DNA from: Polyangia bacterium
Lineage (GTDB): Bacteria > Myxococcota_A > Polyangia > Fen-1088
NCBI GenBank assembly: GCA_036268875.1
Contig: DATATI010000083.1
Span: 1-64,000, forward strand
Reading direction: 5' to 3'
DNA: 64,000 bases
Shown: piece after piece, positions 1 to 64,000 of the stretch
Layout: every line of letters starts with the position of its first letter
How positions within the stretch are numbered: the stretch's first letter is position 1
Made by a program: the position numbers and the translations under genes
Notes under the pieces: model-generated
The model's database searches: none
The model's input: the letters and a program-made list of their open reading frames with translations, nothing else
What the model was told of the DNA's origin: nothing

Positions 1-134
1 GCGTCATCCGACGCCTTGGTGATGCGAAAGCCTGAAGACAGTTTGGCCAGCGAGCTGTTCAGATCAGTCTCGCTGCTCATCAGGTTCTTCTGGGCTTCCA
101 GTGACGCTACGTTGGTTTTGATTGACATCGACAT
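1..134 (-). CDS. fliC: Flagellin, N-terminal fragment (runs off left edge)
   Basis: Only the first 44 codons are in the window; the rest lies to the left of base 1. The visible N-terminus (SIKTNVASLEAQKNL, then LNSSLAKLSSGFRITKASDDA split over the segment) is the classic conserved D0/D1 helix of flagellin, the filament subunit exported by the flagellar type III apparatus. The ATG at 134 is preceded by a strong GAGGAGA ribosome binding site about 8 bases upstream. A sigma-28-type promoter lies about 60 bases upstream. Flagellin in a genome with otherwise Myxococcota-like content suggests a flagellated deep-branching lineage. The family call is secure; which flagellin paralogue it is cannot be judged from this fragment. 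Confidence 0.9.
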   Translation of the reverse strand, partial: MSMSIKTNVASLEAQKNLMSSETDLNSSLAKLSSGFRITKASDD

Positions 135-191
135 GGGCGAAATCTCCTCGTGTGTTGTCGAGCGGCAATCACGTCGTCCGCCCTCAGAACG

Positions 192-218
192 TTGTCGGCA
201 CGCAAAAATTTTCCGTTA
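192..218 (-). promoter_or_regulatory. Sigma-28 (FliA) type promoter of flagellin
   Basis: On the minus strand TAACGGAA (218-211) is followed by exactly 11 bases and GCCGACAA (199-192). The sigma-28 consensus is TAAAGTTT-N11-GCCGATAA, so the -10 element matches 7 of 8 and the TAAnG core of the -35 is kept. The expected transcript would have a leader of roughly 50 bases before the flagellin ATG at 134. This fits late-class flagellar control. No transcript start is known, so the call rests on sequence match and on the gene downstream. Confidence 0.6.
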
Positions 219-329
219 AGAGCCGCCCATCCGTTTTCCAAATTCCGTACACGCGACGACAACGGGCCCTCGAAGGCACCGCCGTGTTGACGAAGATTCG
301 TCGCTGACGTATGGACCACGAATCACCGC

Positions 330-403
<74 letters not shown>

Positions 404-647
404 CTCCAACGTGAGGAAGTGTGAGCACTGGCGCACCTTCATGACCGCCGACGCACCGGCGCCATCCAACCCTCAAGCGCCGATCGCGGCCGACGATACC
501 TATAGATGGCTGACTGAAAGAGCGGCGTCGTCTGTTTCGGCCAGCCATTTCCCTCATGATCACGCCTCGACTTGACCGCGTTTGTTGTCTCCCCACCGGC
601 AGATGCCTTATCGTGGATAGGCGGAGGCCGTTGCCCGCAATCGATCC

Positions 648-1307
648 ATGTCGAGAGCGAACAAACGATGGCTGCTCATCGCCGGCGGCGCGGCCCTGGT
701 CGCCGCGATCGTCGTGGTGGTCGCGCGCCGCGCGCCGCCCGGTGGTCCTTCGCCCGGCGCTGTCGCCGACGATGATCGCCGTCGGTCGGCGCGCGCCGAC
801 TTTCCCGGCAACAACGGTGGCGGAGGCAACGGCAACAACGCCACCACCGGCAACGCCGGCAACGACGCCGCCGCCAACGCCGACATCCCGCCGGTCGCCA
901 AGCAGGTGGAGAACGTCATGGCCAATTGGCGAACCGGCATCCTGCTCAAAAACGCCGACGCCGTCGTCGCCGCCGACGGGATCTTCCGTCAAGAGCCGAA
1001 AAAATTCCGCGAGGCGCTCATGACCATGGCCGAGACCGACGGTGACGAACGCGTGCGCGCGTTTTCCACCCGCGTCCTGGGCAAGCTCATGGACCCGACG
1101 TGCGCGCCGTTGTTCACCCGCCTGCTGGACGACAAGAGCCAGTACGTGCGCATGAACGCTGCCTGGGGCCTGGGCGAGCTGGCCACCACGTCCGAGGGAC
1201 GTGCCGCGGCCAAACCGGCGTTGCACTCGCTGCGCCGCCTGGTCAAGCGCGAGACCGCCAAGGACACGCGCGAGGCGGCATCGCTGGCCGCCGGAAGATT
1301 GATGTGA
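648..1307 (+). CDS. Membrane-anchored HEAT-repeat protein
   Basis: 219 residues. An N-terminal basic stretch and a hydrophobic segment (about 8-26) form an uncleaved anchor or signal, followed by a Gly/Asn-rich low-complexity linker (about 45-85). The C-terminal half (about 110-219) holds HEAT-like helical pairs such as RVRAFSTRVLGKL and YVRMNAAWGLGEL, which usually serve as protein-protein contact surfaces. It lies 30 bases upstream of the small putative RiPP precursor, on the same strand and in the same frame, and may be transcribed with it. A role as scaffold or partner in that system is inference only. The 244 bases before it hold no gene that I can support. Confidence 0.8.
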   Translation: MSRANKRWLLIAGGAALVAAIVVVVARRAPPGGPSPGAVADDDRRRSARADFPGNNGGGGNGNNATTGNAGNDAAANADIPPVAKQVENVMANWRTGILLKNADAVVAADGIFRQEPKKFREALMTMAETDGDERVRAFSTRVLGKLMDPTCAPLFTRLLDDKSQYVRMNAAWGLGELATTSEGRAAAKPALHSLRRLVKRETAKDTREAASLAAGRLM

Positions 1308-1337
1308 CCTTCACTGACGACCCAGAAAGGATCGCCC

Positions 1338-1499
1338 GTGGCTGAAAAGAACACCCGCAAGCCGGGACAGCCGGCCAAGAAAAAAAAGTGGGAGAGCCCG
1401 CGCATCAAGAGCGGACACCTGTTCGAATCGAACAGCCTGGCCTGCGGCAAGAACGGGCCGCAGATCGAACAGTGCATGCAAAACCCCGTCATGTCCTGA
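1338..1499 (+). CDS. Putative RiPP precursor peptide (53 aa)
   Basis: A 53-residue peptide starting at GTG, with AAAGGA about 8 bases upstream. The N-terminal part is Lys-rich. Residues 18-26 read WESPRIKSG, which matches the shape of the YxxPxLxxxG motif that RRE (PqqD-like) domains bind in lasso peptide leaders. The segment after it reads LFESNSLACGKNG (28-40), then a Gln/Cys-containing tail ending in PVMS, so the last residue is Ser53. Cysteines are C36 and C46. The next gene starts 9 bases downstream and the three following genes encode a HprK-like/peptidase fusion, a PqqD protein and a radical SAM enzyme, the usual setting of a ribosomally made, modified peptide. Leader/core border and modification are unknown. 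The coding call is supported by the RBS, the motif and the context rather than by length. Confidence 0.75.
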   Translation: MAEKNTRKPGQPAKKKKWESPRIKSGHLFESNSLACGKNGPQIEQCMQNPVMS

Positions 1500-1508
1500 G
1501 CCGCCGCC

Positions 1509-2882
1509 ATGTCGCCCAAACGCGCCACCACCACCACCGAATTGCTGCTCTCCATTGGAGGCGTGGTCGGGCGCATCTCGCTGGGCTCGGCGCCGAGCGC
1601 GTTTCTGGACCAGATCGCCGCGCGCTATGACGCCTTTCGCTTACCGCCCGCCGACTGGGTCGATCGCGCCTTCGCCTTGCGCCTGACGTTCGTCCCGGCG
1701 GTGGCCAGCGGCCCCGCCGGCCGCACCGCCGAGCTCGCCGCCCAGCCGCTGACCATCAATGCCAGCGGGCGGGCGATCAAGGCCAGCCGCTGGGATTTCT
1801 CGTTCAAGCTGGCGCCTGAGACCTTTCGCAAGCGCGCGCGCTGGGCCGGCACGGCTCGCTGCGAGATGAATCCCTTCGCCCTGGATTCTTTGCTGCGCGT
1901 CTTGTGGTCGACGTTCCTGTCGCTGGAAGGCGGCGCCTTGATTCATTCCTGCGGCCTGCGCCAGGGCGACGGCGCGCTGGTCTTCCCCGGCGTCAGTGAG
2001 GCTGGCAAGACCACGCTGGCGCGCAAGATGGACGATCCTGACGACGTGCTCAGCGACGAGATGGTCGCCCTGCGCAAGGACGACGATGGCCAGTGGCGCG
2101 CCCACGGAACGCCGTTCTGGGGAGATTTTCAGCGCGGCGGCATCTCGCTGCGCAGCTGGCCGTTGCGGGGCGTGGGCTTTCTCAAGCAAGGCGACGCCGT
2201 CGGCGCCGCGCCCTTGACCTCGGCCGAGGCGACGCTGCGCCTGCTGGAATGCTTTGTCTGCTTTCAATCCGACGCCGAGACTGCGCGCCGCAACCTGGCC
2301 ATCGCCGCCGGCCTGTGTGAATCGACCCGCTGCTTTGAGGTGCAGTCGCGCAAAGAAACGCCGGCCGCCGAGATCATGCGGCGGGTGCTTCCCCACGCCG
2401 GCGCCAACCAGGCGCGGCGATCCAAGCCGCAGACCACCCGCGAGATGATCTCCGAGTTCCGATCGTTCCTGAAAAAGAACAAGACCTACGCCTTCAAACC
2501 GCAGGGCGGCAGCATGCGGCCCTGGCTGAAGGCTGGCGATTCGCTGTTCATCCAATCAGCCGGCGAAAGCGAGATCGGCGCCGGCGATATCCTGCTTTAT
2601 TGGAGCCCGGGCGAAAATCCCGACGACGACAACCTGACCTGCCACCGCATGGTCGGCCGCTTGCCGGCGCTGGGCGGAGCGGCCGCCCGCATCGTCACCA
2701 AGGGCGATGCCGTCAGCAGCATCGAGCACTTCGAAAACGGCCGGCAATCTGAAATCCTGGGCAAGGTGTCGGCGGTGGCGCGCGATGGAAAAACCTGGCC
2801 GATGCCTGGGCGCGTGGGCAGCCTGGCCCGGCTGTTCGGCTCGCTGGTGGCGATGCCGATCCTGAAAATGGCGGGGCGATGA
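1509..2882 (+). CDS. HprK-like kinase fused to S26-type signal peptidase
   Basis: 457 residues with two domains. Residues about 110-295 resemble the HPr kinase-related proteins found in peptide-modification loci: P-loop GVSEAGKT (161-168), acidic LSDE (181-184) and HGTPFWG (199-205). Residues about 312-435 are an S24/S26 peptidase-like domain: GGSMRPWLKAGD with the likely nucleophile Ser335, and TKGD with the likely general base Lys398. No obvious transmembrane helix frames the peptidase part. The fusion suggests that one protein both phosphorylates (or binds nucleotide) and cleaves the precursor encoded just upstream; this is inference. Known relatives: PadeK-type HprK homologues phosphorylate the C-terminal Ser of paeninodin, and HprK-related kinases occur with PqqD in other predicted peptide systems. 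Its stop overlaps the pqqD-like start (ATGA), so the two are coupled. Confidence 0.85.
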   Translation: MSPKRATTTTELLLSIGGVVGRISLGSAPSAFLDQIAARYDAFRLPPADWVDRAFALRLTFVPAVASGPAGRTAELAAQPLTINASGRAIKASRWDFSFKLAPETFRKRARWAGTARCEMNPFALDSLLRVLWSTFLSLEGGALIHSCGLRQGDGALVFPGVSEAGKTTLARKMDDPDDVLSDEMVALRKDDDGQWRAHGTPFWGDFQRGGISLRSWPLRGVGFLKQGDAVGAAPLTSAEATLRLLECFVCFQSDAETARRNLAIAAGLCESTRCFEVQSRKETPAAEIMRRVLPHAGANQARRSKPQTTREMISEFRSFLKKNKTYAFKPQGGSMRPWLKAGDSLFIQSAGESEIGAGDILLYWSPGENPDDDNLTCHRMVGRLPALGGAAARIVTKGDAVSSIEHFENGRQSEILGKVSAVARDGKTWPMPGRVGSLARLFGSLVAMPILKMAGR

Positions 2883-3184
2883 CGACGACCTTCGACGACA
2901 GCAGCTTGTGGCGGCGCGATCCGGCGTTACCCTTTCAAGCGATGGACGAAGAGATCATCGTCGTCGATCCCGGCACCCGGCAGGTGCACCTGCTGAACGC
3001 CACCGCGGCCCGCATCTGGACCTTGCTGGCCAGCGCCCAGTCGTTGCCGGCGCTGGTGGCGGCGCTGGAAGAAGAGTTCGAAGCCCCCACGCCCGCCTTG
3101 CGTTCCGAGATCGAGGCGTTTCTTACCGAGATGAGCGAAAAGCGTCTGTGCGTTGCGCAGCCGCCGGCGCTGTCGGAGCGCTGA
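2879..3184 (+). CDS. PqqD-family RiPP recognition element
   Basis: 101 residues of the PqqD fold (winged-helix RRE) that binds leader peptides and delivers them to radical SAM or other enzymes. The diagnostic core is visible: EIIVVDPGTRQVHLLNATA, then ARIWTLL, and a C-terminal helical half with a run of Glu. The start codon overlaps the stop of the kinase/peptidase gene by 4 bases, and the radical SAM gene begins 2 bases after its stop. It is therefore in a tight operon and is the likely partner that holds the WxxPxIxxG leader of the 53-residue peptide. Confidence 0.88.
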   Translation: MTTTFDDSSLWRRDPALPFQAMDEEIIVVDPGTRQVHLLNATAARIWTLLASAQSLPALVAALEEEFEAPTPALRSEIEAFLTEMSEKRLCVAQPPALSER

Positions 3185-3186
3185 CG

Positions 3187-4377
3187 ATGAGCGCCGACCA
3201 GCGCAACATTCCGCCGAACGGCGGCTGCCGCGACGACGAATTTGTCGGCGTCGCCGACGGCCATCAACTGATCGGCCAGGTGCAGTCGTGGGCGTATGCC
3301 AACGTGGTCCCGCTGAACGCCAGCATCGAGACCACCCTTCGTTGCAACATCCGCTGCCAGCACTGTTACAACTTTGACCGCGACACAAAAAAAGATCCCT
3401 GCGCCGCTGACTCCGAACCAGAGCTGTCCGCCGACGAGATATTGAAATTGATGACCGACCTGCGCGCCGCCGGTTGTCTGTTCCTGTCGTTGACCGGCGG
3501 CGAGGTGCTGATGCACCCACAGCTGTTTTCGTTTCTTGACCACGCCGGCGCGCTGAACCTGACCGTGCAGCTGCTGAGCAATGGAACGCTGCTGCGGCCA
3601 GGAATGGCCAAGCGCCTCAGCGGCTATCCCAACTTGCTGGGCGTCAGCGTCAGCATCTACGGCGCCACGCCCGCCGTGCACGACGGCATCACCCAGGTGG
3701 CCGGGTCGTGGCGCCGGACCTGGGAAGGCGCCGAGCGGCTGCGCGCGCTGGGGGTGGCGGTGCGAATGAAATTGATCGTCATGCGCGGCAACGCCCACGA
3801 AGCGGCCGCCATGCGCGCCGCCGCCACCGAGCGCGGCTTCGCCTATCTGATGGACCTCACCATCACCGCCCGCCACGACGGCGACGCCAGCAGCCTGGGC
3901 ACGCGCGTGACGTTGGAACAACTGGAAGACCTGTACCGGGGGCCGCTGCGCGATCTGGCGGTCAAAGGTGCGCGCCCCGTGACCGAGGAGAGCTTCCCGT
4001 GCAATTGCGCGCGCGGCAACGTGGCCATCTCGGCGCGCGGCGACGTCTTCCCGTGCGTGTCGGTGCCGATGGCGGCCGGCAACATCCGTCGGCAGCCGTT
4101 CGCCGACATTTGGGCTCATTCGCCGGTGTTCCAGCGCATCCGCGGCTTGCGCATCACCGACTATGAGCAGTGCGCGCCCTGCCCACACCAGGCGCACTGC
4201 GGGCGCGATCGCGGCGCCGCCTTCAACGCCAGCGGCAGCTACACCGGCGTCGATCCCTTCGTCTGCGCCACCGCCGAGCTGGCCCACGCGCTGGCCGACG
4301 AGACGCAGGCGGCGATGGTCGACGCAGCGAACGAAGAGCAAGCACCGGCACCGGTCCGTCTGCGCGTCGCGCGCTAG
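3187..4377 (+). CDS. Radical SAM/SPASM peptide-modifying enzyme
   Basis: 396 residues. The radical SAM 4Fe-4S motif is CNIRCQHC (C53, C57, C60), followed by a TIM-barrel core with LTGGEVLMHP. Near residues 275-345 there is a SPASM-like cysteine set (FPCNC, FPCVSV, QCAPCPHQAHC) for auxiliary Fe-S clusters, as in enzymes that form carbon-carbon or thioether links in peptides. The reading frame is open further upstream, but the ATG at 3187 directly follows the PqqD stop and gives the right N-terminus. Its tail is short and Ala/Glu-rich. It is the last gene of the cassette; the next gene is convergent, 3 bases away. Confidence 0.9.
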   Translation: MSADQRNIPPNGGCRDDEFVGVADGHQLIGQVQSWAYANVVPLNASIETTLRCNIRCQHCYNFDRDTKKDPCAADSEPELSADEILKLMTDLRAAGCLFLSLTGGEVLMHPQLFSFLDHAGALNLTVQLLSNGTLLRPGMAKRLSGYPNLLGVSVSIYGATPAVHDGITQVAGSWRRTWEGAERLRALGVAVRMKLIVMRGNAHEAAAMRAAATERGFAYLMDLTITARHDGDASSLGTRVTLEQLEDLYRGPLRDLAVKGARPVTEESFPCNCARGNVAISARGDVFPCVSVPMAAGNIRRQPFADIWAHSPVFQRIRGLRITDYEQCAPCPHQAHCGRDRGAAFNASGSYTGVDPFVCATAELAHALADETQAAMVDAANEEQAPAPVRLRVAR

Positions 4378-4380
4378 TCG

Positions 4381-6165
4381 TTACGGGCGGCCGGCCGCCA
4401 CGGCGGCGGCCCAGGTCGTGACCTGCGCGCGCAGCACGGTCAGACTGACCGCGCCGCTGCCCAGCACAACGTCGTGAAACGCGCGTAGATCGAAACGCGT
4501 TCTCAGCCGCGTTCGCGCCTCGTCGCGCAGGCGCAGGATCTCGCGCTGGCCAATCTTGTAGGCGACCGCCTGCGCCGGCCATCCGATATAGCGATCGATC
4601 TCGTTGACGATGTTGTTGTCGGCCAGCAGCGTGTTGTCGCGCAGGTACTGAATGGCCCGCTCGCGGCTCCAGCCGAAGGCGTGCATTCCGGTGTCGACCA
4701 CCAGGCGGCTGGCCCGCCAGGCATCGAAGCTGAGCATTCCCAGACGCGCCAGCGGGCTGCTGTAAAGTCCCAGCTCGTCGGACAGGCGCTCGGCGTAAAG
4801 ACCCCAGCCTTCGACGAAGGCGGTGACGCCCAGGTGCTGCCGAAACGTCGGCACGTCCGGCAGCTCTTGCGCCAGGGCGATCTGGATGTGGTGGCCGGGG
4901 ATCGATTCGTGAAAGGCCAGCACCTCGGCTTCAAAGCGCGGGCGCGTCGCCGGCTCGAAGGTGTTCACGTAATACGTGCCCGGCCGCGTGCCGTCGGTGG
5001 CGGCCGGTTGGTAATAAGCGATGGTGCTGTCGCGTTCTTCGTAGCCTTCGATGCGCTTGACCACACAGGGCGTGCGTGGCCGGCGGCTAAGAAATTTCGG
5101 CTCGGCGGCGGCGGCGCGGCCCAGGGCGGCGCGCGCCGTCTCCTCGATCTCGGCGCGGGTGGAAAAGTGCAACGCGGGATCGTCGCGCAGCCGGCGCTGG
5201 ATGGTGGCGAAGTCGGTGGTGCCCAGCACCGTGCCGCCCAGACGTTCGGTCTCGGCGCGAATGCGCGCCACCTCGGCCAGGCCGAACTGGTGAATCTCTT
5301 CCGGTGTCAGGTCCAGCGAAGTGTGCACCTTGATCAAGCGGCGATAACAGGCGGGCCCGTCGGCTATGTTCAAGAGACCGACGTGGGCCTGGTCGCGCGC
5401 ATGCGGCAGGATCTCGTCGTGAATCACCGCCCGGTAACGAGCGAAGGCCGGTCGAATGCGGCTGGCGATGGCGTCGTCGATCCCGACCACGAACGCCGTG
5501 CCGGCCGGCGCTGGCCAGTCGCCGTGCGCCTGCGCCGCCGGCGCGCGCAGGACCCACGAAGCATCCGGCTGCGCCAACAGATCATCCAGCTGCTTCAGCG
5601 TCCGCACGACGTCGTCGCGCGCCGCCACCTTTCCAGTGCCCAGCGCCCGGCGCAGGTTGGCGATCTTTTGATCGACCGCCGGACCCATGGCGCGCCAGCG
5701 CGCCACCAGCGCAGTCCCTTGCGCGACGGTGGAGACCGGTTGCAGCTCGGCCAGGCGCAGATACTCCACCTGCGGTCCTTCGCGCGGATCCACCGACCAT
5801 TCGTCCAGGTTGCATTGGTCGCGCGCCAGATCGTCGTCCAGCTGACCGAGGAGCAACGCCTGGGTAGTGCGATCGGCGGCTGACAACCCCGCGATGTTCA
5901 GACTCGCCACGCGCGACCGCAGCGCGCGCAGCCGCGACACTTCGGCGTCCAGCGCCGCCGGCGATTCATCGGGCAAGCGGTCGTCGAAGCGCCGGTCGCC
6001 GATCAAGGTGGCTTCGACCGGATCGGCCAGCATGCGCTGTTCCCAGTATTCGCCGGCCAACGCCGCCAGCGCCGACGCGACCGGGTTGGCCGCCGGTGTC
6101 GCGCCACCACCCGTCGCCCACCCGGTCTTACAACCGACGCCGGCCATCAAGCAAACGCCGATCAA
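4381..6165 (-). CDS. DUF885 family exported hydrolase
   Basis: About 594 residues if started at TTG 6165, which overlaps the msrQ stop, or 588 from ATG 6147; neither start has a clear Shine-Dalgarno. The N-terminus (GVCLMAGVGC) looks like a short, poor lipoprotein signal. The family is defined by a zinc-peptidase-like HESIPGHH motif, seen here about 410 residues in, followed by FVEGWGLYAE and a C-terminal helical region. Members are helical, probably metal-dependent hydrolases/peptidases of unknown substrate. It follows msrPQ on the same strand and may share their transcript, but no functional link is evident. Confidence 0.85.
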   Translation of the reverse strand: MIGVCLMAGVGCKTGWATGGGATPAANPVASALAALAGEYWEQRMLADPVEATLIGDRRFDDRLPDESPAALDAEVSRLRALRSRVASLNIAGLSAADRTTQALLLGQLDDDLARDQCNLDEWSVDPREGPQVEYLRLAELQPVSTVAQGTALVARWRAMGPAVDQKIANLRRALGTGKVAARDDVVRTLKQLDDLLAQPDASWVLRAPAAQAHGDWPAPAGTAFVVGIDDAIASRIRPAFARYRAVIHDEILPHARDQAHVGLLNIADGPACYRRLIKVHTSLDLTPEEIHQFGLAEVARIRAETERLGGTVLGTTDFATIQRRLRDDPALHFSTRAEIEETARAALGRAAAAEPKFLSRRPRTPCVVKRIEGYEERDSTIAYYQPAATDGTRPGTYYVNTFEPATRPRFEAEVLAFHESIPGHHIQIALAQELPDVPTFRQHLGVTAFVEGWGLYAERLSDELGLYSSPLARLGMLSFDAWRASRLVVDTGMHAFGWSRERAIQYLRDNTLLADNNIVNEIDRYIGWPAQAVAYKIGQREILRLRDEARTRLRTRFDLRAFHDVVLGSGAVSLTVLRAQVTTWAAAVAAGRP

Positions 6166-6791
6166 GAACCAACAGCGGCCGCCGGGCCGCCGGCCGGGCG
6201 CGCCGGCCGCAGCCAATCGACCACCCGCACCAGCAGCAGCACGGCCAGCACGAAGGCGAAGATCAGCGGCTGGCGCAGATCCGATTTCACGCGCCAGACG
6301 AAATGGATGACGCCCAGGATGGCCGCCAAGTAGGCCAGCCGGTGCAGGCGTTTCCAGCGCGGAAAACCCAGCCGCTTGACCATCTTGTTGGTCGACGTCA
6401 CCGCCAGCGGAATCAGCAACAGGAAGGCGGCGAAGCCGATGGTCGTGAACTTGCGTTTGACGATGTCTTTCCATATCTCCCCGAAGTCGAAAGATTGGTC
6501 GACAGCGATGTACATCGAAAAGTGCAGCGTGGCGTAGAGAAACGCCTCCAGACCCAGCAGCCGACGCAGGCGCAGCGGCCAGTTCCACCCGCTGACGATC
6601 TTGATCGGCGTGGAGGCCAGCGACGCCAGCAAGAGCACCAGCGCCCAGAAACCAAGCTGGTTCAGCGCCTCGGCGATGGGATTGGCGCCCAAGGCGTCTT
6701 GGCTGAACCGCCAGCCCAGCCGCAAAAGCGGCAGCAAACCCAGCGCGCCGACCGCCGCTTTTCCCAGTCTTTGCTGAAGAGGCCGCGCCAC
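6162..6791 (-). CDS. msrQ: MsrQ heme-binding membrane subunit
   Basis: 209 residues from GTG 6791 with about five to six hydrophobic helices. Conserved heme-ligand histidines are visible in TLHFSMY and RLHRLAYLAAILGVIHF, and the PIKIVSGW segment after the first helices is typical. MsrQ is the b-type heme quinol oxidase that feeds electrons to the periplasmic molybdoenzyme MsrP for repair of methionine sulfoxide in envelope proteins. The gene begins 26 bases after msrP, and its stop overlaps the start of the DUF885 gene. Confidence 0.9.
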   Translation of the reverse strand: MARPLQQRLGKAAVGALGLLPLLRLGWRFSQDALGANPIAEALNQLGFWALVLLLASLASTPIKIVSGWNWPLRLRRLLGLEAFLYATLHFSMYIAVDQSFDFGEIWKDIVKRKFTTIGFAAFLLLIPLAVTSTNKMVKRLGFPRWKRLHRLAYLAAILGVIHFVWRVKSDLRQPLIFAFVLAVLLLVRVVDWLRPARPAGGPAAAVGS

Positions 6792-6817
6792 GCCGCTGAT
6801 CGTCCGCTGGGCGGGGC

Positions 6818-7798
6818 CTAGAAGTTCTTCGCCAGATCCATGCCGGCGTAAAGGCTGGCCACCTGATCGCCGTAACCATTGAACGGCAACGTCTTGCGGC
6901 GGCTGAGCTCGCCGATGCGCCGTTCCTTCGACTGGCTCCAGCGCGGGTGATCGACGGATGGGTTCACGTTGGAATAGAAACCGTATTCGCCGGACGCGTA
7001 CTGATTCCACGACGTCGGCGGCTGTTTTTCCACCAGGCGCACCTTGACGATCGACTTGATGCTCTTGAAGCCGTACTTCCACGGAACCACCAGCCGCACC
7101 GGGGCGCCGTTCTGGTTGGGCAGCACCTGACCGTAAAGCCCGACGGCCAGGATGGTCAGCGGGTTCATCGCCTCGTCGATGCGCAGGCCTTCGACGTACG
7201 GCCAGTCCAGCACGCTGGTGCGTTGACCAGGCATTTGATCGGGCGCCAGCAGCGTGGTGAAGGCGACGTACTTCGCGCGCGACGTCGGCTGCAGCTTTTG
7301 CAGCAGCGGGCCCAGCGGAAACCCGATCCACGGGATGACCATCGACCAGGCCTCGACGCAGCGAAGACGGTAGATGCGTTCCTCCAGCGGGTTTTGTTTG
7401 ATCAGCGAATCGATGTCGATCGTCTGCGGTTTGGCGATCTCGCCTTCAAAGGACACCGACCACGGTCGCGTGCGCAGCGTATGGGCGTTCTGGGCCGGGT
7501 CGGACTTGTCGGTGCCGAACTCGTAAAAATTGTTGTATCCGCTGACGTCCTTCAGCGGCGTCTTCGGCTCGTCGACGGTGATGGCGTTCTTTTTGTAGTC
7601 GGGCAGCGCGATCGGCGGGCCGGACGGCGCGGCGGCCGGCGGGGGGGGCGCGCTTGCTTCCGACTTGCAACCCGCCAGGCCGACCGTCAGGCCGGCAGCG
7701 GCCGCGGCGCCGGTTGCCAAGAAGTCGCGCCGCCGCAGATAAAGGCCGTGGCTGGTGATCTCGGCGCTTCGAATGTCCGCAGGTCGTTTGATCAGCAC
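6818..7798 (-). CDS. msrP: MsrP protein-methionine-sulfoxide reductase, catalytic subunit
   Basis: 326 residues. The start GTG 7798 is chosen because GGAAGGA lies 8 bases upstream and the N-terminus [13 protein letters not shown] matches the family; the frame is open further upstream. A Tat signal ([15 protein letters not shown]) directs export of the folded enzyme. [12 protein letters not shown] carries the cysteine that ligates the molybdopterin molybdenum. MsrP reduces methionine sulfoxide in periplasmic proteins using electrons from MsrQ, encoded next. A Cys (AGC) at the end of the signal is unusual but the Tat motif is clear. Confidence 0.93.
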
Positions 7799-7927
7799 GT
7801 ACCGCTTCCTTCCGCAGATTCCATACGTCGCTTCAGGCAAAGGTTACGCCCAAAATACGGGCCCGCACAGCATCGCCCGCACACATTCTTTGGCGGCCGG
7901 GGAACCCGCGTGCGCATACTCGGGAAG

Positions 7928-8467
7928 ATGGCCGACGCCGCGAAACTGCCGCCGATCTTGCCGCCGATCTTGGAAATCAAGCGCACGCTGGACGGTCGCG
8001 AAAAGCGCTTCTCTTGCCGCCGGCTGGACGGCGACGCCGACCAGCGAAGGGCGGTGCTCCTGTTTGTTCACGACCATGCCATGCACGTCCACGGCGTCGA
8101 CCTGGCGCCGGGCACGATCACCTTCGGGTATTTCTGGGCCGATCGTCCCTACAATGCGTACCACTGGCTGAACGCTGCTGGTGCGACCATCGGCGTTTAC
8201 TTCAACGTCGCCGACGAAACCAGCATCACCGACGACGTTCTGGAGTGGCGCGACTTGACGGTCGACGTCCTCACCACCGCCGCCGGCCGCGTCGACGTCC
8301 TTGACGAGGACGAGCTGCCGGCGGAGCTGGATCCGGCGTTGCGCGCCCATATCGACGCCAGCAAGGCGGCCATCCTGGACCACGTGGCCGCCTTGCTCGC
8401 AGAGATCGAAGGCGAATCGCAGGCCTTCAAGTCGCTGGTCTTCACGCGCGGCGAGCGGCGACCGTGA
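7928..8467 (+). CDS. DUF402 family protein
   Basis: 179 residues. The DUF402 signature is present: RPYNAYHWLNAAGATIGVYF, then a DLTVDVLTTAAGRVDVLDED-type stretch, with a C-terminal helix. Relatives include FomD and staphylococcal nucleoside diphosphatases, so a nucleotide phosphohydrolase activity is possible. The ATG at 7928 is preceded at 7 bases by CATACT, a -10-like hexamer, and by GGGAAG, so the transcript may be nearly leaderless; a GTG at 7910 is an alternative. The stop overlaps the GTG of dtd by GTGA, suggesting coupling. Confidence 0.82.
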   Translation: MADAAKLPPILPPILEIKRTLDGREKRFSCRRLDGDADQRRAVLLFVHDHAMHVHGVDLAPGTITFGYFWADRPYNAYHWLNAAGATIGVYFNVADETSITDDVLEWRDLTVDVLTTAAGRVDVLDEDELPAELDPALRAHIDASKAAILDHVAALLAEIEGESQAFKSLVFTRGERRP

Positions 8468-8918
8468 AAACGGTGGTCAGCGGGTGCAGCGTGCCGAGGT
8501 GCGCATCGACGATCAGCTGGTCGGGCGTATCGAGCACGGACTTATGTTGCTGGTCGGGGTAGAAAAAGGTGACAGCGAAGCCGACGCCGACGTCAGCGCG
8601 CGCAAGATCGCGGCGTTGCGCATTTTCGCCGGGCGGACGCCGATGGACCTCACTCTGGGTGATGTCAAAGGCGGTTGCCTGGTGGTCAGTCAATTCACGC
8701 TGGCCGCTTCGCTGACCAAGGGCAACCGGCCCAGCTTCGAACCGGCCGAAGAGCCACACCGGGCGCAGGCTCTGTACCTGCGCCTGGTCGATCAGCTGCG
8801 CGCCGCCGGCCTGCCTGTCGAAACCGGACGCTTCGGCGCCGACATGCACGTCGAGCTGGTGAACGACGGCCCGGTGACATTTCTGGTTTGCGCCGCCGGC
8901 GGCGCGCTGGTCAAGTAA
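8464..8918 (+). CDS. dtd: D-aminoacyl-tRNA deacylase with an apparent 1-base frameshift at its N-terminus
   Basis: Dtd removes D-amino acids and glycine from mischarged tRNAs. The body is intact from about 8478: QRVQRAEVRID, VSQFTLAASL, KGNRPSF and FGADMHVELVNDGPVTF are family hallmarks. The expected start MKTVV lies in a different frame, at GTG 8464 (overlapping the DUF402 stop). Between codon 5 (ending 8478) and CAG at 8478-8480 one base is missing; adding one C would restore MKTVVQRVQRAEV, the normal N-terminus (about 151 aa). Without it translation could only begin at GTG 8484, losing the first beta strand. Either a sequencing/assembly error or a real lesion. The 3' end overlaps the end of gluQ on the other strand by 8 bases. 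Confidence 0.85.
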
Positions 8919-9867
8919 CAATCGGCTGCAGCGCACCGTCGTCGAGAACCGCTGCCGCCCGGGTCAGTCGGCCGAGCGCGAACGTCGCCGTCAGCGCGCC
9001 CGCCGTTGTCCGCAGGCCGACATCGCCCAGGCCGGCCGACGCCGCCAGCGCACCCACCACCGCCTCGGGCGGCAGGCCGCGCTGGCGCAAGGACGCCACC
9101 GACGCCGGGCGCGTGCGCTTGGCCAGACGCTCGCCAGCCGGCGACAGCACCAGCGGCACGTGGGCGAAGGCCGGCACCGCCAGATCCAACGCCCGCCCGA
9201 GCGCTATCTGCCGCGGCGTCGAAGCCAGCAGATCGTCGCCGCGCACCACTTGCTGAATGCCCATGGCGGCGTCGTCGACGACCACCGCCAGCTGGTACGA
9301 GGCCACCCCGTCAGCCCGGCGCAAAACGAAATCGTCGACGGGCGCGGCGCCGATCGCGCCACGCACGCCGTCGACAAAGCCCACGCCCGCGGCACCACCA
9401 GCGAAGCGCACGCAAGGCTTGCGCCCTTGCGCCGCCGCGCGCGCCAGCACTGCCGGCGCGCCCAGGTCCCGACAGGTCCCGGGATAGCGCGGTCCTTCTT
9501 CGTCGTCGTCGTGCGGAGCGGTGGCCGCGCGCGCGACATCCGCGCGCGAGCAGGCGCACAGAAAGGCGCGCCCCGTCGGCAACAGCGTGTCGATAGCCCC
9601 GTCGTAAAGCCGGGTCCGTTCGCTCTGCCGATAGGGCGCGGACGGCCCTCCCACGTCAGGGCCTTCATCCCAGTCGATGCCCAGCCAGCGCAGATCGTCG
9701 AGCAGCCCCGCCTCGGCGCCGGCCACCACGCGCGCCCGATCCAGATCCTCGACGCGCAGCACGAAAGCGCTGCCGGCGGCGCGCGCCGCTAGCCAGGCCA
9801 GAAGCGCCGTGCGGGCGTTGCCATGATGAATCGCGCCGCTTGGGCTGGGCGCGTACCTACCTTTCAT
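8911..9867 (-). CDS. gluQ: Glutamyl-Q tRNA(Asp) synthetase
   Basis: 318 residues, a truncated glutamyl-tRNA synthetase lacking the anticodon-binding domain. It shows the N-terminal GRYAPSPSGAIHHGNART (HIGH-type motif), zinc-ligand candidates in CACSR and YPGTC, and LAKRTRP in the KMSKS position. The enzyme attaches Glu to queuosine in the anticodon of tRNA-Asp. Length fits the family (about 300). It follows apt on the same strand after a 31-base gap and ends tail to tail with dtd. Confidence 0.92.
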   Translation of the reverse strand: MKGRYAPSPSGAIHHGNARTALLAWLAARAAGSAFVLRVEDLDRARVVAGAEAGLLDDLRWLGIDWDEGPDVGGPSAPYRQSERTRLYDGAIDTLLPTGRAFLCACSRADVARAATAPHDDDEEGPRYPGTCRDLGAPAVLARAAAQGRKPCVRFAGGAAGVGFVDGVRGAIGAAPVDDFVLRRADGVASYQLAVVVDDAAMGIQQVVRGDDLLASTPRQIALGRALDLAVPAFAHVPLVLSPAGERLAKRTRPASVASLRQRGLPPEAVVGALAASAGLGDVGLRTTAGALTATFALGRLTRAAAVLDDGALQPIVT

Positions 9868-9898
9868 CGCCTGCGTTGTCCGCGCCGTCCGCGCGCGA

Positions 9899-10435
9899 TC
9901 AATATTGAATCAATGATTCGACCGCCACGCCGCCCAGACGTGCGCGCCCATTCAAAAGCTGCAACTCGACCACCACCGCGACGGCCGCCACACGACCGCC
10001 CAGCTGGCGGACCAGATCGATCGTTGCCGCCGCCGTGCCGCCGGTGGCCAGCAGATCGTCGACGATGACCACCGCCGTCCCCTCGCGGACCGCGTCGGTG
10101 TGCATTTCCAACGAATCGGTGCCGTATTCGAGGTCGTAGGTGCGCCGGTGGGTGGTGAATGGCAGCTTGCCCGGCTTGCGCACCGGCGCGAAACCGATCC
10201 CCAGCGCCGCCGCCACCGGCGCGCCAAAAATGAAGCCGCGCGATTCGATGGCCACGATGGCCTCGGGGCGATGGACGGCGATCTTCTCAGCCAGGAGGTC
10301 CACGCAGGTTTTCAGCGCGGCGCCGTGGCCCATCAGCGGCGTCAGGTCGCGGAACAGGATCCCGGGCCTGGGAAAATCGGGGATGTCGCGCACGCGCGCG
10401 CGCAGAAGGTTGATGCGCGGATCGCTGTCATTCAC
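9899..10435 (-). CDS. apt: Adenine phosphoribosyltransferase
   Basis: 178 residues, normal for Apt, which makes AMP from adenine and PRPP (purine salvage, cytoplasm). The PRPP-binding loop VVIVDDLLATGGTA and the flexible-loop region IESRGFIFG are intact, and the N-terminal DFPRPGILFRDLTPLM is typical. Its ATG overlaps the stop of the LysM/M23 gene by ATGA, so it is coupled to that gene, although the functions are unrelated. Confidence 0.95.
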   Translation of the reverse strand: MNDSDPRINLLRARVRDIPDFPRPGILFRDLTPLMGHGAALKTCVDLLAEKIAVHRPEAIVAIESRGFIFGAPVAAALGIGFAPVRKPGKLPFTTHRRTYDLEYGTDSLEMHTDAVREGTAVVIVDDLLATGGTAAATIDLVRQLGGRVAAVAVVVELQLLNGRARLGGVAVESLIQY

Positions 10436-11136
10436 GGTGGACCTCCAAAGAACGTCATCGGGTCTCGCGGAATCTGCCCCTGACGGACCTCGAAGTGCAA
10501 GTGGGGTCCCGTGGCGTGGCCGGTCTGGCCGACCAGCGCCACCTTCTGTCCGGCCTGCACCTCGTCCCCTTGGGTCACCAGCAGCGCCGAGTTGTGCGCG
10601 TAGACGGTCAATAGATCGCCCGGGTGTTGCAGCACGATCAGATTTCCATAGCCGCGAATGCCGTTGCCGGCATAGACCACCCGGCCCGCCGCCGCCGCGA
10701 ACACCGGCGTGCCGATCGCGGCCGGCAGATCGATCCCTTCGTGCGGGCGTCCGCCGCGCGTGCCGAAGGGCGAGCCGACGAACGGTTTCTCCAGTGGCCA
10801 GCGCAAGCGGCCAGCATTGCTCGCCGGTGACGGTGCCAGTGCCGCCGCCGAACGATTCGCGATGACGACGGCGGGCGCCGCGCGGGCGATGTTCGCGGCG
10901 CCGTCCAGCACGAACAGCAGCTTGCCCGGACGAACCTGGTCGGGGCGGTCCAGGCCGTTTATCTCCAGAATGTCTTCGGCCGGCACGCCGGCGGTCTTGG
11001 CGATGTCGGCCAACGTCTCGCCCTCGGACACCACGTACCAGCGCCCAGGCGGGCTTTCCGGATGCATCGGCGGTCGATCGCGCCAGCAGCCGCCCAACAG
11101 AAAAGCTGCGAACAGCAGCGCACGACGTCGGTCCAC
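10432..11136 (-). CDS. LysM-M23 peptidase-like lipoprotein (NlpD type)
   Basis: 234 residues. A lipoprotein signal (AFLLGGC, acceptor Cys about residue 17) is followed by a LysM domain (WYVVSEGETLADIAKTAG, about 33-77) and a C-terminal M23 domain with HEGIDL and HLHFEV. NlpD/EnvC-like proteins bind peptidoglycan and either cleave it or activate amidases at division. Gene order surE-pcm-LysM/M23 is that of E. coli surE-pcm-nlpD, supporting an NlpD-like role; the metal ligand set (H...D, HLH) looks complete, so it may be an active endopeptidase. The GTG start has no Shine-Dalgarno, but TAGTAT lies 6 bases upstream, hinting at a leaderless transcript. Confidence 0.88.
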   Translation of the reverse strand: MDRRRALLFAAFLLGGCWRDRPPMHPESPPGRWYVVSEGETLADIAKTAGVPAEDILEINGLDRPDQVRPGKLLFVLDGAANIARAAPAVVIANRSAAALAPSPASNAGRLRWPLEKPFVGSPFGTRGGRPHEGIDLPAAIGTPVFAAAAGRVVYAGNGIRGYGNLIVLQHPGDLLTVYAHNSALLVTQGDEVQAGQKVALVGQTGHATGPHLHFEVRQGQIPRDPMTFFGGPP

Positions 11137-11179
11137 CCGCTGATACTAGCCGCGCCGGCGGGCGACGCTCAATTTCCGC

Positions 11180-11845
11180 TCACGCCATTGGCGGCGAGCC
11201 GCCGACGCCAAACCGGCCGAGCAGATCGACGTAGCGACAGCGCGTGTCGACAGACGTTTCGTAACCCTCGCCACGCCGGTGAATGACCACCAGTTCTTGT
11301 TCTTGCGTCGGGCCCACCGGCACCACCATCCGTCCACCATCAGCCAGCTGATCGACCAGCAAGGGCGGCACACGCGGGGCGCCCGCCGAAACAATGATCA
11401 CGTCGAATGGCGCATGCTGGGGCCAGCCGCCGCTGCCGTCGAAGCATTTGACGTCCACGTTGCTGTAGCCAAGCTCGGCCAGCGTGCTGGCGGCACGCGC
11501 GGCCAGGTCGGGGACAATCTCGATGGCGAAGACCTGGGCGCACAGCTCGGCCAGAACGGCGGATTGATAGCCGCAGCCAGCGCCCACCTCCAGCGCGCGC
11601 TGGTTGGCTTTTGGTTCGGCCAGCTCAGTCACGCGCGCCACCATGTAAGGCTGCGAGATTGTCTGGCCGTAACCGATCGACAGCGGCCGATCGTGATAGG
11701 CCTCATCGCCCAGCGCCGGCGACACAAAACGATGGCGAGGCACCACGGACATCGCGCCCAGCACGCGCGGATCTTTGATCCCACGACGAACCAGCTGTTC
11801 GATCACCATTTCGCGGCGGGCCGCCACCACGCGCGGATCGTCCAT
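11180..11845 (-). CDS. pcm: Protein-L-isoaspartate O-methyltransferase
   Basis: 221 residues from ATG 11845, chosen because GGGGAGG lies about 6 bases upstream; the frame is open further upstream. SAM-dependent repair methyltransferase for isoaspartyl residues. Motifs: TISQPYMVARVTEL, the SAM-binding LEVGAGCGYQSAVLA, and the C-terminal GGRMVVPVG. It lies 37 bases downstream of surE, the order found in many proteobacteria. Confidence 0.93.
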   Translation of the reverse strand: MDDPRVVAARREMVIEQLVRRGIKDPRVLGAMSVVPRHRFVSPALGDEAYHDRPLSIGYGQTISQPYMVARVTELAEPKANQRALEVGAGCGYQSAVLAELCAQVFAIEIVPDLAARAASTLAELGYSNVDVKCFDGSGGWPQHAPFDVIIVSAGAPRVPPLLVDQLADGGRMVVPVGPTQEQELVVIHRRGEGYETSVDTRCRYVDLLGRFGVGGSPPMA

Positions 11846-11882
11846 CGTCGCCCTCCCCAACCGATCGCCGTCCATTGCGCCG

Positions 11883-12674
11883 CTAGATTTTAGCGCGCTG
11901 GGCTGCGTCGTGCACGAAGTTACCCACCCTCCAACCCACCAACTCGCCCAGCAATTTGGTGTGCGTGAGGTCCAGCGCAAGGGGCGTCACCGACGCCAAT
12001 CCGGCGCGCACGGCACTGCAGTCCGAACCCGGCAGGTCGGTGGCGTTTTCTTCCGGCCCGCCAATCCAATAGTAAGATCGGCCGCGGAGATCCTGGCGCA
12101 CCTCGACCTGGTCGCGGTAAACGCGCCGACCGAGAAACGTCACCTGGTACCCGCGCAGCGGCCCCGGCGGCACGTTCACGCTGAGCAGCGAGGCGTCGGG
12201 GATCGCCCCTGGTCCACGCGCCACCGCTTCGGCCGCCAGCGCCTTCAGGAACGCCGCCGCGTGCGAGAAATCCTGGGGTTTTTGCCGCTGCAACGACACC
12301 GCGATCGACGGCACCCCGCGCAGCGCGCCCTCGACCGCGCCGGCCACCGTGCCCGAGTAGAAGACGTCCGATCCCAGGTTGTAACCATTGTTGATCCCCG
12401 AAACGCACAGCGCCGGCTTGCGCGGGACCAAGTGCAGCAGCGCCAGGTAAACGCAATCCACCGGCGTCCCGTCGATGGAGAACACGCCGGGCTCGATCTC
12501 GTCCACGCGCAGCGGTCGATCCAAGCTGATCGAATGCGAAGCCGCGCTTCGTTCGCGATCCGGCGCGGCGATCATCACGTCGCCGACATCTCGCAACGCT
12601 TCCGCCACCGCCCGGATCCCCGGCGCCCCCACCCCGTCGTCGTTCGTCACCAGAATCAGTGGTCGTTCGCTCAT
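11883..12674 (-). CDS. surE: 5'/3'-nucleotidase SurE
   Basis: 263 residues. The metal-binding N-terminus ILVTNDDG, then APDRERSAASHSISL, and VSGINNGYNLGSDVFYSGTV are the SurE signature (survival-related nucleotidase/exopolyphosphatase). It precedes pcm and follows tRNA-Pro by 46 bases. Length is normal for the family. Confidence 0.95.
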   Translation of the reverse strand: MSERPLILVTNDDGVGAPGIRAVAEALRDVGDVMIAAPDRERSAASHSISLDRPLRVDEIEPGVFSIDGTPVDCVYLALLHLVPRKPALCVSGINNGYNLGSDVFYSGTVAGAVEGALRGVPSIAVSLQRQKPQDFSHAAAFLKALAAEAVARGPGAIPDASLLSVNVPPGPLRGYQVTFLGRRVYRDQVEVRQDLRGRSYYWIGGPEENATDLPGSDCSAVRAGLASVTPLALDLTHTKLLGELVGWRVGNFVHDAAQRAKI

Positions 12675-12718
12675 CGTTCTCCGGTGGGGAGGGCCATCAG
12701 GCCCTCCCCACGCTCCAT

Positions 12719-12795
<77 letters not shown>

Positions 12796-12812
12796 ATTGA
12801 TTGAAAGCCGCC

Positions 12813-13190
12813 TCAGTCGGCGACGATTCGTATCAGATCTTCCAGGCCTTGCTTGATTTTTCTCAGCGTCTCCGGATTGACGTCGGGAGGCGGAAGGGGC
12901 GGCGGCGCTTCGTCGTGTCCAAGCTCCCGCAGCCGTCCCCGTGCCCCTTCGATGGTGAAGCGCTCGTCATACAACAGATGGCGAATCTTCAGCAGCAATT
13001 CGACGTCCTTCGGCCGGTACAGACGCTGCTGCGATCGCGTCTTCTGTGGGCGCAGCGAGGCAAATTCTGTTTCCCAGTAGCGCAGCACGTATGGCTTGAC
13101 CGCGCACAGCCGGGCCGCCTCGCCAATCTTGAAAAAAGGCTTGTCCGGGATCCCGGACACGGTTGCCGCCTTGGCGCCGCGCCGGCTCAT
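12813..13190 (-). CDS. MerR family transcriptional regulator
   Basis: 125 residues. The N-terminal winged helix-turn-helix is clear: [20 protein letters not shown], then WETEF and [15 protein letters not shown]. There is no cysteine metal-binding loop and the C-terminal part is a short coiled coil, so this is the small MerR type that regularly follows ihfA after pheT in proteobacteria. Its target is unknown. It starts 52 bases after ihfA. Confidence 0.88.
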
Positions 13191-13242
13191 CCCGACGCCA
13201 CGGCGAAAGCAGTTGAGGGGGCCAGGGCGCGTAACAGCTGCA

Positions 13243-13521
13243 TCAGCCGTTCAATGCGTTCTTCAGGACCTGGCTGGGCTTGAAGGTCAGCACGCGACGG
13301 GCGCTGATGGTGATCTCCTGACCCGTCTGCGGGTTGCGGCCAGCACGCGCGTTCTTGTCGCGCACGACGAAATTGCCGAAACCGGAAATCTTGATCTTCT
13401 CGCCTTTTTCCAGGGTCTCCTTGATCGTGTCGAACACCGTTTCTACGATCTCAGCGGCCTCTTTCTTCGAAAAACCGCCGACCTTCTCGTAAACGTTCTC
13501 CACAATGTCGGCCTTGGTCAT
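13243..13521 (-). CDS. ihfA: Integration host factor alpha subunit
   Basis: 92 residues starting at ATG 13521 ([15 protein letters not shown]), although the frame is open for 12 codons more. It has the HU/IHF fold with [20 protein letters not shown], the beta arm with the intercalating proline, and [16 protein letters not shown] bends DNA and helps sigma-54 promoters and nucleoid structure. It lies 54 bases after pheT, the conserved pheST-ihfA arrangement. Confidence 0.93.
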
Positions 13522-13575
13522 AGAGCAAGCTATAAACGAAAATGCCTTAGACGTCAAAGAGTTGACTACGGATAG

Positions 13576-16014
13576 CTAGCGCACTTCGATGGTCTGGGCA
13601 GCCTTCAAAGCAGCGATGACGCGGGCGTGAGCGGCGTCCACCTCGGCGTCCGTCAGGGTTCGATCTTCGGCGCGATAGGTCAGCGTCCACAACATCCCCT
13701 TCTTGCCGGCGGGCGCGTACTTCGGATCGCGGAAATCTTCCAGCACCGCCAGGCTGACCAGCAGCGGCTCGCGCGCGACCAGCAGCGCCGCGCGCTGCTG
13801 GTCTGCGGTGATCCGTGAATCGATCCAATAAGAAATGTCGCGGGTGGTGGACGGATAGCGTGGCAGGGCCATGCTGCGCACCGGCCGGCGCTCGCCGGCG
13901 ACGGCGTCCAGCTCGATCTCCAGGTACAGCGCGCGCGCCTCCATCCCCAGCGCCTTTGCCAGGGCCGGGTGTATTTCGCCGACCGCACCCAAACGACGCC
14001 CAAGCGCATCGCCCGGCGTGGCCACCTGCACCACCGCCGAAGCGCCGGGGTGAAAAAGTGGGCCGGCGCCACCGACAAACCGACAGCCGTCGATTCCCAG
14101 GCCGGCGGCCAGCTCCAGAAATACGCGCTTGGCGTCGAAGAAATCCAGCGGCTCGCCCGGTTTCAACCAGCCCGCCTGCCGTCCCGTCATGATCGCCGCG
14201 GCCATCGATGGCTCGACCGGCGCCTCCTTGGCGTCGGCTGGCCGCCTCACCACTGGCCCTACTTCGAAAAGCCCGAAGTCCGTCGCGCCGCGCGCCAGGT
14301 TTCGCTTGGCCGCGTCGACCAGGCCTGGCAGCAACGACGTGCGCATTGCCTCGTAGTCGGCGGAGATCGGGTTCTTCACCACCACGCCCGTCGCCAACGC
14401 GGCGTCCGCCTGGTCGCGTCCCAGCGCCGCCAGCCAACCGCGCGGGACGAAGGCCCAGGTGATCACCTCGTGCAGACCTTGCGCCCCCAGGCGATCGCGC
14501 GCCCGATCGGCCAGCGCTTCGGGGCTTTGCGCCGGCGCCCGCCCGCCCGCCGCCAGACGCGTGGGCACCCGGTCGTACCCTTCCAGGCGCATCACCTCTT
14601 CGATCAGATCTTCTTGGATGGTGATGTCGGGCCGGAATGTCGGGACGGTCGCCACCAGCAGACGATCACCGTCGTCGCGGCCGACGGCCGCCTCGCTGGA
14701 AATTTCGATCGACGCCAGCCGCTCCGCCGCCTGCTCGGCCGGGATGGCAAACCCTGCCAATCGACCGAGAGCGCCGATCGACATCGTCACGCGTCTGGGC
14801 ACTGCCGGCGTCGGGTAGCGATCAACGACCTCACCTGCCAGCGCGCCACCGCCGAGCCGCGCCATCATCGCCGCCGCCCGCAGGCCGGCATACGGAATAC
14901 CGTTGGCGTCCACGCTGCGTTCAAAACGGTGTGACGCCTCCGAGTGCATGCCCAGGCGCTTGGCCGTGCGCCGCACGCTGCGCGGCTCGAACGTCGCGGC
15001 CTCCAGCAAGACGTCGACGGTGGCGGCCGAGACCTCGCTGCTGGCGCCGCCCATCACGCCGGCCAGGGCCACCGGGCCGCGCCCGTCGGCGATCACCACG
15101 TCGCTTTCCTGCAGCGGCCGATCGACGCCGTCCAGGGTGGTCATGCGCTCGCCGCGACCGGCGCGGCGCACGTTGATGCCGCCGCTGACCTTGCCGAGAT
15201 CGAAAGCGTGCAAGGGGTGGCCAGTCTCCAGCATCACGTAGTTGGTCACGTCGACGACGTTCGAGATGGCCCGCACGCCACACGCCGCCAGCCGCACGCG
15301 CAGGACCAGCGGGCTTGGCCCGATGCGTACCCCGGTGATCAAGCGCGCGGCATAGCGCGGGCACGCCGCCGGATCGCGAATCTCCACGTCGACGCCGCGG
15401 CCGGCCGGAATCACCGTGGTGACGACATCATCCGGCGCCGGCAACGACCAGCGGCGCCCGAACAGCCCGGCCACCTCGCGCGCGATCCCGGCGTGCGACA
15501 GTGCATCGGAACGGTTGGGCGTGACGTTCACTTCCAGGACCTCGTCGAGCAAACCCACCGCTCCGGCCAGATCGGCGCCGAGCGGCAACTCGGCCGGCAG
15601 GATGACGATGCCGTCCTTGCCTTCACCAAGGCCGAGCTCGTCTTCGCTGCAGATCATCCCGGGCGACATCACGCCGCGGATCTCGCGGCGGTCCAGCGTG
15701 CGGCCGCCCGGCAAAGTCGCGCCGGGCGCCGCCCACGCCACCTTGCCACCTGGCGCGGGAACATTGGGCGCGCCGCAAACCACGTCTTCCTCGGCGCCGC
15801 CGGCGACCAGACGAACGATCGACAGCTTGTCGGCGGTCGGGTGCGGGCGCTGGCCGCGCACCTCGGCCACCACCACGCCGCGCACCTCGCGGCCCCGGCG
15901 CTCGATCGACTCCACCTCTAACCCAGCCAGCGTCAGCTTCTGCGCCACCGAGTCGGCGGTCACGCCGGGCGGTAGATCGACCAGCTCGCGCAGCCAGTTG
16001 AAGGAAATCTTCAT
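13576..16014 (-). CDS. pheT: Phenylalanyl-tRNA synthetase beta subunit
   Basis: 812 residues, full length for the bacterial beta subunit of the (alpha-beta)2 enzyme. The N-terminus MKISFNWLRELVDLPPG, the tRNA-binding (EMAP-like) region with CGAPNVPAPG, the B3/B4 editing region (MEASHR-like SEASHRFERSVD) and the C-terminal anticodon-binding domain (RYPSTTRDISYWID) are all present. It starts 15 bases after pheS, so both are made together. Confidence 0.96.
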   Translation of the reverse strand: MKISFNWLRELVDLPPGVTADSVAQKLTLAGLEVESIERRGREVRGVVVAEVRGQRPHPTADKLSIVRLVAGGAEEDVVCGAPNVPAPGGKVAWAAPGATLPGGRTLDRREIRGVMSPGMICSEDELGLGEGKDGIVILPAELPLGADLAGAVGLLDEVLEVNVTPNRSDALSHAGIAREVAGLFGRRWSLPAPDDVVTTVIPAGRGVDVEIRDPAACPRYAARLITGVRIGPSPLVLRVRLAACGVRAISNVVDVTNYVMLETGHPLHAFDLGKVSGGINVRRAGRGERMTTLDGVDRPLQESDVVIADGRGPVALAGVMGGASSEVSAATVDVLLEAATFEPRSVRRTAKRLGMHSEASHRFERSVDANGIPYAGLRAAAMMARLGGGALAGEVVDRYPTPAVPRRVTMSIGALGRLAGFAIPAEQAAERLASIEISSEAAVGRDDGDRLLVATVPTFRPDITIQEDLIEEVMRLEGYDRVPTRLAAGGRAPAQSPEALADRARDRLGAQGLHEVITWAFVPRGWLAALGRDQADAALATGVVVKNPISADYEAMRTSLLPGLVDAAKRNLARGATDFGLFEVGPVVRRPADAKEAPVEPSMAAAIMTGRQAGWLKPGEPLDFFDAKRVFLELAAGLGIDGCRFVGGAGPLFHPGASAVVQVATPGDALGRRLGAVGEIHPALAKALGMEARALYLEIELDAVAGERRPVRSMALPRYPSTTRDISYWIDSRITADQQRAALLVAREPLLVSLAVLEDFRDPKYAPAGKKGMLWTLTYRAEDRTLTDAEVDAAHARVIAALKAAQTIEVR

Positions 16015-16029
16015 AAAGGCACGTTCATG

Positions 16030-17088
<1,059 letters not shown>

Positions 17089-17133
17089 GGTAGGCCCTTG
17101 GCGTTGGCCGGGTCGGCGATGACGAGCGCGGCC

Positions 17134-17484
17134 TTACGCCGCGCGCGCCGTCTCGACGACCTTCTTGAACGCCGCCGGATCGCTGATCGCCAGATCGGCG
17201 AGGATCTTGCGGTCGAGAGCGATGTTCGCCTTGTCCAACGCCGCGATCAGGCGTGAATAGGAGATGCCGTTGTCGCGCGCCATCGCGTTGATGCGCACGA
17301 TCCACAGGCCACGAAAAGCTGGCTTCCGCTTGCGGCGATGAAAGAACGCATACCGCCATGCGTGGTGGACGGCTTCGACCGCTGCTTTCCAGAGCCGGGA
17401 ACGACCGCCGCGGTACCCTTTCGCGTGCTTGCGAACCCGGTTCCGGCGTTGGCGCGACTTGTATCCACCTTTTGCGCGAGGCAT
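17134..17484 (-). CDS. rplT: 50S ribosomal protein L20
   Basis: 116 residues, highly basic: MPRAKGGYKSRQRRNRVRKH, then GYRGGRSRLWKAAVEAV and the C-terminal DPAAFKKVVETARAA. L20 assembles early on 23S rRNA and in many bacteria represses translation of its own operon. Here rpmI lies 21 bases upstream and pheS 45 bases downstream. Confidence 0.97.
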   Translation of the reverse strand: MPRAKGGYKSRQRRNRVRKHAKGYRGGRSRLWKAAVEAVHHAWRYAFFHRRKRKPAFRGLWIVRINAMARDNGISYSRLIAALDKANIALDRKILADLAISDPAAFKKVVETARAA

Positions 17485-17505
17485 GAATCCAATCCTTTTT
17501 CTTGC

Positions 17506-17709
17506 TTAGGCGTACGGGAGCATCGCCTTGATCTGATGCTCCTGGGTCTTGCTGACATAACCGCCTCGGCGGAGGTTCCGCTTGGCGGACGACGACTTTG
17601 ACGAAAGGTTGTGGCGCAGATAAGCCTTCTTCCGCTTGACCCGGCCATTGGCCGTCAGCTTGAAGCGCTTCTTGGCGCTGCTGTTGGACTTCATCTTAAT
17701 CTTCGGCAT
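17506..17709 (-). CDS. rpmI: 50S ribosomal protein L35
   Basis: 67 residues, MPKIKMKSNSSAKKRFKLTA and TAKRNLRR-like basic centre, normal L35 length. In most bacteria it directly follows infC; here about 3.9 kb with two unrelated genes separates the two. The upstream gene ends 53 bases away, so rpmI may have its own promoter or be reached by read-through. Confidence 0.96.
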   Translation of the reverse strand: MPKIKMKSNSSAKKRFKLTANGRVKRKKAYLRHNLSSKSSSAKRNLRRGGYVSKTQEHQIKAMLPYA

Positions 17710-17762
17710 GGGAGCGCGGGAGTATAACCAGTTCGGATTTCAAGGCAAGAAGAGAGCGCAGG

Positions 17763-18617
17763 TCACGGCTGGGAAGGCGTCCAGCCGACGAACAATGAGG
17801 CGATGGCGCTGGTACGGTCGGAGCCCGCGAAGGGGATTTCGCCCATCAAAGCGGCGTTCATGCCCCGGGCCAGAACCAGGCGCAGGCCGGCGCGCGCGGC
17901 GAGGGAAAGCAGTCCGGGATCGGGCATGGCTTGTAGATGACCGGCGGCGCCGATGACCAGGGCGGCGGCCCGGCCGGCGCGCCAGGTCGCCTCGACCACC
18001 GCAGCGGGACGAAAGGCGCCGTGCGCCTGGCCGGCGATCACGGTCACCGGCATCGGCGCGGCCACGCCGCCCTGGATCGCGAACCGCGAACGCAGAAGAC
18101 GCCAATAGCTGACCCCTGCCTCGCCACCCAGAAGAACGCCATTGGTGCGCGCGCTATCGATCGGCAGCAGCAAGCGCGCGTAGATGGCCAATGCGCCCGG
18201 GCCGACGTGGCCGACGTCGCGGAACACACCCACCGTCGGCGGGCCGACGTCGAAGGCGTGCGACCGCACCACGGCGTTGGCCACATACCGAAACGTCACC
18301 ACGTCGAGGCCGACCGACATCCACATTCGCGCGGTCAACGGGTACCGCAGCCGCACCAGGGCGCTGACTGTGACGTTGCCGTAATAGTCGGGATAGTCGC
18401 TGGCCACCAGCAGCGTGCTGCGCAACCGGGCGAGGACGTCAAGGCCGGGACAAGCCTCCGGTACTTGTCCAAAGTCAGCCGGACTGTCGCCCGCCGGCAA
18501 GGGTCCCGTGCCGCGCGGATCGAACCGCCTACCGGCGGCGTCCAGACACGCCGGCTCGACCGCCAGCGCCGCCACCGGCAAGCAAACCAAGACGATGGCC
18601 AGCGCGGCGCTCTTCAT
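17763..18617 (-). CDS. Putative outer membrane protein of unknown function
   Basis: 284 residues from ATG 18617, overlapping the stop of the PHP hydrolase gene by ATGA. A clean signal peptide (MKSAALAIVLVCLPVAALAV) is followed by a mature chain with alternating hydrophobic stretches such as VTVSALVRLRYPLTARMWMS and a C-terminus IASLFVGWTPSQP that looks like beta-barrel strands. I do not recognise a named family. Translational coupling to the exported CehA/McbA-type protein suggests they work together at the cell envelope. Confidence 0.7.
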   Translation of the reverse strand: MKSAALAIVLVCLPVAALAVEPACLDAAGRRFDPRGTGPLPAGDSPADFGQVPEACPGLDVLARLRSTLLVASDYPDYYGNVTVSALVRLRYPLTARMWMSVGLDVVTFRYVANAVVRSHAFDVGPPTVGVFRDVGHVGPGALAIYARLLLPIDSARTNGVLLGGEAGVSYWRLLRSRFAIQGGVAAPMPVTVIAGQAHGAFRPAAVVEATWRAGRAAALVIGAAGHLQAMPDPGLLSLAARAGLRLVLARGMNAALMGEIPFAGSDRTSAIASLFVGWTPSQP

Positions 18618-21613
18618 GGTGCCAGCCCGGGCGCGGTCCAGGCGCCGCCGTCCAGGTTCAATAAGAAAGGATTGGTGAACGCCGTCGGCCACACGCCGGG
18701 CGCGATCGCCTCCAGATCAAAGCGCGGATCGGTAACCGTGCGTGGCCGCGTCGGCAGATCGCTGTCGGGCAAATCGGGCAAACCGTCCGATACGCCGTCA
18801 GCATCGTCGGGCGGCAGATCCTGATTCATGCCCGCCTCGACGACGATCCAGGCGTCGCCCTTCACCCCGGCCAGTAGATCGGACAGCCGCACCACCACTT
18901 GCGTCCGCCCGATCACGGCGCCGAAATGATCCAGGCCGTCGAAGGCCGCCGAGACATCGACGGCCTTGACCATGCGGCCGTTGACGAATACCCGCACCTG
19001 CGTGACCGGTACCCACGGCGCCGCGGCGATGTCGATTGTGAGCTGGCTGCTGCGACCAGGCACGATCGGATCCAGGCCGGCGCGATGTTCCTGACCGGCA
19101 GCATCTGCCAAGGTGACGTCCAGCACCGGGCCGTTGCTGCCCACCATGTGCCCGGCCCGCACGTCGGCGTTGAACCCGTCGACGTCCAGCATGGTCGGGT
19201 CGTGACCGCCGAAGACCAGGTTGCGTGGGTAACCCACCCGCTCCAACGTCAGCGAGTGGGTGTCGCTGTTGGCCACCCCGGCGCGCAAAAACCCCTGCGA
19301 CAGCAACGAGAACCACAGCGTGCGGTAGCGCAGCCAATCCCGCCTGGACGCGCCGGTCATCACCTCTTGCACATCCCAGTCGATGTTGCGCCGCCCACCC
19401 GCGGGGCTGCGCAGCAGCACATCCGCCGCAAAGCTTTTGCCCGGCACGACCGGCGTGCGCGGATCGTACTTCAGCATGTGAAAAAATCCCTGATCGCGCC
19501 CCAGCTTGGTGTCGGACTCGGGATGATTCAGCTGGCGAACGCCGGCGCTGGCCTTTGTATAGAGCGGCTCCATGGCATCCATCAGCGCGCCCGGCTCGCG
19601 CAGTTCGTCCCAGGGCGCGCCGTTGCGCGACAGCTGCGGCGCGTACGTCAGCGGCCAGAAATTGAAATGGCCGACGGTCTTGGGAAACGATTCGCCAGGG
19701 ACGGTGAACCACAAAATATTCGGCGTCGCCTCGACCCCGGGGATAACGGTCAGCCCCTGCGGGACGCCCAGCTGCGACAGCGCGTCTTCATACGTCGAAA
19801 CCACGTCGTGATCGCTGGCGACGATGACGTTGACGTCGGCGGCCAGAAAGCTGAGCACGCGATCTTGATCGGGAATCTGCGAGTCATAACTGCCGCTGCC
19901 GTGAACATGGAAGTCGCCGGTGATCACCCCGCCCGGCAAAAGGCCGGCGATCTTGCGCGAGGTCAGCGTGACGCTGGTTTGATCGCCGGCAGCCAAGGTG
20001 ATCTCCGTGCGATCCAGCGTGGCGTACGGACCGCGCGTGGCATAGACGAAGTAATGCCCTGGCGGCACCAGCAGATCGATCTGACCGTCGACCACCAGCG
20101 CGCGGTTGCAGGCCGGCGACCCACCATGCGGCGGGCCCAGCATCGGCACGCAGCCGCCAAAAATTCCGTAGAGACTGGGCAACGCGTCCGGCGCGGTGGG
20201 CGGGCGGTTGAACGGGATCAGCACCACCTCGGCGAAGGGGGCGCGCGCGCCGGCGTCGCCTTCCACGCGCACCAGCAAGCGCGCCGGCGCCTCGATCGAA
20301 ATGTCGCCGGCGGCCTCGTCGGTCGCACCGACGACGATCGAGGCCGCCGGGCCGGACGGCCGCCCGAAGGCGAACGGTTGAATGCGGTAGGCGCGGTTGG
20401 GCGGCAACTTTACGGAGAACGTTCCGTCGGGGCCCGGGACCGCCTCCGACCATGGCGTGCGATCGCTTTCCGCATCTGGGTTCTTGCCCGACGCCGGTTC
20501 GTAGAACAGCAGTGAGCCCAAACGGCCTTCGCTGCCGGGGACCGGCGCGCCACCCGAAAGCACGCGCCCGCTGACCGTCACCGGCGCCGCCTGGCCGGTC
20601 ACCTGCGCGCGCGCCGACAACGCCGCGCCGACCGCCGGCGACAGACCCTGACCGGCGGCGGCGATCAGAAACCGTTCATAGCTCACGCCGTCGCCAGACA
20701 AGGTCGGACGCAGCGGCACCCCGGCAGCGCTGAGCGTGGTTTGATTAAAACCGGCGCCTTGCGTGTGATTGCACGGAACCGCCGCATAGCTGACATCCGG
20801 CGCCGCCTGCGAGCGGGCGGCGATGAACGGCCATTCGCGCCAGGCATCCCACAACTTCAGCAGATCCAGATCGGGCAAACGAAATCCGCCGCCCCGAATG
20901 GGGACGAACGGCAACATGGTGTTGTCGCCCCAGAAGAACCCGTCGGCGAGGTACAGCGTGTTCGGATCGGGCGCGCCGTTGTAAAGGTCGCTGCGCACAC
21001 GCACACCCGGCTCGCAAGGGCGGAGCTCGTAACGGGTCACCACGGTCACCCGCTGGTCGCCGTCCAGGTGGCCGCGAAAGACCACCGCCACGAACGGCTG
21101 CGCGCCGGGGGCGGCCAGCCGCTGGTCAATCACCTGATACGATTCGTAGTGAACGGCGTCGCGCGGAAGAACGCCAGCGGCCTGGTAGATGCCGTTCGTC
21201 TGATCGCCGCTGGACATGTCGGCGAGGATGGGCGCGAAGTCGATGATCGTTCCGCCCGACGGCGCCAGTCCCTGCGGGTGTTCGGGCGCATCGAGGATGA
21301 TCCGGACCCGATCGTTCTGAAGCAGGAAATCACCGACGGCCGCCTGCGCTTTGGGGCCAGTGCTGCGGGCCACGCTAGCCGCATCGTCGAAACGCTGCAC
21401 GCTCAGGCTATCGGCGCCCGCCTCACAGTCGTAATGCAGCGCCGGACAGGCGGCAGGCGGCACGCACGCGCCGTCATCACCGCCCAGGCAACCGTCGCGC
21501 CGGCAGCCGCCCAGCCCGGCGCCAGCCGCGACAAGCGCGATCGCCCAGAGCGCGAAGCCCGCCCTTCGGCCGGGGAACGCCGCGGAAATCCGATGATGCC
21601 GTGGGGTCCCCAT
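18614..21613 (-). CDS. CehA/McbA-type PHP-domain metallohydrolase lipoprotein
   Basis: 999 residues. A lipoprotein signal ends in LGGC (about residue 37). The N-terminal ~500 residues are beta-rich (carbohydrate-binding and carboxypeptidase-regulatory-like). The PHP catalytic part shows GDFHVHGSGSYD (HxH), VIASDHD, IPGVEATP, VRQLNHPESD and GVANSDTHS, a complete metal-ligand set. CehA and McbA are carbaryl hydrolases, but most relatives have unknown substrates; a phosphoesterase or amidase role is equally possible. The C-terminus is Asp/Pro-rich. It sits between infC (33 bases upstream) and a putative outer membrane protein, breaking the standard infC-rpmI order. Confidence 0.85.
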   Translation of the reverse strand: MGTPRHHRISAAFPGRRAGFALWAIALVAAGAGLGGCRRDGCLGGDDGACVPPAACPALHYDCEAGADSLSVQRFDDAASVARSTGPKAQAAVGDFLLQNDRVRIILDAPEHPQGLAPSGGTIIDFAPILADMSSGDQTNGIYQAAGVLPRDAVHYESYQVIDQRLAAPGAQPFVAVVFRGHLDGDQRVTVVTRYELRPCEPGVRVRSDLYNGAPDPNTLYLADGFFWGDNTMLPFVPIRGGGFRLPDLDLLKLWDAWREWPFIAARSQAAPDVSYAAVPCNHTQGAGFNQTTLSAAGVPLRPTLSGDGVSYERFLIAAAGQGLSPAVGAALSARAQVTGQAAPVTVSGRVLSGGAPVPGSEGRLGSLLFYEPASGKNPDAESDRTPWSEAVPGPDGTFSVKLPPNRAYRIQPFAFGRPSGPAASIVVGATDEAAGDISIEAPARLLVRVEGDAGARAPFAEVVLIPFNRPPTAPDALPSLYGIFGGCVPMLGPPHGGSPACNRALVVDGQIDLLVPPGHYFVYATRGPYATLDRTEITLAAGDQTSVTLTSRKIAGLLPGGVITGDFHVHGSGSYDSQIPDQDRVLSFLAADVNVIVASDHDVVSTYEDALSQLGVPQGLTVIPGVEATPNILWFTVPGESFPKTVGHFNFWPLTYAPQLSRNGAPWDELREPGALMDAMEPLYTKASAGVRQLNHPESDTKLGRDQGFFHMLKYDPRTPVVPGKSFAADVLLRSPAGGRRNIDWDVQEVMTGASRRDWLRYRTLWFSLLSQGFLRAGVANSDTHSLTLERVGYPRNLVFGGHDPTMLDVDGFNADVRAGHMVGSNGPVLDVTLADAAGQEHRAGLDPIVPGRSSQLTIDIAAAPWVPVTQVRVFVNGRMVKAVDVSAAFDGLDHFGAVIGRTQVVVRLSDLLAGVKGDAWIVVEAGMNQDLPPDDADGVSDGLPDLPDSDLPTRPRTVTDPRFDLEAIAPGVWPTAFTNPFLLNLDGGAWTAPGLAP

Positions 21614-21646
21614 CCGAAGGTGGCGTGGCGGGCGCGCGCGGTCGCC

Positions 21647-22417
21647 CTACGATTTGGGTGCGGCGGTCTTGGTGGGTGCGGCGACGGGCGCGCTGGCGAC
21701 CGGTGCGGGTGCGACGACGCTGGAAGCGACGACGGCCACCGCCGGTGGCGGCTCGCTGGCGGCCGGACCGGGAACAGCCGCCGGCGCACCCGGAACGGGC
21801 GCCGCGCCGGGAACGATGGGAGAGCCAGGGACGGTTGGAGCGCCAGGGACGGGCGCACCCGGCGGACGGATGATGCCGCCGCGCGGGCCGATGGTCATCA
21901 CCATGCGGCGACCTTCCATCATCGCTCGCTGTTCGACCATGGCGACGTCGTTCACCGCCTTTAAGACCTGGTCCAGCATGACCTGTCCCATCTCGGGGTG
22001 AACGATCTCGCGGCCACGAAACACGATCACCAGCTTGCACTTGTTCCCTTCGGCCAGGAACCGGCGGATGTGTTTGACCTTGAAATCAAAGTCGTGCTCG
22101 TCCGTCTTGGGACGCAGCTTGATCTCTTTGAGGACGATCGTGGACTGGTGCTTGCGGGACGCCTTTTCCTTCTTTGACGTCTCGTACTTGAACTTGCCGA
22201 AGTCCATGATCTTGCAGACCGGCGGCGCTGCTCGAGGGTTCACCTCGACCAGTTCCAACCCCTGCTCTTCCGCCATCCGCAACGCTTCGTGGGTGGGGAT
22301 GATGCCGACCTGACCTCCGTCAGCGGCGATGACCCGCACCTCCGGAACGCGAATACGGCGTCCGACGCGGTAGTTGTCTGCTGCACTGGCTGGCGCTTGA
22401 AATGATGGCCTTGCGAT
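21647..22417 (-). CDS. infC: Translation initiation factor IF-3 with C-terminal extension, AUC start
   Basis: 256 residues if started at ATC 22417. No ATG/GTG/TTG stands at the proper N-terminus: the first GTG (22339) falls inside the conserved N-domain, after YRVGRRIRVPE. ATC 22417 has AGGAGG 7 bases upstream and gives ARPSFQAPASAADNYRVGRR, a plausible IF3 start. E. coli infC uses AUU, which IF3 itself discriminates against to autoregulate, so a rare start fits. The conserved core ends near GRRMVMTIGP; after it comes a Pro/Ala/Val-rich tail of about 80 residues with APVPGAP repeats. Myxococcus xanthus IF3 (Dsg) also has a C-terminal extension, needed for development. thrS ends 17 bases upstream. 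Confidence 0.93.
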   Translation of the reverse strand: MARPSFQAPASAADNYRVGRRIRVPEVRVIAADGGQVGIIPTHEALRMAEEQGLELVEVNPRAAPPVCKIMDFGKFKYETSKKEKASRKHQSTIVLKEIKLRPKTDEHDFDFKVKHIRRFLAEGNKCKLVIVFRGREIVHPEMGQVMLDQVLKAVNDVAMVEQRAMMEGRRMVMTIGPRGGIIRPPGAPVPGAPTVPGSPIVPGAAPVPGAPAAVPGPAASEPPPAVAVVASSVVAPAPVASAPVAAPTKTAAPKS

Positions 22418-22430
22418 GCTCTTTCCTCCT
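22415..22430 (-). promoter_or_regulatory. infC ribosome binding site with AUC start codon
   Basis: On the minus strand AGGAGG (22430-22425), a 7-base spacer and ATC (22417-22415) lie within the 17 bases after the thrS stop. The perfect Shine-Dalgarno beside a non-standard start is the pattern expected for IF3 autoregulation by start-codon discrimination. Seen directly: motif, spacing and frame. Inferred: that AUC is the true start. Confidence 0.75.
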
Positions 22431-22434
22431 GTTG

Positions 22435-24210
<1,776 letters not shown>

Positions 24211-24222
24211 AGTCGCCTCAAG

Positions 24223-24228
24223 CGTATA
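24223..24228 (-). promoter_or_regulatory. Possible -10 element of thrS
   Basis: TATACG on the minus strand, 12 bases before the thrS GTG. Seventeen bases further upstream there is only a weak -35 (CTTTCG). It is the best AT-rich hexamer in an otherwise GC-rich gap, so it is listed with low confidence. The gap to the tRNA-Val gene (24211-24462) otherwise contains a perfect 7-bp hairpin and no gene. Confidence 0.3.
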
Positions 24229-24385
24229 TCGCCCAGCCCACCGCGCGAAAGCGACTTCGCCGCAACAACCGCGCCGACCAAACAGACCCTCAAGACGAAC
24301 GCGCGCGCATCACCCGGTCCTCGACGCTGAAAGACCGTGCAGACGCGATAAAGTTAAGATGGTGCCGCAATGCCAGACGAGCGAA

Positions 24386-24402
24386 GCGTGGCTTCGCCAC
24401 GC
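24386..24402. repeat. Perfect 7-bp hairpin in the tRNA-Val/thrS gap
   Basis: GCGTGGC-TTC-GCCACGC. It lies 61 bases past the 3' end of tRNA-Val in the direction of transcription and could stop or process that transcript, but no T run follows, so it is not a classical intrinsic terminator. Confidence 0.4.
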
Positions 24403-24462
24403 GCAGCGAGCGGGGCTTGGGGACGTGCGAGCGGCAGCGAGACACGTCTCCAGATAAGGCGG

Positions 24463-24534
<72 letters not shown>

Positions 24535-24584
24535 GAATTCCGCAAGTGAATTCGCGTACCTTAGTGCGGGCGCAGGCAGAGTCA

Positions 24585-24602
24585 AGCGAAAGCGGTTTCG
24601 CT
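24585..24602. repeat. 7-bp inverted repeat AGCGAAA-GCGG-TTTCGCT
   Basis: A perfect inverted repeat 50 bases upstream of tRNA-Val in the region between tRNA-Val (-) and the OmpA-type gene (+). Its position suits either a regulatory site for one of the two or a hairpin. Nothing else supports a function. Confidence 0.35.
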
Positions 24603-24761
24603 CTCCGCGCTAGGCAAAATTTTCCTACGCGCGTTCTTATTCACCTGCTGATGCGAAGCACGCGCCATTTCCCTCAAGCGCGCCGTCAAGTGAGTCGAAC
24701 AGGTGATTGACGCGCTTTGTTCCGAGCTCTTTCAAAACCTGTTACGGTCACCGGTCCACCC

Positions 24762-27059
<2,298 letters not shown>

Positions 27060-27074
27060 GCGGGCGACCGGACG

Positions 27075-28964
<1,890 letters not shown>

Positions 28965-28990
28965 GGCTCCGATAGTATAAAATTCTGGTC
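28965..28990. promoter_or_regulatory. 26-bp divergent promoter region with overlapping -10 elements
   Basis: Between the two start codons lies only 26 bp. On the + strand TATAAA (28976-28981) ends 9 bases before ATG 28991. On the - strand TATACT (28979-28974) ends 9 bases before ATG 28964. The two -10 candidates overlap. Transcription starting about 7 bases after either would yield leaderless or nearly leaderless mRNAs; only the minus gene has a short GGAG close to its ATG. Confidence 0.5.
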
Positions 28991-30295
28991 ATGGCCGCGA
29001 AGTCTTTGCCCCGCTGGCGCCTGGCGCTTCGGGCTATGACCATCGCGCTGCTGGTCGCCAAGCACTGGACGCGCTGGTGGATTGGCTGGTGGTTTCTGCT
29101 GTTCTTCATGACCGGCAAGACCCGGCGGCAAGAGTGGTTCGGCCAGGTGGTGCTGGATCTGTTCCGCGATCTCGGCGCCACGTTCATCAAGGTCGGGCAG
29201 ATCATGAGCACCCGGCCGGATCTGATCCCCGACCACATCTCTCGCGCGCTGGAGCAGCTGCAAGACGACGTCGGGCCATTTCCCTTCGAAGCCGTGGTGC
29301 GCGCGCTGGAGCAGGATCTCGGCAAACCCATGACCGAGCTCTTCGCCGAGTTCGCGCCGGTGCCCCTGGCCTCGGCGTCGGTCTCGCAAGTCCACAAAGC
29401 CCGCCTCCCCGGCGGGCGCATCATCGCCGTGAAGGTTCGCCGTCCTAACGTGGTCGAGCTCTGCACCTTCGACCTGGCGGTGATGCGCATCGGCGCCCAG
29501 GTCTTGAACGCCATTCCCTCCATCGCCACGCTGGCCCCCATCGACACCGTCGAGGAGTTCGGGCGCGCCGTCTTCGCCCAGCTGGATTTTCGCATCGAGG
29601 CGCGCAACAACCGCCGCTTCCGCGAGAACTTTCGCGGAAACGACACGGTGGTCTTCCCCGAGGTGATCGAATCGCTGTCGACGGAGCGCATCCTGTCGAT
29701 GAGCTTCATCGAGGGCACCAAGATCCTGGCCACCCGCAACACGCGTTCGGATCCCAAACGGGTGGCTCGGCTGGGGTTGGCGGTGCTGCTGAAGATGATC
29801 TTCGAAGACGGCTTCGTGCACGCCGACCTGCACCCCGGAAACATCTTCATCACCCCCGACGACAAGATCGCGCTTTTGGACCTGGGCCTGGTGGGCGAGC
29901 TGGACGATCCGCACCGGCGCGGGTTCGCGCGTTTCTTCGCCGCCTGGGCCCAGCGCGACGGCGACGCGATGGCCCGGATCATGTACGACATGTCCGCCAA
30001 CGGTCAGTCGGGCGCCGCCCCACCCAACCCCGAGTCGTTCGAACGCTATCGCGCCGCCATCATCGAATTCGTGGGCCGCTACTGGGGCCAGCGCCTGGGC
30101 GAGGTCCAGGTGGGCAAGGTGCTGCTGGATATGCTGGGCATCCTGCGCCGCCACCGCGTGCGCGTGAACCCCAGCTTTACCATCGTCAACATCGCCATCG
30201 CCGTTACGGAAGGCATCGGCAAGCAGCTTGATCCGGAGCTAGATTTGATGGCCGAGGCGCTGCCCTATTTCCTGGCGCACCCGGTGGCCAGCTAG
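28991..30295 (+). CDS. ABC1/UbiB family atypical kinase
   Basis: 434 residues. Hallmarks of the family are present: the KxGQ motif in LGATFIKVGQIMSTRPD, the Ala-rich nucleotide loop PLASASVSQVHKA, IAVKVRRP with the conserved Lys, HADLHPGNIF and LLDLGLVGEL. Members (UbiB, Coq8) are ATPases that support ubiquinone or other prenyl-lipid synthesis at the inner membrane. No C-terminal transmembrane pair is obvious. It diverges from the acyl-CoA synthetase gene. Confidence 0.9.
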   Translation: MAAKSLPRWRLALRAMTIALLVAKHWTRWWIGWWFLLFFMTGKTRRQEWFGQVVLDLFRDLGATFIKVGQIMSTRPDLIPDHISRALEQLQDDVGPFPFEAVVRALEQDLGKPMTELFAEFAPVPLASASVSQVHKARLPGGRIIAVKVRRPNVVELCTFDLAVMRIGAQVLNAIPSIATLAPIDTVEEFGRAVFAQLDFRIEARNNRRFRENFRGNDTVVFPEVIESLSTERILSMSFIEGTKILATRNTRSDPKRVARLGLAVLLKMIFEDGFVHADLHPGNIFITPDDKIALLDLGLVGELDDPHRRGFARFFAAWAQRDGDAMARIMYDMSANGQSGAAPPNPESFERYRAAIIEFVGRYWGQRLGEVQVGKVLLDMLGILRRHRVRVNPSFTIVNIAIAVTEGIGKQLDPELDLMAEALPYFLAHPVAS

Positions 30296-30346
30296 ACGCG
30301 CGCCGACGACCTTCGCCGTGACAGTTTTCGCGGGATTACCCTGGCC

Positions 30347-30375
30347 TTGCTGCCAGATCAGAAGACCCGTAATAT
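30347..30375 (+). promoter_or_regulatory. Candidate sigma-70 promoter of the kinase operon
   Basis: TTGCTG (30347-30352), a spacer of exactly 17 bases and TAATAT (30370-30375). Matches to TTGACA/TATAAT are 3/6 and 4/6. It is the only AT-rich element between the UbiB-like gene and the kinase start, and would give a leader of about 30 bases. Confidence 0.4.
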
Positions 30376-30410
30376 GCGGCCCTTAGCCTTGGTCCTATGA
30401 CACGGAAGTC

Positions 30411-32264
30411 GTGGAGGCTATGGAGCAAGCGCGGATCCCCGATCGGTACAAGCTCCTCCAGGAGGTAGGACAAGGAGGCATGGCGATCGTGTATCGAGCG
30501 TCTGACAGCACGCTCAAGCGCGAGGTGGCGATCAAGATCCTGCACCAGCATTTGTCGGCGGAGCCCGAATCGAAAGCGCGCCTGGAACGCGAGGCGCAAG
30601 CGGTGGCGAAGCTGCGCCACGAGAACATTCTGGAGATCTTCGACTACTCGGGCACCGATTCGCATAGCTCGTACATCGTTACGGAGTTCATCGACGGACC
30701 GACGCTGAAGCAGTGGCTGAACGACCACGCCATCGCCCATCCGGAAGTAGCGGCGCTGATCGCCGCCGAAGTGGGCGGCGCCCTGGTGCACGCCCACGGT
30801 GCCGGCATCATCCACCGCGACATCAAGCCCGAGAACGTGATGATCCGAAAAGATGGGCTGCTGAAGCTAATGGACTTTGGCATCGCCCAGGTGGTCGACC
30901 TGCAGCGCATGACCGTGACCGGACAACTGCTGGGATCGCCGGCGTACATGGCGCCAGAGCTTATCGAAGGCAAGCCGCTCGACTTTCGCACCGACGTGTT
31001 TTCGATCGGGATCATGCTGTACCAGCTGGCCACGGGTCGCCTGCCGTTTTCGGGGAAGAACCCGCACGAGGTCTTGCGCCGCATCGGTGAGGGGCGCTTT
31101 CCCGATCCGCGCACCATCAACCGGCAGATAGGCGACGGCCTCAACCGCATCATCGCGCACGCCCTGGCCCGCAACCCCGACGATCGCTACGCCACCGTCG
31201 GGTTGTTGACCGCCGATCTGGCCGAATATCTGGGTGACGCCGGCCTCACCGACGTGCGGTCCGAGCTGCGGGCGTATTTTGCCGATCCGGCCGCCTTCGA
31301 ACGCACCCTGCCCGATCGCATGGCCGGCGCGCTGGTTGTCGCCGCTGATCGACAGCTTGAGGAAGGGCGCTCGGCACGGGCGATGGAATTGTGGAACCGT
31401 GTGCTGGCCTTCAATCCACAGCACCCCGCCGTGTTGACGGCGCTAAAGCGCCTGGAGGGCCGCACCCGACTCAAGCACGCCGCCTTGGTCACCGCCATCG
31501 TGGGCGGCATCGCCGGAATGATCTGGGGCATCGCCCGCGTGCAGCCGGCGCCCGAGCCGCGACCAGCGCCGCCCATCGCCGCGTCGCCGACGCCGACCCC
31601 GACCCCGACGCCAAGCCTTGCCGAGAAAGCCGGCGCTACGCCGGTGGCGGCGCCGACGCCCCCGCCGCCCGTCGCCGCCGAAAGACGACCTGAGCCGCAT
31701 CCCCGACCCATGCATGTCGGTCTCCCGGCAAAAGCGCCGGCAAACTCCGCGGAAGAAGCGACGGCGGCCGCCGGCGGCACCCGCACCTTTGTCCTTGGCC
31801 CGACGCCTCAGAACGTGGACGTTTACCTCGATGGTCAGCGGCAGTTCGCTTACGACCCCGACCACCAGAGCTTGTCCGTCCCGTGGACCGGCAACCATGT
31901 GATCGAATTCCGCAGCCCCTCTGATTGTTGCTTCGTCGAGAGGATCGAGGTCGGCCCCGACCGCCCCGCACCGCCCGACAACGTCCTTGCTCGCCGGTTG
32001 AAGTGGCGCCCGGCGCGCTTGCTGATCACCACTGATCCGCCGCTGCCCAACGCGCGCATCATGATCAAAGACCTGGTCCACGGCGGCAAGGCCACGCCCG
32101 CGGCGGCCGGCGAGGACGTGGCGGTACCATTTTTGGCCACCGACGAGCCCAGCAAAGAGATCGAAGTCGGGGTCGAGACCGGAGACAGCTTCACGTCCGA
32201 TCGGGTGACGGTGCGAGCCGGGCAGCGCCTGACCCACGTGGTGAAAGTCAGGGCCGGCAACTAG
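30411..32264 (+). CDS. Ser/Thr protein kinase with C-terminal extracytoplasmic region
   Basis: 617 residues from GTG 30411 (an ATG at 30420 is possible). The Hanks-type kinase domain spans about 12-275: GQGGMAIVYRA, AIKIL, HRDIKPENVMI, MDFGIAQ, GSPAYMAPEL. A single transmembrane helix lies near 357-376, followed by a Pro/Thr-rich linker and a beta-rich domain (ALLITTDPPLPNARI-like) resembling PEGA folds. This is the standard layout of a receptor-like bacterial kinase with the sensor part outside the membrane. It is followed with a 1-base overlap by a TPR membrane protein and then an FHA-containing sigma-54 activator, a possible phosphorylation target. Confidence 0.92.
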   Translation: MEAMEQARIPDRYKLLQEVGQGGMAIVYRASDSTLKREVAIKILHQHLSAEPESKARLEREAQAVAKLRHENILEIFDYSGTDSHSSYIVTEFIDGPTLKQWLNDHAIAHPEVAALIAAEVGGALVHAHGAGIIHRDIKPENVMIRKDGLLKLMDFGIAQVVDLQRMTVTGQLLGSPAYMAPELIEGKPLDFRTDVFSIGIMLYQLATGRLPFSGKNPHEVLRRIGEGRFPDPRTINRQIGDGLNRIIAHALARNPDDRYATVGLLTADLAEYLGDAGLTDVRSELRAYFADPAAFERTLPDRMAGALVVAADRQLEEGRSARAMELWNRVLAFNPQHPAVLTALKRLEGRTRLKHAALVTAIVGGIAGMIWGIARVQPAPEPRPAPPIAASPTPTPTPTPSLAEKAGATPVAAPTPPPPVAAERRPEPHPRPMHVGLPAKAPANSAEEATAAAGGTRTFVLGPTPQNVDVYLDGQRQFAYDPDHQSLSVPWTGNHVIEFRSPSDCCFVERIEVGPDRPAPPDNVLARRLKWRPARLLITTDPPLPNARIMIKDLVHGGKATPAAAGEDVAVPFLATDEPSKEIEVGVETGDSFTSDRVTVRAGQRLTHVVKVRAGN

Positions 32265-33202
32265 TGTCGTTCGCTGTTTTGGTCCTTTCGGCGCTGATGG
32301 CTCTGGCGCCGCCGTCGCAAGAGTTCGACCGCGGCCGCGTCGCCTTCGGCCGCGGCGAATACCAGCGGGCGATCCAGATTCTAAAACCGCTGCTCTATCC
32401 CGACGTGCGGCTCGAGACCGAGGGCGAGGTGGTGCAGGCACACCGCATGCTGGGCGTGGCCAACCTGTTCGAAAGCCGCCCCGCCGACGCCAAATCCGAG
32501 TTTCGTAAGCTCCTGGAGCTCCGTCCAGACTATCGGTTCGATCCGCTGCTGGATCCGCCGCGGGTGGTGGATTTCTTCAATGGCGTCCTCAAGGACGAAG
32601 AAGAGGAGATCGCCACCCTCGAGGCCAAGCGCCGGAAGCAAGAGGCCGAGCTGGCCGCGCAGCGCCGCGAGGAAGCCGAGCGCCTGCGCGTCGCCAGCGC
32701 CAAGGTCGTGTTGTACGAACGCCATTCCTACCTGATGAACTTCGTACCGTTCGGGGCGGGGCAATTTCAAAACGGTCAGCGCCGCAAAGGGTGGTTGTTC
32801 GCCAGCGCCGAGGCTGGATTGGGGGCCATTTCGGTTTCTGCCTTTGTGGTCAACTTCGCCTACTACGGCGTGCGGCCGCAGCGGCACTGCCTGACCCCGC
32901 AGAACACCGACGTGGGCGGGCTGTCGACGCCGTGTCCGATGCCCGACGTCGACCACTCGCAGGAGGACCTGTCACGCGATCTTCTGCGCGTTCAACTGGC
33001 CAGCGGCGCGCTGTTCTTCGCCGCCGCCATCTGGGGCGCTGTCGACGCCATCCGCCACTATCAAGAGCGCGAGCTGCTGGAGGGCGACGCCATCCCGGCA
33101 GGCACCGGCCCCGCCGCTGCCAGACCGCAGGCAGCCCGCTTGCGCCTCGACCCGGGAATTCCCTCCGCACCCCTGGGCTTTGGGCTCGCGGGAGCGTTTT
33201 AA
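32264..33202 (+). CDS. Exported TPR/coiled-coil protein with two membrane helices
   Basis: 312 residues from GTG 32264, whose G is the last base of the kinase stop codon. An N-terminal signal (LVLSALMALAPPSQ) precedes TPR-like helices (FGRGEYQRAIQILKPLL, AKSEFRKLLELRPDY). A Glu/Arg-rich coiled coil (about 108-148) and two hydrophobic segments (about 185-210 and 245-265) follow. It resembles the unnamed membrane partners often found beside myxobacterial kinases. Function unknown; the overlap implies expression in fixed ratio with the kinase. Confidence 0.78.
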   Translation: MSFAVLVLSALMALAPPSQEFDRGRVAFGRGEYQRAIQILKPLLYPDVRLETEGEVVQAHRMLGVANLFESRPADAKSEFRKLLELRPDYRFDPLLDPPRVVDFFNGVLKDEEEEIATLEAKRRKQEAELAAQRREEAERLRVASAKVVLYERHSYLMNFVPFGAGQFQNGQRRKGWLFASAEAGLGAISVSAFVVNFAYYGVRPQRHCLTPQNTDVGGLSTPCPMPDVDHSQEDLSRDLLRVQLASGALFFAAAIWGAVDAIRHYQERELLEGDAIPAGTGPAAARPQAARLRLDPGIPSAPLGFGLAGAF

Positions 33203-33224
33203 CCAGGAGAAAGACGAGAGTCAC

Positions 33225-35060
33225 ATGGCGACGCTACGCATGCAGATGCCCGGCAAGGGCGTGAAGGTCTATCATATTTACAAAAAAATTACATCGCTTG
33301 GCCGCAGCGAAGAAGCGGACATCACCCTCCCCGACCCGCTGCTGGCCGAGAGCCACGCCCACATTCACTTTGACGGGCGCGACTTCAACATCGCCACCAC
33401 CGACCGCGATGCCGAGCTGTACGTCAACGGCCGCAAGCGCAACAAGCACCGGTTGACCCACGAGGATCGCATCCGCCTGGGGTTCATCGAGCTCGAGTTC
33501 TCGCTTTACGACGAGCCGGTCACCGACGAGTCGGCGGCCCGCACCATGGCCGAGCTGAACTCGTACAAGAAGCTGCTCGAGTTCTCGCAGAAACTCATGG
33601 CCAGCTACGAGCTGCCCACGCTGCTGGAACAGCTCCTCGACGTGATGATCCAGGTCAGCAACGCCGACAAGGGCTTCCTGGTGCTGATGGAATCGGGCGA
33701 GCCGGTGGTGAAGGTGGCGCGCAACCTCCGCCGCGAGACCATCAGCGACGCCGTCAGCCAGCTGTCCGATTCCATCCTGGCCAGGGTGGTGAAAAGCCGG
33801 AAGGCGCTGATCATCAGCGATGCGCTGTCGGACAGCGAGTTCAAAAATTCGCTGTCGGTGGTGAATCTGAAACTGACCTCGGTGATGTGCGTGCCGCTCT
33901 TGGAACGCGGGAACATGCTGGGGATCATCTACGTAGGCAACGACAACGTGGCCCAGCTGTTCGAGGAGACGCACCTGGAAGTGCTGACCATCTTTGCTTC
34001 GCAGGCGTCGCTGTTGATCCGCAATGCCTTGCTGGTGAACGAACTGCAACTGGATAACCGGTCGCTGCAGGAACGGATGGAGCGCATGCGGTTTGGCGAG
34101 ATTCTGGGTTCGTCGCCGCCCATGCAGGAGGTGTTTCGCAAGGTGCAGAAGGTGGCAGCGACGGACATCTCCGTGCTGGTCACCGGTGAGACCGGCACCG
34201 GCAAGGAGCTCATCGCCCGCGAGCTGCACAACCGCTCGACCCGCGCCAAGGGGCCCTTCGTCACCATCAACTGCGGCGCCATCCCGGAGAACCTGCTGGA
34301 GTCGGAGTTGTTCGGCCATGTCCGCGGCGCCTTCACCGGCGCGGTCAGCAACAAGCTTGGCCGCTTTCAGGCCGCCGACCGCGGCACCCTGTTCCTGGAC
34401 GAGATCGGCGAGATGCCGCTGTCCTTGCAGGTGAAGATCCTGCGCGCGTTGCAAGAGCGAGTGGTGGTGCGCGTGGGCGACACCAACGCCGAGCCGATCG
34501 ACATCCGCATCATCGCCGCCACCAACCGCGACCTGGAAGCAGAGATCAAGACCGGACGTTTTCGCGAGGATCTCTACTACCGTTTGAACGTCGTCCACCT
34601 GCACCTGCCGCCGCTGCGCGATCGCGGCGACGACATCGTGGTGCTGGCCCGCTACATGGTCGGGCGCTACTCGCCGGAATACGGCGGCAAGGTCCGCGGC
34701 CTCACCCCGAACGCCATCGCCGCCATCAAACGCCACCGCTGGCCCGGCAATATTCGCGAGCTGGAAAACCGGGTAAAAAAAGCCGTGGTTCTGGCCGACA
34801 AGGCGCTGCTTGGTCCCGAAGATCTGGATCTTTTGCCCGACGATCTGCCGCCGATCTTGCCTTTGCTGGAAGCGAAGGAAAAATTTCAGCGCGACTATAT
34901 CAACGAGGTGCTGCTGCTGAACGCCGGCAACCGCACCAAGACCGCCCGCGACCTAGGCGTCGATCCGCGTACCATCTTCCGCCACCTCGAAAAAGAAGAA
35001 GGCGGCGATGGCGCCCCCGATCCCGAGCCGTCGCCCGCGACGGCGAAGGAGCCGCTGTAG
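33225..35060 (+). CDS. FHA-GAF sigma-54 dependent transcriptional activator
   Basis: 611 residues from ATG 33225. Domains in order: FHA (about 5-100, SLGRSEEADITLPDPLLAES and ELYVNGRK), GAF (about 115-275), AAA+ (about 290-525) with Walker A GETGTGKE, sigma-54 contact loop GAFTGA, and LFLDEIGEM, then a Fis-type HTH (NRTKTARDLGVDPRTIFRHL). FHA binds phospho-Thr, so it is probably switched by a Ser/Thr kinase such as the one encoded two genes upstream rather than by a two-component system. FHA-containing activators are typical of Myxococcus. It implies sigma-54 promoters as targets; none was identified here. Confidence 0.94.
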   Translation: MATLRMQMPGKGVKVYHIYKKITSLGRSEEADITLPDPLLAESHAHIHFDGRDFNIATTDRDAELYVNGRKRNKHRLTHEDRIRLGFIELEFSLYDEPVTDESAARTMAELNSYKKLLEFSQKLMASYELPTLLEQLLDVMIQVSNADKGFLVLMESGEPVVKVARNLRRETISDAVSQLSDSILARVVKSRKALIISDALSDSEFKNSLSVVNLKLTSVMCVPLLERGNMLGIIYVGNDNVAQLFEETHLEVLTIFASQASLLIRNALLVNELQLDNRSLQERMERMRFGEILGSSPPMQEVFRKVQKVAATDISVLVTGETGTGKELIARELHNRSTRAKGPFVTINCGAIPENLLESELFGHVRGAFTGAVSNKLGRFQAADRGTLFLDEIGEMPLSLQVKILRALQERVVVRVGDTNAEPIDIRIIAATNRDLEAEIKTGRFREDLYYRLNVVHLHLPPLRDRGDDIVVLARYMVGRYSPEYGGKVRGLTPNAIAAIKRHRWPGNIRELENRVKKAVVLADKALLGPEDLDLLPDDLPPILPLLEAKEKFQRDYINEVLLLNAGNRTKTARDLGVDPRTIFRHLEKEEGGDGAPDPEPSPATAKEPL

Positions 35061-35158
35061 GAGGCGCGCCTTCGCGCCGCCAAACGTCCCGGTCACCGCG
35101 CAATCCTGAGAAAAATCCTGACACCAATGTCCGAGTCCGCCGCGCTCGCCCCACGGAA

Positions 35159-35746
35159 ATGACGCCGAAACCAGCACTTTTGGCCGTGGCACGCCCCGTG
35201 CTTTGTGGTTGGTTTTCGATCTTCGCAGCCCACGTGCGCTGCCGGGTTGCCGTGACCGTACTTTTGCTTTCGCTGCCCTGCGCTTGTGTTGTTCCGCTGG
35301 CTCCCGACTTTCAGGATCCGCCAGCCGCGCAGAACTTCGCCCCGGTCATCACCGATAGTTTTCCCGACGACGGCGCGGTGGTGACCGCGACGATGGTTCC
35401 CACGATGTTTCGAGTCACGGTCAAGGATCCGAACCTGAACGACAAGCTGCACGTCCGCTGGATCGCCGACTACCCGCCGTTTTCGGCCAATAGCCGCCGG
35501 CTCCTCGATCGGGACATCCCGCCCTCGAACGCCGCCACGCCGCAATCGACCGATGTCAGCATCACTATCGATTGCCTGACCTCGACGCTCGCGCTCGGCC
35601 TCACCCAGCACCAAATCATGGTGTTCATCGCCGACCGGGATTTTCTTCCCGGCGACAATCAGCCGCTGGATCGCAAGTTGACCGCGCTGCCCGACACCGC
35701 GGGACACGCCGAGGCACACTGGATCCTAAACCTGGAGTGCAAGTGA
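35159..35746 (+). CDS. Putative exported lipoprotein
   Basis: 195 residues from ATG 35159. A GTG at 35234 would give RCRVAVTVLLLSLPCAC, a much better lipoprotein signal, and may be the real start. The mature part (PLAPDFQDPPAAQNFAPVI onward) includes a possible Ig-like beta segment (VTVKDPNLNDKLHVRWI). No named family recognised. Its stop overlaps the GTG of the next lipoprotein (GTGA), so the two are coupled. Confidence 0.7.
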   Translation: MTPKPALLAVARPVLCGWFSIFAAHVRCRVAVTVLLLSLPCACVVPLAPDFQDPPAAQNFAPVITDSFPDDGAVVTATMVPTMFRVTVKDPNLNDKLHVRWIADYPPFSANSRRLLDRDIPPSNAATPQSTDVSITIDCLTSTLALGLTQHQIMVFIADRDFLPGDNQPLDRKLTALPDTAGHAEAHWILNLECK

Positions 35747-37428
35747 CCAGCGCGCGTACAAGCGGACCGCCCGCCGCCGCGCTGATCGGCGCCTGGCTGG
35801 TGGCCACCGCTGGCTGCGCCGCACCGAGCACCACCGCGTCCGGCTGTCAGAAAGACACGCAGTGCCCGACGAATCAAGCCTGCATGGCCAGCACGTGCAT
35901 CGCTCGCGAAGCGCCCACCGGCACCTTTTCGGTCGAACTGGTTCCCACCAGCGACGCCAACGCCGCCATAACCCAGATCAACGGCGTCACCTTCGACGGC
36001 AGCTCGGCGGCGTGGACCGCCCGACCGGAGGTGACGATCACCGGCGGCCTGGGCCTGGACGCCACTCTTGTTGGATCATCGCACGTGATCGCCACCCTGC
36101 CCTCAGCCATTCCCGGCCTTGCCGATCTCCAGTTCGAAAGCGAATGGCCGGCGGGCACCAAGAACACGCCGACGCAGTTCATGCTCAGCGTCCCTGACAG
36201 CGTGCTAGGCGCCAGCGCGCAAGTCGACGTGCTGCCCACGCCGCCCGATGATCGCAAGCAGGCGCCCATTTCGCTGCAAACCAAGCTGGCCACCACGCTG
36301 TGGCTGACGTTCCCCGCCGACGCGCTGACCGTGCACGGGCGACTGGTGTCGGCGATCAAGAACGGACGCGATGGATTCCTGGCCCGCGCGCTTCAAGGCG
36401 CCACCGTCATCAGCAACGTGGCCGAGACCCAATCCGGCGGCGTCTTCAGCTTGACCATTCCCACCGGAAACATCTCCAGCGATCCAACCGCCGCCATCAC
36501 CGTCGAACTGTCGCCCAGCGACGACCAATCCGCCGATCCCCGTTTCACCTCGCACGCCGTCACGTTGACCAGCAACACCGATCTGGGCGACGTGCACTTG
36601 CCCGCCTATGGACAGCCGAACGTCTTTCGCTTCGAGGTGCACGGCGACAGCTCGACCGGCGATTCGATCGGCAACGCCGTGGTGCATGCCCACGCGTCGA
36701 TCGACGGCAGCACGGACGGCTCGGCCGACTACACGCGCAGCGGACCGACGAACATGCAGGGCGTCGCCGATCTGTCGTTGCTGCCCGGCACCGCCGACAC
36801 CTTGAGGCCCTATGACATCACCGTGGTCCCTCCGGCCGATTCCAAGTTCGGTGTGGTGTGCCTGCCGGCGTTCCCGCTGGCCGCCGGCGGTACCGCCGCC
36901 GCGCCAGCCCTGGCGAGCAAGGTGGTGCTCCCGCGCCGCGCGGTCGTCAGCGGCACAATCATCGACGCCAACCAGGCGCCGGTGGTCGGAATGACCATCG
37001 TCGCCACGCGCACCGACGTCAGCGCCAGCGGCGCCTGCTCGACGGCGGTGGCCGTGCCCAGCAGCATCACCAGCCGTCAAAGCGGCCAGTACCAGTTATT
37101 GCTGGATCCCGGCACCTACACCATCGACTATGACCCGCCGGCGGGCGCCGCCGTGCCACGCCTGACCGAGTCGGCGGTGCCGGTGGCTGGCGATGCCGAA
37201 CGCAACGTCACCTTGCCGGCCGCCACGCTGGTCGAGGGCGTGGTGCAGGGCGTGGCCGGCGATACCTTGGCGTCGGTGTTGATTCACCTTTACCGCGTAA
37301 GGTGCAGTGCGATCGACCAACAACCCTGCAGCGGCCCCAATCGGTTGCCTCCGCTGCTGCGCGCGATCGCCCACACCGACAATACCGGCGCATTCCGGAT
37401 GGTGGTGCCGCAGGGCAGCGGTTACTGA
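35743..37428 (+). CDS. Large secreted lipoprotein with carboxypeptidase-regulatory-like modules
   Basis: 561 residues from GTG 35743 with TGGAG about 7 bases upstream. Lipobox VATAGC ends a short signal. A small Cys-rich motif follows (CQKDTQCPTNQACMASTC), typical of myxobacterial surface lipoproteins. The rest is beta-rich with repeated transthyretin/CarboxypepD_reg-like units (VVSGTIIDANQAPVVGMTIV, then YQLLLDPGTYTIDY, TLVEGVVQGVAGDTL). The chain ends abruptly after FRMVVPQGSGY, where related modules usually have one more strand, so the C-terminus may be shortened. Binding or structural role likely, not enzymatic. Confidence 0.8.
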   Translation: MTSARTSGPPAAALIGAWLVATAGCAAPSTTASGCQKDTQCPTNQACMASTCIAREAPTGTFSVELVPTSDANAAITQINGVTFDGSSAAWTARPEVTITGGLGLDATLVGSSHVIATLPSAIPGLADLQFESEWPAGTKNTPTQFMLSVPDSVLGASAQVDVLPTPPDDRKQAPISLQTKLATTLWLTFPADALTVHGRLVSAIKNGRDGFLARALQGATVISNVAETQSGGVFSLTIPTGNISSDPTAAITVELSPSDDQSADPRFTSHAVTLTSNTDLGDVHLPAYGQPNVFRFEVHGDSSTGDSIGNAVVHAHASIDGSTDGSADYTRSGPTNMQGVADLSLLPGTADTLRPYDITVVPPADSKFGVVCLPAFPLAAGGTAAAPALASKVVLPRRAVVSGTIIDANQAPVVGMTIVATRTDVSASGACSTAVAVPSSITSRQSGQYQLLLDPGTYTIDYDPPAGAAVPRLTESAVPVAGDAERNVTLPAATLVEGVVQGVAGDTLASVLIHLYRVRCSAIDQQPCSGPNRLPPLLRAIAHTDNTGAFRMVVPQGSGY

Positions 37429-37503
37429 CACCATTGTCTACCGAACGGTCCCCGCCCCGCAGGTTTTCGCCTACAATACCGGAATTGCTTCGAGGCTCAC
37501 CCC

Positions 37504-38286
37504 ATGACCAAGAACGAATGCTCCGCTCTGTTTCTGGCTTTTGTCACGGTCGCGTACCTCGGCTGCGGGCGCGATGCGCTCGACGACGGGTTCCCCACCA
37601 CCAACATCGGTGACGGCACCGGTGGCAGCAACGGAACGGCTGGACAGTCGGGCGCTACCGGTGGGAAGCCGGGGACGGGCGGCGTTACCGGCAACGGCGG
37701 CGCGGCCGGTGGATCGATCGGAAGCGGGGGGCGCCCAGGCTCCGGTGGCGCGATCGGCGGATCGATCGGAAGTGGTGGACGTTCGGGCTCCGGCGGCGTG
37801 CCCGGCAGCGGGGGCAGCGGCGCCAGTGGCGGGAGCGTCGGCACCGGCGGCAAACCCGGAAGCGCCGGCGCACCCGGCGGTGGCGGCATCGCCTGCGGAA
37901 CGATGACCTGTCAGCCAAGCACGCAGGCGTGTTGTCTGCAGATGAACAACGGCACGCGTTCCGATACCTGCATCAAAGCGGGCGCCGTTTGCCCGGGTGG
38001 CCCCAGCATCGGATGTCTGGGCGGCGATTGCGGCACGGGCAACATCTGCTGCGCGTCTTTGATCGGACTCACCACCGTGTGCACAGCGCCCCAACAGTGC
38101 GCGAATGGTCTGTCGGCCGTGCTCTGCGGCACCGACAGCGATTGTCCGGCGGCCCGCAGCCATTGCTGTCAAGCCGCCGGGATCAGCACCTGTGGCGCGG
38201 TCGCGTGCGGCGGCGGTGGGCCGGGTGGTGGCGGATCCGGAGGGCGCGGCAACAACAACCAGCCGGTTCCGCCCCCGCGCCCCTGA
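37504..38286 (+). CDS. Gly-rich, Cys-rich secreted lipoprotein
   Basis: 260 residues. Lipobox AYLGC (Cys about residue 21) after a short signal. Residues about 35-125 are a GGxGS-type low-complexity linker encoded partly by 48-bp tandem repeats. The C-terminal part has paired Cys motifs (MTCQPSTQACCLQ, GTGNICCAS, ARSHCCQAAG) that suggest disulfide-linked surface domains, as in many myxobacterial lipoproteins. A -10-like TACAAT (37472-37477) lies 26 bases before the ATG. Function unknown. Confidence 0.78.
   Translation: MTKNECSALFLAFVTVAYLGCGRDALDDGFPTTNIGDGTGGSNGTAGQSGATGGKPGTGGVTGNGGAAGGSIGSGGRPGSGGAIGGSIGSGGRSGSGGVPGSGGSGASGGSVGTGGKPGSAGAPGGGGIACGTMTCQPSTQACCLQMNNGTRSDTCIKAGAVCPGGPSIGCLGGDCGTGNICCASLIGLTTVCTAPQQCANGLSAVLCGTDSDCPAARSHCCQAAGISTCGAVACGGGGPGGGGSGGRGNNNQPVPPPRP
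37711..37806 (+). repeat. Two tandem 48-bp coding repeats
   Basis: GGATCGATCGGAAG recurs at 37711 and 37759 with the following Gly/Ser-coding sequence, a period of 48 bp (16 codons). Differences are mostly at third positions. The unit extends the Gly-rich linker of the lipoprotein and is a site where length may vary between strains. Confidence 0.7.
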
Positions 38287-38328
38287 GCAAACGAAGGCGA
38301 TCGCCGCAACCGCCACAGCGATTGTCCG

Positions 38329-38841
38329 TCAGTTCACGCTGACCAGCTCGGCTCCGTCACGCCCGCACAGCGTTGCGTCCGCTTCGTAGTGCGCGGCGCA
38401 ATGCGGACAGATCTTGGCGGCGCCGCGTGTCACCCTGCCGCCACGCCCCCCTCGTCGATCGCCCTCCGTCACGGCCGTCGACGCCGACACCAGCTCTTCG
38501 GCGTCGAATGGACAGAACCGTTTGTCCGCCTCATAAAGGCGGGCGCAACGCGGACATTGCGTTCCCAGCGTAGGCCCGCCGATCGCCGCCCCACCGACGG
38601 GAACCAGCGCGCGCGCGTCGTGCGGACAATAGCGCAACCCCGACGGATATTGATGGCCGCACGCAGGACATATCTGGCCCGACGCGGGCGGCGCCGCCTT
38701 CGCCGGCGTCACCGCGGGGGACCTCTTCGCTGGCTGGCCCGCCACCGGTCGCGCCGCCTCCCACCGACGACGGATCACCGCCACGACCACCGCCGACGCC
38801 AGGACCGCCACCACCAAAAAGAGGACGAATTGAATCGGCAT
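38329..38841 (-). CDS. Membrane-anchored protein with three zinc ribbons
   Basis: 170 residues. One N-terminal transmembrane helix (FVLFLVVAVLASAVVVAVI) and an Ala/Pro linker lead to three similar zinc-ribbon-like units: CPACGHQYPSGLRYCPHD, CPRCARLYEADKRFCPFD and CPHCAAHYEADATLCGRD. Each has only three Cys followed by His/Phe-Asp or Arg-Asp, so zinc binding would be through three Cys plus another residue. Function unknown. It is convergent with the lipoprotein gene at 37504. Confidence 0.75.
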   Translation of the reverse strand: MPIQFVLFLVVAVLASAVVVAVIRRRWEAARPVAGQPAKRSPAVTPAKAAPPASGQICPACGHQYPSGLRYCPHDARALVPVGGAAIGGPTLGTQCPRCARLYEADKRFCPFDAEELVSASTAVTEGDRRGGRGGRVTRGAAKICPHCAAHYEADATLCGRDGAELVSVN

Positions 38842-38929
38842 CGATCTCGCCTGGGCCTTTTACCCTAACAAGACGCCGGCGATTCGGACATTGTTCCGTC
38901 CGGTCGCGCGGGCAGCTGGCGGCTGGCGC

Positions 38930-39544
38930 TCACTTTTTGTGCCGCTTCTTTTCGTTCAAGGGCGCCGCCACACCCAACGACAATTTCGCTTCGGCTTGAT
39001 CGACCGCTTGCTTGATGGCGTCCTTGATGCCATCGCGAACCGCGGCCGCCCCTTCGGTCTCGGCCTCGCGCTCGGTCACCTCTGACTCCACCCCGGACTC
39101 GCCGTAACCGCTGAACGCCAGCTTCGCGCCCGGGATCGCCGTTCCGAAAACCGTCAAACGCACGTTCACCGCCAGTCGGCGCAGGTGGCCGCCTGGGTTG
39201 GGCTCTTTCAGTTCGCGCTTGAGCTGCTCCAGCCGCAAGGTCACGTCGAAGCCGCGTAGGCCCCGTTTCTTCAGTTCGGCCACCAGGGCTTCGTCGTCGC
39301 CGCCCGGCACGTCCGACGCCCATTTCGGCCGCGACGACAGTTCGGCCCGCAAGGCTTCGGCAGCGAAAGTCTTCAGCGCGGCGTCGACGTCGTCGGGCGC
39401 CTTCACCGGCCCAACCCGGAAATAGTATTTGGCGGCGGCAAACGCCCCGTCCCCACCGGCCATCGCCAGCAGCATGGCTGCCGTCGCCGCGCAGACCAGC
39501 CCCCGAAGTGCACCCGATCGCATCTGAGCGCGTGCCCAAGACAT
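38930..39544 (-). CDS. Exported protein of unknown function
   Basis: 204 residues from ATG 39544 (or ATG 39523). A signal peptide ends in GAFAAAKYYF. The mature part shows a conserved-looking core (YYFRVGPVKAPDDVDAAL, then RGFDVTLRLEQLKREL) and a Lys/Arg C-terminus. No family recognised; the pattern suggests a small periplasmic protein related to penicillin-binding-protein activator or LPS-assembly folds, but I cannot support either. It diverges by 21 bp from the next gene. Confidence 0.65.
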   Translation of the reverse strand: MSWARAQMRSGALRGLVCAATAAMLLAMAGGDGAFAAAKYYFRVGPVKAPDDVDAALKTFAAEALRAELSSRPKWASDVPGGDDEALVAELKKRGLRGFDVTLRLEQLKRELKEPNPGGHLRRLAVNVRLTVFGTAIPGAKLAFSGYGESGVESEVTEREAETEGAAAVRDGIKDAIKQAVDQAEAKLSLGVAAPLNEKKRHKK

Positions 39545-39565
39545 GGTCCTGTATACTGCGCCGAA
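39545..39565. promoter_or_regulatory. 21-bp divergent region with overlapping -10-like elements
   Basis: GTATAC lies in the middle. On the + strand TATACT (39552-39557) ends 8 bases before ATG 39566; on the - strand TATACA (39555-39550) ends 5 bases before ATG 39544. As at 28965-28990, transcripts from these would carry no leader. Confidence 0.45.
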
Positions 39566-39796
39566 ATGACCGGCGGGCCCAGGGCCAATCGAGACGACCG
39601 AACTTCCCTCGTGATCGGTGTCGGCATGGCAGCGCTGATTGTCATCGGTGTGGCCAGTGTCTTTGGCGACGGCATCGGGGCCGCGTTTGCTCCGGCGGGC
39701 GCGTCGTCCATGGGGGCGCGCGCCGCTGATTCGACCGTCACACCGCCCGCATCGTCGGTGGGCGTTGCCGTCGATGCGGGGGGGACCAAGTCTTGA
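39566..39796 (+). CDS. Small single-pass membrane protein
   Basis: 76 residues: a polar N-terminus, one transmembrane helix (LVIGVGMAALIVIGVASVF) and an Ala/Ser/Pro-rich outer tail. It starts 8 bases after a -10-like TATACT and stands 64 bases upstream of the FHA/CpaF-like gene on the same strand. Nothing links it to a known family. Coding status rests on the membrane helix, codon pattern and position. Confidence 0.55.
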   Translation: MTGGPRANRDDRTSLVIGVGMAALIVIGVASVFGDGIGAAFAPAGASSMGARAADSTVTPPASSVGVAVDAGGTKS

Positions 39797-39860
39797 CCGC
39801 GCAGACGGCGCGGCATAACGTCCTCCCGCCGAACGCGGCGCCAACCCTCGCCGAGGCTTC

Positions 39861-41684
39861 ATGATCAAGCTGACGATCACCGAAAAAGGGGGCGAACCCC
39901 GATCCTTGACGTTCGACAAAGACGAAGTGTCAATCGGCCGCGTCTCCGGCAATGACATCGTCCTGCCCAAAGGCAACATCTCGAAGCGACACTCGCGATT
40001 GATTATCAAAGACGGGACATTCGAACTGATCGATCTGAAGAGCACCAACGGCACTTATCTGAACGGCCGCAAGATCGTCGACAACGCCACCGTCGGCGGC
40101 TCGGATCGCATTCAGGTGGGCGACTTTCTGATCACCTTGGAGGGCGAAGGCGACGATAGCGACGGGCTGCGTGCCGGACAATCCAGCGCGGCGCGCGCCC
40201 TGCCGGTGCCACCACCGCCGCCACCGCCGGCCCGCGGCGGCTCGGGCTTGTCGGGACTGCCAGCGTTGCCCGACATCGGGGCCGACGACGACGTGGGCGA
40301 CGAAGGCTATGGCACCAAGTCGCGGTCGGGCAGAGTGCCCATTCCACCGCCACCACCGCCGCCACGACGAAGCACGGCGCCTACAGCTCCGCTGGGGCTG
40401 GAGGACGATGGCGTGGACATCGGCGGGGACATGTCGCCTCCCTCACCGGCCGACGTTGCGTCGGCGGGCGATGAGCTCAGCGCCGCAAGCGGGCCGGCGC
40501 TGTTCGAAGGGCCGCGCAACGCCGCCTACGACGATGCCAGCCGGCCGATGTCCAGCGACCTGATCGATTCATTGGCTGAAGCCGGGGTCGCCGAAGGGGA
40601 AGCGGCAAGCCCCGATCTCTCCGTCGACGGGGGAATGACCGGGCCAGTTTCGGAGCCCGCACCGAATGCGGAAGCCGAGCCGATCGATCAACTGGACGCG
40701 CTGGTCGCTGACGCCACGGTCACCCAGATCATCATCGGCGGACCCAATAGCACGCTCGTCGAGCGAAACGGGAGACTGGAGCCGATCGACGGTGGACTGG
40801 GGGATCCCAACGCCGTAGCCGAATCGTTGTGGCGGCTGGCGAACACCGCGTTGCCGCCGCCGCCGCCCGACAACCCGGTGGTAGACGTCCGCCTCGCCGA
40901 CGGCACGCGCATCGCCGCGATCTTTCCTCCGGCCGCCGTGGCCGGTGTCTGCGGTTCGATCCGTAAGCCGGCGCTGCCGGTGCATTCGCTGGCCGAACTG
41001 GCCGCGACCGGCGGTCTTAGCAAAGAGGCGCAGACGGTTATCGAAGCGGGGCTGGCGGCGCAGCGAAACCTGCTGATCACCGGCGACCCTGGTTCCGTCT
41101 CGATCTTGCTGAGCGCGGTCGCCGCCGCGATTCCCGGTGGGCGGCGCGTGGTTTCGTTGGGTGCCGGCGCTGGCCAGCCTGGCGCGGGCTGGACCGAGCT
41201 TGCGCCCGTCGGGGATCTGGCTGGTCTCATCCGCGTGGCTACGGCGTTGCGAGCCGACCACCTGCTGGTCGGAGAAATCCTTGGCGTCGAGCTGCTGGAT
41301 CTGCTGCTGGCGGCGACGCATGGGCAAGAGGGAATCATCCTTGGTCTCAGCGCGCGCTCGGCCGGTGAAGCCATGGCCCGGTTGGAAGCACTGGCGGGGC
41401 AGGTGCCAGGCGCCCACAGCGTGGCGGCGCTGGCCAACAGCACGCTGGATCTGGTGCTGCACGTGACCGCGCTGACCGACGGTGGCTTGCGCGTCACGGA
41501 GATCGCCGAGGTGAAGATGGACGCCAGCAACCGCCTGACGGCCGACCCGGTGATGTCGTGGCGCAGCGAGGGCTCGCGCCGGGGCGCCGTCGGCAAGATG
41601 CAAATTCTCGGCGTGTCTTCGCGTCTGGCGGCGGCGATGGCGGGCGGAGGCGGCCCCCTGCCCTCGAACTTGACCCGCAAGTGA
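39861..41684 (+). CDS. FHA domain fused to a degenerate CpaF/VirB11-like ATPase
   Basis: 607 residues. An N-terminal FHA domain (about 1-95: SIGRVSGNDIVLPKGNISKR, LKSTNGTYLNGR) is followed by a Pro/Asp-rich linker (about 100-270) and a domain that aligns by pattern with type II/IV secretion ATPases (CpaF): VTQIIIGGPNSTLVERNGRL, the ADHLLVGEILGVELLDLL region and GQEGIILGLSARSAGEAMAR. The catalytic sites are lost: the Walker A position reads GDPGSVSI (408-415) instead of GxxGSGKT, and the RGGE and HANS positions are LGVE and SARS. I infer a pseudo-ATPase acting as a phospho-Thr-responsive scaffold, perhaps on a Tad/type IV pilus machine not seen in this window. Confidence 0.8.
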   Translation: MIKLTITEKGGEPRSLTFDKDEVSIGRVSGNDIVLPKGNISKRHSRLIIKDGTFELIDLKSTNGTYLNGRKIVDNATVGGSDRIQVGDFLITLEGEGDDSDGLRAGQSSAARALPVPPPPPPPARGGSGLSGLPALPDIGADDDVGDEGYGTKSRSGRVPIPPPPPPPRRSTAPTAPLGLEDDGVDIGGDMSPPSPADVASAGDELSAASGPALFEGPRNAAYDDASRPMSSDLIDSLAEAGVAEGEAASPDLSVDGGMTGPVSEPAPNAEAEPIDQLDALVADATVTQIIIGGPNSTLVERNGRLEPIDGGLGDPNAVAESLWRLANTALPPPPPDNPVVDVRLADGTRIAAIFPPAAVAGVCGSIRKPALPVHSLAELAATGGLSKEAQTVIEAGLAAQRNLLITGDPGSVSILLSAVAAAIPGGRRVVSLGAGAGQPGAGWTELAPVGDLAGLIRVATALRADHLLVGEILGVELLDLLLAATHGQEGIILGLSARSAGEAMARLEALAGQVPGAHSVAALANSTLDLVLHVTALTDGGLRVTEIAEVKMDASNRLTADPVMSWRSEGSRRGAVGKMQILGVSSRLAAAMAGGGGPLPSNLTRK

Positions 41685-41721
41685 TCGCGCCAACTCGGCC
41701 CGCCGTGCCTGGCCGCCGCTG

Positions 41722-42807
41722 ATGTTCTTCGACAAGTTTCGTCAGGCGCAGTCACGACTGCCGACGGGCCTGATTCGCGTCGGACCGCCCGCCAAGAAGT
41801 CCGCCCTTGCCGCCGCCGATCGCGCCTTGCCATCGCCGCTGCCCGAAGAGCTGCGATCGTTCTTGGTTTCGTTTGACGGCGCCGATCTGTTTCACGGCAG
41901 CGTCGCCCTGGGTGGGGTCGGTAACGACGCCGACCCGTCGCTGCTGACCCTAAACGCCGACCCGACCGTGCAGGGGGACGATCTGATTTTCGCCGAGGCC
42001 GAGTTGGGGGATCGGTTCGCGCTGGACCAGAGAGGTCGCGTGTGGCGCCTGCGGGCTGGATCAGACGAGCGGGTTCTGGCCGGGTCGGCCTTCGGCAAAT
42101 GGTTGGACGCGGTGGTGGCGCGGGAACAGATCCTTTACGACAAGGAAGGCGAGTTCAACGCCGACGCCTTCGAGCCCGATGGCGAGGAGGTGACGCCGCA
42201 GACGGCTCGACGCCAGGCCGAACGCGCCCTGCGCCAGGATCCCGGCTCGGCGGAGGCGCACCATGACCTGGGCACGGCGTTGCGGCGGCTGGGACGGCAC
42301 CGGGAGGCGACGCAAGCGCTGGCGGCGGCGACCGCACTGGACCCGAGCAATCCATGGCCGTGGTTCGACCTTGGACGTCTATTACTGACGGAGGTCCAGG
42401 ACGCCCCGGCGGCGGCCACGGCGTTCTCCGCGGCCGCGGCGCACGAGACTGGCCTTTCGGCCGCGCGCCTTTGCGCCTGGGTGGCCCGCGCGGCGGAACA
42501 GGCCGGCGATCGCCCTCAGCTTGAACAGGCGCGGCGCGTGGCCATGGCACGGGACGCCGGCATTGAAGACGATCTTCGCCGCGCCGTCGACGCCGCCGAA
42601 CGCGACGCCGATGCGCCCGCCATGGATGAGGCGCGTGCGCTGCTGCGCGCGCTGACCGGGCAGCCAGTGCCAACGCCGCGCCGACGGCTGCCCGTGGTCA
42701 CCGACAAAGGCTCAGAGCACGCAGCAGCCCCATCCAGACAACCGGCCGTCCGCTCCGACGCCGCCAGCAAACTGGCCAAAACTCGACGCCGCAAACCCGC
42801 TCGCTAG
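41722..42807 (+). CDS. SUKH (SMI1/KNR4)-like protein with TPR repeats
   Basis: 361 residues. Residues about 28-145 show the SUKH pattern (LPSPLPEELRSFLVSFDGAD, LIFAEAELGDRFALDQRGRV, AGSAFGKWLDAVV). Residues about 160-290 form TPRs (AEAHHDLGTALRRLGRHREA). The C-terminus is basic and disordered. SUKH proteins are best known as immunity proteins against toxins, but fused to TPRs in this setting an adaptor role is as likely. It is 37 bases downstream of the FHA/CpaF-like gene and probably co-transcribed. Confidence 0.75.
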   Translation: MFFDKFRQAQSRLPTGLIRVGPPAKKSALAAADRALPSPLPEELRSFLVSFDGADLFHGSVALGGVGNDADPSLLTLNADPTVQGDDLIFAEAELGDRFALDQRGRVWRLRAGSDERVLAGSAFGKWLDAVVAREQILYDKEGEFNADAFEPDGEEVTPQTARRQAERALRQDPGSAEAHHDLGTALRRLGRHREATQALAAATALDPSNPWPWFDLGRLLLTEVQDAPAAATAFSAAAAHETGLSAARLCAWVARAAEQAGDRPQLEQARRVAMARDAGIEDDLRRAVDAAERDADAPAMDEARALLRALTGQPVPTPRRRLPVVTDKGSEHAAAPSRQPAVRSDAASKLAKTRRRKPAR

Positions 42808-42849
42808 GAGATCGGACTTCGCCCCGACTCACCGTCTCTCCATCCACGG

Positions 42850-42891
42850 CAAAGAAAAACGGCCCGTCAGTCCAAGACCGACGAGCCGTTT
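42850..42891 (-). terminator. Intrinsic terminator of the DUF1552 operon
   Basis: AAACGGC-C-CGTC (42857-42868) pairs with GACG-A-GCCGTTT (42880-42891), one mismatch, 11-base loop. Read on the minus strand the hairpin is followed by a T-rich stretch (GTTTTTCTTTG), the form of a Rho-independent terminator. It lies 24 bases past the DUF1552 stop. Confidence 0.75.
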
Positions 42892-42914
42892 CGCGGAACC
42901 GCGCGCCGAGGCGA

Positions 42915-44351
42915 CTAGGCCAGGATTTCGGGAATATTGCCGCTGGTATACTTGCTCATCGGCTGGCCCCAGGTCTTGGCCGTACTTCCGAACACGCTTT
43001 GCAGGATGGTGAGGTGCACGTCCTGCAGGTTGGCATTGTTCAGCTTGATGTATTGCCCAGACTTGATCACCCCGCCGCCCGAGCCGACCAGAGCAATCGG
43101 CAGGTTGAGGCTATCGTGATTTCCACCGTTCATTCCGCTCAAGTATGTGATGATCGAGGAATCAAGGGCGGTTCCGTCGGCACCGTCGGAAATTCCCGCC
43201 AACTTTGTCGTCAGGTCGTTCAGGCGATCGACGTTCCACCAGCCACCCGTCGCAAACCCATCATTGGTGTTTCCGGCGTGCTGCAGGTTGTGGTACCCGC
43301 CGATGAGCGGCTGTGTGGTCGCTTTCGAGCCGGTCGATGTGAAGTTGCGCAGGGTGGTGAAGGAATAGACGAAGTCACTGCGAGCATCGTCAAGCATGAA
43401 GCTGACGACGCGGGTGAGGTCGCACTGGATCGCCATGGTGATGATGTCGATCATCAGCGACGCGTGCGTGCCGCGGTTGTATCCCGCCGGCGTATTGCCC
43501 ACGCCGTAGATTTGCGTCGGCCGGGTCAACGGCATACACCCGCTGACCATGACCGGCATCGTTGGGTCGGCGACCCGCTGTTCCAGGGTACGGACCGATG
43601 TCATGAACTGATCCAGCTTGGCTCGGTCGCTGGTGCTCAGGCGCTTCTCCAGATCGGTCGAGCTGGCCAGGACGTAGTCCAGCGAACTCTTGTTCAACAA
43701 GCGTCGTCTCTCGGCATTGGGATCAGGCCCGGTCATCCCCGGTGTCGAGGTCGCGCCACCACCCATCAGGGCGTCAAAGGCCGCCTGGGGGCTGACGATC
43801 TTGTAAAGCGGACGGTCCGGCGCCGCCCATGAGATGCTGCGCGAGTGCTGACCAGGGATACCGTCAGGCGACGAATCCAAGGTGGACAGGCCCAACTGAA
43901 TGGACGGAACCGGGGTCGGCGACATGCCGCCGTTCGCGGTCACGATCTGATTGGCGATCGCTTGGTCGATCGAGATGGCGTTGTTGTTCAGGCTAGGGCC
44001 GTTGGCGGCCACGCCAGTCCACGCCGACGCGCAGTTGTGTCCATGCGACGGTTCGATGTGACCGTTCCACGGACTGTAGTTGCCAACGCCACCGAGCACG
44101 GTCGTGTGCGCCTGGTTCGGCATCATCGGCTGCAAGATGGGCGATAACGTGTACGTCGCACCCGAGCCGGTCGGCGTCCAAAAATCGGCCGTTCCGCAGG
44201 AGAAGTAAACCGAGAAGTAGCGCTTCTTGCTAGCTGCGGCGGCCGCCCTGGCTTTCGTACCATTCGGCAAGAACGTCTCCAGCACCGGCAGTGAGAGCGC
44301 GATGCCCGCGCCCTTGAGTGCCTGTCGTCGTGTCCAGTTCTTTCCGTTCAT
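42915..44351 (-). CDS. DUF1552 family Tat-exported protein
   Basis: 478 residues from ATG 44351, chosen because AAGGAG lies 10 bases upstream; a GTG at 44360 is too close to it. A Tat-like signal (WTRRQALKGAGIALSLP) begins the chain. The DUF1552 core shows FSCGTADFWTPTG, HTTVLGGVGNY, HNCASAWTG, MSGCMPLTRPTQ and NGGNHDSLNLPIALVGSGGG, which places it near alkaline-phosphatase/sulfatase-fold (DUF1501-like) proteins. In Myxococcota and Planctomycetes DUF1552 genes pair with DUF1592 genes of unknown role. Base composition is visibly lower in G+C than that of the neighbours. Confidence 0.88.
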   Translation of the reverse strand: MNGKNWTRRQALKGAGIALSLPVLETFLPNGTKARAAAAASKKRYFSVYFSCGTADFWTPTGSGATYTLSPILQPMMPNQAHTTVLGGVGNYSPWNGHIEPSHGHNCASAWTGVAANGPSLNNNAISIDQAIANQIVTANGGMSPTPVPSIQLGLSTLDSSPDGIPGQHSRSISWAAPDRPLYKIVSPQAAFDALMGGGATSTPGMTGPDPNAERRRLLNKSSLDYVLASSTDLEKRLSTSDRAKLDQFMTSVRTLEQRVADPTMPVMVSGCMPLTRPTQIYGVGNTPAGYNRGTHASLMIDIITMAIQCDLTRVVSFMLDDARSDFVYSFTTLRNFTSTGSKATTQPLIGGYHNLQHAGNTNDGFATGGWWNVDRLNDLTTKLAGISDGADGTALDSSIITYLSGMNGGNHDSLNLPIALVGSGGGVIKSGQYIKLNNANLQDVHLTILQSVFGSTAKTWGQPMSKYTSGNIPEILA

Positions 44352-44356
44352 TTGAA

Positions 44357-44929
44357 TCACACTCCTTGGACGCGATAGAGAAAGGGGGCCGAAACCATCA
44401 TCGTCTTAACAACCTGCTCAATTGACTGAGGAAAGTCGCCCCCCAGAGAAGACGCAGCGGAGGCCACCTGGGTTAGCTGGGCAACCTCGATCTCGCTCAC
44501 GGGGCGTTGCCAGGCAACTGCTCCGAATTGGCGAATGATGCTCTGGGCGCAGCCGAGGTCGAACCGCGACGTCGGAGCGCAGGTCATGATCCGAGACCGA
44601 AGCGCGGGGTCGCCGAAGGCATTCGACACCAGAACCTGTACGCGATCGAAGTGCTGCTGGTAATCGCCTGGCGTCATCTCGCCGTCGTGGCCAATCAACG
44701 AAAGGCGATCGTCGTTGGAGAGCGTTACGCCGAGCGATCGTTGAACGGCTTGATCGTACTCCAGCGCATCAATGCGCTGAATCTGAACCCCCTCGCCACC
44801 CGCCACCGTTCCTATGGCGCTGGTATTGTCCTGAGCGCTTTCGCAACCTGCGAAGCCCAACATTCCCAGGCTGACTGCCGCAACCAGGGAGAGACGAACT
44901 CGAGCTGAGGAAGCTACACTTTCCATCAT
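44357..44929 (-). CDS. Truncated DUF1592-type lipoprotein (N-terminal part only)
   Basis: 190 residues with GAGGAG before ATG 44929. Lipobox GFAGC. The chain contains a DUF1587-like start (IDALEYDQAVQRSLGVTLS) and a DUF1595-like segment (FGAVAWQRPVSEIEVAQL, then SAPFLYRVQGV). Full-length relatives continue after the FLYRV point with DUF1592, DUF1588 and DUF1585 modules and are usually over 500 residues. Here the gene ends there and the DUF1552 gene starts 5 bases on, with its own RBS inside the last codons, so the shortened form is part of an ordered operon and not an obvious frameshift. Confidence 0.75.
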   Translation of the reverse strand: MMESVASSARVRLSLVAAVSLGMLGFAGCESAQDNTSAIGTVAGGEGVQIQRIDALEYDQAVQRSLGVTLSNDDRLSLIGHDGEMTPGDYQQHFDRVQVLVSNAFGDPALRSRIMTCAPTSRFDLGCAQSIIRQFGAVAWQRPVSEIEVAQLTQVASAASSLGGDFPQSIEQVVKTMMVSAPFLYRVQGV

Positions 44930-45232
44930 TTACTCCTCACAAGGCGAGCGCTGAATGAAAGCCGTCGTGGAGGCCCAACAGAAGGTCCGATTCCTTCTGT
45001 AAGGGAGTCTCTTACTATAATAGTCGCGGTGGCCAGCGTAAATCGATCAATATCCTGGGTCTGTAAGGGGTTTTTCCCGCCGCCTCGAAAGCCCGGCAAA
45101 AGAGACTGCCGCCTACCCGCCTAGGCGCGACATCTCATAAAGAGCCTGTCGCGCCGTCCTTTAATCAGTAAATATCGATTTGGTGAACCGGTCCAGAACA
45201 ATCGGACGATTTGCTGGGTCTTTTTCGACCGT
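44930..45232. promoter_or_regulatory. AT-richer intergenic region with inverted repeats
   Basis: 303 bases without a gene. On the minus strand TATTAT (45022-45017) could be the -10 of the DUF1592/DUF1552 operon. It is followed in the leader by a near-palindrome TAAGGGAGTCTCTTA (45000-45014) and a perfect inverted repeat ACAGAAGG-N7-CCTTCTGT (44978-45000). No clear -35 is seen. The region and the two genes it feeds are lower in G+C than the surroundings. Confidence 0.45.
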
Positions 45233-46711
45233 TCAAGGGACCGACCGGTCAACCACTGCCATCACCTGGCCCGCTTGATCCCGCCCTTTCAAGACTGCCG
45301 CCAAACGATGGGTCCCGGGCGGAATTACTATATTTATAGTGGCTTCCGCCGAATCGTTAAAGGATTGGCTGGCAATTGAGGCGCGCACGCCGCGTCTATC
45401 CTCGGCATAGATTAGTATTTGCGCGTCGCGCAACGAGCCCCGAACACCGGCCGCCTTGGCCGTCACGCTGGTTCCGTTCATCGCCAGCGTCAGGTCGACC
45501 CGGAAGAGGTGATTGATAAGACCCGCCGCGTAAGCCCCGATCTCAGGCAACAAAAGCCGAGCGCTGTCGGAGTAGACCGCGGCGTTCAAAAAAAATCGGA
45601 CCCGGCCCGGCACCCGCTCGTAAGCCATCAAGCGGCGCTTGGGCAGCGCGCCAGGACCGTCTGCGGTCTCCACATATTGAACCCGACCCATCTCATGTAG
45701 TTCGAGCCGCGGAATATTCGGCAGACCGTAAGGCAGCGAATCCCGCGCTTGCATCAGTACGTCACGGCTGTTGGTGTCGCGGTCCACGATCGCGTCTTCC
45801 GGCAAGCTGCCGGGCGAAAAGAAACGTCGCTGGGTTCGGTCAGCCAACCCCTGGCTGTCAGGCGCCGAGATGAATGCCACCACATTCGGACGGTCAACCG
45901 GCGCTCCGGGTGCGGGCACGCCGCTGCGGCCATATGTCTCGGCGACGTAACGCTCGAAGGCCGAGCTACGGTCGAATGGGCTGCCGTTGCCACCGCTCAG
46001 ATAGGCCTCGCGGAAATCGTTTCGAACGTGCGCCGGCTCGCCCGCGTCCTCTAGAATGCCCAGCGTCCCGCCCAGTGCCAGCAGGGCCCGGGCCAGAGCC
46101 GTCGACCGCGCGGCCGGCGCCGCCGCCGTCACCGATTGTTCGAGTTGGGCGTAAAAGGCGACCAGCCCACCGTCGTTCGCAGGCGAGACCAACCATTCCG
46201 TGGAGGGCATGCCGGAGAAATCAAAGCTAGTGCCAGTGGCCAGGCCACGCGGGCTGCCGCCAGCGTCTAGAACCAAACGCACCGAGTGGACTATTTCGGC
46301 AGCGCTTCCCCCCTGCTGCAGGCCAACCTTGCGACTGGGGTCGAAGAAGGTGTTGCGCGCCCGATCGCCCGGCGTTCCCGCCAGCACAGCGCCGGCCACC
46401 AGCCAGCTCATGGCCGTCGCGCTGCCGTCGTCACCAGGACGGTAGCCTTGCGCGGGATCCAGCGCTGCCAGCCGTTCGCGTAGCTCGCGTGCTTGCGCGG
46501 CTGGCACCAAATGCGGATCCAGCGTGACGGTCTCGAAGAGACCCAGCGGTCTCCCGAGGGCCCTGGCCAGGACATGATTCAACGTCGAAGCCAGAACCGC
46601 CCTCTCGGTGAGACCGGCATGGGTGGTCGCGGGGTCGTACGCGCGGGCGGCGCCGCTTGCTCCAAACGCCACCGCGATAGCCGCCGCCAGTGCGGTCCTG
46701 GTGCGCGTCAC
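45233..46711 (-). CDS. Exported zinc-dependent phospholipase C/P1-nuclease-like protein
   Basis: 492 residues from GTG 46711, which overlaps the stop of the preceding lipoprotein gene (GTGA). Signal peptide TRTRTALAAAIAVAFGASGAARA. The mature start YDPATTHAGLTERAV and the segment LGGTLGILEDAGEPAHVRND carry histidines and acids spaced as in the zinc-dependent phospholipase C/S1-P1 nuclease fold. The C-terminal ~130 residues are beta-rich (INIVIPPGTHRLAAVLKG). Substrate unknown. The family call is by motif resemblance. Confidence 0.7.
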   Translation of the reverse strand: MTRTRTALAAAIAVAFGASGAARAYDPATTHAGLTERAVLASTLNHVLARALGRPLGLFETVTLDPHLVPAAQARELRERLAALDPAQGYRPGDDGSATAMSWLVAGAVLAGTPGDRARNTFFDPSRKVGLQQGGSAAEIVHSVRLVLDAGGSPRGLATGTSFDFSGMPSTEWLVSPANDGGLVAFYAQLEQSVTAAAPAARSTALARALLALGGTLGILEDAGEPAHVRNDFREAYLSGGNGSPFDRSSAFERYVAETYGRSGVPAPGAPVDRPNVVAFISAPDSQGLADRTQRRFFSPGSLPEDAIVDRDTNSRDVLMQARDSLPYGLPNIPRLELHEMGRVQYVETADGPGALPKRRLMAYERVPGRVRFFLNAAVYSDSARLLLPEIGAYAAGLINHLFRVDLTLAMNGTSVTAKAAGVRGSLRDAQILIYAEDRRGVRASIASQSFNDSAEATINIVIPPGTHRLAAVLKGRDQAGQVMAVVDRSVP

Positions 46712-47787
46712 GGCGAGCGCTCCTCGCTGCTCGAGGCCGGCAGATCGGACAGGCGCGATTCGACCAGCTTGGCCAGCTTCAACAATTGTCCGGGCTCCGG
46801 GCACTGTGAGGCGCCACAGGTCAGTGACACCACCACGCCCCGATCACGCACCAGAAAGGCCAGGCCGTTGATCTGGTCGGACTTGGCTCGCAACGACGAA
46901 TCGCCGATCTCGTCCTTGGCGACGGCGCCCGGCAATTCGCTCAAAAGCCGCTGGTATTGGACCTCGGCGGCAGCGGAGCCGAGCCGCCACACCCGCAGGC
47001 CGACGTCGTAACTTTCCGATTTGCCTTGTGCCTTGAAGTGCTGGCTGTCGTAAAACTCGGTGGTCGGCAGATCGGTCAGCTTGCCAGCCTCGAACTTTCC
47101 GACATAGCCGGTGACGCCGCGGATCTCGTCGTCGGTCAGCAAGTGCGAGATGTCCAAAGGCGTGGCGGTGGTGGCGACCGGCACCGCCGGTCCCTTCTCG
47201 GTCGTCACGGCGCGCTCGCCTTCCAACTCCAGGGCGGCGTTCTGAATCTCCCACGCCGCGGCCGCGCGTACCCGCGGCCCGCCACCCAGAAACACCACAT
47301 GTTCGCTGTGGCGATAGTTAGACTGCCACTTTTCCAAGCGCACGCGATTGCCGTGCTGGCTGAAATCGCGGCGCGCTTCGCGGTCGGGGAACCGCCGATC
47401 GCTGCGCCACGCGACGTGACCGCGGTGATAGACGATCAAGGTGAATCGGCGCACCCGGGTGGAAAGGCCCGACGGCAATTCGCCGATGCGGGGGATGGTG
47501 TAACGTCCGTCGGCTCCCGTTTCGGTGACGAACTCGGTCGCGCCGGCGGGGGCCTGGAAACCGATGCCGTGCTCGAACGCCCACGACGCCGCCACCAACA
47601 CGCCAGCGATCGGTCGGTCAGTGTCGGCATCAACAACGATCCCGTCGTATGGCCCCAGCAGATCAGCCGGCCTCACCGAATCGGGCCGTTCAGCGAAGGG
47701 CGCGCGTTCCACAAGCGGTCCGCAGCCAACAACGAACGCCATGGCCAAATTGACCGTGGCGACGGAAATTGTTAATGATCGAGGCAC
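46708..47787 (-). CDS. Lipoprotein with carboxypeptidase-regulatory-like domain
   Basis: 359 residues from GTG 47787, which gives PRSLTISVATVNLAMAFVVGC, a normal lipoprotein signal; a TTG at 47808 would add seven residues. Residues about 45-130 are a CarboxypepD_reg-like beta domain (YDGIVVDADTDRPIAGVLVA, TGADGRYTIPRIGELPSG). The C-terminal half (about 230-345) looks like a separate alpha/beta domain (AKSDQINGLAFLVRDRGVVV). No enzyme motif. It is coupled to the phospholipase-like gene. Confidence 0.75.
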   Translation of the reverse strand: MPRSLTISVATVNLAMAFVVGCGPLVERAPFAERPDSVRPADLLGPYDGIVVDADTDRPIAGVLVAASWAFEHGIGFQAPAGATEFVTETGADGRYTIPRIGELPSGLSTRVRRFTLIVYHRGHVAWRSDRRFPDREARRDFSQHGNRVRLEKWQSNYRHSEHVVFLGGGPRVRAAAAWEIQNAALELEGERAVTTEKGPAVPVATTATPLDISHLLTDDEIRGVTGYVGKFEAGKLTDLPTTEFYDSQHFKAQGKSESYDVGLRVWRLGSAAAEVQYQRLLSELPGAVAKDEIGDSSLRAKSDQINGLAFLVRDRGVVVSLTCGASQCPEPGQLLKLAKLVESRLSDLPASSSEERSP

Positions 47788-47872
47788 GTCGAATGGGTGA
47801 GGCCGCAAGCGGGAGCGGAAAGTCCGGCCCGCCTGTTATCAAAGGATTCCGCCGCTTGCAAACCCCTTCTAC

Positions 47873-48679
47873 ATGACCAAGTGCGGGCGGTGTGGAAACA
47901 GCAACGTTGGGCGGGTGGTCTTCTGCCAGTTTTGTGGGACTCGCCTGGCTCCCGATCGGTTGCCCGAACAGCCGTCGATCGAGGTCTCGATCGGCTCGGC
48001 GGCAGCGGCGCCGGCGCCGATACGCCCCGGATACGAGGCAGGCTTCCGGTTGACGGTGGTTCACCGCGATGGATCGGACGGCACGTCGTACAGCCTGCTC
48101 GGCGATCAGATCGATCTTGGGCGCAGTGAAGGCGATCTGCTGTTTGATGATCCGCACCTGGCCCCCCGGCACGCGCGCATCTCGGTCAGCCAGGGCGGTC
48201 GGGTGCTGTCGCCGCTGGAGACGCGCAACGGGGTCTATGTCCGCATCCGGGCCGCCTCCGAACTGGCTGACGGCGATCACTTCTTGCTGGGCAAGCAGGT
48301 GATGCGGTTCGAGGCGGTTCCTGAAATTGAGCGCAACCTGCGCCCGGCGGTCGAGCACGGGGTGGCGCTTTTTGGGACACCGACCCGTCCCGCGTGGTGT
48401 CGGTTGAGACAAGTGACCGCCGCCGGCGTTTCAAGAGATGTGTACTACGTCAGCCGTGGTGAAGTGGTGATCGGGCGCGAACAGGCGGACATTGTTTTCT
48501 CGGACGACGAGTTCATGTCCCGCCGCCACGCCCAGCTAAGCCTGCGGGGCGGACGGCCGCGCATCGAAGACCTGGGCAGCTCGAACGGGACGTTTCTCCG
48601 ACTGAGGCGGGCGCACAACCTGTCGGCGGGAGATCTCATCCGGATCGGCGACGAACTCTTGCGATTCGAGCCCGGATAA
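47873..48679 (+). CDS. Zinc-ribbon double FHA-domain protein
   Basis: 268 residues. An N-terminal zinc ribbon (CGRCGNSNVGRVVFCQFCG; C4, C7, C18, C21) is followed by two FHA domains: about 60-150 (DLGRSEGDLLFDDPHLAPRH) and about 185-268 (IGREQADIVFSDDEFMSRRH, then LGSSNGTFLRL). FHA domains bind phospho-Thr. It is followed by a PP2C phosphatase and a kinase with the same zinc-ribbon spacing, forming one signalling cassette; it is probably the phospho-dependent adaptor. Confidence 0.88.
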   Translation: MTKCGRCGNSNVGRVVFCQFCGTRLAPDRLPEQPSIEVSIGSAAAAPAPIRPGYEAGFRLTVVHRDGSDGTSYSLLGDQIDLGRSEGDLLFDDPHLAPRHARISVSQGGRVLSPLETRNGVYVRIRAASELADGDHFLLGKQVMRFEAVPEIERNLRPAVEHGVALFGTPTRPAWCRLRQVTAAGVSRDVYYVSRGEVVIGREQADIVFSDDEFMSRRHAQLSLRGGRPRIEDLGSSNGTFLRLRRAHNLSAGDLIRIGDELLRFEPG

Positions 48680-48722
48680 GGCGAAGTATACGAGAGCCAA
48701 TCCCCTCCCCAACGATCAATTG

Positions 48723-49904
48723 ATGCCAACAACCCCGGACATCCAGATCGAAGTCTTCGGCAAGACCGACGTCGGTCTCATCCGCGAGCACAACGAGGAC
48801 AATTTCCTCATTGCCGACGTCAGCGCCGGCATGCGCTCGAACAGCTTTGCGGCGCCGCAAACGCTGGCGCTGGGCGACAAAGGCGTCGCGCTGCTGGTCT
48901 GTGACGGCATGGGCGGCGCCGCTGCTGGCGAGGTGGCGGCGCAGATGGCCGTCGATTCGGTGTACGAAACTCTGGCCGCCGTTCCACCCATGACGCGCGA
49001 TGGGTTCGCTCGCGCCTTGCGCCGCGCCGTCGAGGTGGCCAACGAAGCCATCTTCATCCAATCGCGCGACAACCAGAGCGAGCGCGGAATGGGTACCACC
49101 TGCACCGTTGCCGCGCTGACTGACACCACCCTGGTGGTCGCGCAGATCGGCGATTCGCGCTGTTATGTCCTGAGGCAGGGCCGCCTGGCCCAGGTGACCA
49201 AGGATCAATCGCTGGCCTGGCAGCTGATCGAAGCCGGGGCGATGACCGCCGAGGAAGCCAAGGCGTTCGAGCACGCCAACATCATCCTGCAGGCGCTGGG
49301 GGTTCAGGATCAGGTCGAGGTGGTGCTGTCGCAGGTCGATCTACGCCAGGGCGACGTCATCCTGCTGTGTTCGGACGGCCTGCATGGCCCCGTGGCCGAC
49401 GAAGAGATCCTCGACGTGTTGACCACCGAGAGCGATCTCAAGCGCGCCGGCCAGGCGCTGATTCAAAAAGCGCTGGACCGCGACGGTCCGGACAACGTCA
49501 CGGTGGTGCTGGCTCGTTTCGGCGGCGCCGCCCTGCCCCCTCCGGGACCTGCTGACGTCGTCAGCTTCGTGGGCTACGACCCCGGACCCGATCCTGACAA
49601 CGAAGTACCGACGCCGATGGCCCCGCTGGCGCCGTCGGGCGGCGTGGCCACCGTGCAGGAACGGATTCCGCCGGAGCTTCTGCAGCAACAGGACGAGGTG
49701 GTGACCAAGGCCGACGGCGATCGGCGAAGCGCGATGGGCGACTTTGGTCAGCTCCCTGCCGCGGCGCCGGCCTCTCGCTCGATGCGATCGGTGGTGGCGT
49801 TGTTTTTCTTGGCCCTCATCGCCGCGGCGGTGGGCGGCATCTCGGTGATGAAGTGCGAGCGCGAACGCACCGCCACCGGTGAAATGCGCGGAGGCGGCCC
49901 GTAG
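48723..49904 (+). CDS. PP2C-family Ser/Thr phosphatase with C-terminal membrane helix
   Basis: 393 residues from ATG 48723. All PPM motifs are present: GLIREHNEDNF, VCDGMGGAAAG, MGTTCTVAAL, QIGDSRCYVLRQG, LCSDGLHGPV and GPDNVTVVLARF. A Pro-rich linker leads to one transmembrane helix (VVALFFLALIAAAVGGISV) near the end, so the catalytic domain faces the cytoplasm. It reverses phosphorylation by the Hanks-type kinase encoded 10 bases downstream. Confidence 0.93.
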   Translation: MPTTPDIQIEVFGKTDVGLIREHNEDNFLIADVSAGMRSNSFAAPQTLALGDKGVALLVCDGMGGAAAGEVAAQMAVDSVYETLAAVPPMTRDGFARALRRAVEVANEAIFIQSRDNQSERGMGTTCTVAALTDTTLVVAQIGDSRCYVLRQGRLAQVTKDQSLAWQLIEAGAMTAEEAKAFEHANIILQALGVQDQVEVVLSQVDLRQGDVILLCSDGLHGPVADEEILDVLTTESDLKRAGQALIQKALDRDGPDNVTVVLARFGGAALPPPGPADVVSFVGYDPGPDPDNEVPTPMAPLAPSGGVATVQERIPPELLQQQDEVVTKADGDRRSAMGDFGQLPAAAPASRSMRSVVALFFLALIAAAVGGISVMKCERERTATGEMRGGGP

Positions 49905-49914
49905 GTCTGGCGAC

Positions 49915-51225
49915 ATGGCCATCTGTCCAAACTGCGGAACGATGCTGGAGCACGATGCGCGCTTTTGCGGCGCCTGCGGCAAGCGCATCGAGCCCATCGC
50001 CGCCACCGCCATCGGCCTGCCGTCGCCGGTGATTCATCAGCCATCGGCACCGCTGGCCGCGCCAAAACCCGCTGCCGCCCTGGCGCCTTCGCACGCGCGC
50101 GACGAGCCGAACCCGGCGCTGGCGTCGACGGTGGTCGCTGAAGCGATGCCGATCGCGTCCGGACCTCACGGCGCGGCGGCGCCAGCGCGGGCAGCGGCGG
50201 CCATCCGCACGCCCGCGCAGTCCCCCGAACAGATGATCGGCCGCACCTTGAACAACCGTTACATCGTCGAGGCGAAGATCGGCGAGGGCGGTTTCGGTGC
50301 GGTCTTCCTCGGCAAGCAGATCGCCACCGGGCGCGAGGTGGCGCTGAAGATCCTGCACCCACACAACGTCAGCGATTCGACCATCGTGGCCCGTTTTCGG
50401 CGTGAGGCGGAAGCCTGTTCGAAGCTGCGCGATCCGCACACCGTCACCACCTACGACTTCGACGAGGCCGAGGACGGCACATTGTTCCTGGCCATGGAGC
50501 TTTTGCGGGGCCGCAGCTTGCATCTGCTGCAAAAAAGCGAAGGTCCGTTTCCGCCCAAGCGCGTGCTGGGCATCCTGGACCAGGTGGCGCAGTCGCTGGG
50601 CGAGGCCCACGCCAACGGCATCGTTCACCGCGACATGAAGCCGGAGAACGTGATCATCGAGCGGCGCGAAGAGCAGGATTACGTCAAGGTCCTGGATTTC
50701 GGCATCGCCAAGATGATCTCCGGCGATCGCGAGGTCCAGGCGTTGACCGCCGTCGGGCAGACGCTGGGCACGTTGGAGTTCATGTCGCCGGAGCAGCTGC
50801 GCGGGCAGACGCTGGACGGACGTTCGGACATCTACGCGCTGGGGATGATGGCGTACGAGATGCTGACCGGCGGGCTGCCCTTCAAGAACGCCAAGAGCCC
50901 GATCGAGATCATCAACTTCCATATGAAAGAGGCGCCGCCGCCACCGTCGGCGCTGCGGCCCGAGTTGGAGATCCCCGAGGCAGTCGACGAGGTCATACAA
51001 AAGATGGTGGCCAAATCGCGCGACGACCGCCACGCCAATGCGGAAGAGCTACGCGCCCACATCGCGCGGGCGCTGGGCCCGGCGCAGAAGCGAAAGAAAT
51101 CCGTCGCCAGCGTCAGCAGCCTGAGCATCGCCGGCCGAAGCCTTCCGCTGACCCTGCCGATGATCGCCGCCATCGCCGGCTCGCTGCTGGTGCTGGGCAT
51201 GTTGATCTGGCTGCTCAAGCGCTGA
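49915..51225 (+). CDS. Zinc-ribbon Ser/Thr protein kinase, tail-anchored
   Basis: 436 residues from ATG 49915. An N-terminal zinc ribbon (ICPNCGTMLEHDARFCGACG; C4, C7, C18, C21) and an Ala/Pro linker (to about 105) precede the kinase domain (about 115-375): GEGGFGAVFLG, ALKILHP, HRDMKPENVII, LDFGIAK, GTLEFMSPEQL. A C-terminal helix (LPMIAAIAGSLLVLGMLIWL) anchors it with almost nothing outside, so it does not sense external ligands by a periplasmic domain. Works with the PP2C and FHA proteins encoded just upstream. Confidence 0.93.
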   Translation: MAICPNCGTMLEHDARFCGACGKRIEPIAATAIGLPSPVIHQPSAPLAAPKPAAALAPSHARDEPNPALASTVVAEAMPIASGPHGAAAPARAAAAIRTPAQSPEQMIGRTLNNRYIVEAKIGEGGFGAVFLGKQIATGREVALKILHPHNVSDSTIVARFRREAEACSKLRDPHTVTTYDFDEAEDGTLFLAMELLRGRSLHLLQKSEGPFPPKRVLGILDQVAQSLGEAHANGIVHRDMKPENVIIERREEQDYVKVLDFGIAKMISGDREVQALTAVGQTLGTLEFMSPEQLRGQTLDGRSDIYALGMMAYEMLTGGLPFKNAKSPIEIINFHMKEAPPPPSALRPELEIPEAVDEVIQKMVAKSRDDRHANAEELRAHIARALGPAQKRKKSVASVSSLSIAGRSLPLTLPMIAAIAGSLLVLGMLIWLLKR

Positions 51226-51250
51226 GCGCGCTTGTGTCGAGCCGCTGCCG

Positions 51251-52201
51251 CTACCGAACGACGTGAAAGAATCGATCCCAGCGGATGGCTTTGAACCAGC
51301 TGGCCAGGCCCCAGCCGTCGCCGTTGGCGCGTGACCACCAGACGATCAGGGCCTTGCCCTTGATCAGATCGTGCTGGACCGTGCCCCAAACGCGCGAGTC
51401 GGATGAGTTGTCGCGGTTGTCGCCCATGACGAAGACGTTCCCAGGCGGCACCACCGTGCGGTTGTAGTCGCGGCCGCCGCGCATAGGCTCCTGGATGGTC
51501 TCGTGTGGTTTGCCGTCCAGGGTCTCGACCCAGTACTCGCAGTCGTCGCGGGCACCGCCGCCGGATTCGCTGCTGTGACAAGGTTTGGGTAGATGCTCGC
51601 GGGGCACGGCGTGGCCGTTGATGTAGACCGTCTCTTGCCGAACCTCGACCACATCGCCGGGCAATCCGACCACGCGCTTGATGTAATCGGTGCCGGGATC
51701 CAGCGGGTACTTGAAGACGATAACGTCGCCACGTTCGGGCTGGCGCAACTCGAGAATCTTGGTGTTGGTGAAGGGGATCGACAAGCCGTAAGCGAACTTG
51801 GACACGAAGATATGGTCGCCCACCTCCAGCGTCGGGATCATCGAGCCCGACGGGATCTGGAACGCCTCGACCACGAACGCGCGCAGCAAGAGGGCCACCG
51901 CCACCGCCACGCCGATCGATTCGGAATATTCACGCAGCGTCGACTTGCGCGCGAAGCTGAGGTGCTGGTCCATGTGCTCGTCCAGCAGGGTGATGGCCTT
52001 GCGCAAGGCTTCTAGGTCGTCGGTCCGCAGAGCGGCGTCGACGCCGTCGGCGGCGACGGAGATCTCGCCCAACACCTCTTTCGGGATGCGATATCCCTTC
52101 TTTTTCAGGATGCGGCGCGCTTCCTTGACCAGGTGTTGGCCTTCGCCACGCGCGCGCCGCGAGGCGCTTCGTTGTCTCCACCAGCCGACCATTTCAGACA
52201 T
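51251..52201 (-). CDS. lepB: Signal peptidase I
   Basis: 316 residues. The S26 motifs are clear: one membrane helix, then IPSGSMIPTLEVGD with the catalytic Ser, GDVIVFKYP, DYIKRVVGLPGD with the catalytic Lys, and VMGDNRDNSSDSR. An N-terminal extension of about 75 residues, basic and helical, precedes the membrane helix. It cleaves signal peptides at the outer face of the inner membrane. The gene begins 3 bases after lepA, the common lepA-lepB order. Confidence 0.95.
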   Translation of the reverse strand: MSEMVGWWRQRSASRRARGEGQHLVKEARRILKKKGYRIPKEVLGEISVAADGVDAALRTDDLEALRKAITLLDEHMDQHLSFARKSTLREYSESIGVAVAVALLLRAFVVEAFQIPSGSMIPTLEVGDHIFVSKFAYGLSIPFTNTKILELRQPERGDVIVFKYPLDPGTDYIKRVVGLPGDVVEVRQETVYINGHAVPREHLPKPCHSSESGGGARDDCEYWVETLDGKPHETIQEPMRGGRDYNRTVVPPGNVFVMGDNRDNSSDSRVWGTVQHDLIKGKALIVWWSRANGDGWGLASWFKAIRWDRFFHVVR

Positions 52202-52204
52202 CAG

Positions 52205-54007
52205 TCAGTCCACCTTCAAAATTGCCAAAAAGGCTTCCTGGGGAATTTCCACGTTGCCAACCTGCTTCATTCTTTTCTTACCTTCCTTCTGCTTCTCCAG
52301 CAACTTGCGCTTGCGGGTGATGTCGCCACCGTAGCATTTGGCGGTGACGTTCTTGCGCAACGCCTTGACCGTGGTCCGGGCGATCACGCGCGAGCCGATG
52401 GCCGCCTGAATGGCCACCTCGAATTGCTGCTGCGGGATCAGCTCCTTCATCTTGACGCACAGGTCGCGGCCTTTGTTGTACGACCCTTCACGGTGGACGA
52501 TCAGCGACAGCGAATCGACGCGATCGCCGTTGACCAGCAAGTCCATGCGCACGAGGTCAGCGGCCCGGTAATCCTTCGGCTCATAGTCCAGCGACGCATA
52601 ACCGCGCGAGACCGATTTCAGGCGGTCGTAAAAACCGAAGACCATCTCGGTCAGCGGAAGGTCGTAGCGAATGATCACTCGTTTCTCCCCGGCGTATGTC
52701 AGGCCGGTCTGCGTGCCGCGCTTCTCCTCACACAACTTGAGGATGCCCCCCACATATTCCGGCGGCGTGTGGATGGTGACGGCGATGATCGGCTCCTCGA
52801 TGCGATCGATGTCGCCCTCGCTGGGGAATTTCGCCGGGTTATCCAGTTCGAAGGTGCTGCCGTCGCGCAGGACCACCCGGAACCGCACCGTCGGCGCGGT
52901 GGTGATGAGATCCAGGTTGTACTCGCGCTCGAGCCGTTCCTGCACGATCTCCATGTGCAAAAGGCCAAGAAAGCCACAGCGAAATCCGAAGCCCAGCGCC
53001 GCTGACGTCTCGGGCTCGCGCGAGAACGAAGCGTCGTTGAGGCGCAGCTTGTCCAGCGCGTCGCGCAGGTCCTCGTACTTGGCGGTGTCAGTGGGAAAAA
53101 TACCGGCGAACACCATCGGCTTGGCGGGCTGGAAACCGGGCAGCGGTTGCACCTGCACGGTGCCCGCGCTGGTGATGGTGTCGCCCACCCGGGCGTCGGC
53201 GACCTCTTTGATCGCCGCGGTGAAAAAGCCCACCTCGCCCGGCCCGAGATCGGCCACCTCGCGCGGGAACGGCGTGAAAACGCCCAGCGCTTGAATCTCG
53301 TACTCGCGTTGCGCGGCGATGAAGCGGACTTTTTGCTTCGGCCGCAGGACGCCGTCGACCACCCGCACCAGGATCACCACGCCGCGATAGGAGTCGTACC
53401 AGCTGTCCAGCAACAACACGCGCAAGGCCGCGTCGGCGTTGCCCTTGGGCGGCGGGACGAGGGCGATCACTGACTCCAGGATCTCGTGGATGCCGATCCC
53501 TTCTTTCGCCGAAGCCAGGATGGCGCCCGAGGCGTCGATGCCAACCACCTCTTCGATCTGGCGGCGGACATTTTCGGGATCGGCGGCCGGCAGATCGATC
53601 TTGTTGATCACCGGGACAATCGCCAGGTTCAGATTCACCGCCAAGTAGACGTTGGCCAGCGTCTGGGCCTCCACACCCTGCGAGGCATCAACCACCAGCA
53701 CCGCGCCCTCGCACGCGGCCAGCGAACGCGACACCTCATAGTGAAAGTCAACGTGCCCGGGCGTATCGATCAGATTCAGCTCGTAGGTCTTGCCGTCGGC
53801 GGCGGCGTAATTGAGGCGCGTGGTCGCCGCCTTGATGGTGATGCCGCGCTCACGCTCAAGATCCATGGTGTCCAGAAGCTGCGCCTTGCGCTCGCGATCG
53901 GTGACCGCGCCGGCGGCGTCCAGCAAGCGATCGGCCAGCGTCGATTTGCCGTGATCAATGTGCGCGATGATCGAGAAGTTACGGATGAGATGGGTCGGTG
54001 TTGGCAT
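52205..54007 (-). CDS. lepA: Elongation factor 4 (LepA)
   Basis: 600 residues, normal length. GTPase motifs G1 [13 protein letters not shown]2/G3 [10 protein letters not shown] and DTPGHVDF, G4 NKIDLPAA, and the LepA-specific C-terminal domain with [20 protein letters not shown]. LepA acts on stalled or back-translocated ribosomes. It follows the RHH regulator gene by 70 bases and precedes lepB. Confidence 0.97.
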
Positions 54008-54077
54008 GAAGAAATTGCCCGCGCGAAAAGATCACGGGCGTCCTTGGGTGGCTAAACGCGATGGCTGCGGCAGCCAA

Positions 54078-54263
54078 CTACTTCGCCGGCACGTCCAGTG
54101 TGAGCTGACCGGGGAGGTGGTGCTTCTGCTTTTCCAAAACCATGTCGATGCCCTGACGGATGTACTCGGCGACCGGAACCTTGGTCTTGTCGTGCAGCTG
54201 CTTCAAACGCTGGCTTTGCTCCGGCGTGATGTAGATGGTCGTGGAAATCTTGTTCCTGGCCAT
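54078..54263 (-). CDS. Ribbon-helix-helix DNA-binding protein
   Basis: 61 residues from ATG 54263 (ATG 54284 would add MVMHCHF). The pattern is that of a CopG/Arc-type regulator: strand KISTTIYITPEQSQRLKQLH, then TKVPVAEYIRQGIDMVLEKQ, with a short Pro/Leu tail. No toxin gene lies beside it, so it is not an obvious antitoxin. A perfect 16-bp palindromic site lies at 54290-54305, right upstream, a candidate operator for self-regulation and for control of lepA/lepB and the divergent lipoprotein. Confidence 0.82.
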   Translation of the reverse strand: MARNKISTTIYITPEQSQRLKQLHDKTKVPVAEYIRQGIDMVLEKQKHHLPGQLTLDVPAK

Positions 54264-54289
54264 GAAGTGACAATGCATGACCATATGTC

Positions 54290-54305
54290 GTTCCGTCAAC
54301 GGAAC
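54290..54305. promoter_or_regulatory. Palindromic operator candidate GTTCCGT-CA-ACGGAAC
   Basis: Two perfect 7-bp arms around a 2-bp centre, located 26 bases upstream of the RHH ATG 54263 and 41 bases upstream of the divergent lipoprotein ATG 54347. RHH dimers bind such short inverted repeats in pairs. Seen directly: symmetry and position. Binding is inference. Confidence 0.5.
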
Positions 54306-54346
54306 ATACTTGATGGGAAAGGACTTTCGCCCTAACGTAATTCGCC

Positions 54347-55174
54347 ATGGTGCCCTCTGTGCAGAGCCGTTCGGTGCTGGTGTCGCGTCCGTCGGGCCGT
54401 TTGGCCGCAACCCTGGCCGTCGGTCTGGCAACGCTGGCGCCGGCCTGTGGCGGCACCCAGCGTCCCGCCGATTCGATGCAGGAAGCGTCCAACGTGCCGG
54501 CCGCACCCTCGGTTGATCGCACCAAGTGCAGCGACAAGGGCAAGCAGGTGATCACCTCCGATACCAACGGAGACAAGCAGCCCGACGTCTGGAAGTACTT
54601 CGTAACCGCCCAGCAAGGTGGTCAGACAGTTTCCGTGCTCTCGTGCAAGCTGGTCGATCTGAATCACGACGGCAAGGTGGATATTGTTTATTACTACGAC
54701 GCCGGCGGCGCGCAGACGACGCTGGAAGAGGCCGACCTCGACTTTGACGGCAAGTTCGACCTGACGATCTATTACGCCAACGGCAAAAAGATCCGCGAGG
54801 AACTCGACTCGAACTTTGACCAGAAGGCCGACATCTGGAAGTACTACGAGGACGAAAAGCTGGTGCGCATCGAGCTCGACACCAATTACGACGGCAAGGT
54901 CGACCAGTGGCAATACTACGAGGGTGGCAAGCTGGACCGCATCGGCTATGACACCTCGGGCTCCGGCCGCGTCGACAAGTGGGATCGCGCCCCCGAGAGC
55001 GAAGAACCGGGGGGCGCGTCGGCCGAAAACACCGGTGGCGCGGCCGCGCCCGCGTTGGCAAGCGGCGCCGCCGCCAACGCGTCCACCACCCCGCCCGCCG
55101 CCACCACGCCTCCGCCAGCCGCTTCTCCCGCCGCCAAGCCGACCACGCCTGCCCCCGCCGCACCGAAGAAGTAA
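54347..55174 (+). CDS. Secreted lipoprotein with six calcium-loop-like repeats
   Basis: 275 residues. Lipobox TLAPAC ends the signal (Cys about residue 34). From about 70 to 215 there are six spaced loops of the DxNxDGxxD type: DTNGDKQPDVWKY, DLNHDGKVDIVYYY, DLDFDGKFDLTIYY, DSNFDQKADIWKYY, DTNYDGKVDQWQYY and DTSGSGRVDKWDR. Each is followed by aromatic strand residues. The loop resembles EF-hand/dockerin calcium sites; the last copy has lost key acids. The C-terminal ~60 residues are Ala/Pro/Thr-rich. It probably binds calcium at the cell surface; the partner is unknown. Divergent from the RHH gene. Confidence 0.82.
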   Translation: MVPSVQSRSVLVSRPSGRLAATLAVGLATLAPACGGTQRPADSMQEASNVPAAPSVDRTKCSDKGKQVITSDTNGDKQPDVWKYFVTAQQGGQTVSVLSCKLVDLNHDGKVDIVYYYDAGGAQTTLEEADLDFDGKFDLTIYYANGKKIREELDSNFDQKADIWKYYEDEKLVRIELDTNYDGKVDQWQYYEGGKLDRIGYDTSGSGRVDKWDRAPESEEPGGASAENTGGAAAPALASGAAANASTTPPAATTPPPAASPAAKPTTPAPAAPKK

Positions 55175-55208
55175 CCCCGCGCTCCAGCCCGCTCCCGTCA
55201 GATCGGAG

Positions 55209-55223
55209 GCGGGCTTTGCCCGC
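55209..55223. terminator. Hairpin between convergent genes
   Basis: GCGGGC-TTT-GCCCGC, a perfect 6-bp stem in the 105-bp gap between the lipoprotein (+) and the TPR gene (-). It could stop transcription from either side, but no T run follows on either strand. Confidence 0.35.
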
Positions 55224-55279
55224 TGGAGACACCACAGGCCGCCAGAGATCCGCCCCCGGCTCTCGTCGCGCGGGGTGGG

Positions 55280-57550
55280 CTATTCGCAGTGGCTGTTGTG
55301 CTTGGCGGCCAGCGCTTGCGCCTCCGCGAAGCGATCACTTTGCTTGAGCCTGCGCAGGACGATTTCGTACTCGCGCAACGCCTTGCACGCATCGCCGTGG
55401 CCGGTCAGCGCCTCGGCCAGCCAGCGCTCGGCCAGGTGACGACGACCGGCTTTCAACGCCAGCGTCCCGGCGACGTACGCCGCCACCGGACTGCGATCCG
55501 GGCGGTGCTCGACTGATTCAACAAAGCGGATGACGTGGTGCCGGCTGCCGGTCATTCCCAGCGACGACAGCCAGCGCAGATCCGGATCACCGTCGACGAT
55601 ACCGGCGCCACCATAGTCGGGGGTGAGCGAGGCGCTCGCTTCCTCCGCGCGCGCCGACACCAATCGTGACTCGACCCCAGCCGGGTGAATCCCGGCCGGC
55701 GGCGCCGCCGCCAAGCCGCGGCCGATGGCCACCGCCACGTTGGCCCAGGCCAGCGCTGGAAATGCCGCGCTCACGCGTCGGCCGGCGCTGTCCGCAACGG
55801 CCGCCGCCTCGTCAATCTCGCCCAGGTTCGCCAGTGCCTGGGCCACGCCACCCAGCACGCGTGGATTGGTGCTGTGAACCGCCGCGGCCCGGCGCGCCTC
55901 CGCCAGCGCGCCCGCTCGATCGCCGGCCAGCCGTTTTTCGACCGCCAGGTTCAGCGCACACGCCGCCCGCACCGTCGACGAAGTCTCGCCGTCGCGCGCG
56001 CAAACCTTTATCAGGCGTTCGGAAATGCCGGCCGGGCTCTTTCGTGCCGGATTTCGCGCCGCGCGCAACGCTTCCTGATCCAGCAGCAACCATAAAGCCT
56101 CGTCGCTGCCGCTGGCCAACGACGGTTCCAGCAGCTCCAGCGCGGCATTGGCGCGCCCCCGATCGAGCTCCAGCGCCGCCACCGTTGGCCGCGCCACGCC
56201 CCAGGTCTGGCCCAGGCCCGGCTGCCGTTGCAGCAGCGCCGCCGCCGCCTCCAGGTCGCCGCTGCGATAACGAGTGGCAGCCGCCGCCAGCAACACGCGG
56301 CGATCATCGGGCGCCGCCGCCAACGCCGCGCGCACCGCCTCCGCCGCCGCCAATGGATCGCCGTCGGCCAGCGCCAGCAACGCCCTGGCTGCCGCCGCCT
56401 GCGCTCCTAGCAACGTCGACCAGGCCGCTCGGTTGCTGCCCTCGGCGGTCAGGCGCTGGGCTTCGCTTTTGTCGACGGTGATGCCGTGATCGAACGCCAG
56501 AACAGCTTCGACGAACGCCAGGTTGATGCGGGTGCCGTCGTCGGCGGGCACCTTGTTCCACCGCTTCTGCCCGATGTCCCGCCCCTGCAGCAGCCGCCGC
56601 AACGTGCCGGATGCCAGGTCAGCCTCGATCTCCGCGGCGGCCTGTTCGCCGCCGACGGGCGGCAACGAACGCGCGTCGGTCGGTGTGCCGGAGACCCGCC
56701 TTCCCGACAAGGTTCGCCCACTGTGCAAGCTCCACGCGCCCAGGACCAAGATCAGCAACGCCGGCACGCCGACGATCAGCGACCAGCGCGTGACCGACCG
56801 ACCGGACGGAACATCCAGGCGCATCAGTTCTTCGGTGGCGATAGGCGGGAAGCTGCCGGTGGGCGTGTAGGAACGCTCGGTCGGTGTCGCGCTGTCCGGA
56901 CGCGGGGGCGCAGCGGGCGGTGGCGTGGGCGCGGCGGCAGCGTACTCGCGCAGGTCGACATCACCGAAACGGACCGTCGTCGCGCGCACCTTGTCCCTGC
57001 CGGCCGGCGGAGGCGTTCCTTCCCCCTGCCGTCGGTCGCCTTGACGGCGCTCACCGACCCGGCGCTCGACCAGCCCGCGCGGCGGCGTGACCTTGGTGAT
57101 CTCCGCGTCCTGAAATCCATCGTCGAAAGGCACGCCCTCGCTCAGCGATTCCAGCAGCGCCTGCAGCTCTTGCGTCCACACGATCTCGGAGCGCGTACGC
57201 GTCAACATCGCCACCGCTTCCGCGCGGCGGTCGGTCACCGCCATCACCTTGGCGAGATAACGGTAGGCGTCCGCGTGGTGTGGGTGCTGGCGGATGGTGT
57301 CCAGCAAGCGCATCTCGGCCTGCGCTGTTTTTCCCGCCTCCAGCCAGGCGCGCGCCAGCGCCACCTGACCAGTCGGCAGATCGGGGTGGTGAATCAGTCC
57401 CTGCAGGCAGACCGATTCGGCCTCATCTAATTTTCCGTCGTCGCACAACGCGTGCGCCAACGCCACGAACGTGGTCGAGCGCGGACTCGCCCGCACAGCA
57501 GCGCGCATGCGCTCTAGCCGTTCCGCCCCCTCCGGATGGCCGGACTTCAC
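55280..57550 (-). CDS. TPR protein with central membrane helix
   Basis: 756 residues from GTG 57550. N-terminal TPRs (about 15-115: AHALCDDGKLDEAESVCLQG, VALARAWLEAGKTAQAEMRL) lie in the cytoplasm. A basic/Pro linker (about 150-250) leads to a transmembrane helix (about 253-275, LIVGVPALLILVLGAW). A long helical repeat region follows (about 300-750), Ala-rich, with many degenerate TPRs. Such bitopic TPR proteins act as scaffolds. No Shine-Dalgarno; TAATAC ends about 7 bases before the GTG, so the mRNA may be leaderless. Confidence 0.85.
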   Translation of the reverse strand: MKSGHPEGAERLERMRAAVRASPRSTTFVALAHALCDDGKLDEAESVCLQGLIHHPDLPTGQVALARAWLEAGKTAQAEMRLLDTIRQHPHHADAYRYLAKVMAVTDRRAEAVAMLTRTRSEIVWTQELQALLESLSEGVPFDDGFQDAEITKVTPPRGLVERRVGERRQGDRRQGEGTPPPAGRDKVRATTVRFGDVDLREYAAAAPTPPPAAPPRPDSATPTERSYTPTGSFPPIATEELMRLDVPSGRSVTRWSLIVGVPALLILVLGAWSLHSGRTLSGRRVSGTPTDARSLPPVGGEQAAAEIEADLASGTLRRLLQGRDIGQKRWNKVPADDGTRINLAFVEAVLAFDHGITVDKSEAQRLTAEGSNRAAWSTLLGAQAAAARALLALADGDPLAAAEAVRAALAAAPDDRRVLLAAAATRYRSGDLEAAAALLQRQPGLGQTWGVARPTVAALELDRGRANAALELLEPSLASGSDEALWLLLDQEALRAARNPARKSPAGISERLIKVCARDGETSSTVRAACALNLAVEKRLAGDRAGALAEARRAAAVHSTNPRVLGGVAQALANLGEIDEAAAVADSAGRRVSAAFPALAWANVAVAIGRGLAAAPPAGIHPAGVESRLVSARAEEASASLTPDYGGAGIVDGDPDLRWLSSLGMTGSRHHVIRFVESVEHRPDRSPVAAYVAGTLALKAGRRHLAERWLAEALTGHGDACKALREYEIVLRRLKQSDRFAEAQALAAKHNSHCE

Positions 57551-57574
57551 GGGGGGAGTATTAGTCCAGGAGCA

Positions 57575-57599
57575 GCGTCGGTAAATATTTTTCCGACGC
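57575..57599. repeat. 7-bp inverted repeat between lysC and the TPR gene
   Basis: GCGTCGG-N11-CCGACGC with an AT-rich loop (TAAATATTTTT). It begins 2 bases past the lysC stop in the direction of transcription and overlaps the possible -35 of the TPR gene. It could be a lysC terminator hairpin or an operator. No U run follows the stem. Confidence 0.45.
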
Positions 57600-57600
57600 G

Positions 57601-58818
57601 TTATGACTTACCGAGATCGAATCCGTCATGCAGCGAACGCACTGCGAGCTCGGCGTACTTTGCGTCGACGACGCAGGAGATCTTGATCTCCGACGTCGAG
57701 ATGAGGTGCACGTGGATGTTCTCTCGCGCCAAAATCTCGAACATCTTCAACGCCACCCCGGCATGCGAGCGCATGCCCACGCCCACCACCGACACCTTCG
57801 AAAGGTTCTGTTCGGTCGTGATCTGCTCCACGCCGAAAATGTTGGCACAATGTTTCGTCAAAAGATCTTTCGCCTTGGCCAGATCGGCCGACGGTAACGT
57901 GAACGTCAGGTTGATCCGGCCATCCTGGATGAATGCCTGCACAATGACATCGACCACGATGCCCGCGCCGGCCAGCGGCTTGAACACCTGGGCCTGGATC
58001 CCCGGCTTGTCAGGGATCCCATGGAGGCTGATCTTCGCTTCGTCCCTGGTGGCGGTGACGCCGGCAACCACGACGGCTTCCATGGCTTTCTCCTCGGGAA
58101 CCACCCAGGTTCCCTGATTGTCGTTGAAGCTGGACCGCACGTGAATCGGCACGGCGAACTTCATACCGAATTCCACCGACCGGATCTGCAAGACCTTGGC
58201 CCCCAGCGACGCCAGCTCGAGCATCTCTTCATAGCTGATGCGATCGACCTTGCGCGCGGTGGGCACCACGTTGGGATCGGCGGTATAGACGCCGTCCACG
58301 TCGGTATAGATCTCGCACGAGTCAGCCTTCAGCGCCGCCGCCACCGCCACCGCCGAGGTGTCCGAGCCGCCGCGCCCCAGCGTGGTGATGTTGCCTTCGC
58401 GGTCGGCCCCCTGAAAGCCGGCGATCACCGCGATCTTGCCGGCGGCCAGCGCCCCTTTGATCAACCGGTCGTCGATCTCCTGGATGCGCGCCCGGGCGAA
58501 CGCGCTGTCGGTCAGGATCCGGACCTGATGTCCCAGCAGCGAGATCGCTTGACCGCCCTCGGCCTGGATGGCCAGCGCCACCAGACCGACGGTGACCTGC
58601 TCGCCAGTGGACGCGACGACGTCCAGCTCGCGTTCATCGGGGCTTTCGCTGAGCTGCCTGGCCAGGGCCAGCAGGCGATTGGTCTCGCCCGACATCGCCG
58701 AGACCACCACCACCACATCGTGCCCTTGTTTCTGGGTGGCCAGACAGCGCTTGGCCACCGCGCGGATGCGCTCGATCGGTCCCACCGATGTTCCGCCGAA
58801 TTTCTGGACGATCAACAA
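57601..58818 (-). CDS. lysC: Aspartate kinase
   Basis: 405 residues from TTG 58818, with GGAAAG 8 bases upstream and no ATG or GTG in reach. Catalytic N-terminus [12 protein letters not shown], then [14 protein letters not shown] and [15 protein letters not shown]. The C-terminal two ACT domains (about 265-400, [40 protein letters not shown]) bind the feedback amino acid. It catalyses the first step of the lysine/threonine/methionine pathway. Divergent from cutA with a 58-bp gap. Confidence 0.95.
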
Positions 58819-58876
58819 GGCGCGCCACTTTCCACTAGCGGGCCGGGCGGCGTCAAGACGCTGCTAGGATGGGCGT

Positions 58877-59200
58877 ATGGCCGAAGCTTTGACCGTTCAC
58901 ATCACCGCGCCCGACGCCGCCCAGGCGGCGGAGATGGCGCGCACCTTGGTGTCCGAGGGTCTGTGCGCGTGCGTGAACATCGTGCCGGACGTGCGGTCGA
59001 TCTATCTCTACGATGGCAAGATCTGCGACGAGCCCGAAGTGCTGTGCATCGTGAAGACCCGCCCGACCTTGTTCGAACGCCTGCAACGACGCGTGCTGGA
59101 GCTGCACCCGTACGAGGTGCCCGAGGTGCTGGCCTTCGCCGTGGACGAGGGCAGTCCGGCCTATCTTGATTGGCTGCGCCAGTCGACGACGGCGGAGTGA
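58877..59200 (+). CDS. cutA: CutA1 divalent-cation tolerance protein
   Basis: 107 residues, the usual CutA1 length. Motifs: SEGLCACVNIVPDVRSIYLY, VLCIVKTRPTLFERL, LHPYEVPEVLAF. CutA1 is a very stable trimer linked to copper tolerance in E. coli, but its biochemical role is unsettled. AGGA lies about 8 bases before ATG 58877. It converges with the sulfatase-fold gene, 5 bases apart. Confidence 0.93.
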   Translation: MAEALTVHITAPDAAQAAEMARTLVSEGLCACVNIVPDVRSIYLYDGKICDEPEVLCIVKTRPTLFERLQRRVLELHPYEVPEVLAFAVDEGSPAYLDWLRQSTTAE

Positions 59201-59205
59201 ACGAT

Positions 59206-61893
59206 TTAGCGTCGGCGCCTCGCTGATTCGGCCAGCGTGTGCGCCGCCTGACGCGCGGCCGCCGCGACGGTGGGCTCGCTCTCGCGAGCAGCGGCCCGTG
59301 CCAGAGCGGGCGCCACCTTGGCGTCGCCCAGCTTGACCAGGGCGCGCGCCGCTTCGATTCGCACCGGCACGTATTCGTCGCTCTCCAGTCGATCGATCAA
59401 GGCGTCGCGCGCCGCGTGACCGCCGACTGGTCCAAGCTGACCAAGCGCCACCACCGTCTCGCGGCGGTTCTGCACCTCGGGCAGGGCGCGGATGAGAAAC
59501 GGCACCGCCCGCGCGTCGCCCGAACGACCAAGCGCTTCGACGATGTCGCGGCACAGGGCGACGTCCGAGCACGGCGACAACGTCTGGCCCAGCAACGACA
59601 AGCCGCTGCGATCGCCCACCGACAACAGGGCCAGCGCGCCGCGCACCCGTTGCCCCTGATCGGGCGTGGTTTGGGCGAGTGACGCCTGGACCCGGGCACG
59701 CGCCCGCTCATCGCCCAGTCGGGCCGCGCCGATCGACGCCCAGGCGGCGACGGCGGGATCGGGATCGGCGGCTGCCTGATTCAACACCGCGGCGGTCGGC
59801 GGCTGCGCAGGCAGTGTCGCCAGCAGGCGGGCCGCCTCGCGCCGAAGATCCAGCGACGCGTTCGAAGCCAGCAGCACCGCCAGCTCGCCCGCCGCCCCGA
59901 CATCGTTCAAACGACCGCGCTCGATGGCCCGCGGTGGCGGCTCGCTGTCGCTGGTAGGAGAATTTTTCGCCGCCGCGGGTTCCAGGGCCATGCCGTCATC
60001 CAGCCAGCGATCGAGGATCGCCCGCAGCGCCGCCACTCGATCGGGGCGGGCGTCGGCCAGGTTCTGCCGCTCGCCGGGATCGCGCGCCAGATCGTAATAC
60101 GCGCAAAATCCGCCGCGCATGTCGCAGATCAATTTTTCGCTGCCGAAAATCACCGCCCGCCGATCGTCAACCTCGGCGAAGGCGGGCGGCAAACGATCGG
60201 CCGCCGCCGGCGGCCGCGCCAGCCAGGGACCGAGATCCGTGCCGCGCATGCGCACCGGCACCGGGATGTTCACCACGTTCAACAACGTCGGCGTCACGTC
60301 GACCAGTTGCACCTGGTTGGCGATCACCGCCGGCGCCACGCCGGGAACGGCGATCAGCAGCGGGATGTGCAGCTGCTCCTCGTACAGCGACGTGCCGTGG
60401 TACCGGCCGCCGTGTTCGTCGAACTCCTCGCCGTGATCGGCGGCCAGCACCACCACCGTGTTCGGCCGCCGCGCTTCGACGTACGCCAGCAAGCGCCCCA
60501 CGGCGGCATCGACATAGGCGATCTCGCTGTCGTAACGATCGACGTCGCCGTTGCCCAGATCGAATCCCGGGTGGATCTGATACGGCTCGTGCGGTTCGAA
60601 GAAGTGTACCCAGACGAACGACTTGGCCGGTTTCACGTCGTCGTAGTAGTGAATCACCTGATCGACCCGCCGTTCTGCGTCGAGGTATTCGAACTTGACG
60701 TACTCGAAGCCGAAGTTGCTGTCGGCGTACGCCTGCAGTTTTTCGCCGTCGATGAAGAACACCGCCGGCGGATAAAAAGCCGCCGTTCGCCAGCCGTAGG
60801 TCCGCATCACGCTCGGCACCGGTTCATGAAACTGTCCCGGCGCTACCCGGGCCAGGGTGGCGAAGTATTTTCCCGTCAGCAGCGAAGCGATGGAGAACGA
60901 CGTGTGCGGAGCCTGGGCGTAGGCGCGGGCGAACCGCGTGGCGCGGCCGGCCAGCGCGTCGAGGTGAGGCGTGATCGGCCGCCGGTAACCGTAAGCGCCC
61001 AGGTGATCCGCGCGAAGCGCGTCGATGGTGATGATCAGCAGATTGGCGTCGGGTCGGTGCGGCCCGTCTGGCAGCGGGCGATCGTCGCGAACAAGAGCGG
61101 CGGCGCGATCGGTGGCGGCGACAGTGGTCCCCCGCATCGACAGCGGCGCCAGGCCCAGCAATCGCCCGACGATGGCGGTGCGTTCGTAGGCGGCAAAGCG
61201 CAAGATCTGGCTGCGCGGCAGCGCCGCCAGCGACGCCCCGCAAGCCGCCACCGCCATCAGCACCGCGCCGGCGAATACCGATCGCGACCGACGGCCCGGC
61301 CCGATGACGTTCAGCCGCAATCGAAACGCCAGGATCGCCAGGACCACCGTGACCAGCGCCAGTGTGGCGTGAAACCAGGCGTATAGGCGCACCAGCACCA
61401 TCAAGTTCACGGCGTGCGCGGCACCCGCGACGCCGACCAGCAACAACCAGCGCCCGGGCGCGCCAGGCGATGCATCCTCCAGCCAGCGACGATAGACACC
61501 GCCGAGCAGCAGCAGCGCGACCAGCCCGGCGATCACCAGCACCGCCGAGATCACCTGATGTCCCGGCACCGCCGCCGCCTGATGCCCGGCGAACGTCGCG
61601 CGCGCGTCGGAAATCAGCAGCGGCAACGCCACCAGCGCCAGCGCCACCTCGGGCGCACGACGCCAGCGCGCCGCCGTTGGCCCTTGCAGCCGGGTCGCGC
61701 GCAGCGCCGCCGCCGCGCCCACCAGCGCGCCGGCCAGCAACCCGACCACCGCCAGCACGCTGGCGTCGAGCGCGATCAGCCGAATCGCTTTTGCGAACGA
61801 CAAGCCGCCCACGCCGCGAATCACCGCGCACGCCGCGTCCGCCGCGCCGGACACCGCGCCGCCGGCGAGACCAGCCGCCGCCCATCGCCGCAT
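59206..61893 (-). CDS. Membrane alkaline-phosphatase/sulfatase-fold enzyme with C-terminal HEAT repeats
   Basis: 895 residues from ATG 61893. About five transmembrane helices (to about 240) precede the catalytic domain (about 285-600): metal-binding IITIDALRADHLGAYG, ADHGEEFDEHG and FEPHEPYQIHPG. The sulfatase nucleophile motif CxPxR is not present; the aligned segment reads HTSFSIASLLTG, with Thr or Ser where formylglycine-forming Cys/Ser would be and Ile for Arg. LtaS/EptA-type phosphotransferases of this fold use Thr, so a phospho-group transferase or hydrolase is likelier than a sulfatase. The last ~230 residues are HEAT repeats. It begins 10 bases after recG. Confidence 0.85.
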   Translation of the reverse strand: MRRWAAAGLAGGAVSGAADAACAVIRGVGGLSFAKAIRLIALDASVLAVVGLLAGALVGAAAALRATRLQGPTAARWRRAPEVALALVALPLLISDARATFAGHQAAAVPGHQVISAVLVIAGLVALLLLGGVYRRWLEDASPGAPGRWLLLVGVAGAAHAVNLMVLVRLYAWFHATLALVTVVLAILAFRLRLNVIGPGRRSRSVFAGAVLMAVAACGASLAALPRSQILRFAAYERTAIVGRLLGLAPLSMRGTTVAATDRAAALVRDDRPLPDGPHRPDANLLIITIDALRADHLGAYGYRRPITPHLDALAGRATRFARAYAQAPHTSFSIASLLTGKYFATLARVAPGQFHEPVPSVMRTYGWRTAAFYPPAVFFIDGEKLQAYADSNFGFEYVKFEYLDAERRVDQVIHYYDDVKPAKSFVWVHFFEPHEPYQIHPGFDLGNGDVDRYDSEIAYVDAAVGRLLAYVEARRPNTVVVLAADHGEEFDEHGGRYHGTSLYEEQLHIPLLIAVPGVAPAVIANQVQLVDVTPTLLNVVNIPVPVRMRGTDLGPWLARPPAAADRLPPAFAEVDDRRAVIFGSEKLICDMRGGFCAYYDLARDPGERQNLADARPDRVAALRAILDRWLDDGMALEPAAAKNSPTSDSEPPPRAIERGRLNDVGAAGELAVLLASNASLDLRREAARLLATLPAQPPTAAVLNQAAADPDPAVAAWASIGAARLGDERARARVQASLAQTTPDQGQRVRGALALLSVGDRSGLSLLGQTLSPCSDVALCRDIVEALGRSGDARAVPFLIRALPEVQNRRETVVALGQLGPVGGHAARDALIDRLESDEYVPVRIEAARALVKLGDAKVAPALARAAARESEPTVAAAARQAAHTLAESARRRR

Positions 61894-61903
61894 GATCGCC
61901 ACG

Positions 61904-64000
61904 CTAGCCGGTCTCCTCGCCATAGACCGCGGCCTTCGCCCAGCGGGCGCGGACGGCGGCGCCGAGGGCGGCGTGTTCGGGACGGCCGAGGTCGGGATCG
62001 CCATCGACCAGGCGTTCGGCCTCGGCGCGCGCGAGGTCCAGCAACGCCAGCGTGCCTGGGAGATCGCCAAACATCAGCGCCGGCGCGCCGGCTTGCCGCC
62101 GTCCGAACAGATCGCCAGGACCACGCAGGGCCAGGTCAGCTTCGGCGATGCAGAAGCCGTCGCTGGTCTCGGTCAAGCACCGCAAACGCTCGATCGCCGA
62201 CGCCGTCGCGGCTGGTTCGCCGTCGCCGCCTTGATTGAGCAACAACAGACAGCGACCGGCGTGCGCGCCCCGCCCCACCCGCCCGCGCAGTTGATGCAAT
62301 TGGGCCAGGCCGAAACGATCCGCTTCTTCGATCAGCATGACGGTGGCGTTGCCGACGTCGATGCCTAGCTCGACCACCGTGGTGGCGACCAGGACGTCCA
62401 GGGCGCCCGCGGCGAAGGCGCGCAACACGGCGTCTTTCTCCGCGCTTTTCAGGGCGCCGTGTAGCAGGCCCACCCGCGCCGGCGCCAGCCGACGGATCAA
62501 CGTTCGGTGGTGCGCCACCGCGGTGACACTGCCAGAGCGCGCCGAATGCTCTCGCGTCGGGCAGACCACGAACGCCTGGCGACCGGCCGCCACCGCATCG
62601 GCCAGGGCGCGATAGGCGCCGTCCCGCTGCTCGTCGGTGGCGCACAAGACGGTGGCGATGGGCTGTCGCCCGGGCGGGTGATCAGAAAGCACGGTGGCGT
62701 CGAGATCGCCGTAAAGGGTCAGCGCCAGCGATCGCGGAATCGGCGTCGCTGACATCACCAGCAGATGCGGCGCCGAGCCCTCACCAGCCCGCAAGCGCGC
62801 GCGCTGGGCGACCCCAAAACGGTGCTGTTCGTCGACCACCACCAGCCGCAGATCCGCGCAGTCGGCGGCGGCATCCAGCAACGCCTGCGTGCCCACCAGC
62901 AGATCGATGGCGCCCTTCCCCAGGCTTTCCCGCAATCGCTGGCGCTCGACGCGCGTGGTGGCGGCGGTCAGCAGGGCCACGCGCAACCCGAACGGCTGTC
63001 CCAGCTTCGTCAGCGTGCGGCGGTGCTGTTCCGCCAGGACCTCCGTCGGTGCCATGACCAACGTCTGACCACCGGCGCGCGCCGCCGCGATGGCCGCCAG
63101 CAGCGCCACCACCGTCTTGCCGCTGCCCACGTCGCCGATCAGCAGACGCTGCATCGGCCGCGGCGCATCCAGGTCGGCGACGATCGCCGCTACCGCCGCC
63201 TGTTGCCCAGCGGTCAGCGAGAAAGGCAGGCGGGTCTGGGCATCGGCCAGCAGGGCCGCGGCGTCGACGGCGCAGCCGCGGGCCGGCAACGCCCGCGCAC
63301 TGGCGCGGTCGAGGCAAAAGCCCACTTGCAGGATCAGCAATTCCTCCAGCGCCAGTCGCCGATGGGCAGGCGATCGGCCGGCCGCGAGATCCTCCAGCTC
63401 AGCCGGCGATAATCCCGCCTCCGGCAAATGCAGCGCGCGCAACGCCACCGCCAGCGGCGGTAAGCCGCAGCTTTGGCGAAGGCAGGCCGGCAACACATCG
63501 TCATCGTCATCGACGTCCAGTCCGGCCACCGCCGCGGCGATCATTTTTTCCAGTACCCGGCCCCCGATGCCGTCGACGGCCGGGTAACGCGCGCGGATCC
63601 CGGGAACACCGCCCCCCGCCACCAGCGACGTCAGGTTGGTGGGGTGAATCAGCTCGGCCTTGTCTTCGTCGTTCCAGCGCAACGGACCGGCCAGCGTCAC
63701 CACGCTGTCCTTGGCGAATGATTTGGCCATGCCGCCCGGCGGGCGAAACCAGCGTGCCCGCAGCGTCGCGCCGTCGTCATCGATCGTGACGTCCAGAAAA
63801 CGGCGCGGAAAAATGTGCACCTTGCGCACCACCCCGCGTACCACCACCAGCCGATCCGCCAGCGCGGCGCCCAGCGTGGCGATCTTGCTTTGCACGCGCA
63901 GATCGTCGTACCCGCGCGGCAGGTGGCGCAGCAGATCGCCGACGGTGACGATGCCGGCGGCCGCCAGGCGCGCCCGCGTCTTGGGCCCAGCGCCCGGCAG
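61904..64000 (-). CDS. recG: ATP-dependent DNA helicase RecG (5' end beyond right edge)
   Basis: 698 codons are visible; the frame stays open to base 64000, with the RecG N-terminal pattern LPGAGPKTRARL and VGDLLRHLPRGYDDL in the last 100 bases, so the start lies outside. Wedge/OB domain first, then helicase motif I IGDVGSGKTVVALL, motif II VVVDEQHRFG, motif III MSATPIPRSLAL, and the C-terminal RLRCLTETSDGFCIAEADL. RecG reverses stalled replication forks. It is upstream of the sulfatase-fold gene on the same strand. Confidence 0.95.
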   Translation of the reverse strand: MPGAGPKTRARLAAAGIVTVGDLLRHLPRGYDDLRVQSKIATLGAALADRLVVVRGVVRKVHIFPRRFLDVTIDDDGATLRARWFRPPGGMAKSFAKDSVVTLAGPLRWNDEDKAELIHPTNLTSLVAGGGVPGIRARYPAVDGIGGRVLEKMIAAAVAGLDVDDDDDVLPACLRQSCGLPPLAVALRALHLPEAGLSPAELEDLAAGRSPAHRRLALEELLILQVGFCLDRASARALPARGCAVDAAALLADAQTRLPFSLTAGQQAAVAAIVADLDAPRPMQRLLIGDVGSGKTVVALLAAIAAARAGGQTLVMAPTEVLAEQHRRTLTKLGQPFGLRVALLTAATTRVERQRLRESLGKGAIDLLVGTQALLDAAADCADLRLVVVDEQHRFGVAQRARLRAGEGSAPHLLVMSATPIPRSLALTLYGDLDATVLSDHPPGRQPIATVLCATDEQRDGAYRALADAVAAGRQAFVVCPTREHSARSGSVTAVAHHRTLIRRLAPARVGLLHGALKSAEKDAVLRAFAAGALDVLVATTVVELGIDVGNATVMLIEEADRFGLAQLHQLRGRVGRGAHAGRCLLLLNQGGDGEPAATASAIERLRCLTETSDGFCIAEADLALRGPGDLFGRRQAGAPALMFGDLPGTLALLDLARAEAERLVDGDPDLGRPEHAALGAAVRARWAKAAVYGEETG

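Follow-up and report, generated by a model that had tools for sequence, protein, structure and literature searches.

A compact, probable RiPP locus from a Polyangia bacterium combines an LPP-like gene set, with kinase and peptidase fused, with a radical SAM/SPASM enzyme

The first 64,000 bases of contig C83 (starting at base 1; in the following, the window), which belongs to a 6.15-Mb genome, carry on the + strand four closely spaced genes encoding, in this order, a 53-aa peptide, a kinase-peptidase fusion protein, a PqqD protein, and a radical SAM/SPASM enzyme, with 9, -4, and 2 bases between them. The best reading of this locus is an LPP-like RiPP system with an added SPASM maturase, which probably forms a thioether in a core with two cysteines. 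LPPs are linear polyphosphorylated peptides encoded by lppAKBSDN (Popov et al., Nat Commun, May 2026; PMC13381572). The new parts are the radical SAM enzyme joined to the LPP-like core and the lineage-specific fusion of kinase and peptidase. The locus quite likely represents a type of RiPP operon found across the phylum, in which a radical SAM enzyme is added to an LPP-like core and which works in the way proposed below. Eight MYXO-CTERM domains scored above cut-off in this genome and none in the controls, which points to Myxococcota. An earlier note on this DNA had described the same four genes; their coordinates and spacing were confirmed on the ORF calls, and the PqqD and radical SAM/SPASM identities by Pfam and NCBIfam. 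Promoter and terminator scans returned nothing above chance. The features of the locus are, in window positions:

648..1307, + strand: HEAT-repeat protein with an N-terminal transmembrane segment (Pfam HEAT_2, 4e-12), directly 5' of the peptide gene
1338..1499, + strand: RiPP precursor peptide, 53 aa, GTG start (ORF, GC3, dN/dS, family alignment)
1389..1406, + strand: leader motif WESPRI, predicted PqqD/RRE-binding site ([WY]xxP conservation; covariation with PqqD residue 77)
1431..1496, + strand: predicted core NSLACGKNGPQIEQCMQNPVMS, behind FES (cut site by analogy to LPP, behind FET; PMC13381572)
1443-1445, 1473-1475, and 1494-1496, + strand: core residues Cys36, Cys46, and C-terminal Ser53 (two Cys and C-terminal Ser/Thr conserved)
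1509-2882, + strand: kinase-S26 fusion, 457 aa, whole ORF
1509..2423, + strand: HprK-like kinase domain (weak ScmC/HprK-related profile matches, fold, Walker A)
1989-2015, + strand: Walker A GVSEAGKTT of the kinase domain
2424..2882, + strand: SipW/archaeal-type S26 peptidase domain (TIGR02228 4.8e-6, below cut-off; conserved triad)
2511-2513, + strand: codon of S26 catalytic Ser335; further catalytic residues His379 and Asp400
2879..3184, + strand: PqqD-type RiPP recognition element, 101 aa (PF05402 3.8e-15; nearest solved structure 9x8z, LppB)
3187..4377, + strand: radical SAM/SPASM maturase, 396 aa (Radical_SAM 1.2e-18, SPASM 2.6e-12), with the radical SAM CX3CX2C motif at Cys53, 57, and 60, SPASM Cys272, 290, 329, 332, 338, and 360, and Asp341

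Judged by its sequence features, the 53-aa ORF is a genuine gene with a good ribosome-binding site. The encoded peptide is (V)AEKNTRKPGQPAKKKKWESPRIKSGHLFESNSLACGKNGPQIEQCMQNPVMS, its first codon being a GTG behind AAAGGA, and the GC3 of the ORF is 0.83 compared to 0.85-0.86 in the neighboring genes. Among related loci of the window's family, dN/dS of the peptide is 0.18-0.34, which is similar to or lower than the values for the radical SAM and fusion genes. Homologs of the peptide were first spotted beside homologs of the radical SAM enzyme and aligned, before a profile was run on the genomes of the class and the phylum. This peptide profile alone retrieves loci with the enzyme genes in other genomes: at the class level, a radical SAM gene is present at 29 of 33 places fetched solely on a peptide match, and at the phylum level HprK is encoded at 19 and a radical SAM enzyme at 17 of 20 such places. 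The 74 precursors collected belong to loci with genes for radical SAM (68), HprK (66), PqqD (54), and S26 (53) proteins, and all four of these proteins are encoded in 40 of the 74 loci, despite contig ends. The earlier note had made its reading depend on a conserved small ORF of the WxxPxI type beside homologous loci, and such ORFs were found in dozens of genomes. One match of the peptide profile, L114 in genome G039, was dropped as likely false, being a long frame with the cassette absent. The radical SAM protein as query in the related-locus search returned one locus only.

The consensus of the precursor family is RxPYExPxI-xxxxx-FET-xAL-x-C...C...S. The [WY]xxP motif is present in 54/54 class-level precursors, and FE[T/S] occupies a comparable position in 29 of them, the version of the window being FES. 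Exactly two Cys residues are found within the last 32 residues of 66 of the 74 precursors, and more than two in 8/74. A Ser or Thr is among the last three residues in 69 of 74, compared to about 38% expected from composition, and it is missing in five. The core is strongly conserved inside the window's family and variable between families. Because the peptide profile itself selects for the Cys, Ser, and leader features, the independent evidence for the system is provided by gene neighborhood and covariation.

This covariation concerns the recognition of the leader by the PqqD protein. The best PDB match of the PqqD protein from the window is the LppB-LppA complex (9x8z, E 6.6e-5). In LppB, Asn33 fixes the Pro kink of the leader, and the leader Tyr forms a hydrogen bond with Asp70 (PMC13381572). 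N40 and F81 of the PqqD protein match LppB, whereas E77 stands in place of D70. Asn40, corresponding to LppB Asn33, is retained in nearly all members of the PqqD family. At position 77, corresponding to LppB Asp70, all 44 Tyr-leader loci have Asp, while six of the eight Trp-leader loci have Glu, Gly, Ser, or Gln instead (Fisher p=1.4e-6, uncorrected for relatedness). Of the Trp-leader loci, seven belong to a single family and one to another. Binding of this leader by this PqqD protein, as the earlier note had proposed, is thus supported by strong comparative evidence in the form of residue covariation.

According to the proposed mechanism, the PqqD protein would bind the 53-aa precursor at its WESPRI leader, as suggested by the covariation and the relation to LppB, and would hand the core to the radical SAM/SPASM enzyme. 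This enzyme would most likely crosslink Cys36 and/or Cys46 to another core residue. The HprK-like kinase would phosphorylate a Ser, by analogy to the paeninodin kinases most likely the conserved C-terminal Ser53, and the S26 domain would cleave behind FES in the manner of LppS, yielding a 22-aa core. LppS cuts LppA behind FET with the help of the RRE, and HprK homologs of LPP and paeninodin phosphorylate a core Ser (PMC13381572). The Ser at core position 3, which is phosphorylated by the LPP kinase, is not conserved in the precursors described here. From these homologies, we infer cleavage after FES and phosphorylation of a Ser. With kinase and peptidase on the same protein, phosphorylation and cleavage would be coupled, in line with what LPP genetics suggests. 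On this proposal, leader binding, phosphorylation, and cleavage would follow LPP, and the crosslink would be formed as in the maturation of sactipeptides.

The kinase domain of the fusion protein has weak matches to ScmC/HprK-related profiles, ScmC being the best NCBIfam match, and a PDB sequence search with the fusion protein returned nothing useful. When the fusion protein was modeled with AlphaFold2 (pLDDT 83.6), a fold search retrieved the PEPCK/HprK kinase superfamily over residues 2-302, with a best Z of 15.6 and an rmsd of 4.8 for 249 residues; this search covered residues 4-302, and the S26 half is assigned on sequence evidence, namely the motifs GGSMRP, CHRM, and TKGD, which correspond to the Ser-His-Asp arrangement of SipW/archaeal signal peptidases. 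The designation as an HprK-S26 fusion in the earlier note holds for the window, based on the kinase fold and the Ser-His-Asp triad, but it does not describe a general trait, as only the window's family has the fusion, and kinase and peptidase are encoded by separate genes elsewhere. For example, a Bdellovibrio MAG has the same gene set with kinase and peptidase unfused and an additional NTP_transf_5 gene. The S26 triad is conserved in most members. In genus g2, the Ser, His, and Asp of the triad have been lost from the S26 half, yet the precursors keep FES, suggesting that cleavage there requires another enzyme or does not occur. Weak sequence similarity to true HPr kinases, PEP carboxykinases as closest folds of the kinase domain, and the lacking conservation of the LPP phosphoacceptor position could indicate that this domain uses ATP in a different way, e.g., for regulating or activating the peptide, and that no stable modification is made besides that by the radical SAM enzyme. 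This is unlikely, however, because Walker A is kept in nearly all 53 kinases compared, a C-terminal Ser is strongly enriched in the precursors, and the HprK homologs known from LPP and paeninodin do phosphorylate their peptides (PMC13381572).

The assignment of the radical SAM/SPASM enzyme is supported by conserved cysteines and by its fold. Throughout the family, the three cluster-binding Cys residues and most of the SPASM Cys residues are conserved; position 341 is Asp in the window's family and Cys in most relatives, and other SPASM ligands are missing in four loci. The model of the enzyme (pLDDT 86.7) is closest to CteB, a peptide maturase that forms thioethers (Z 27.2), followed by ChlB, SkfB, anSME, and SuiB, and the best PDB match of its profile is SkfB (2e-43). 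Its score is under the curated cut-off for every family listed, including StsB and SkfB, for both of which it is far below. Given the two near-invariant Cys residues of the core, a thioether crosslink is probably the reaction catalyzed.

Profiles for PqqE and the mycofactocin maturase also match the radical SAM protein, and the product could, as with PQQ or mycofactocin, be a cofactor derived from the peptide or a phosphopeptide that stays inside the cell, rather than a secreted natural product. This would agree with the strong conservation of the core within the family, with the synteny of the locus among members carrying it, and with its surroundings, as the neighbors scanned to 12.7 kb are housekeeping genes and no transporter was found among the genes within the nearest 12.7 kb. 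An ABC exporter was likewise not found as a conserved part of the loci in a motif scan. The scores, however, fall far short of the cut-offs for PqqE and mycofactocin, the core differs between families, the locus is patchily distributed, with 7 of 18 genomes carrying it in the family itself, and the peptide is paired with surface lipoproteins in relatives, so that a cofactor-like product has to be regarded as quite improbable.

The preferred reading as an LPP-like system with an added maturase is further specified by comparison with known systems. In common with LPP, the locus encodes a precursor whose leader has the aromatic-xxP motif and whose predicted core is preceded by FE[T/S], an HprK-like kinase with Walker A and PEPCK/HprK fold, a discrete RRE with LppB as nearest solved relative, and a SipW-type Ser-His-Asp leader peptidase (TIGR02228 below cut-off; S335/H379/D400 conserved). 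NTP_transf_5, a further LPP-type part, is found in about a dozen relatives. The MsbA-like transporter and the NTP transferase of LPP were not found in the neighborhood of the window's locus scanned to 12.7 kb. Unlike LPP, the locus encodes a radical SAM/SPASM enzyme, which is not mentioned in the LPP paper (PMC13381572), and a core with two Cys residues; in addition, kinase and peptidase are fused in the window's family, and the host does not belong to the Bacillota, to which RiPPs with RRE, HprK, and SipW peptidase were described as restricted (PMC13381572). The precursor also departs from the LPP consensus YxxPxVLxHQxIxFETxxS, as it has WxxPxI with W for Y and no Ser at core position 3, and the spacing from the aromatic residue to F is +11 instead of +13, i.e., two residues fewer to the FE motif.

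With paeninodin-type lasso peptides, the locus shares a WxxPx[LVI] leader, a PqqD RRE, an HprK kinase, and a conserved C-terminal Ser, but radical SAM enzyme and S26 peptidase take the place of macrolactam synthetase and B2 protease. In agreement with the earlier note, neither a lasso cyclase (PF13471, PF00733) nor a member of the B2 family was matched on the whole contig C83. By these feature tests on sequence, the locus is neither an LPP nor a lasso peptide locus. The SPASM radical SAM enzyme and the Cys-containing core are shared with sactipeptide and ranthipeptide systems (CteB, SkfB, StsB/StsC), of which HprK kinases and S26 peptidases are not known to be parts. StsC, a discrete RRE, has been placed among those that bind W/Y/LxxP (PMC12710340).

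Kinase, PqqD protein, and radical SAM enzyme also have counterparts in the SynChlorMet (SCM) cassette: ScmC is the best match of the kinase, ScmD is PqqD-like, and ScmE and ScmF are radical SAM/SPASM proteins. The SCM cassette has two radical SAM proteins, and no precursor is known for it. Scores stay far below the cut-offs for ScmC (34.7/125 bits), ScmD (17.5/100), ScmE (95.4/400), and ScmF (68.8/400), and below those for HprK_rel_A (TIGR04352 18.4/200 and TIGR04353 33.0/35 bits, the latter borderline), PqqD (26.3/46 bits), and PqqE (80.2/381 bits). In the open literature, as distinct from subscription papers, no system was found that unites a radical SAM enzyme with an HprK kinase, or with signal peptidase and PqqD. 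The earlier remark that no described class with this exact set was known needs to be narrowed, as four of the five parts match LPP (PMC13381572); what is new is that a radical SAM enzyme has been added and that kinase and peptidase are fused.

The genes directly upstream of the peptide differ between loci. In the window, the HEAT-repeat gene lies about 30 bases 5' of the peptide gene, and a homolog is found at the same place in 6/6 related loci. Directly 5' of the peptide gene, about 48 of the 74 loci have the end of a giant ORF (about 800-2400 aa). These ORFs mostly encode FG-GAP/Ig-like lipoproteins; the one of Bdellovibrio has a C25 peptidase domain. Although a HEAT or giant surface protein is thus encoded directly 5' of the peptide gene in most loci, it is highly improbable that the cassette modifies this protein instead of the small peptide, as the leader motif stays constant while the upstream partner changes, and the leader covaries with PqqD.

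In the window's genome, two copies of the giant lipoprotein were found by profile search, which overturned its apparent absence in a single-sequence search as a false negative. On contig C8 of this genome, the lipoprotein is encoded beside a lasso cluster (YEAPML precursor, B2, Asn synthase, PqqD-HprK fusion), and this arrangement is repeated in G011, a second genome of the window's family. A similar, putatively lasso-type arrangement with the lipoprotein is present in G002. The occurrence of the same lipoprotein family beside kinase-bearing lasso clusters in the window's family could mean that lipoprotein and peptide act as a ligand-receptor or surface-display pair, whatever the crosslink chemistry of the peptide. 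Tentatively, the loci may represent a phylum-wide class of thioether-bridged phosphopeptides, produced by an LPP-type core plus SPASM enzyme, that act together with giant FG-GAP/Ig surface lipoproteins.

G000 and G011 have Tyr in the lasso leader and Trp in the leader of the radical SAM type, which is the mirror image of the case in Bacillota.

A replacement of Y by W to avoid cross-talk with a lasso system of the same genome is a suggestion that fits G000 and G011, but it does not fit the other Trp-leader genomes, in which B2 was not found.

Taken as proposed, a gene core comparable to LPP is spread over another phylum, combined there with radical SAM chemistry and with two conserved Cys residues in the core peptide. 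The compact four-gene system would be suited for testing the order of phosphorylation, crosslinking, and cleavage, and the fusion protein for testing the coupling of phosphorylation and cleavage. The loci further offer a natural Tyr/Trp switch in the leader with matching changes in the RRE, and the recurrent giant lipoprotein may provide a lead to the biological role of kinase-bearing RiPPs.

Codon 341 of the radical SAM/SPASM maturase gene (3187-4377 of the window) encodes Asp instead of the Cys of the SPASM CX3C motif, and this substitution also occurs across the family of the window's genome (L027-L031). Other SPASM ligands are absent from the radical SAM enzymes of the loci L124, L126, L134, and L144. 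In genus g2 of the same family (L027, L028, L029), the catalytic Ser, His, and Asp are missing from the S26 half of the kinase/peptidase fusion; its kinase half and the FES site of the precursor are retained. In family f22 (L138, L141, L142, L143), the same cassette carries a tandem pair of HprK-like kinase genes.

In L039, L111, L116, L121, L142, L178, L185, and about 40 further loci, the peptide gene directly follows the 3' end of a giant ORF of about 800-2400 aa, and the majority of these ORFs encode FG-GAP/Ig-like lipoproteins. In a Bdellovibrio MAG (L005, 2-11008), a locus comprising precursor, HprK, S26, NTP_transf_5, PqqD, and radical SAM genes lies downstream of a gene whose 2443-aa product contains a C25 peptidase domain.

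The window's genome (G000) also harbors a separate lasso cluster on contig C8 (L212, G000:C8:1-9000).

Features of the lasso cluster locus L212 (G000, contig C8)
133-1119, PqqD-HprK fusion
1106-1552, B2
1500-1730, lasso precursor
1667-3565, Asn synthase
3610-7761, adjoining FG-GAP/Ig lipoprotein

This lipoprotein belongs to a family common to the lipoproteins adjoining radical-SAM-type precursors. Lasso cluster and adjoining lipoprotein are arranged in the same way in genome G011 (L218), and a similar arrangement is present in genome G002 (L225).

Follow-up and report, generated by a model that had tools for sequence, protein, structure and literature searches.

A conserved FHA–PP2C–kinase gene trio in a Polyangia bacterium and its relatives, with zinc ribbons that may act as docking modules

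Ser/Thr kinases far outnumber phosphatases in myxobacteria, and the genome considered here encodes about 91 kinase proteins and seven PP2Cs. The 64,000-nucleotide stretch of this Polyangia genome that was analysed (the window) contains a group of rightwards-transcribed genes for a double-FHA protein, a PP2C phosphatase and a PknB-type kinase (Table 1), and both the FHA protein and the kinase begin with a zinc ribbon. This raises the questions of whether the three proteins work together and of what the ribbons bind. The preferred reading, to which we give a probability of about 0.57, is that the trio constitutes an inner-membrane writer-eraser-reader module in which the ribbons are phosphate-independent docking modules for the reader and the kinase.

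Table 1. Features of the FHA–PP2C–kinase locus and of the divergent gene to its left (window coordinates).
Feature	Coordinates	Strand	Details
UP1, conserved divergent lipoprotein: transthyretin-like domain and C-terminal domain of PknH-sensor fold	46708..47808	-	24 relatives aligned; model
Double-FHA phospho-reader with N-terminal zinc ribbon	47873..48679	+	268 aa; ORF; Pfam FHA 1.4e-24 over two stretches
Zinc ribbon of FHA protein, C4-C7-C18-C21	47882..47935	+	sequence; Zn_Ribbon_1 18.4 bits
FHA1	48116..48292	+	AP-RH here versus usual S-RH; NG kept; alignment
FHA2	48464..48649	+	canonical GRE / SRRH / SSNGT
PP2C-type Ser/Thr phosphatase, Stp1/IreP (PstP) type	48723..49904	+	ATG 48723, TTG 48720 also possible; Pfam PP2C_2 8.9e-16
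Predicted C-terminal transmembrane helix of PP2C	49791..49847	+	Kyte-Doolittle maximum 2.64
Tail-anchored PknB-type Ser/Thr kinase with N-terminal zinc ribbon	49915..51225	+	436 aa; ATG 49915; Pfam Pkinase 2.4e-48
Zinc ribbon of kinase, C4-C7-C18-C21	49924..49977	+	Zn_ribbon_3 28.1 bits, cut-off 27
Kinase domain	50260..51057	+	activation segment LTAxGQTxGT with invariant T278, T283, T286
Predicted C-terminal transmembrane helix of kinase	51160..51216	+	Kyte-Doolittle maximum 2.48; then only Lys-Arg

The N-terminal sequences of the FHA protein (MTKCGRCGNSNVGRVVFCQFCG) and the kinase (MAICPNCGTMLEHDARFCGACG, from the ATG at 49915) both contain the C4-C7-C18-C21 arrangement exactly, as the original prediction had claimed. 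The FHA-protein ribbon scores below the Pfam Zn_Ribbon_1 cut-off (18.4 versus 25 bits), and the kinase ribbon is above the cut-offs for both Zn_ribbon_3 (28.1 versus 27) and Zn_Ribbon_1 (27.6 versus 25). The four ribbon cysteines of the FHA protein are invariant in a 22-row alignment, as are FHA2 residues G201, R202, E203, S216, H219, N238 and G239. In the model of the soluble FHA protein the pLDDT is about 90 in the ribbon, 95–98 in FHA1 and 90–98 in FHA2, and residues 29–54 form a disordered linker between the ribbon and FHA1. A Foldseek search with this model gives 24 matches at E ≤0.001, spanning 87 to 145 alignment columns; we take all 24, in part from their titles, to be entries with FHA domains, and no double-FHA structure was recognised among them. 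The nearest curated family is FhaB (Rv0019c), although below its cut-off (NCBIfam NF049868; 86.7 versus 125 bits), and the protein does not reach the cut-off for TagH/VI_FHA of the T6SS PpkA-PppA-Fha pathway (41.5 versus 120.25 bits).

The PP2C passes the NCBIfam Stp1/IreP model NF033484 (231.1 bits; cut-off 230) and motif counts indicate that its catalytic motifs are intact; those of the kinase (VALK, HRDxKPEN and DFG) are also intact, and its activation-segment threonines are invariant in 19 aligned kinases. The Hanks-type domain of the kinase is nearest that of PknB, which provides its closest solved relatives (best PDB matches, 1.5e-53), and the nearest curated family is PknB_PASTA, below cut-off (NCBIfam NF033483; 302.5 versus 450 bits). 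Both enzymes were expected to be membrane-tethered at their ends, and hydropathy predicts this attachment: each ends in a single hydrophobic segment (Kyte-Doolittle maxima over 19 residues in Table 1). Because just two residues follow the predicted helix of the kinase, it has no sensor domain of its own, and there are no PASTA repeats outside the membrane. No PknG-type TPR or rubredoxin family appears among the kinase's Pfam matches (E ≤0.1). PADLOC matches the kinase to kinase models of PD-T4-6 and others, but the FHA protein and the PP2C match nothing; a defence role was not adopted.

The trio is a conserved unit in related bacteria. Of 59 loci, taken singly from different genomes among the best FHA matches, 56 have the PP2C gene next to the FHA gene and on its strand. 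The kinase gene lies within 6 kb in 27, comprising all 17 loci of the same family and 10 outside it. The trio thus recurs in other genomes, and the lack of conservation that was to count against the original prediction is not what is found. The kinase is absent from the fetched stretch of the other 32 loci, five of which have no more than 4 kb of downstream sequence, so that across the class the kinase and reader genes need not be neighbours. At 1e-75, 59 genomes have a kinase match; in at least 45 of these, representing eight families, the best one is no more than 6.5 kb from the best FHA match. Of the 14 genomes counted as unlinked, 10 have no FHA place among the matches listed. FHA matches, some of which belong to a second ribbon-FHA family, occur in 186 of 192 genomes. 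The 32 loci without this kinase, together with the large number of kinases in the genome, are what might be expected if the kinase were a mere chance neighbour of the FHA-PP2C pair. This is exceedingly unlikely, however, as the same kinase adjoins the pair in eight families, orientation changes included (in loci L071 and L072 it lies on the other strand but is still adjacent), and the PP2C of the trio, alone among the seven in the genome, has a kinase match within 20 kb. The kinase, PP2C and FHA protein are thus likely to form one writer-eraser-reader module.

Comparable gene sets are known elsewhere. The pstP locus of Actinobacteria has the order fhaA, fhaB, pstP, rodA, pbpA, pknA, pknB. FHA proteins are encoded there together with PstP, a transmembrane PP2C, and a kinase of the PknB type (PMC6554272), and the trio has the same combination in one locus, its PP2C being predicted here to be transmembrane. 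However, the trio kinase is ribboned and lacks PASTA or any extracytoplasmic domain, and the trio FHA protein is doubled and ribboned; neither rodA nor pbpA is among the 18 window proteins scanned with Pfam, a selection of the ORFs between 29.0 and 57.6 kb. The trio looks like a stripped-down relative of the actinobacterial signalling locus, a PstP/PknB/FHA-like membrane module without PASTA. Zinc-ribbon kinases also neighbour PP2C and vWA genes in actinobacterial GAP1-N2 conflict systems, but these are GTPase-centred and include vWA proteins, and no vWA is among the same 18 proteins. The kinase PknQ and the FHA protein MupFHA of M. ulcerans are encoded in one plasmid region, and MupFHA binds PknQ; docking and simulation point to activation-loop residues in this binding (PMC4238996). 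Unlike the trio kinase, PknQ carries a FepB-like domain outside the cell, and the available part of that account does not mention ribbons.

The second ribbon-FHA family is sometimes located beside other ribboned kinases. Of the kinases adjacent to this family, 5 of 11 are ribboned, compared with 2 of 30 in the background (Fisher P 0.0096, without control for relatedness), the background being the best-scoring matches of eight genomes, one of which (L335) is itself beside a ribbon-FHA gene. No kinase is present in the fetched stretch of 46 of the 60 second-family loci.

The matched ribbons had been taken to suggest either a shared docking partner or direct pairing, with kinase, phosphatase and reader in one complex at the membrane. 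In a stronger version, the ribbons would bind each other or constitute a duplicated matched pair, and the kinase and the reader would thereby pair directly. The exactly equal cysteine spacing is consistent with this, as are the ribbon on the linked kinase, which outside the window is present in 26 of 27 loci (the exception is masked sequence), and the over-representation of ribboned kinases beside the second family. However, ribbons of this family usually have Cx2Cx10Cx2C spacing, such that equal spacing says little alone, and it was rejected as a sign of pairing because the non-cysteine residues are unlike. Outside the cysteines, the FHA and kinase ribbons have an identity of 0.20 in the window (class means 0.19–0.28), as against 0.40 within the kinase class, and same-genome pairs barely exceed shuffled ones (0.272 versus 0.251; n=25, P 0.038, without control for relatedness). 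The resemblance between the FHA and kinase ribbons does not exceed that among other unrelated ribbons, which does not bear out the derivation of one from the other. Ribbon numbers are also unequal, with one on the kinase and zero to three, mostly three, on FHA relatives. Of 27 judgeable loci that lack such a kinase nearby, 26 moreover keep their FHA ribbons, and most second-family loci similarly lack a kinase over the stretch fetched. Direct pairing is therefore very improbable, and binding to other proteins is the most likely role of the ribbons. Compared with its three-ribbon relatives, the window FHA ribbon has mean identities of 0.33, 0.29 and 0.27 to the first, middle and last ribbons, whereas in two-ribbon family members the last ribbon (0.34) resembles it more than the first (0.21), so that these identities do not single out one ancestral ribbon as the one kept.

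A start codon (ATG or GTG) followed by the C4-C7-C18-C21 pattern occurs five times in the 6.15-Mb genome and not at all in a reversed control, and the FHA and kinase genes are two of these five. Of the 15 ribbon proteins of the genome (E ≤0.05), six are kinases, half of them with partial ribbons, and three are FHA proteins, a total of nine where fewer than one would be expected by chance. A tally by place covers 139 ribbon matches and used their coordinates, and the accompanying classification of single loci extends to plus-strand loci.

A precedent for docking by such a ribbon is the archaeal protein ArnA, in which a C21-C24-C35-C38 ribbon docks unphosphorylated ArnB and the FHA domain binds phosphorylated ArnB (PMC12852372). 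As there described, ArnA belongs to the ArnA-ArnB-ArnC/ArnD-PP2A archaellum regulatory module of Sulfolobus, where a ribbon-FHA protein works with kinases and a phosphatase (PMC12852372, PMC6509490). Among solved structures, ArnA chains match the FHA alignment best in sequence (profile match 6e-16), and in sequence and model the window protein has the same layout of an N-terminal Cx2Cx10Cx2C ribbon, a linker and FHA, although with two FHA domains rather than one. The archaellum PP2A is not a PP2C, and no vWA (ArnB-like) partner is among the 18 window proteins scanned with Pfam. By analogy with ArnA, the small zinc-binding tags probably act as docking handles.

Both ribbons could dock one third protein, a client or scaffold, and so unite writer and reader. 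The predominance of kinases and FHA proteins among the genomic ribbon proteins and the ribbon-FHA genes beside ribboned kinases in the second family would fit this, as would the ArnA precedent, but no common partner gene was identified, and the two ribbon types differ in sequence, which rather suggests different partners; we consider a shared partner somewhat unlikely. The ribbons might alternatively be structural or metal/redox-sensing modules and not docking sites. PknG, of the PknG-GarA system, is a kinase with a TPR domain and a rubredoxin-like domain that is described as structural or metal/redox-sensing, and the trio kinase similarly has a small Cys4 site N-terminal to its kinase domain. 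However, up to three ribbons precede the FHA domains and the window ribbon is on a disordered linker, so that multivalent binding fits better than sensing, and a purely structural or sensing role is doubtful.

In the preferred module with docking ribbons, the kinase would autophosphorylate its invariant activation-segment threonines and phosphorylate clients, the canonical FHA2 would bind phosphothreonine on the kinase or a client, and the PP2C would reset the phosphate marks. The ribbons would dock phosphate-independently, holding the reader and the kinase near clients or scaffolds in the manner of the ArnA ribbon with ArnB.

As neither the kinase nor the PP2C has a sensor domain, the signal may come through the divergently transcribed UP1, and this more tentative step draws on the C-terminal domain of UP1, which is predicted to fold like the PknH sensor. 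The UP1 model aligns with the extracellular sensor of PknH (4esq; VIA-align Z 12.1, rmsd 3.0, 130 aligned) without a sequence match, and 3v7b (Z 12.2) and TiME (Z 12.0) score similarly. UP1 has no sequence match in PDB up to E 5 and its Pfam matches are mainly weak carboxypeptidase-regulatory-like ones. UP1 and the kinase co-occur (24/1/9/17; Fisher 3.9e-6), but not significantly once the tree is considered; since there are only 4 and 2 changes on it and 3 usable independent pairs, co-occurrence was not counted as independent evidence. A wider scheme would be a split receptor-kinase module in Myxococcota, with UP1 sensing outside, the tail-anchored ribboned kinase and the PP2C writing and erasing inside, the ribboned double-FHA adaptor reading, and a phylum-wide, phosphate-independent ribbon docking code matching writer to reader; we regard this as rather improbable.

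No published account of the trio or its ribbons was found among the open-licence PMC papers listed. A published survey of three myxobacteria describes kinase-phosphatase gene co-organisation as extremely low, although it counts six kinase-PP2C co-organisations within five genes in S. cellulosum, and it names no kinase region besides pkn4 as syntenic among seven myxobacteria (PMC2887360). Given such low co-organisation, a trio conserved over several families is a useful entry point, and because the locus names the reader, the writer and the eraser, their substrates, docking and signal are directly testable. The ribbons also suggest a testable answer to how one reader locates its kinase among about 90.

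The genes of the trio (table below) are arranged head to tail, with intergenic gaps of 43 bases (FHA–PP2C) and 10 bases (PP2C–kinase), and the window corresponds to contig C83 of a 6.15 Mb assembly in 95 contigs. As in the original prediction, the zinc ribbons of the FHA protein and the kinase have a spacing of exactly C4-C7-C18-C21 (the kinase ribbon above the Pfam cut-off, that of the FHA protein below it), and the PP2C and kinase each have a predicted hydrophobic helix at the C-terminal end, followed in the kinase by just Lys-Arg. The structure model of the FHA protein is confident for the ribbon and both FHA domains, and linker 29–54 is disordered. FHA2 contains the GR/SRRH/SSNGT set with key residues invariant in a 22-row alignment; FHA1 in the window has lost the serine preceding RH. 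Among named records, the closest relatives of the FHA protein belong to Myxococcota and come mostly from metagenome assemblies; two Polyangium isolates and assemblies of Labilithrix, Sandaracinaceae and Kofleriaceae are among them.

Features of the trio and its neighbours in the window
Feature	Coordinates	Strand	Basis or position
FHA protein, 268 aa, zinc ribbon and two FHA domains	47873-48679	+	sequence
PP2C phosphatase (ATG start)	48723-49904	+	sequence
Ser/Thr kinase (ATG start)	49915-51225	+	sequence
UP1 lipoprotein gene	46708-47808	-	divergent from trio
Protein without any Pfam match	45233-46804		
SMI1/KNR4-TPR protein	41722-42807		
FHA protein with sub-threshold type II/IV secretion ATPase match	39861-41684		
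Second signalling cluster: kinase, Pfam-matchless protein, FHA-GAF-sigma54 activator	30411-35060		

Comparison with curated families places the PP2C in the Stp1/IreP type; the nearest families for the kinase and the FHA protein are PknB_PASTA and FhaB, both below cut-off. The PP2C motifs NED, DGMGG, GDSR and SDG are present in 55, 55, 57 and 55 of 57 proteins, and the GPDN pattern matches in just 29. Among 30 kinases (one of them unlinked, one a paralogue and some broken) VALK and HRDxKPEN are each found in 27 and DFG in 28; the three threonines of the activation segment LTAxGQTxGT are invariant in 19 aligned kinases. Neither the kinase nor the PP2C has a sensor domain. The trio resembles the actinobacterial PstP-PknB-FHA set described in PMC6554272, but its kinase lacks PASTA and, in contrast to the actinobacterial locus, no rodA or pbpA is present among the 18 window proteins scanned with Pfam.

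The FHA protein has matches at 1e-12 in 186 of 192 class genomes, the weaker of which may be members of a second ribbon-FHA family (own-genome score up to 4e-41). In 59 loci sampled around the best FHA matches (one per genome; an own paralogous locus was taken in addition to the 59), the PP2C gene adjoins the FHA gene on the same strand in 56, and the kinase is ≤6 kb away in 27 (every one of the 17 other loci in the family, plus 10 beyond it; a distant 82-bit kinase in L048 is left out), such that the trio sought in other genomes is conserved. Counted separately, a kinase match at 1e-75 is present in 59 of 192 genomes; 45 of these, from 8 families, have it no more than 6.5 kb from the FHA gene. 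In L071 and L072 the kinase is on the opposite strand, still adjacent. Of seven own-genome matches to the PP2C_2 model, just the trio PP2C has a kinase 20 kb or less away, a test limited by contig ends. Eight loci with no trio kinase (L048, L050, L052, L056, L057, L060, L068 and L069) have an FHA-TM protein gene next after FHA-PP2C, its periplasmic part trypsin-like by eye and degenerate in places, and in L051 a short FHA-TM gene sits between PP2C and kinase.

The matched ribbons had been taken to suggest direct pairing or a shared docking partner. The FHA protein carries three ribbons at 34 of the 59 loci and two at 17; 6 loci have a single ribbon and 2 have none, with some cut or masked copies in these smaller groups. 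Family members mostly carry two or one. On the kinase side, 26 of 27 linked kinases are single-ribboned, and the remaining one is masked sequence. Identity outside the cysteines is 20% between the two ribbons of the window, and 0.40 among kinase ribbons versus 0.19–0.28 between kinase and FHA ribbons. FHA ribbons are also kept in 31 of 32 loci without the kinase (26 of 27 leaving out five with short downstream sequence). The counts, low identity and retention together argue against the ribbons having been made as a pair. The original observation stands, and its interpretation finds support in part: the trio is conserved, but ribbon pairing itself is not supported.

A start codon with the four-cysteine pattern occurs 5 times in the genome and 0 times in a reversed control. 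Fifteen own-genome proteins carry the ribbon (Pfam model, E up to 0.05), including six kinases (three with partial ribbons) and three FHA proteins, an enrichment with hypergeometric P of 9e-12 for a background of about 91 kinases and 36 FHA proteins (our grouping of 96 and 41 matches) and roughly 5300 genes, an assumed number. In 18 family genomes, 139 ribbon matches (E up to 0.001) are divided between the trio locus (37), the second tandem ribbon-FHA locus (54) and elsewhere (48). The ribbon here is therefore largely an accessory of phospho-signalling, though not peculiar to the FHA-kinase pair of the trio. One of the ribbon proteins that are neither kinase nor FHA (L101:319-1575) has an N-terminal ribbon, a C-terminal hydrophobic helix and, by eye, a coiled coil between.

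The best precedent for the trio ribbon is ArnA of Sulfolobus, which is also the solved protein that the FHA alignment matches best in sequence. In PMC12852372, the ArnA ribbon (C21-C24-C35-C38) loosely holds unphosphorylated ArnB, which the FHA domain binds tightly once phosphorylated. By analogy with this hold before phosphorylation, the trio ribbons are read here as putative docking handles that would act phosphate-independently, ahead of FHA binding.

The second family, of tandem ribbon-double-FHA genes, is found throughout Myxococcota (L094:13850-16100, own genome C49:58.3-60.6 kb; also L144-L184 and L254-L313); the protein of one member has matches at 1e-20 in 149 of 282 phylum genomes, and trio-type FHA genes account for some of these. 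There is no kinase in the stretch in 46 of 60 fetched loci. In some loci the FHA gene adjoins the gene of a ribboned kinase without a clear relationship to the trio kinase; the adjacent kinase is ribboned in L144, L167, L172 and L180 and ribbonless in L154 and L182, and the trio kinase is not a clearly closer relative of these kinases than other ribboned kinases are. With the ribbon rule relaxed to 8–14 residues between cysteine pairs, 5 of 11 adjoining kinases are ribboned, compared with 2 of 30 kinases taken as background (P 0.0096) or 6 of 91 in the own genome (P 0.0019). Relatedness is uncontrolled in these comparisons, and four of the six ribbonless adjoining kinases come from one family. 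This weakly suggests a looser link of ribboned kinases with ribbon-FHA genes.

UP1 is found in divergent orientation at 34 of the 59 loci. In its model a transthyretin-like domain is accompanied by a C-terminal domain, for which VIA-align scores three proteins highest: the corynebacterial protein 3v7b (Z 12.2, rmsd 3.2, 126 aligned), the extracellular domain of PknH, 4esq (Z 12.1, rmsd 3.0, 130 aligned) and TiME (Z 12.0, rmsd 2.8, 130 aligned), with the next different protein at Z 8.9; PDB and Pfam searches give no sequence match. Of 25 judgeable loci with the kinase, 24 also have UP1, versus 9 of 26 without the kinase (window included); this co-occurrence is no independent support because the tree shows just a few changes. 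With its modelled PknH-sensor-like C-terminal fold, UP1 is a possible candidate input for the trio. The Pfam-matchless protein beside UP1 is by eye reminiscent of a zinc-dependent phospholipase; in 34 loci it clusters with ORFs flanking the lipoprotein gene. In 14 loci, relatives of the FHA protein with the secretion ATPase match cluster on the upstream side of the trio, and those of the SMI1/KNR4-TPR protein do so in at least six, by eye.

PMC2887360 describes kinase-phosphatase co-organisation in three myxobacteria as extremely low, and gives six kinase-PP2C co-organisations within five genes in S. cellulosum. The parts of the trio are each ordinary, and it is noteworthy as a conserved writer-eraser-reader locus, a linkage found in a group where published work called it rare.
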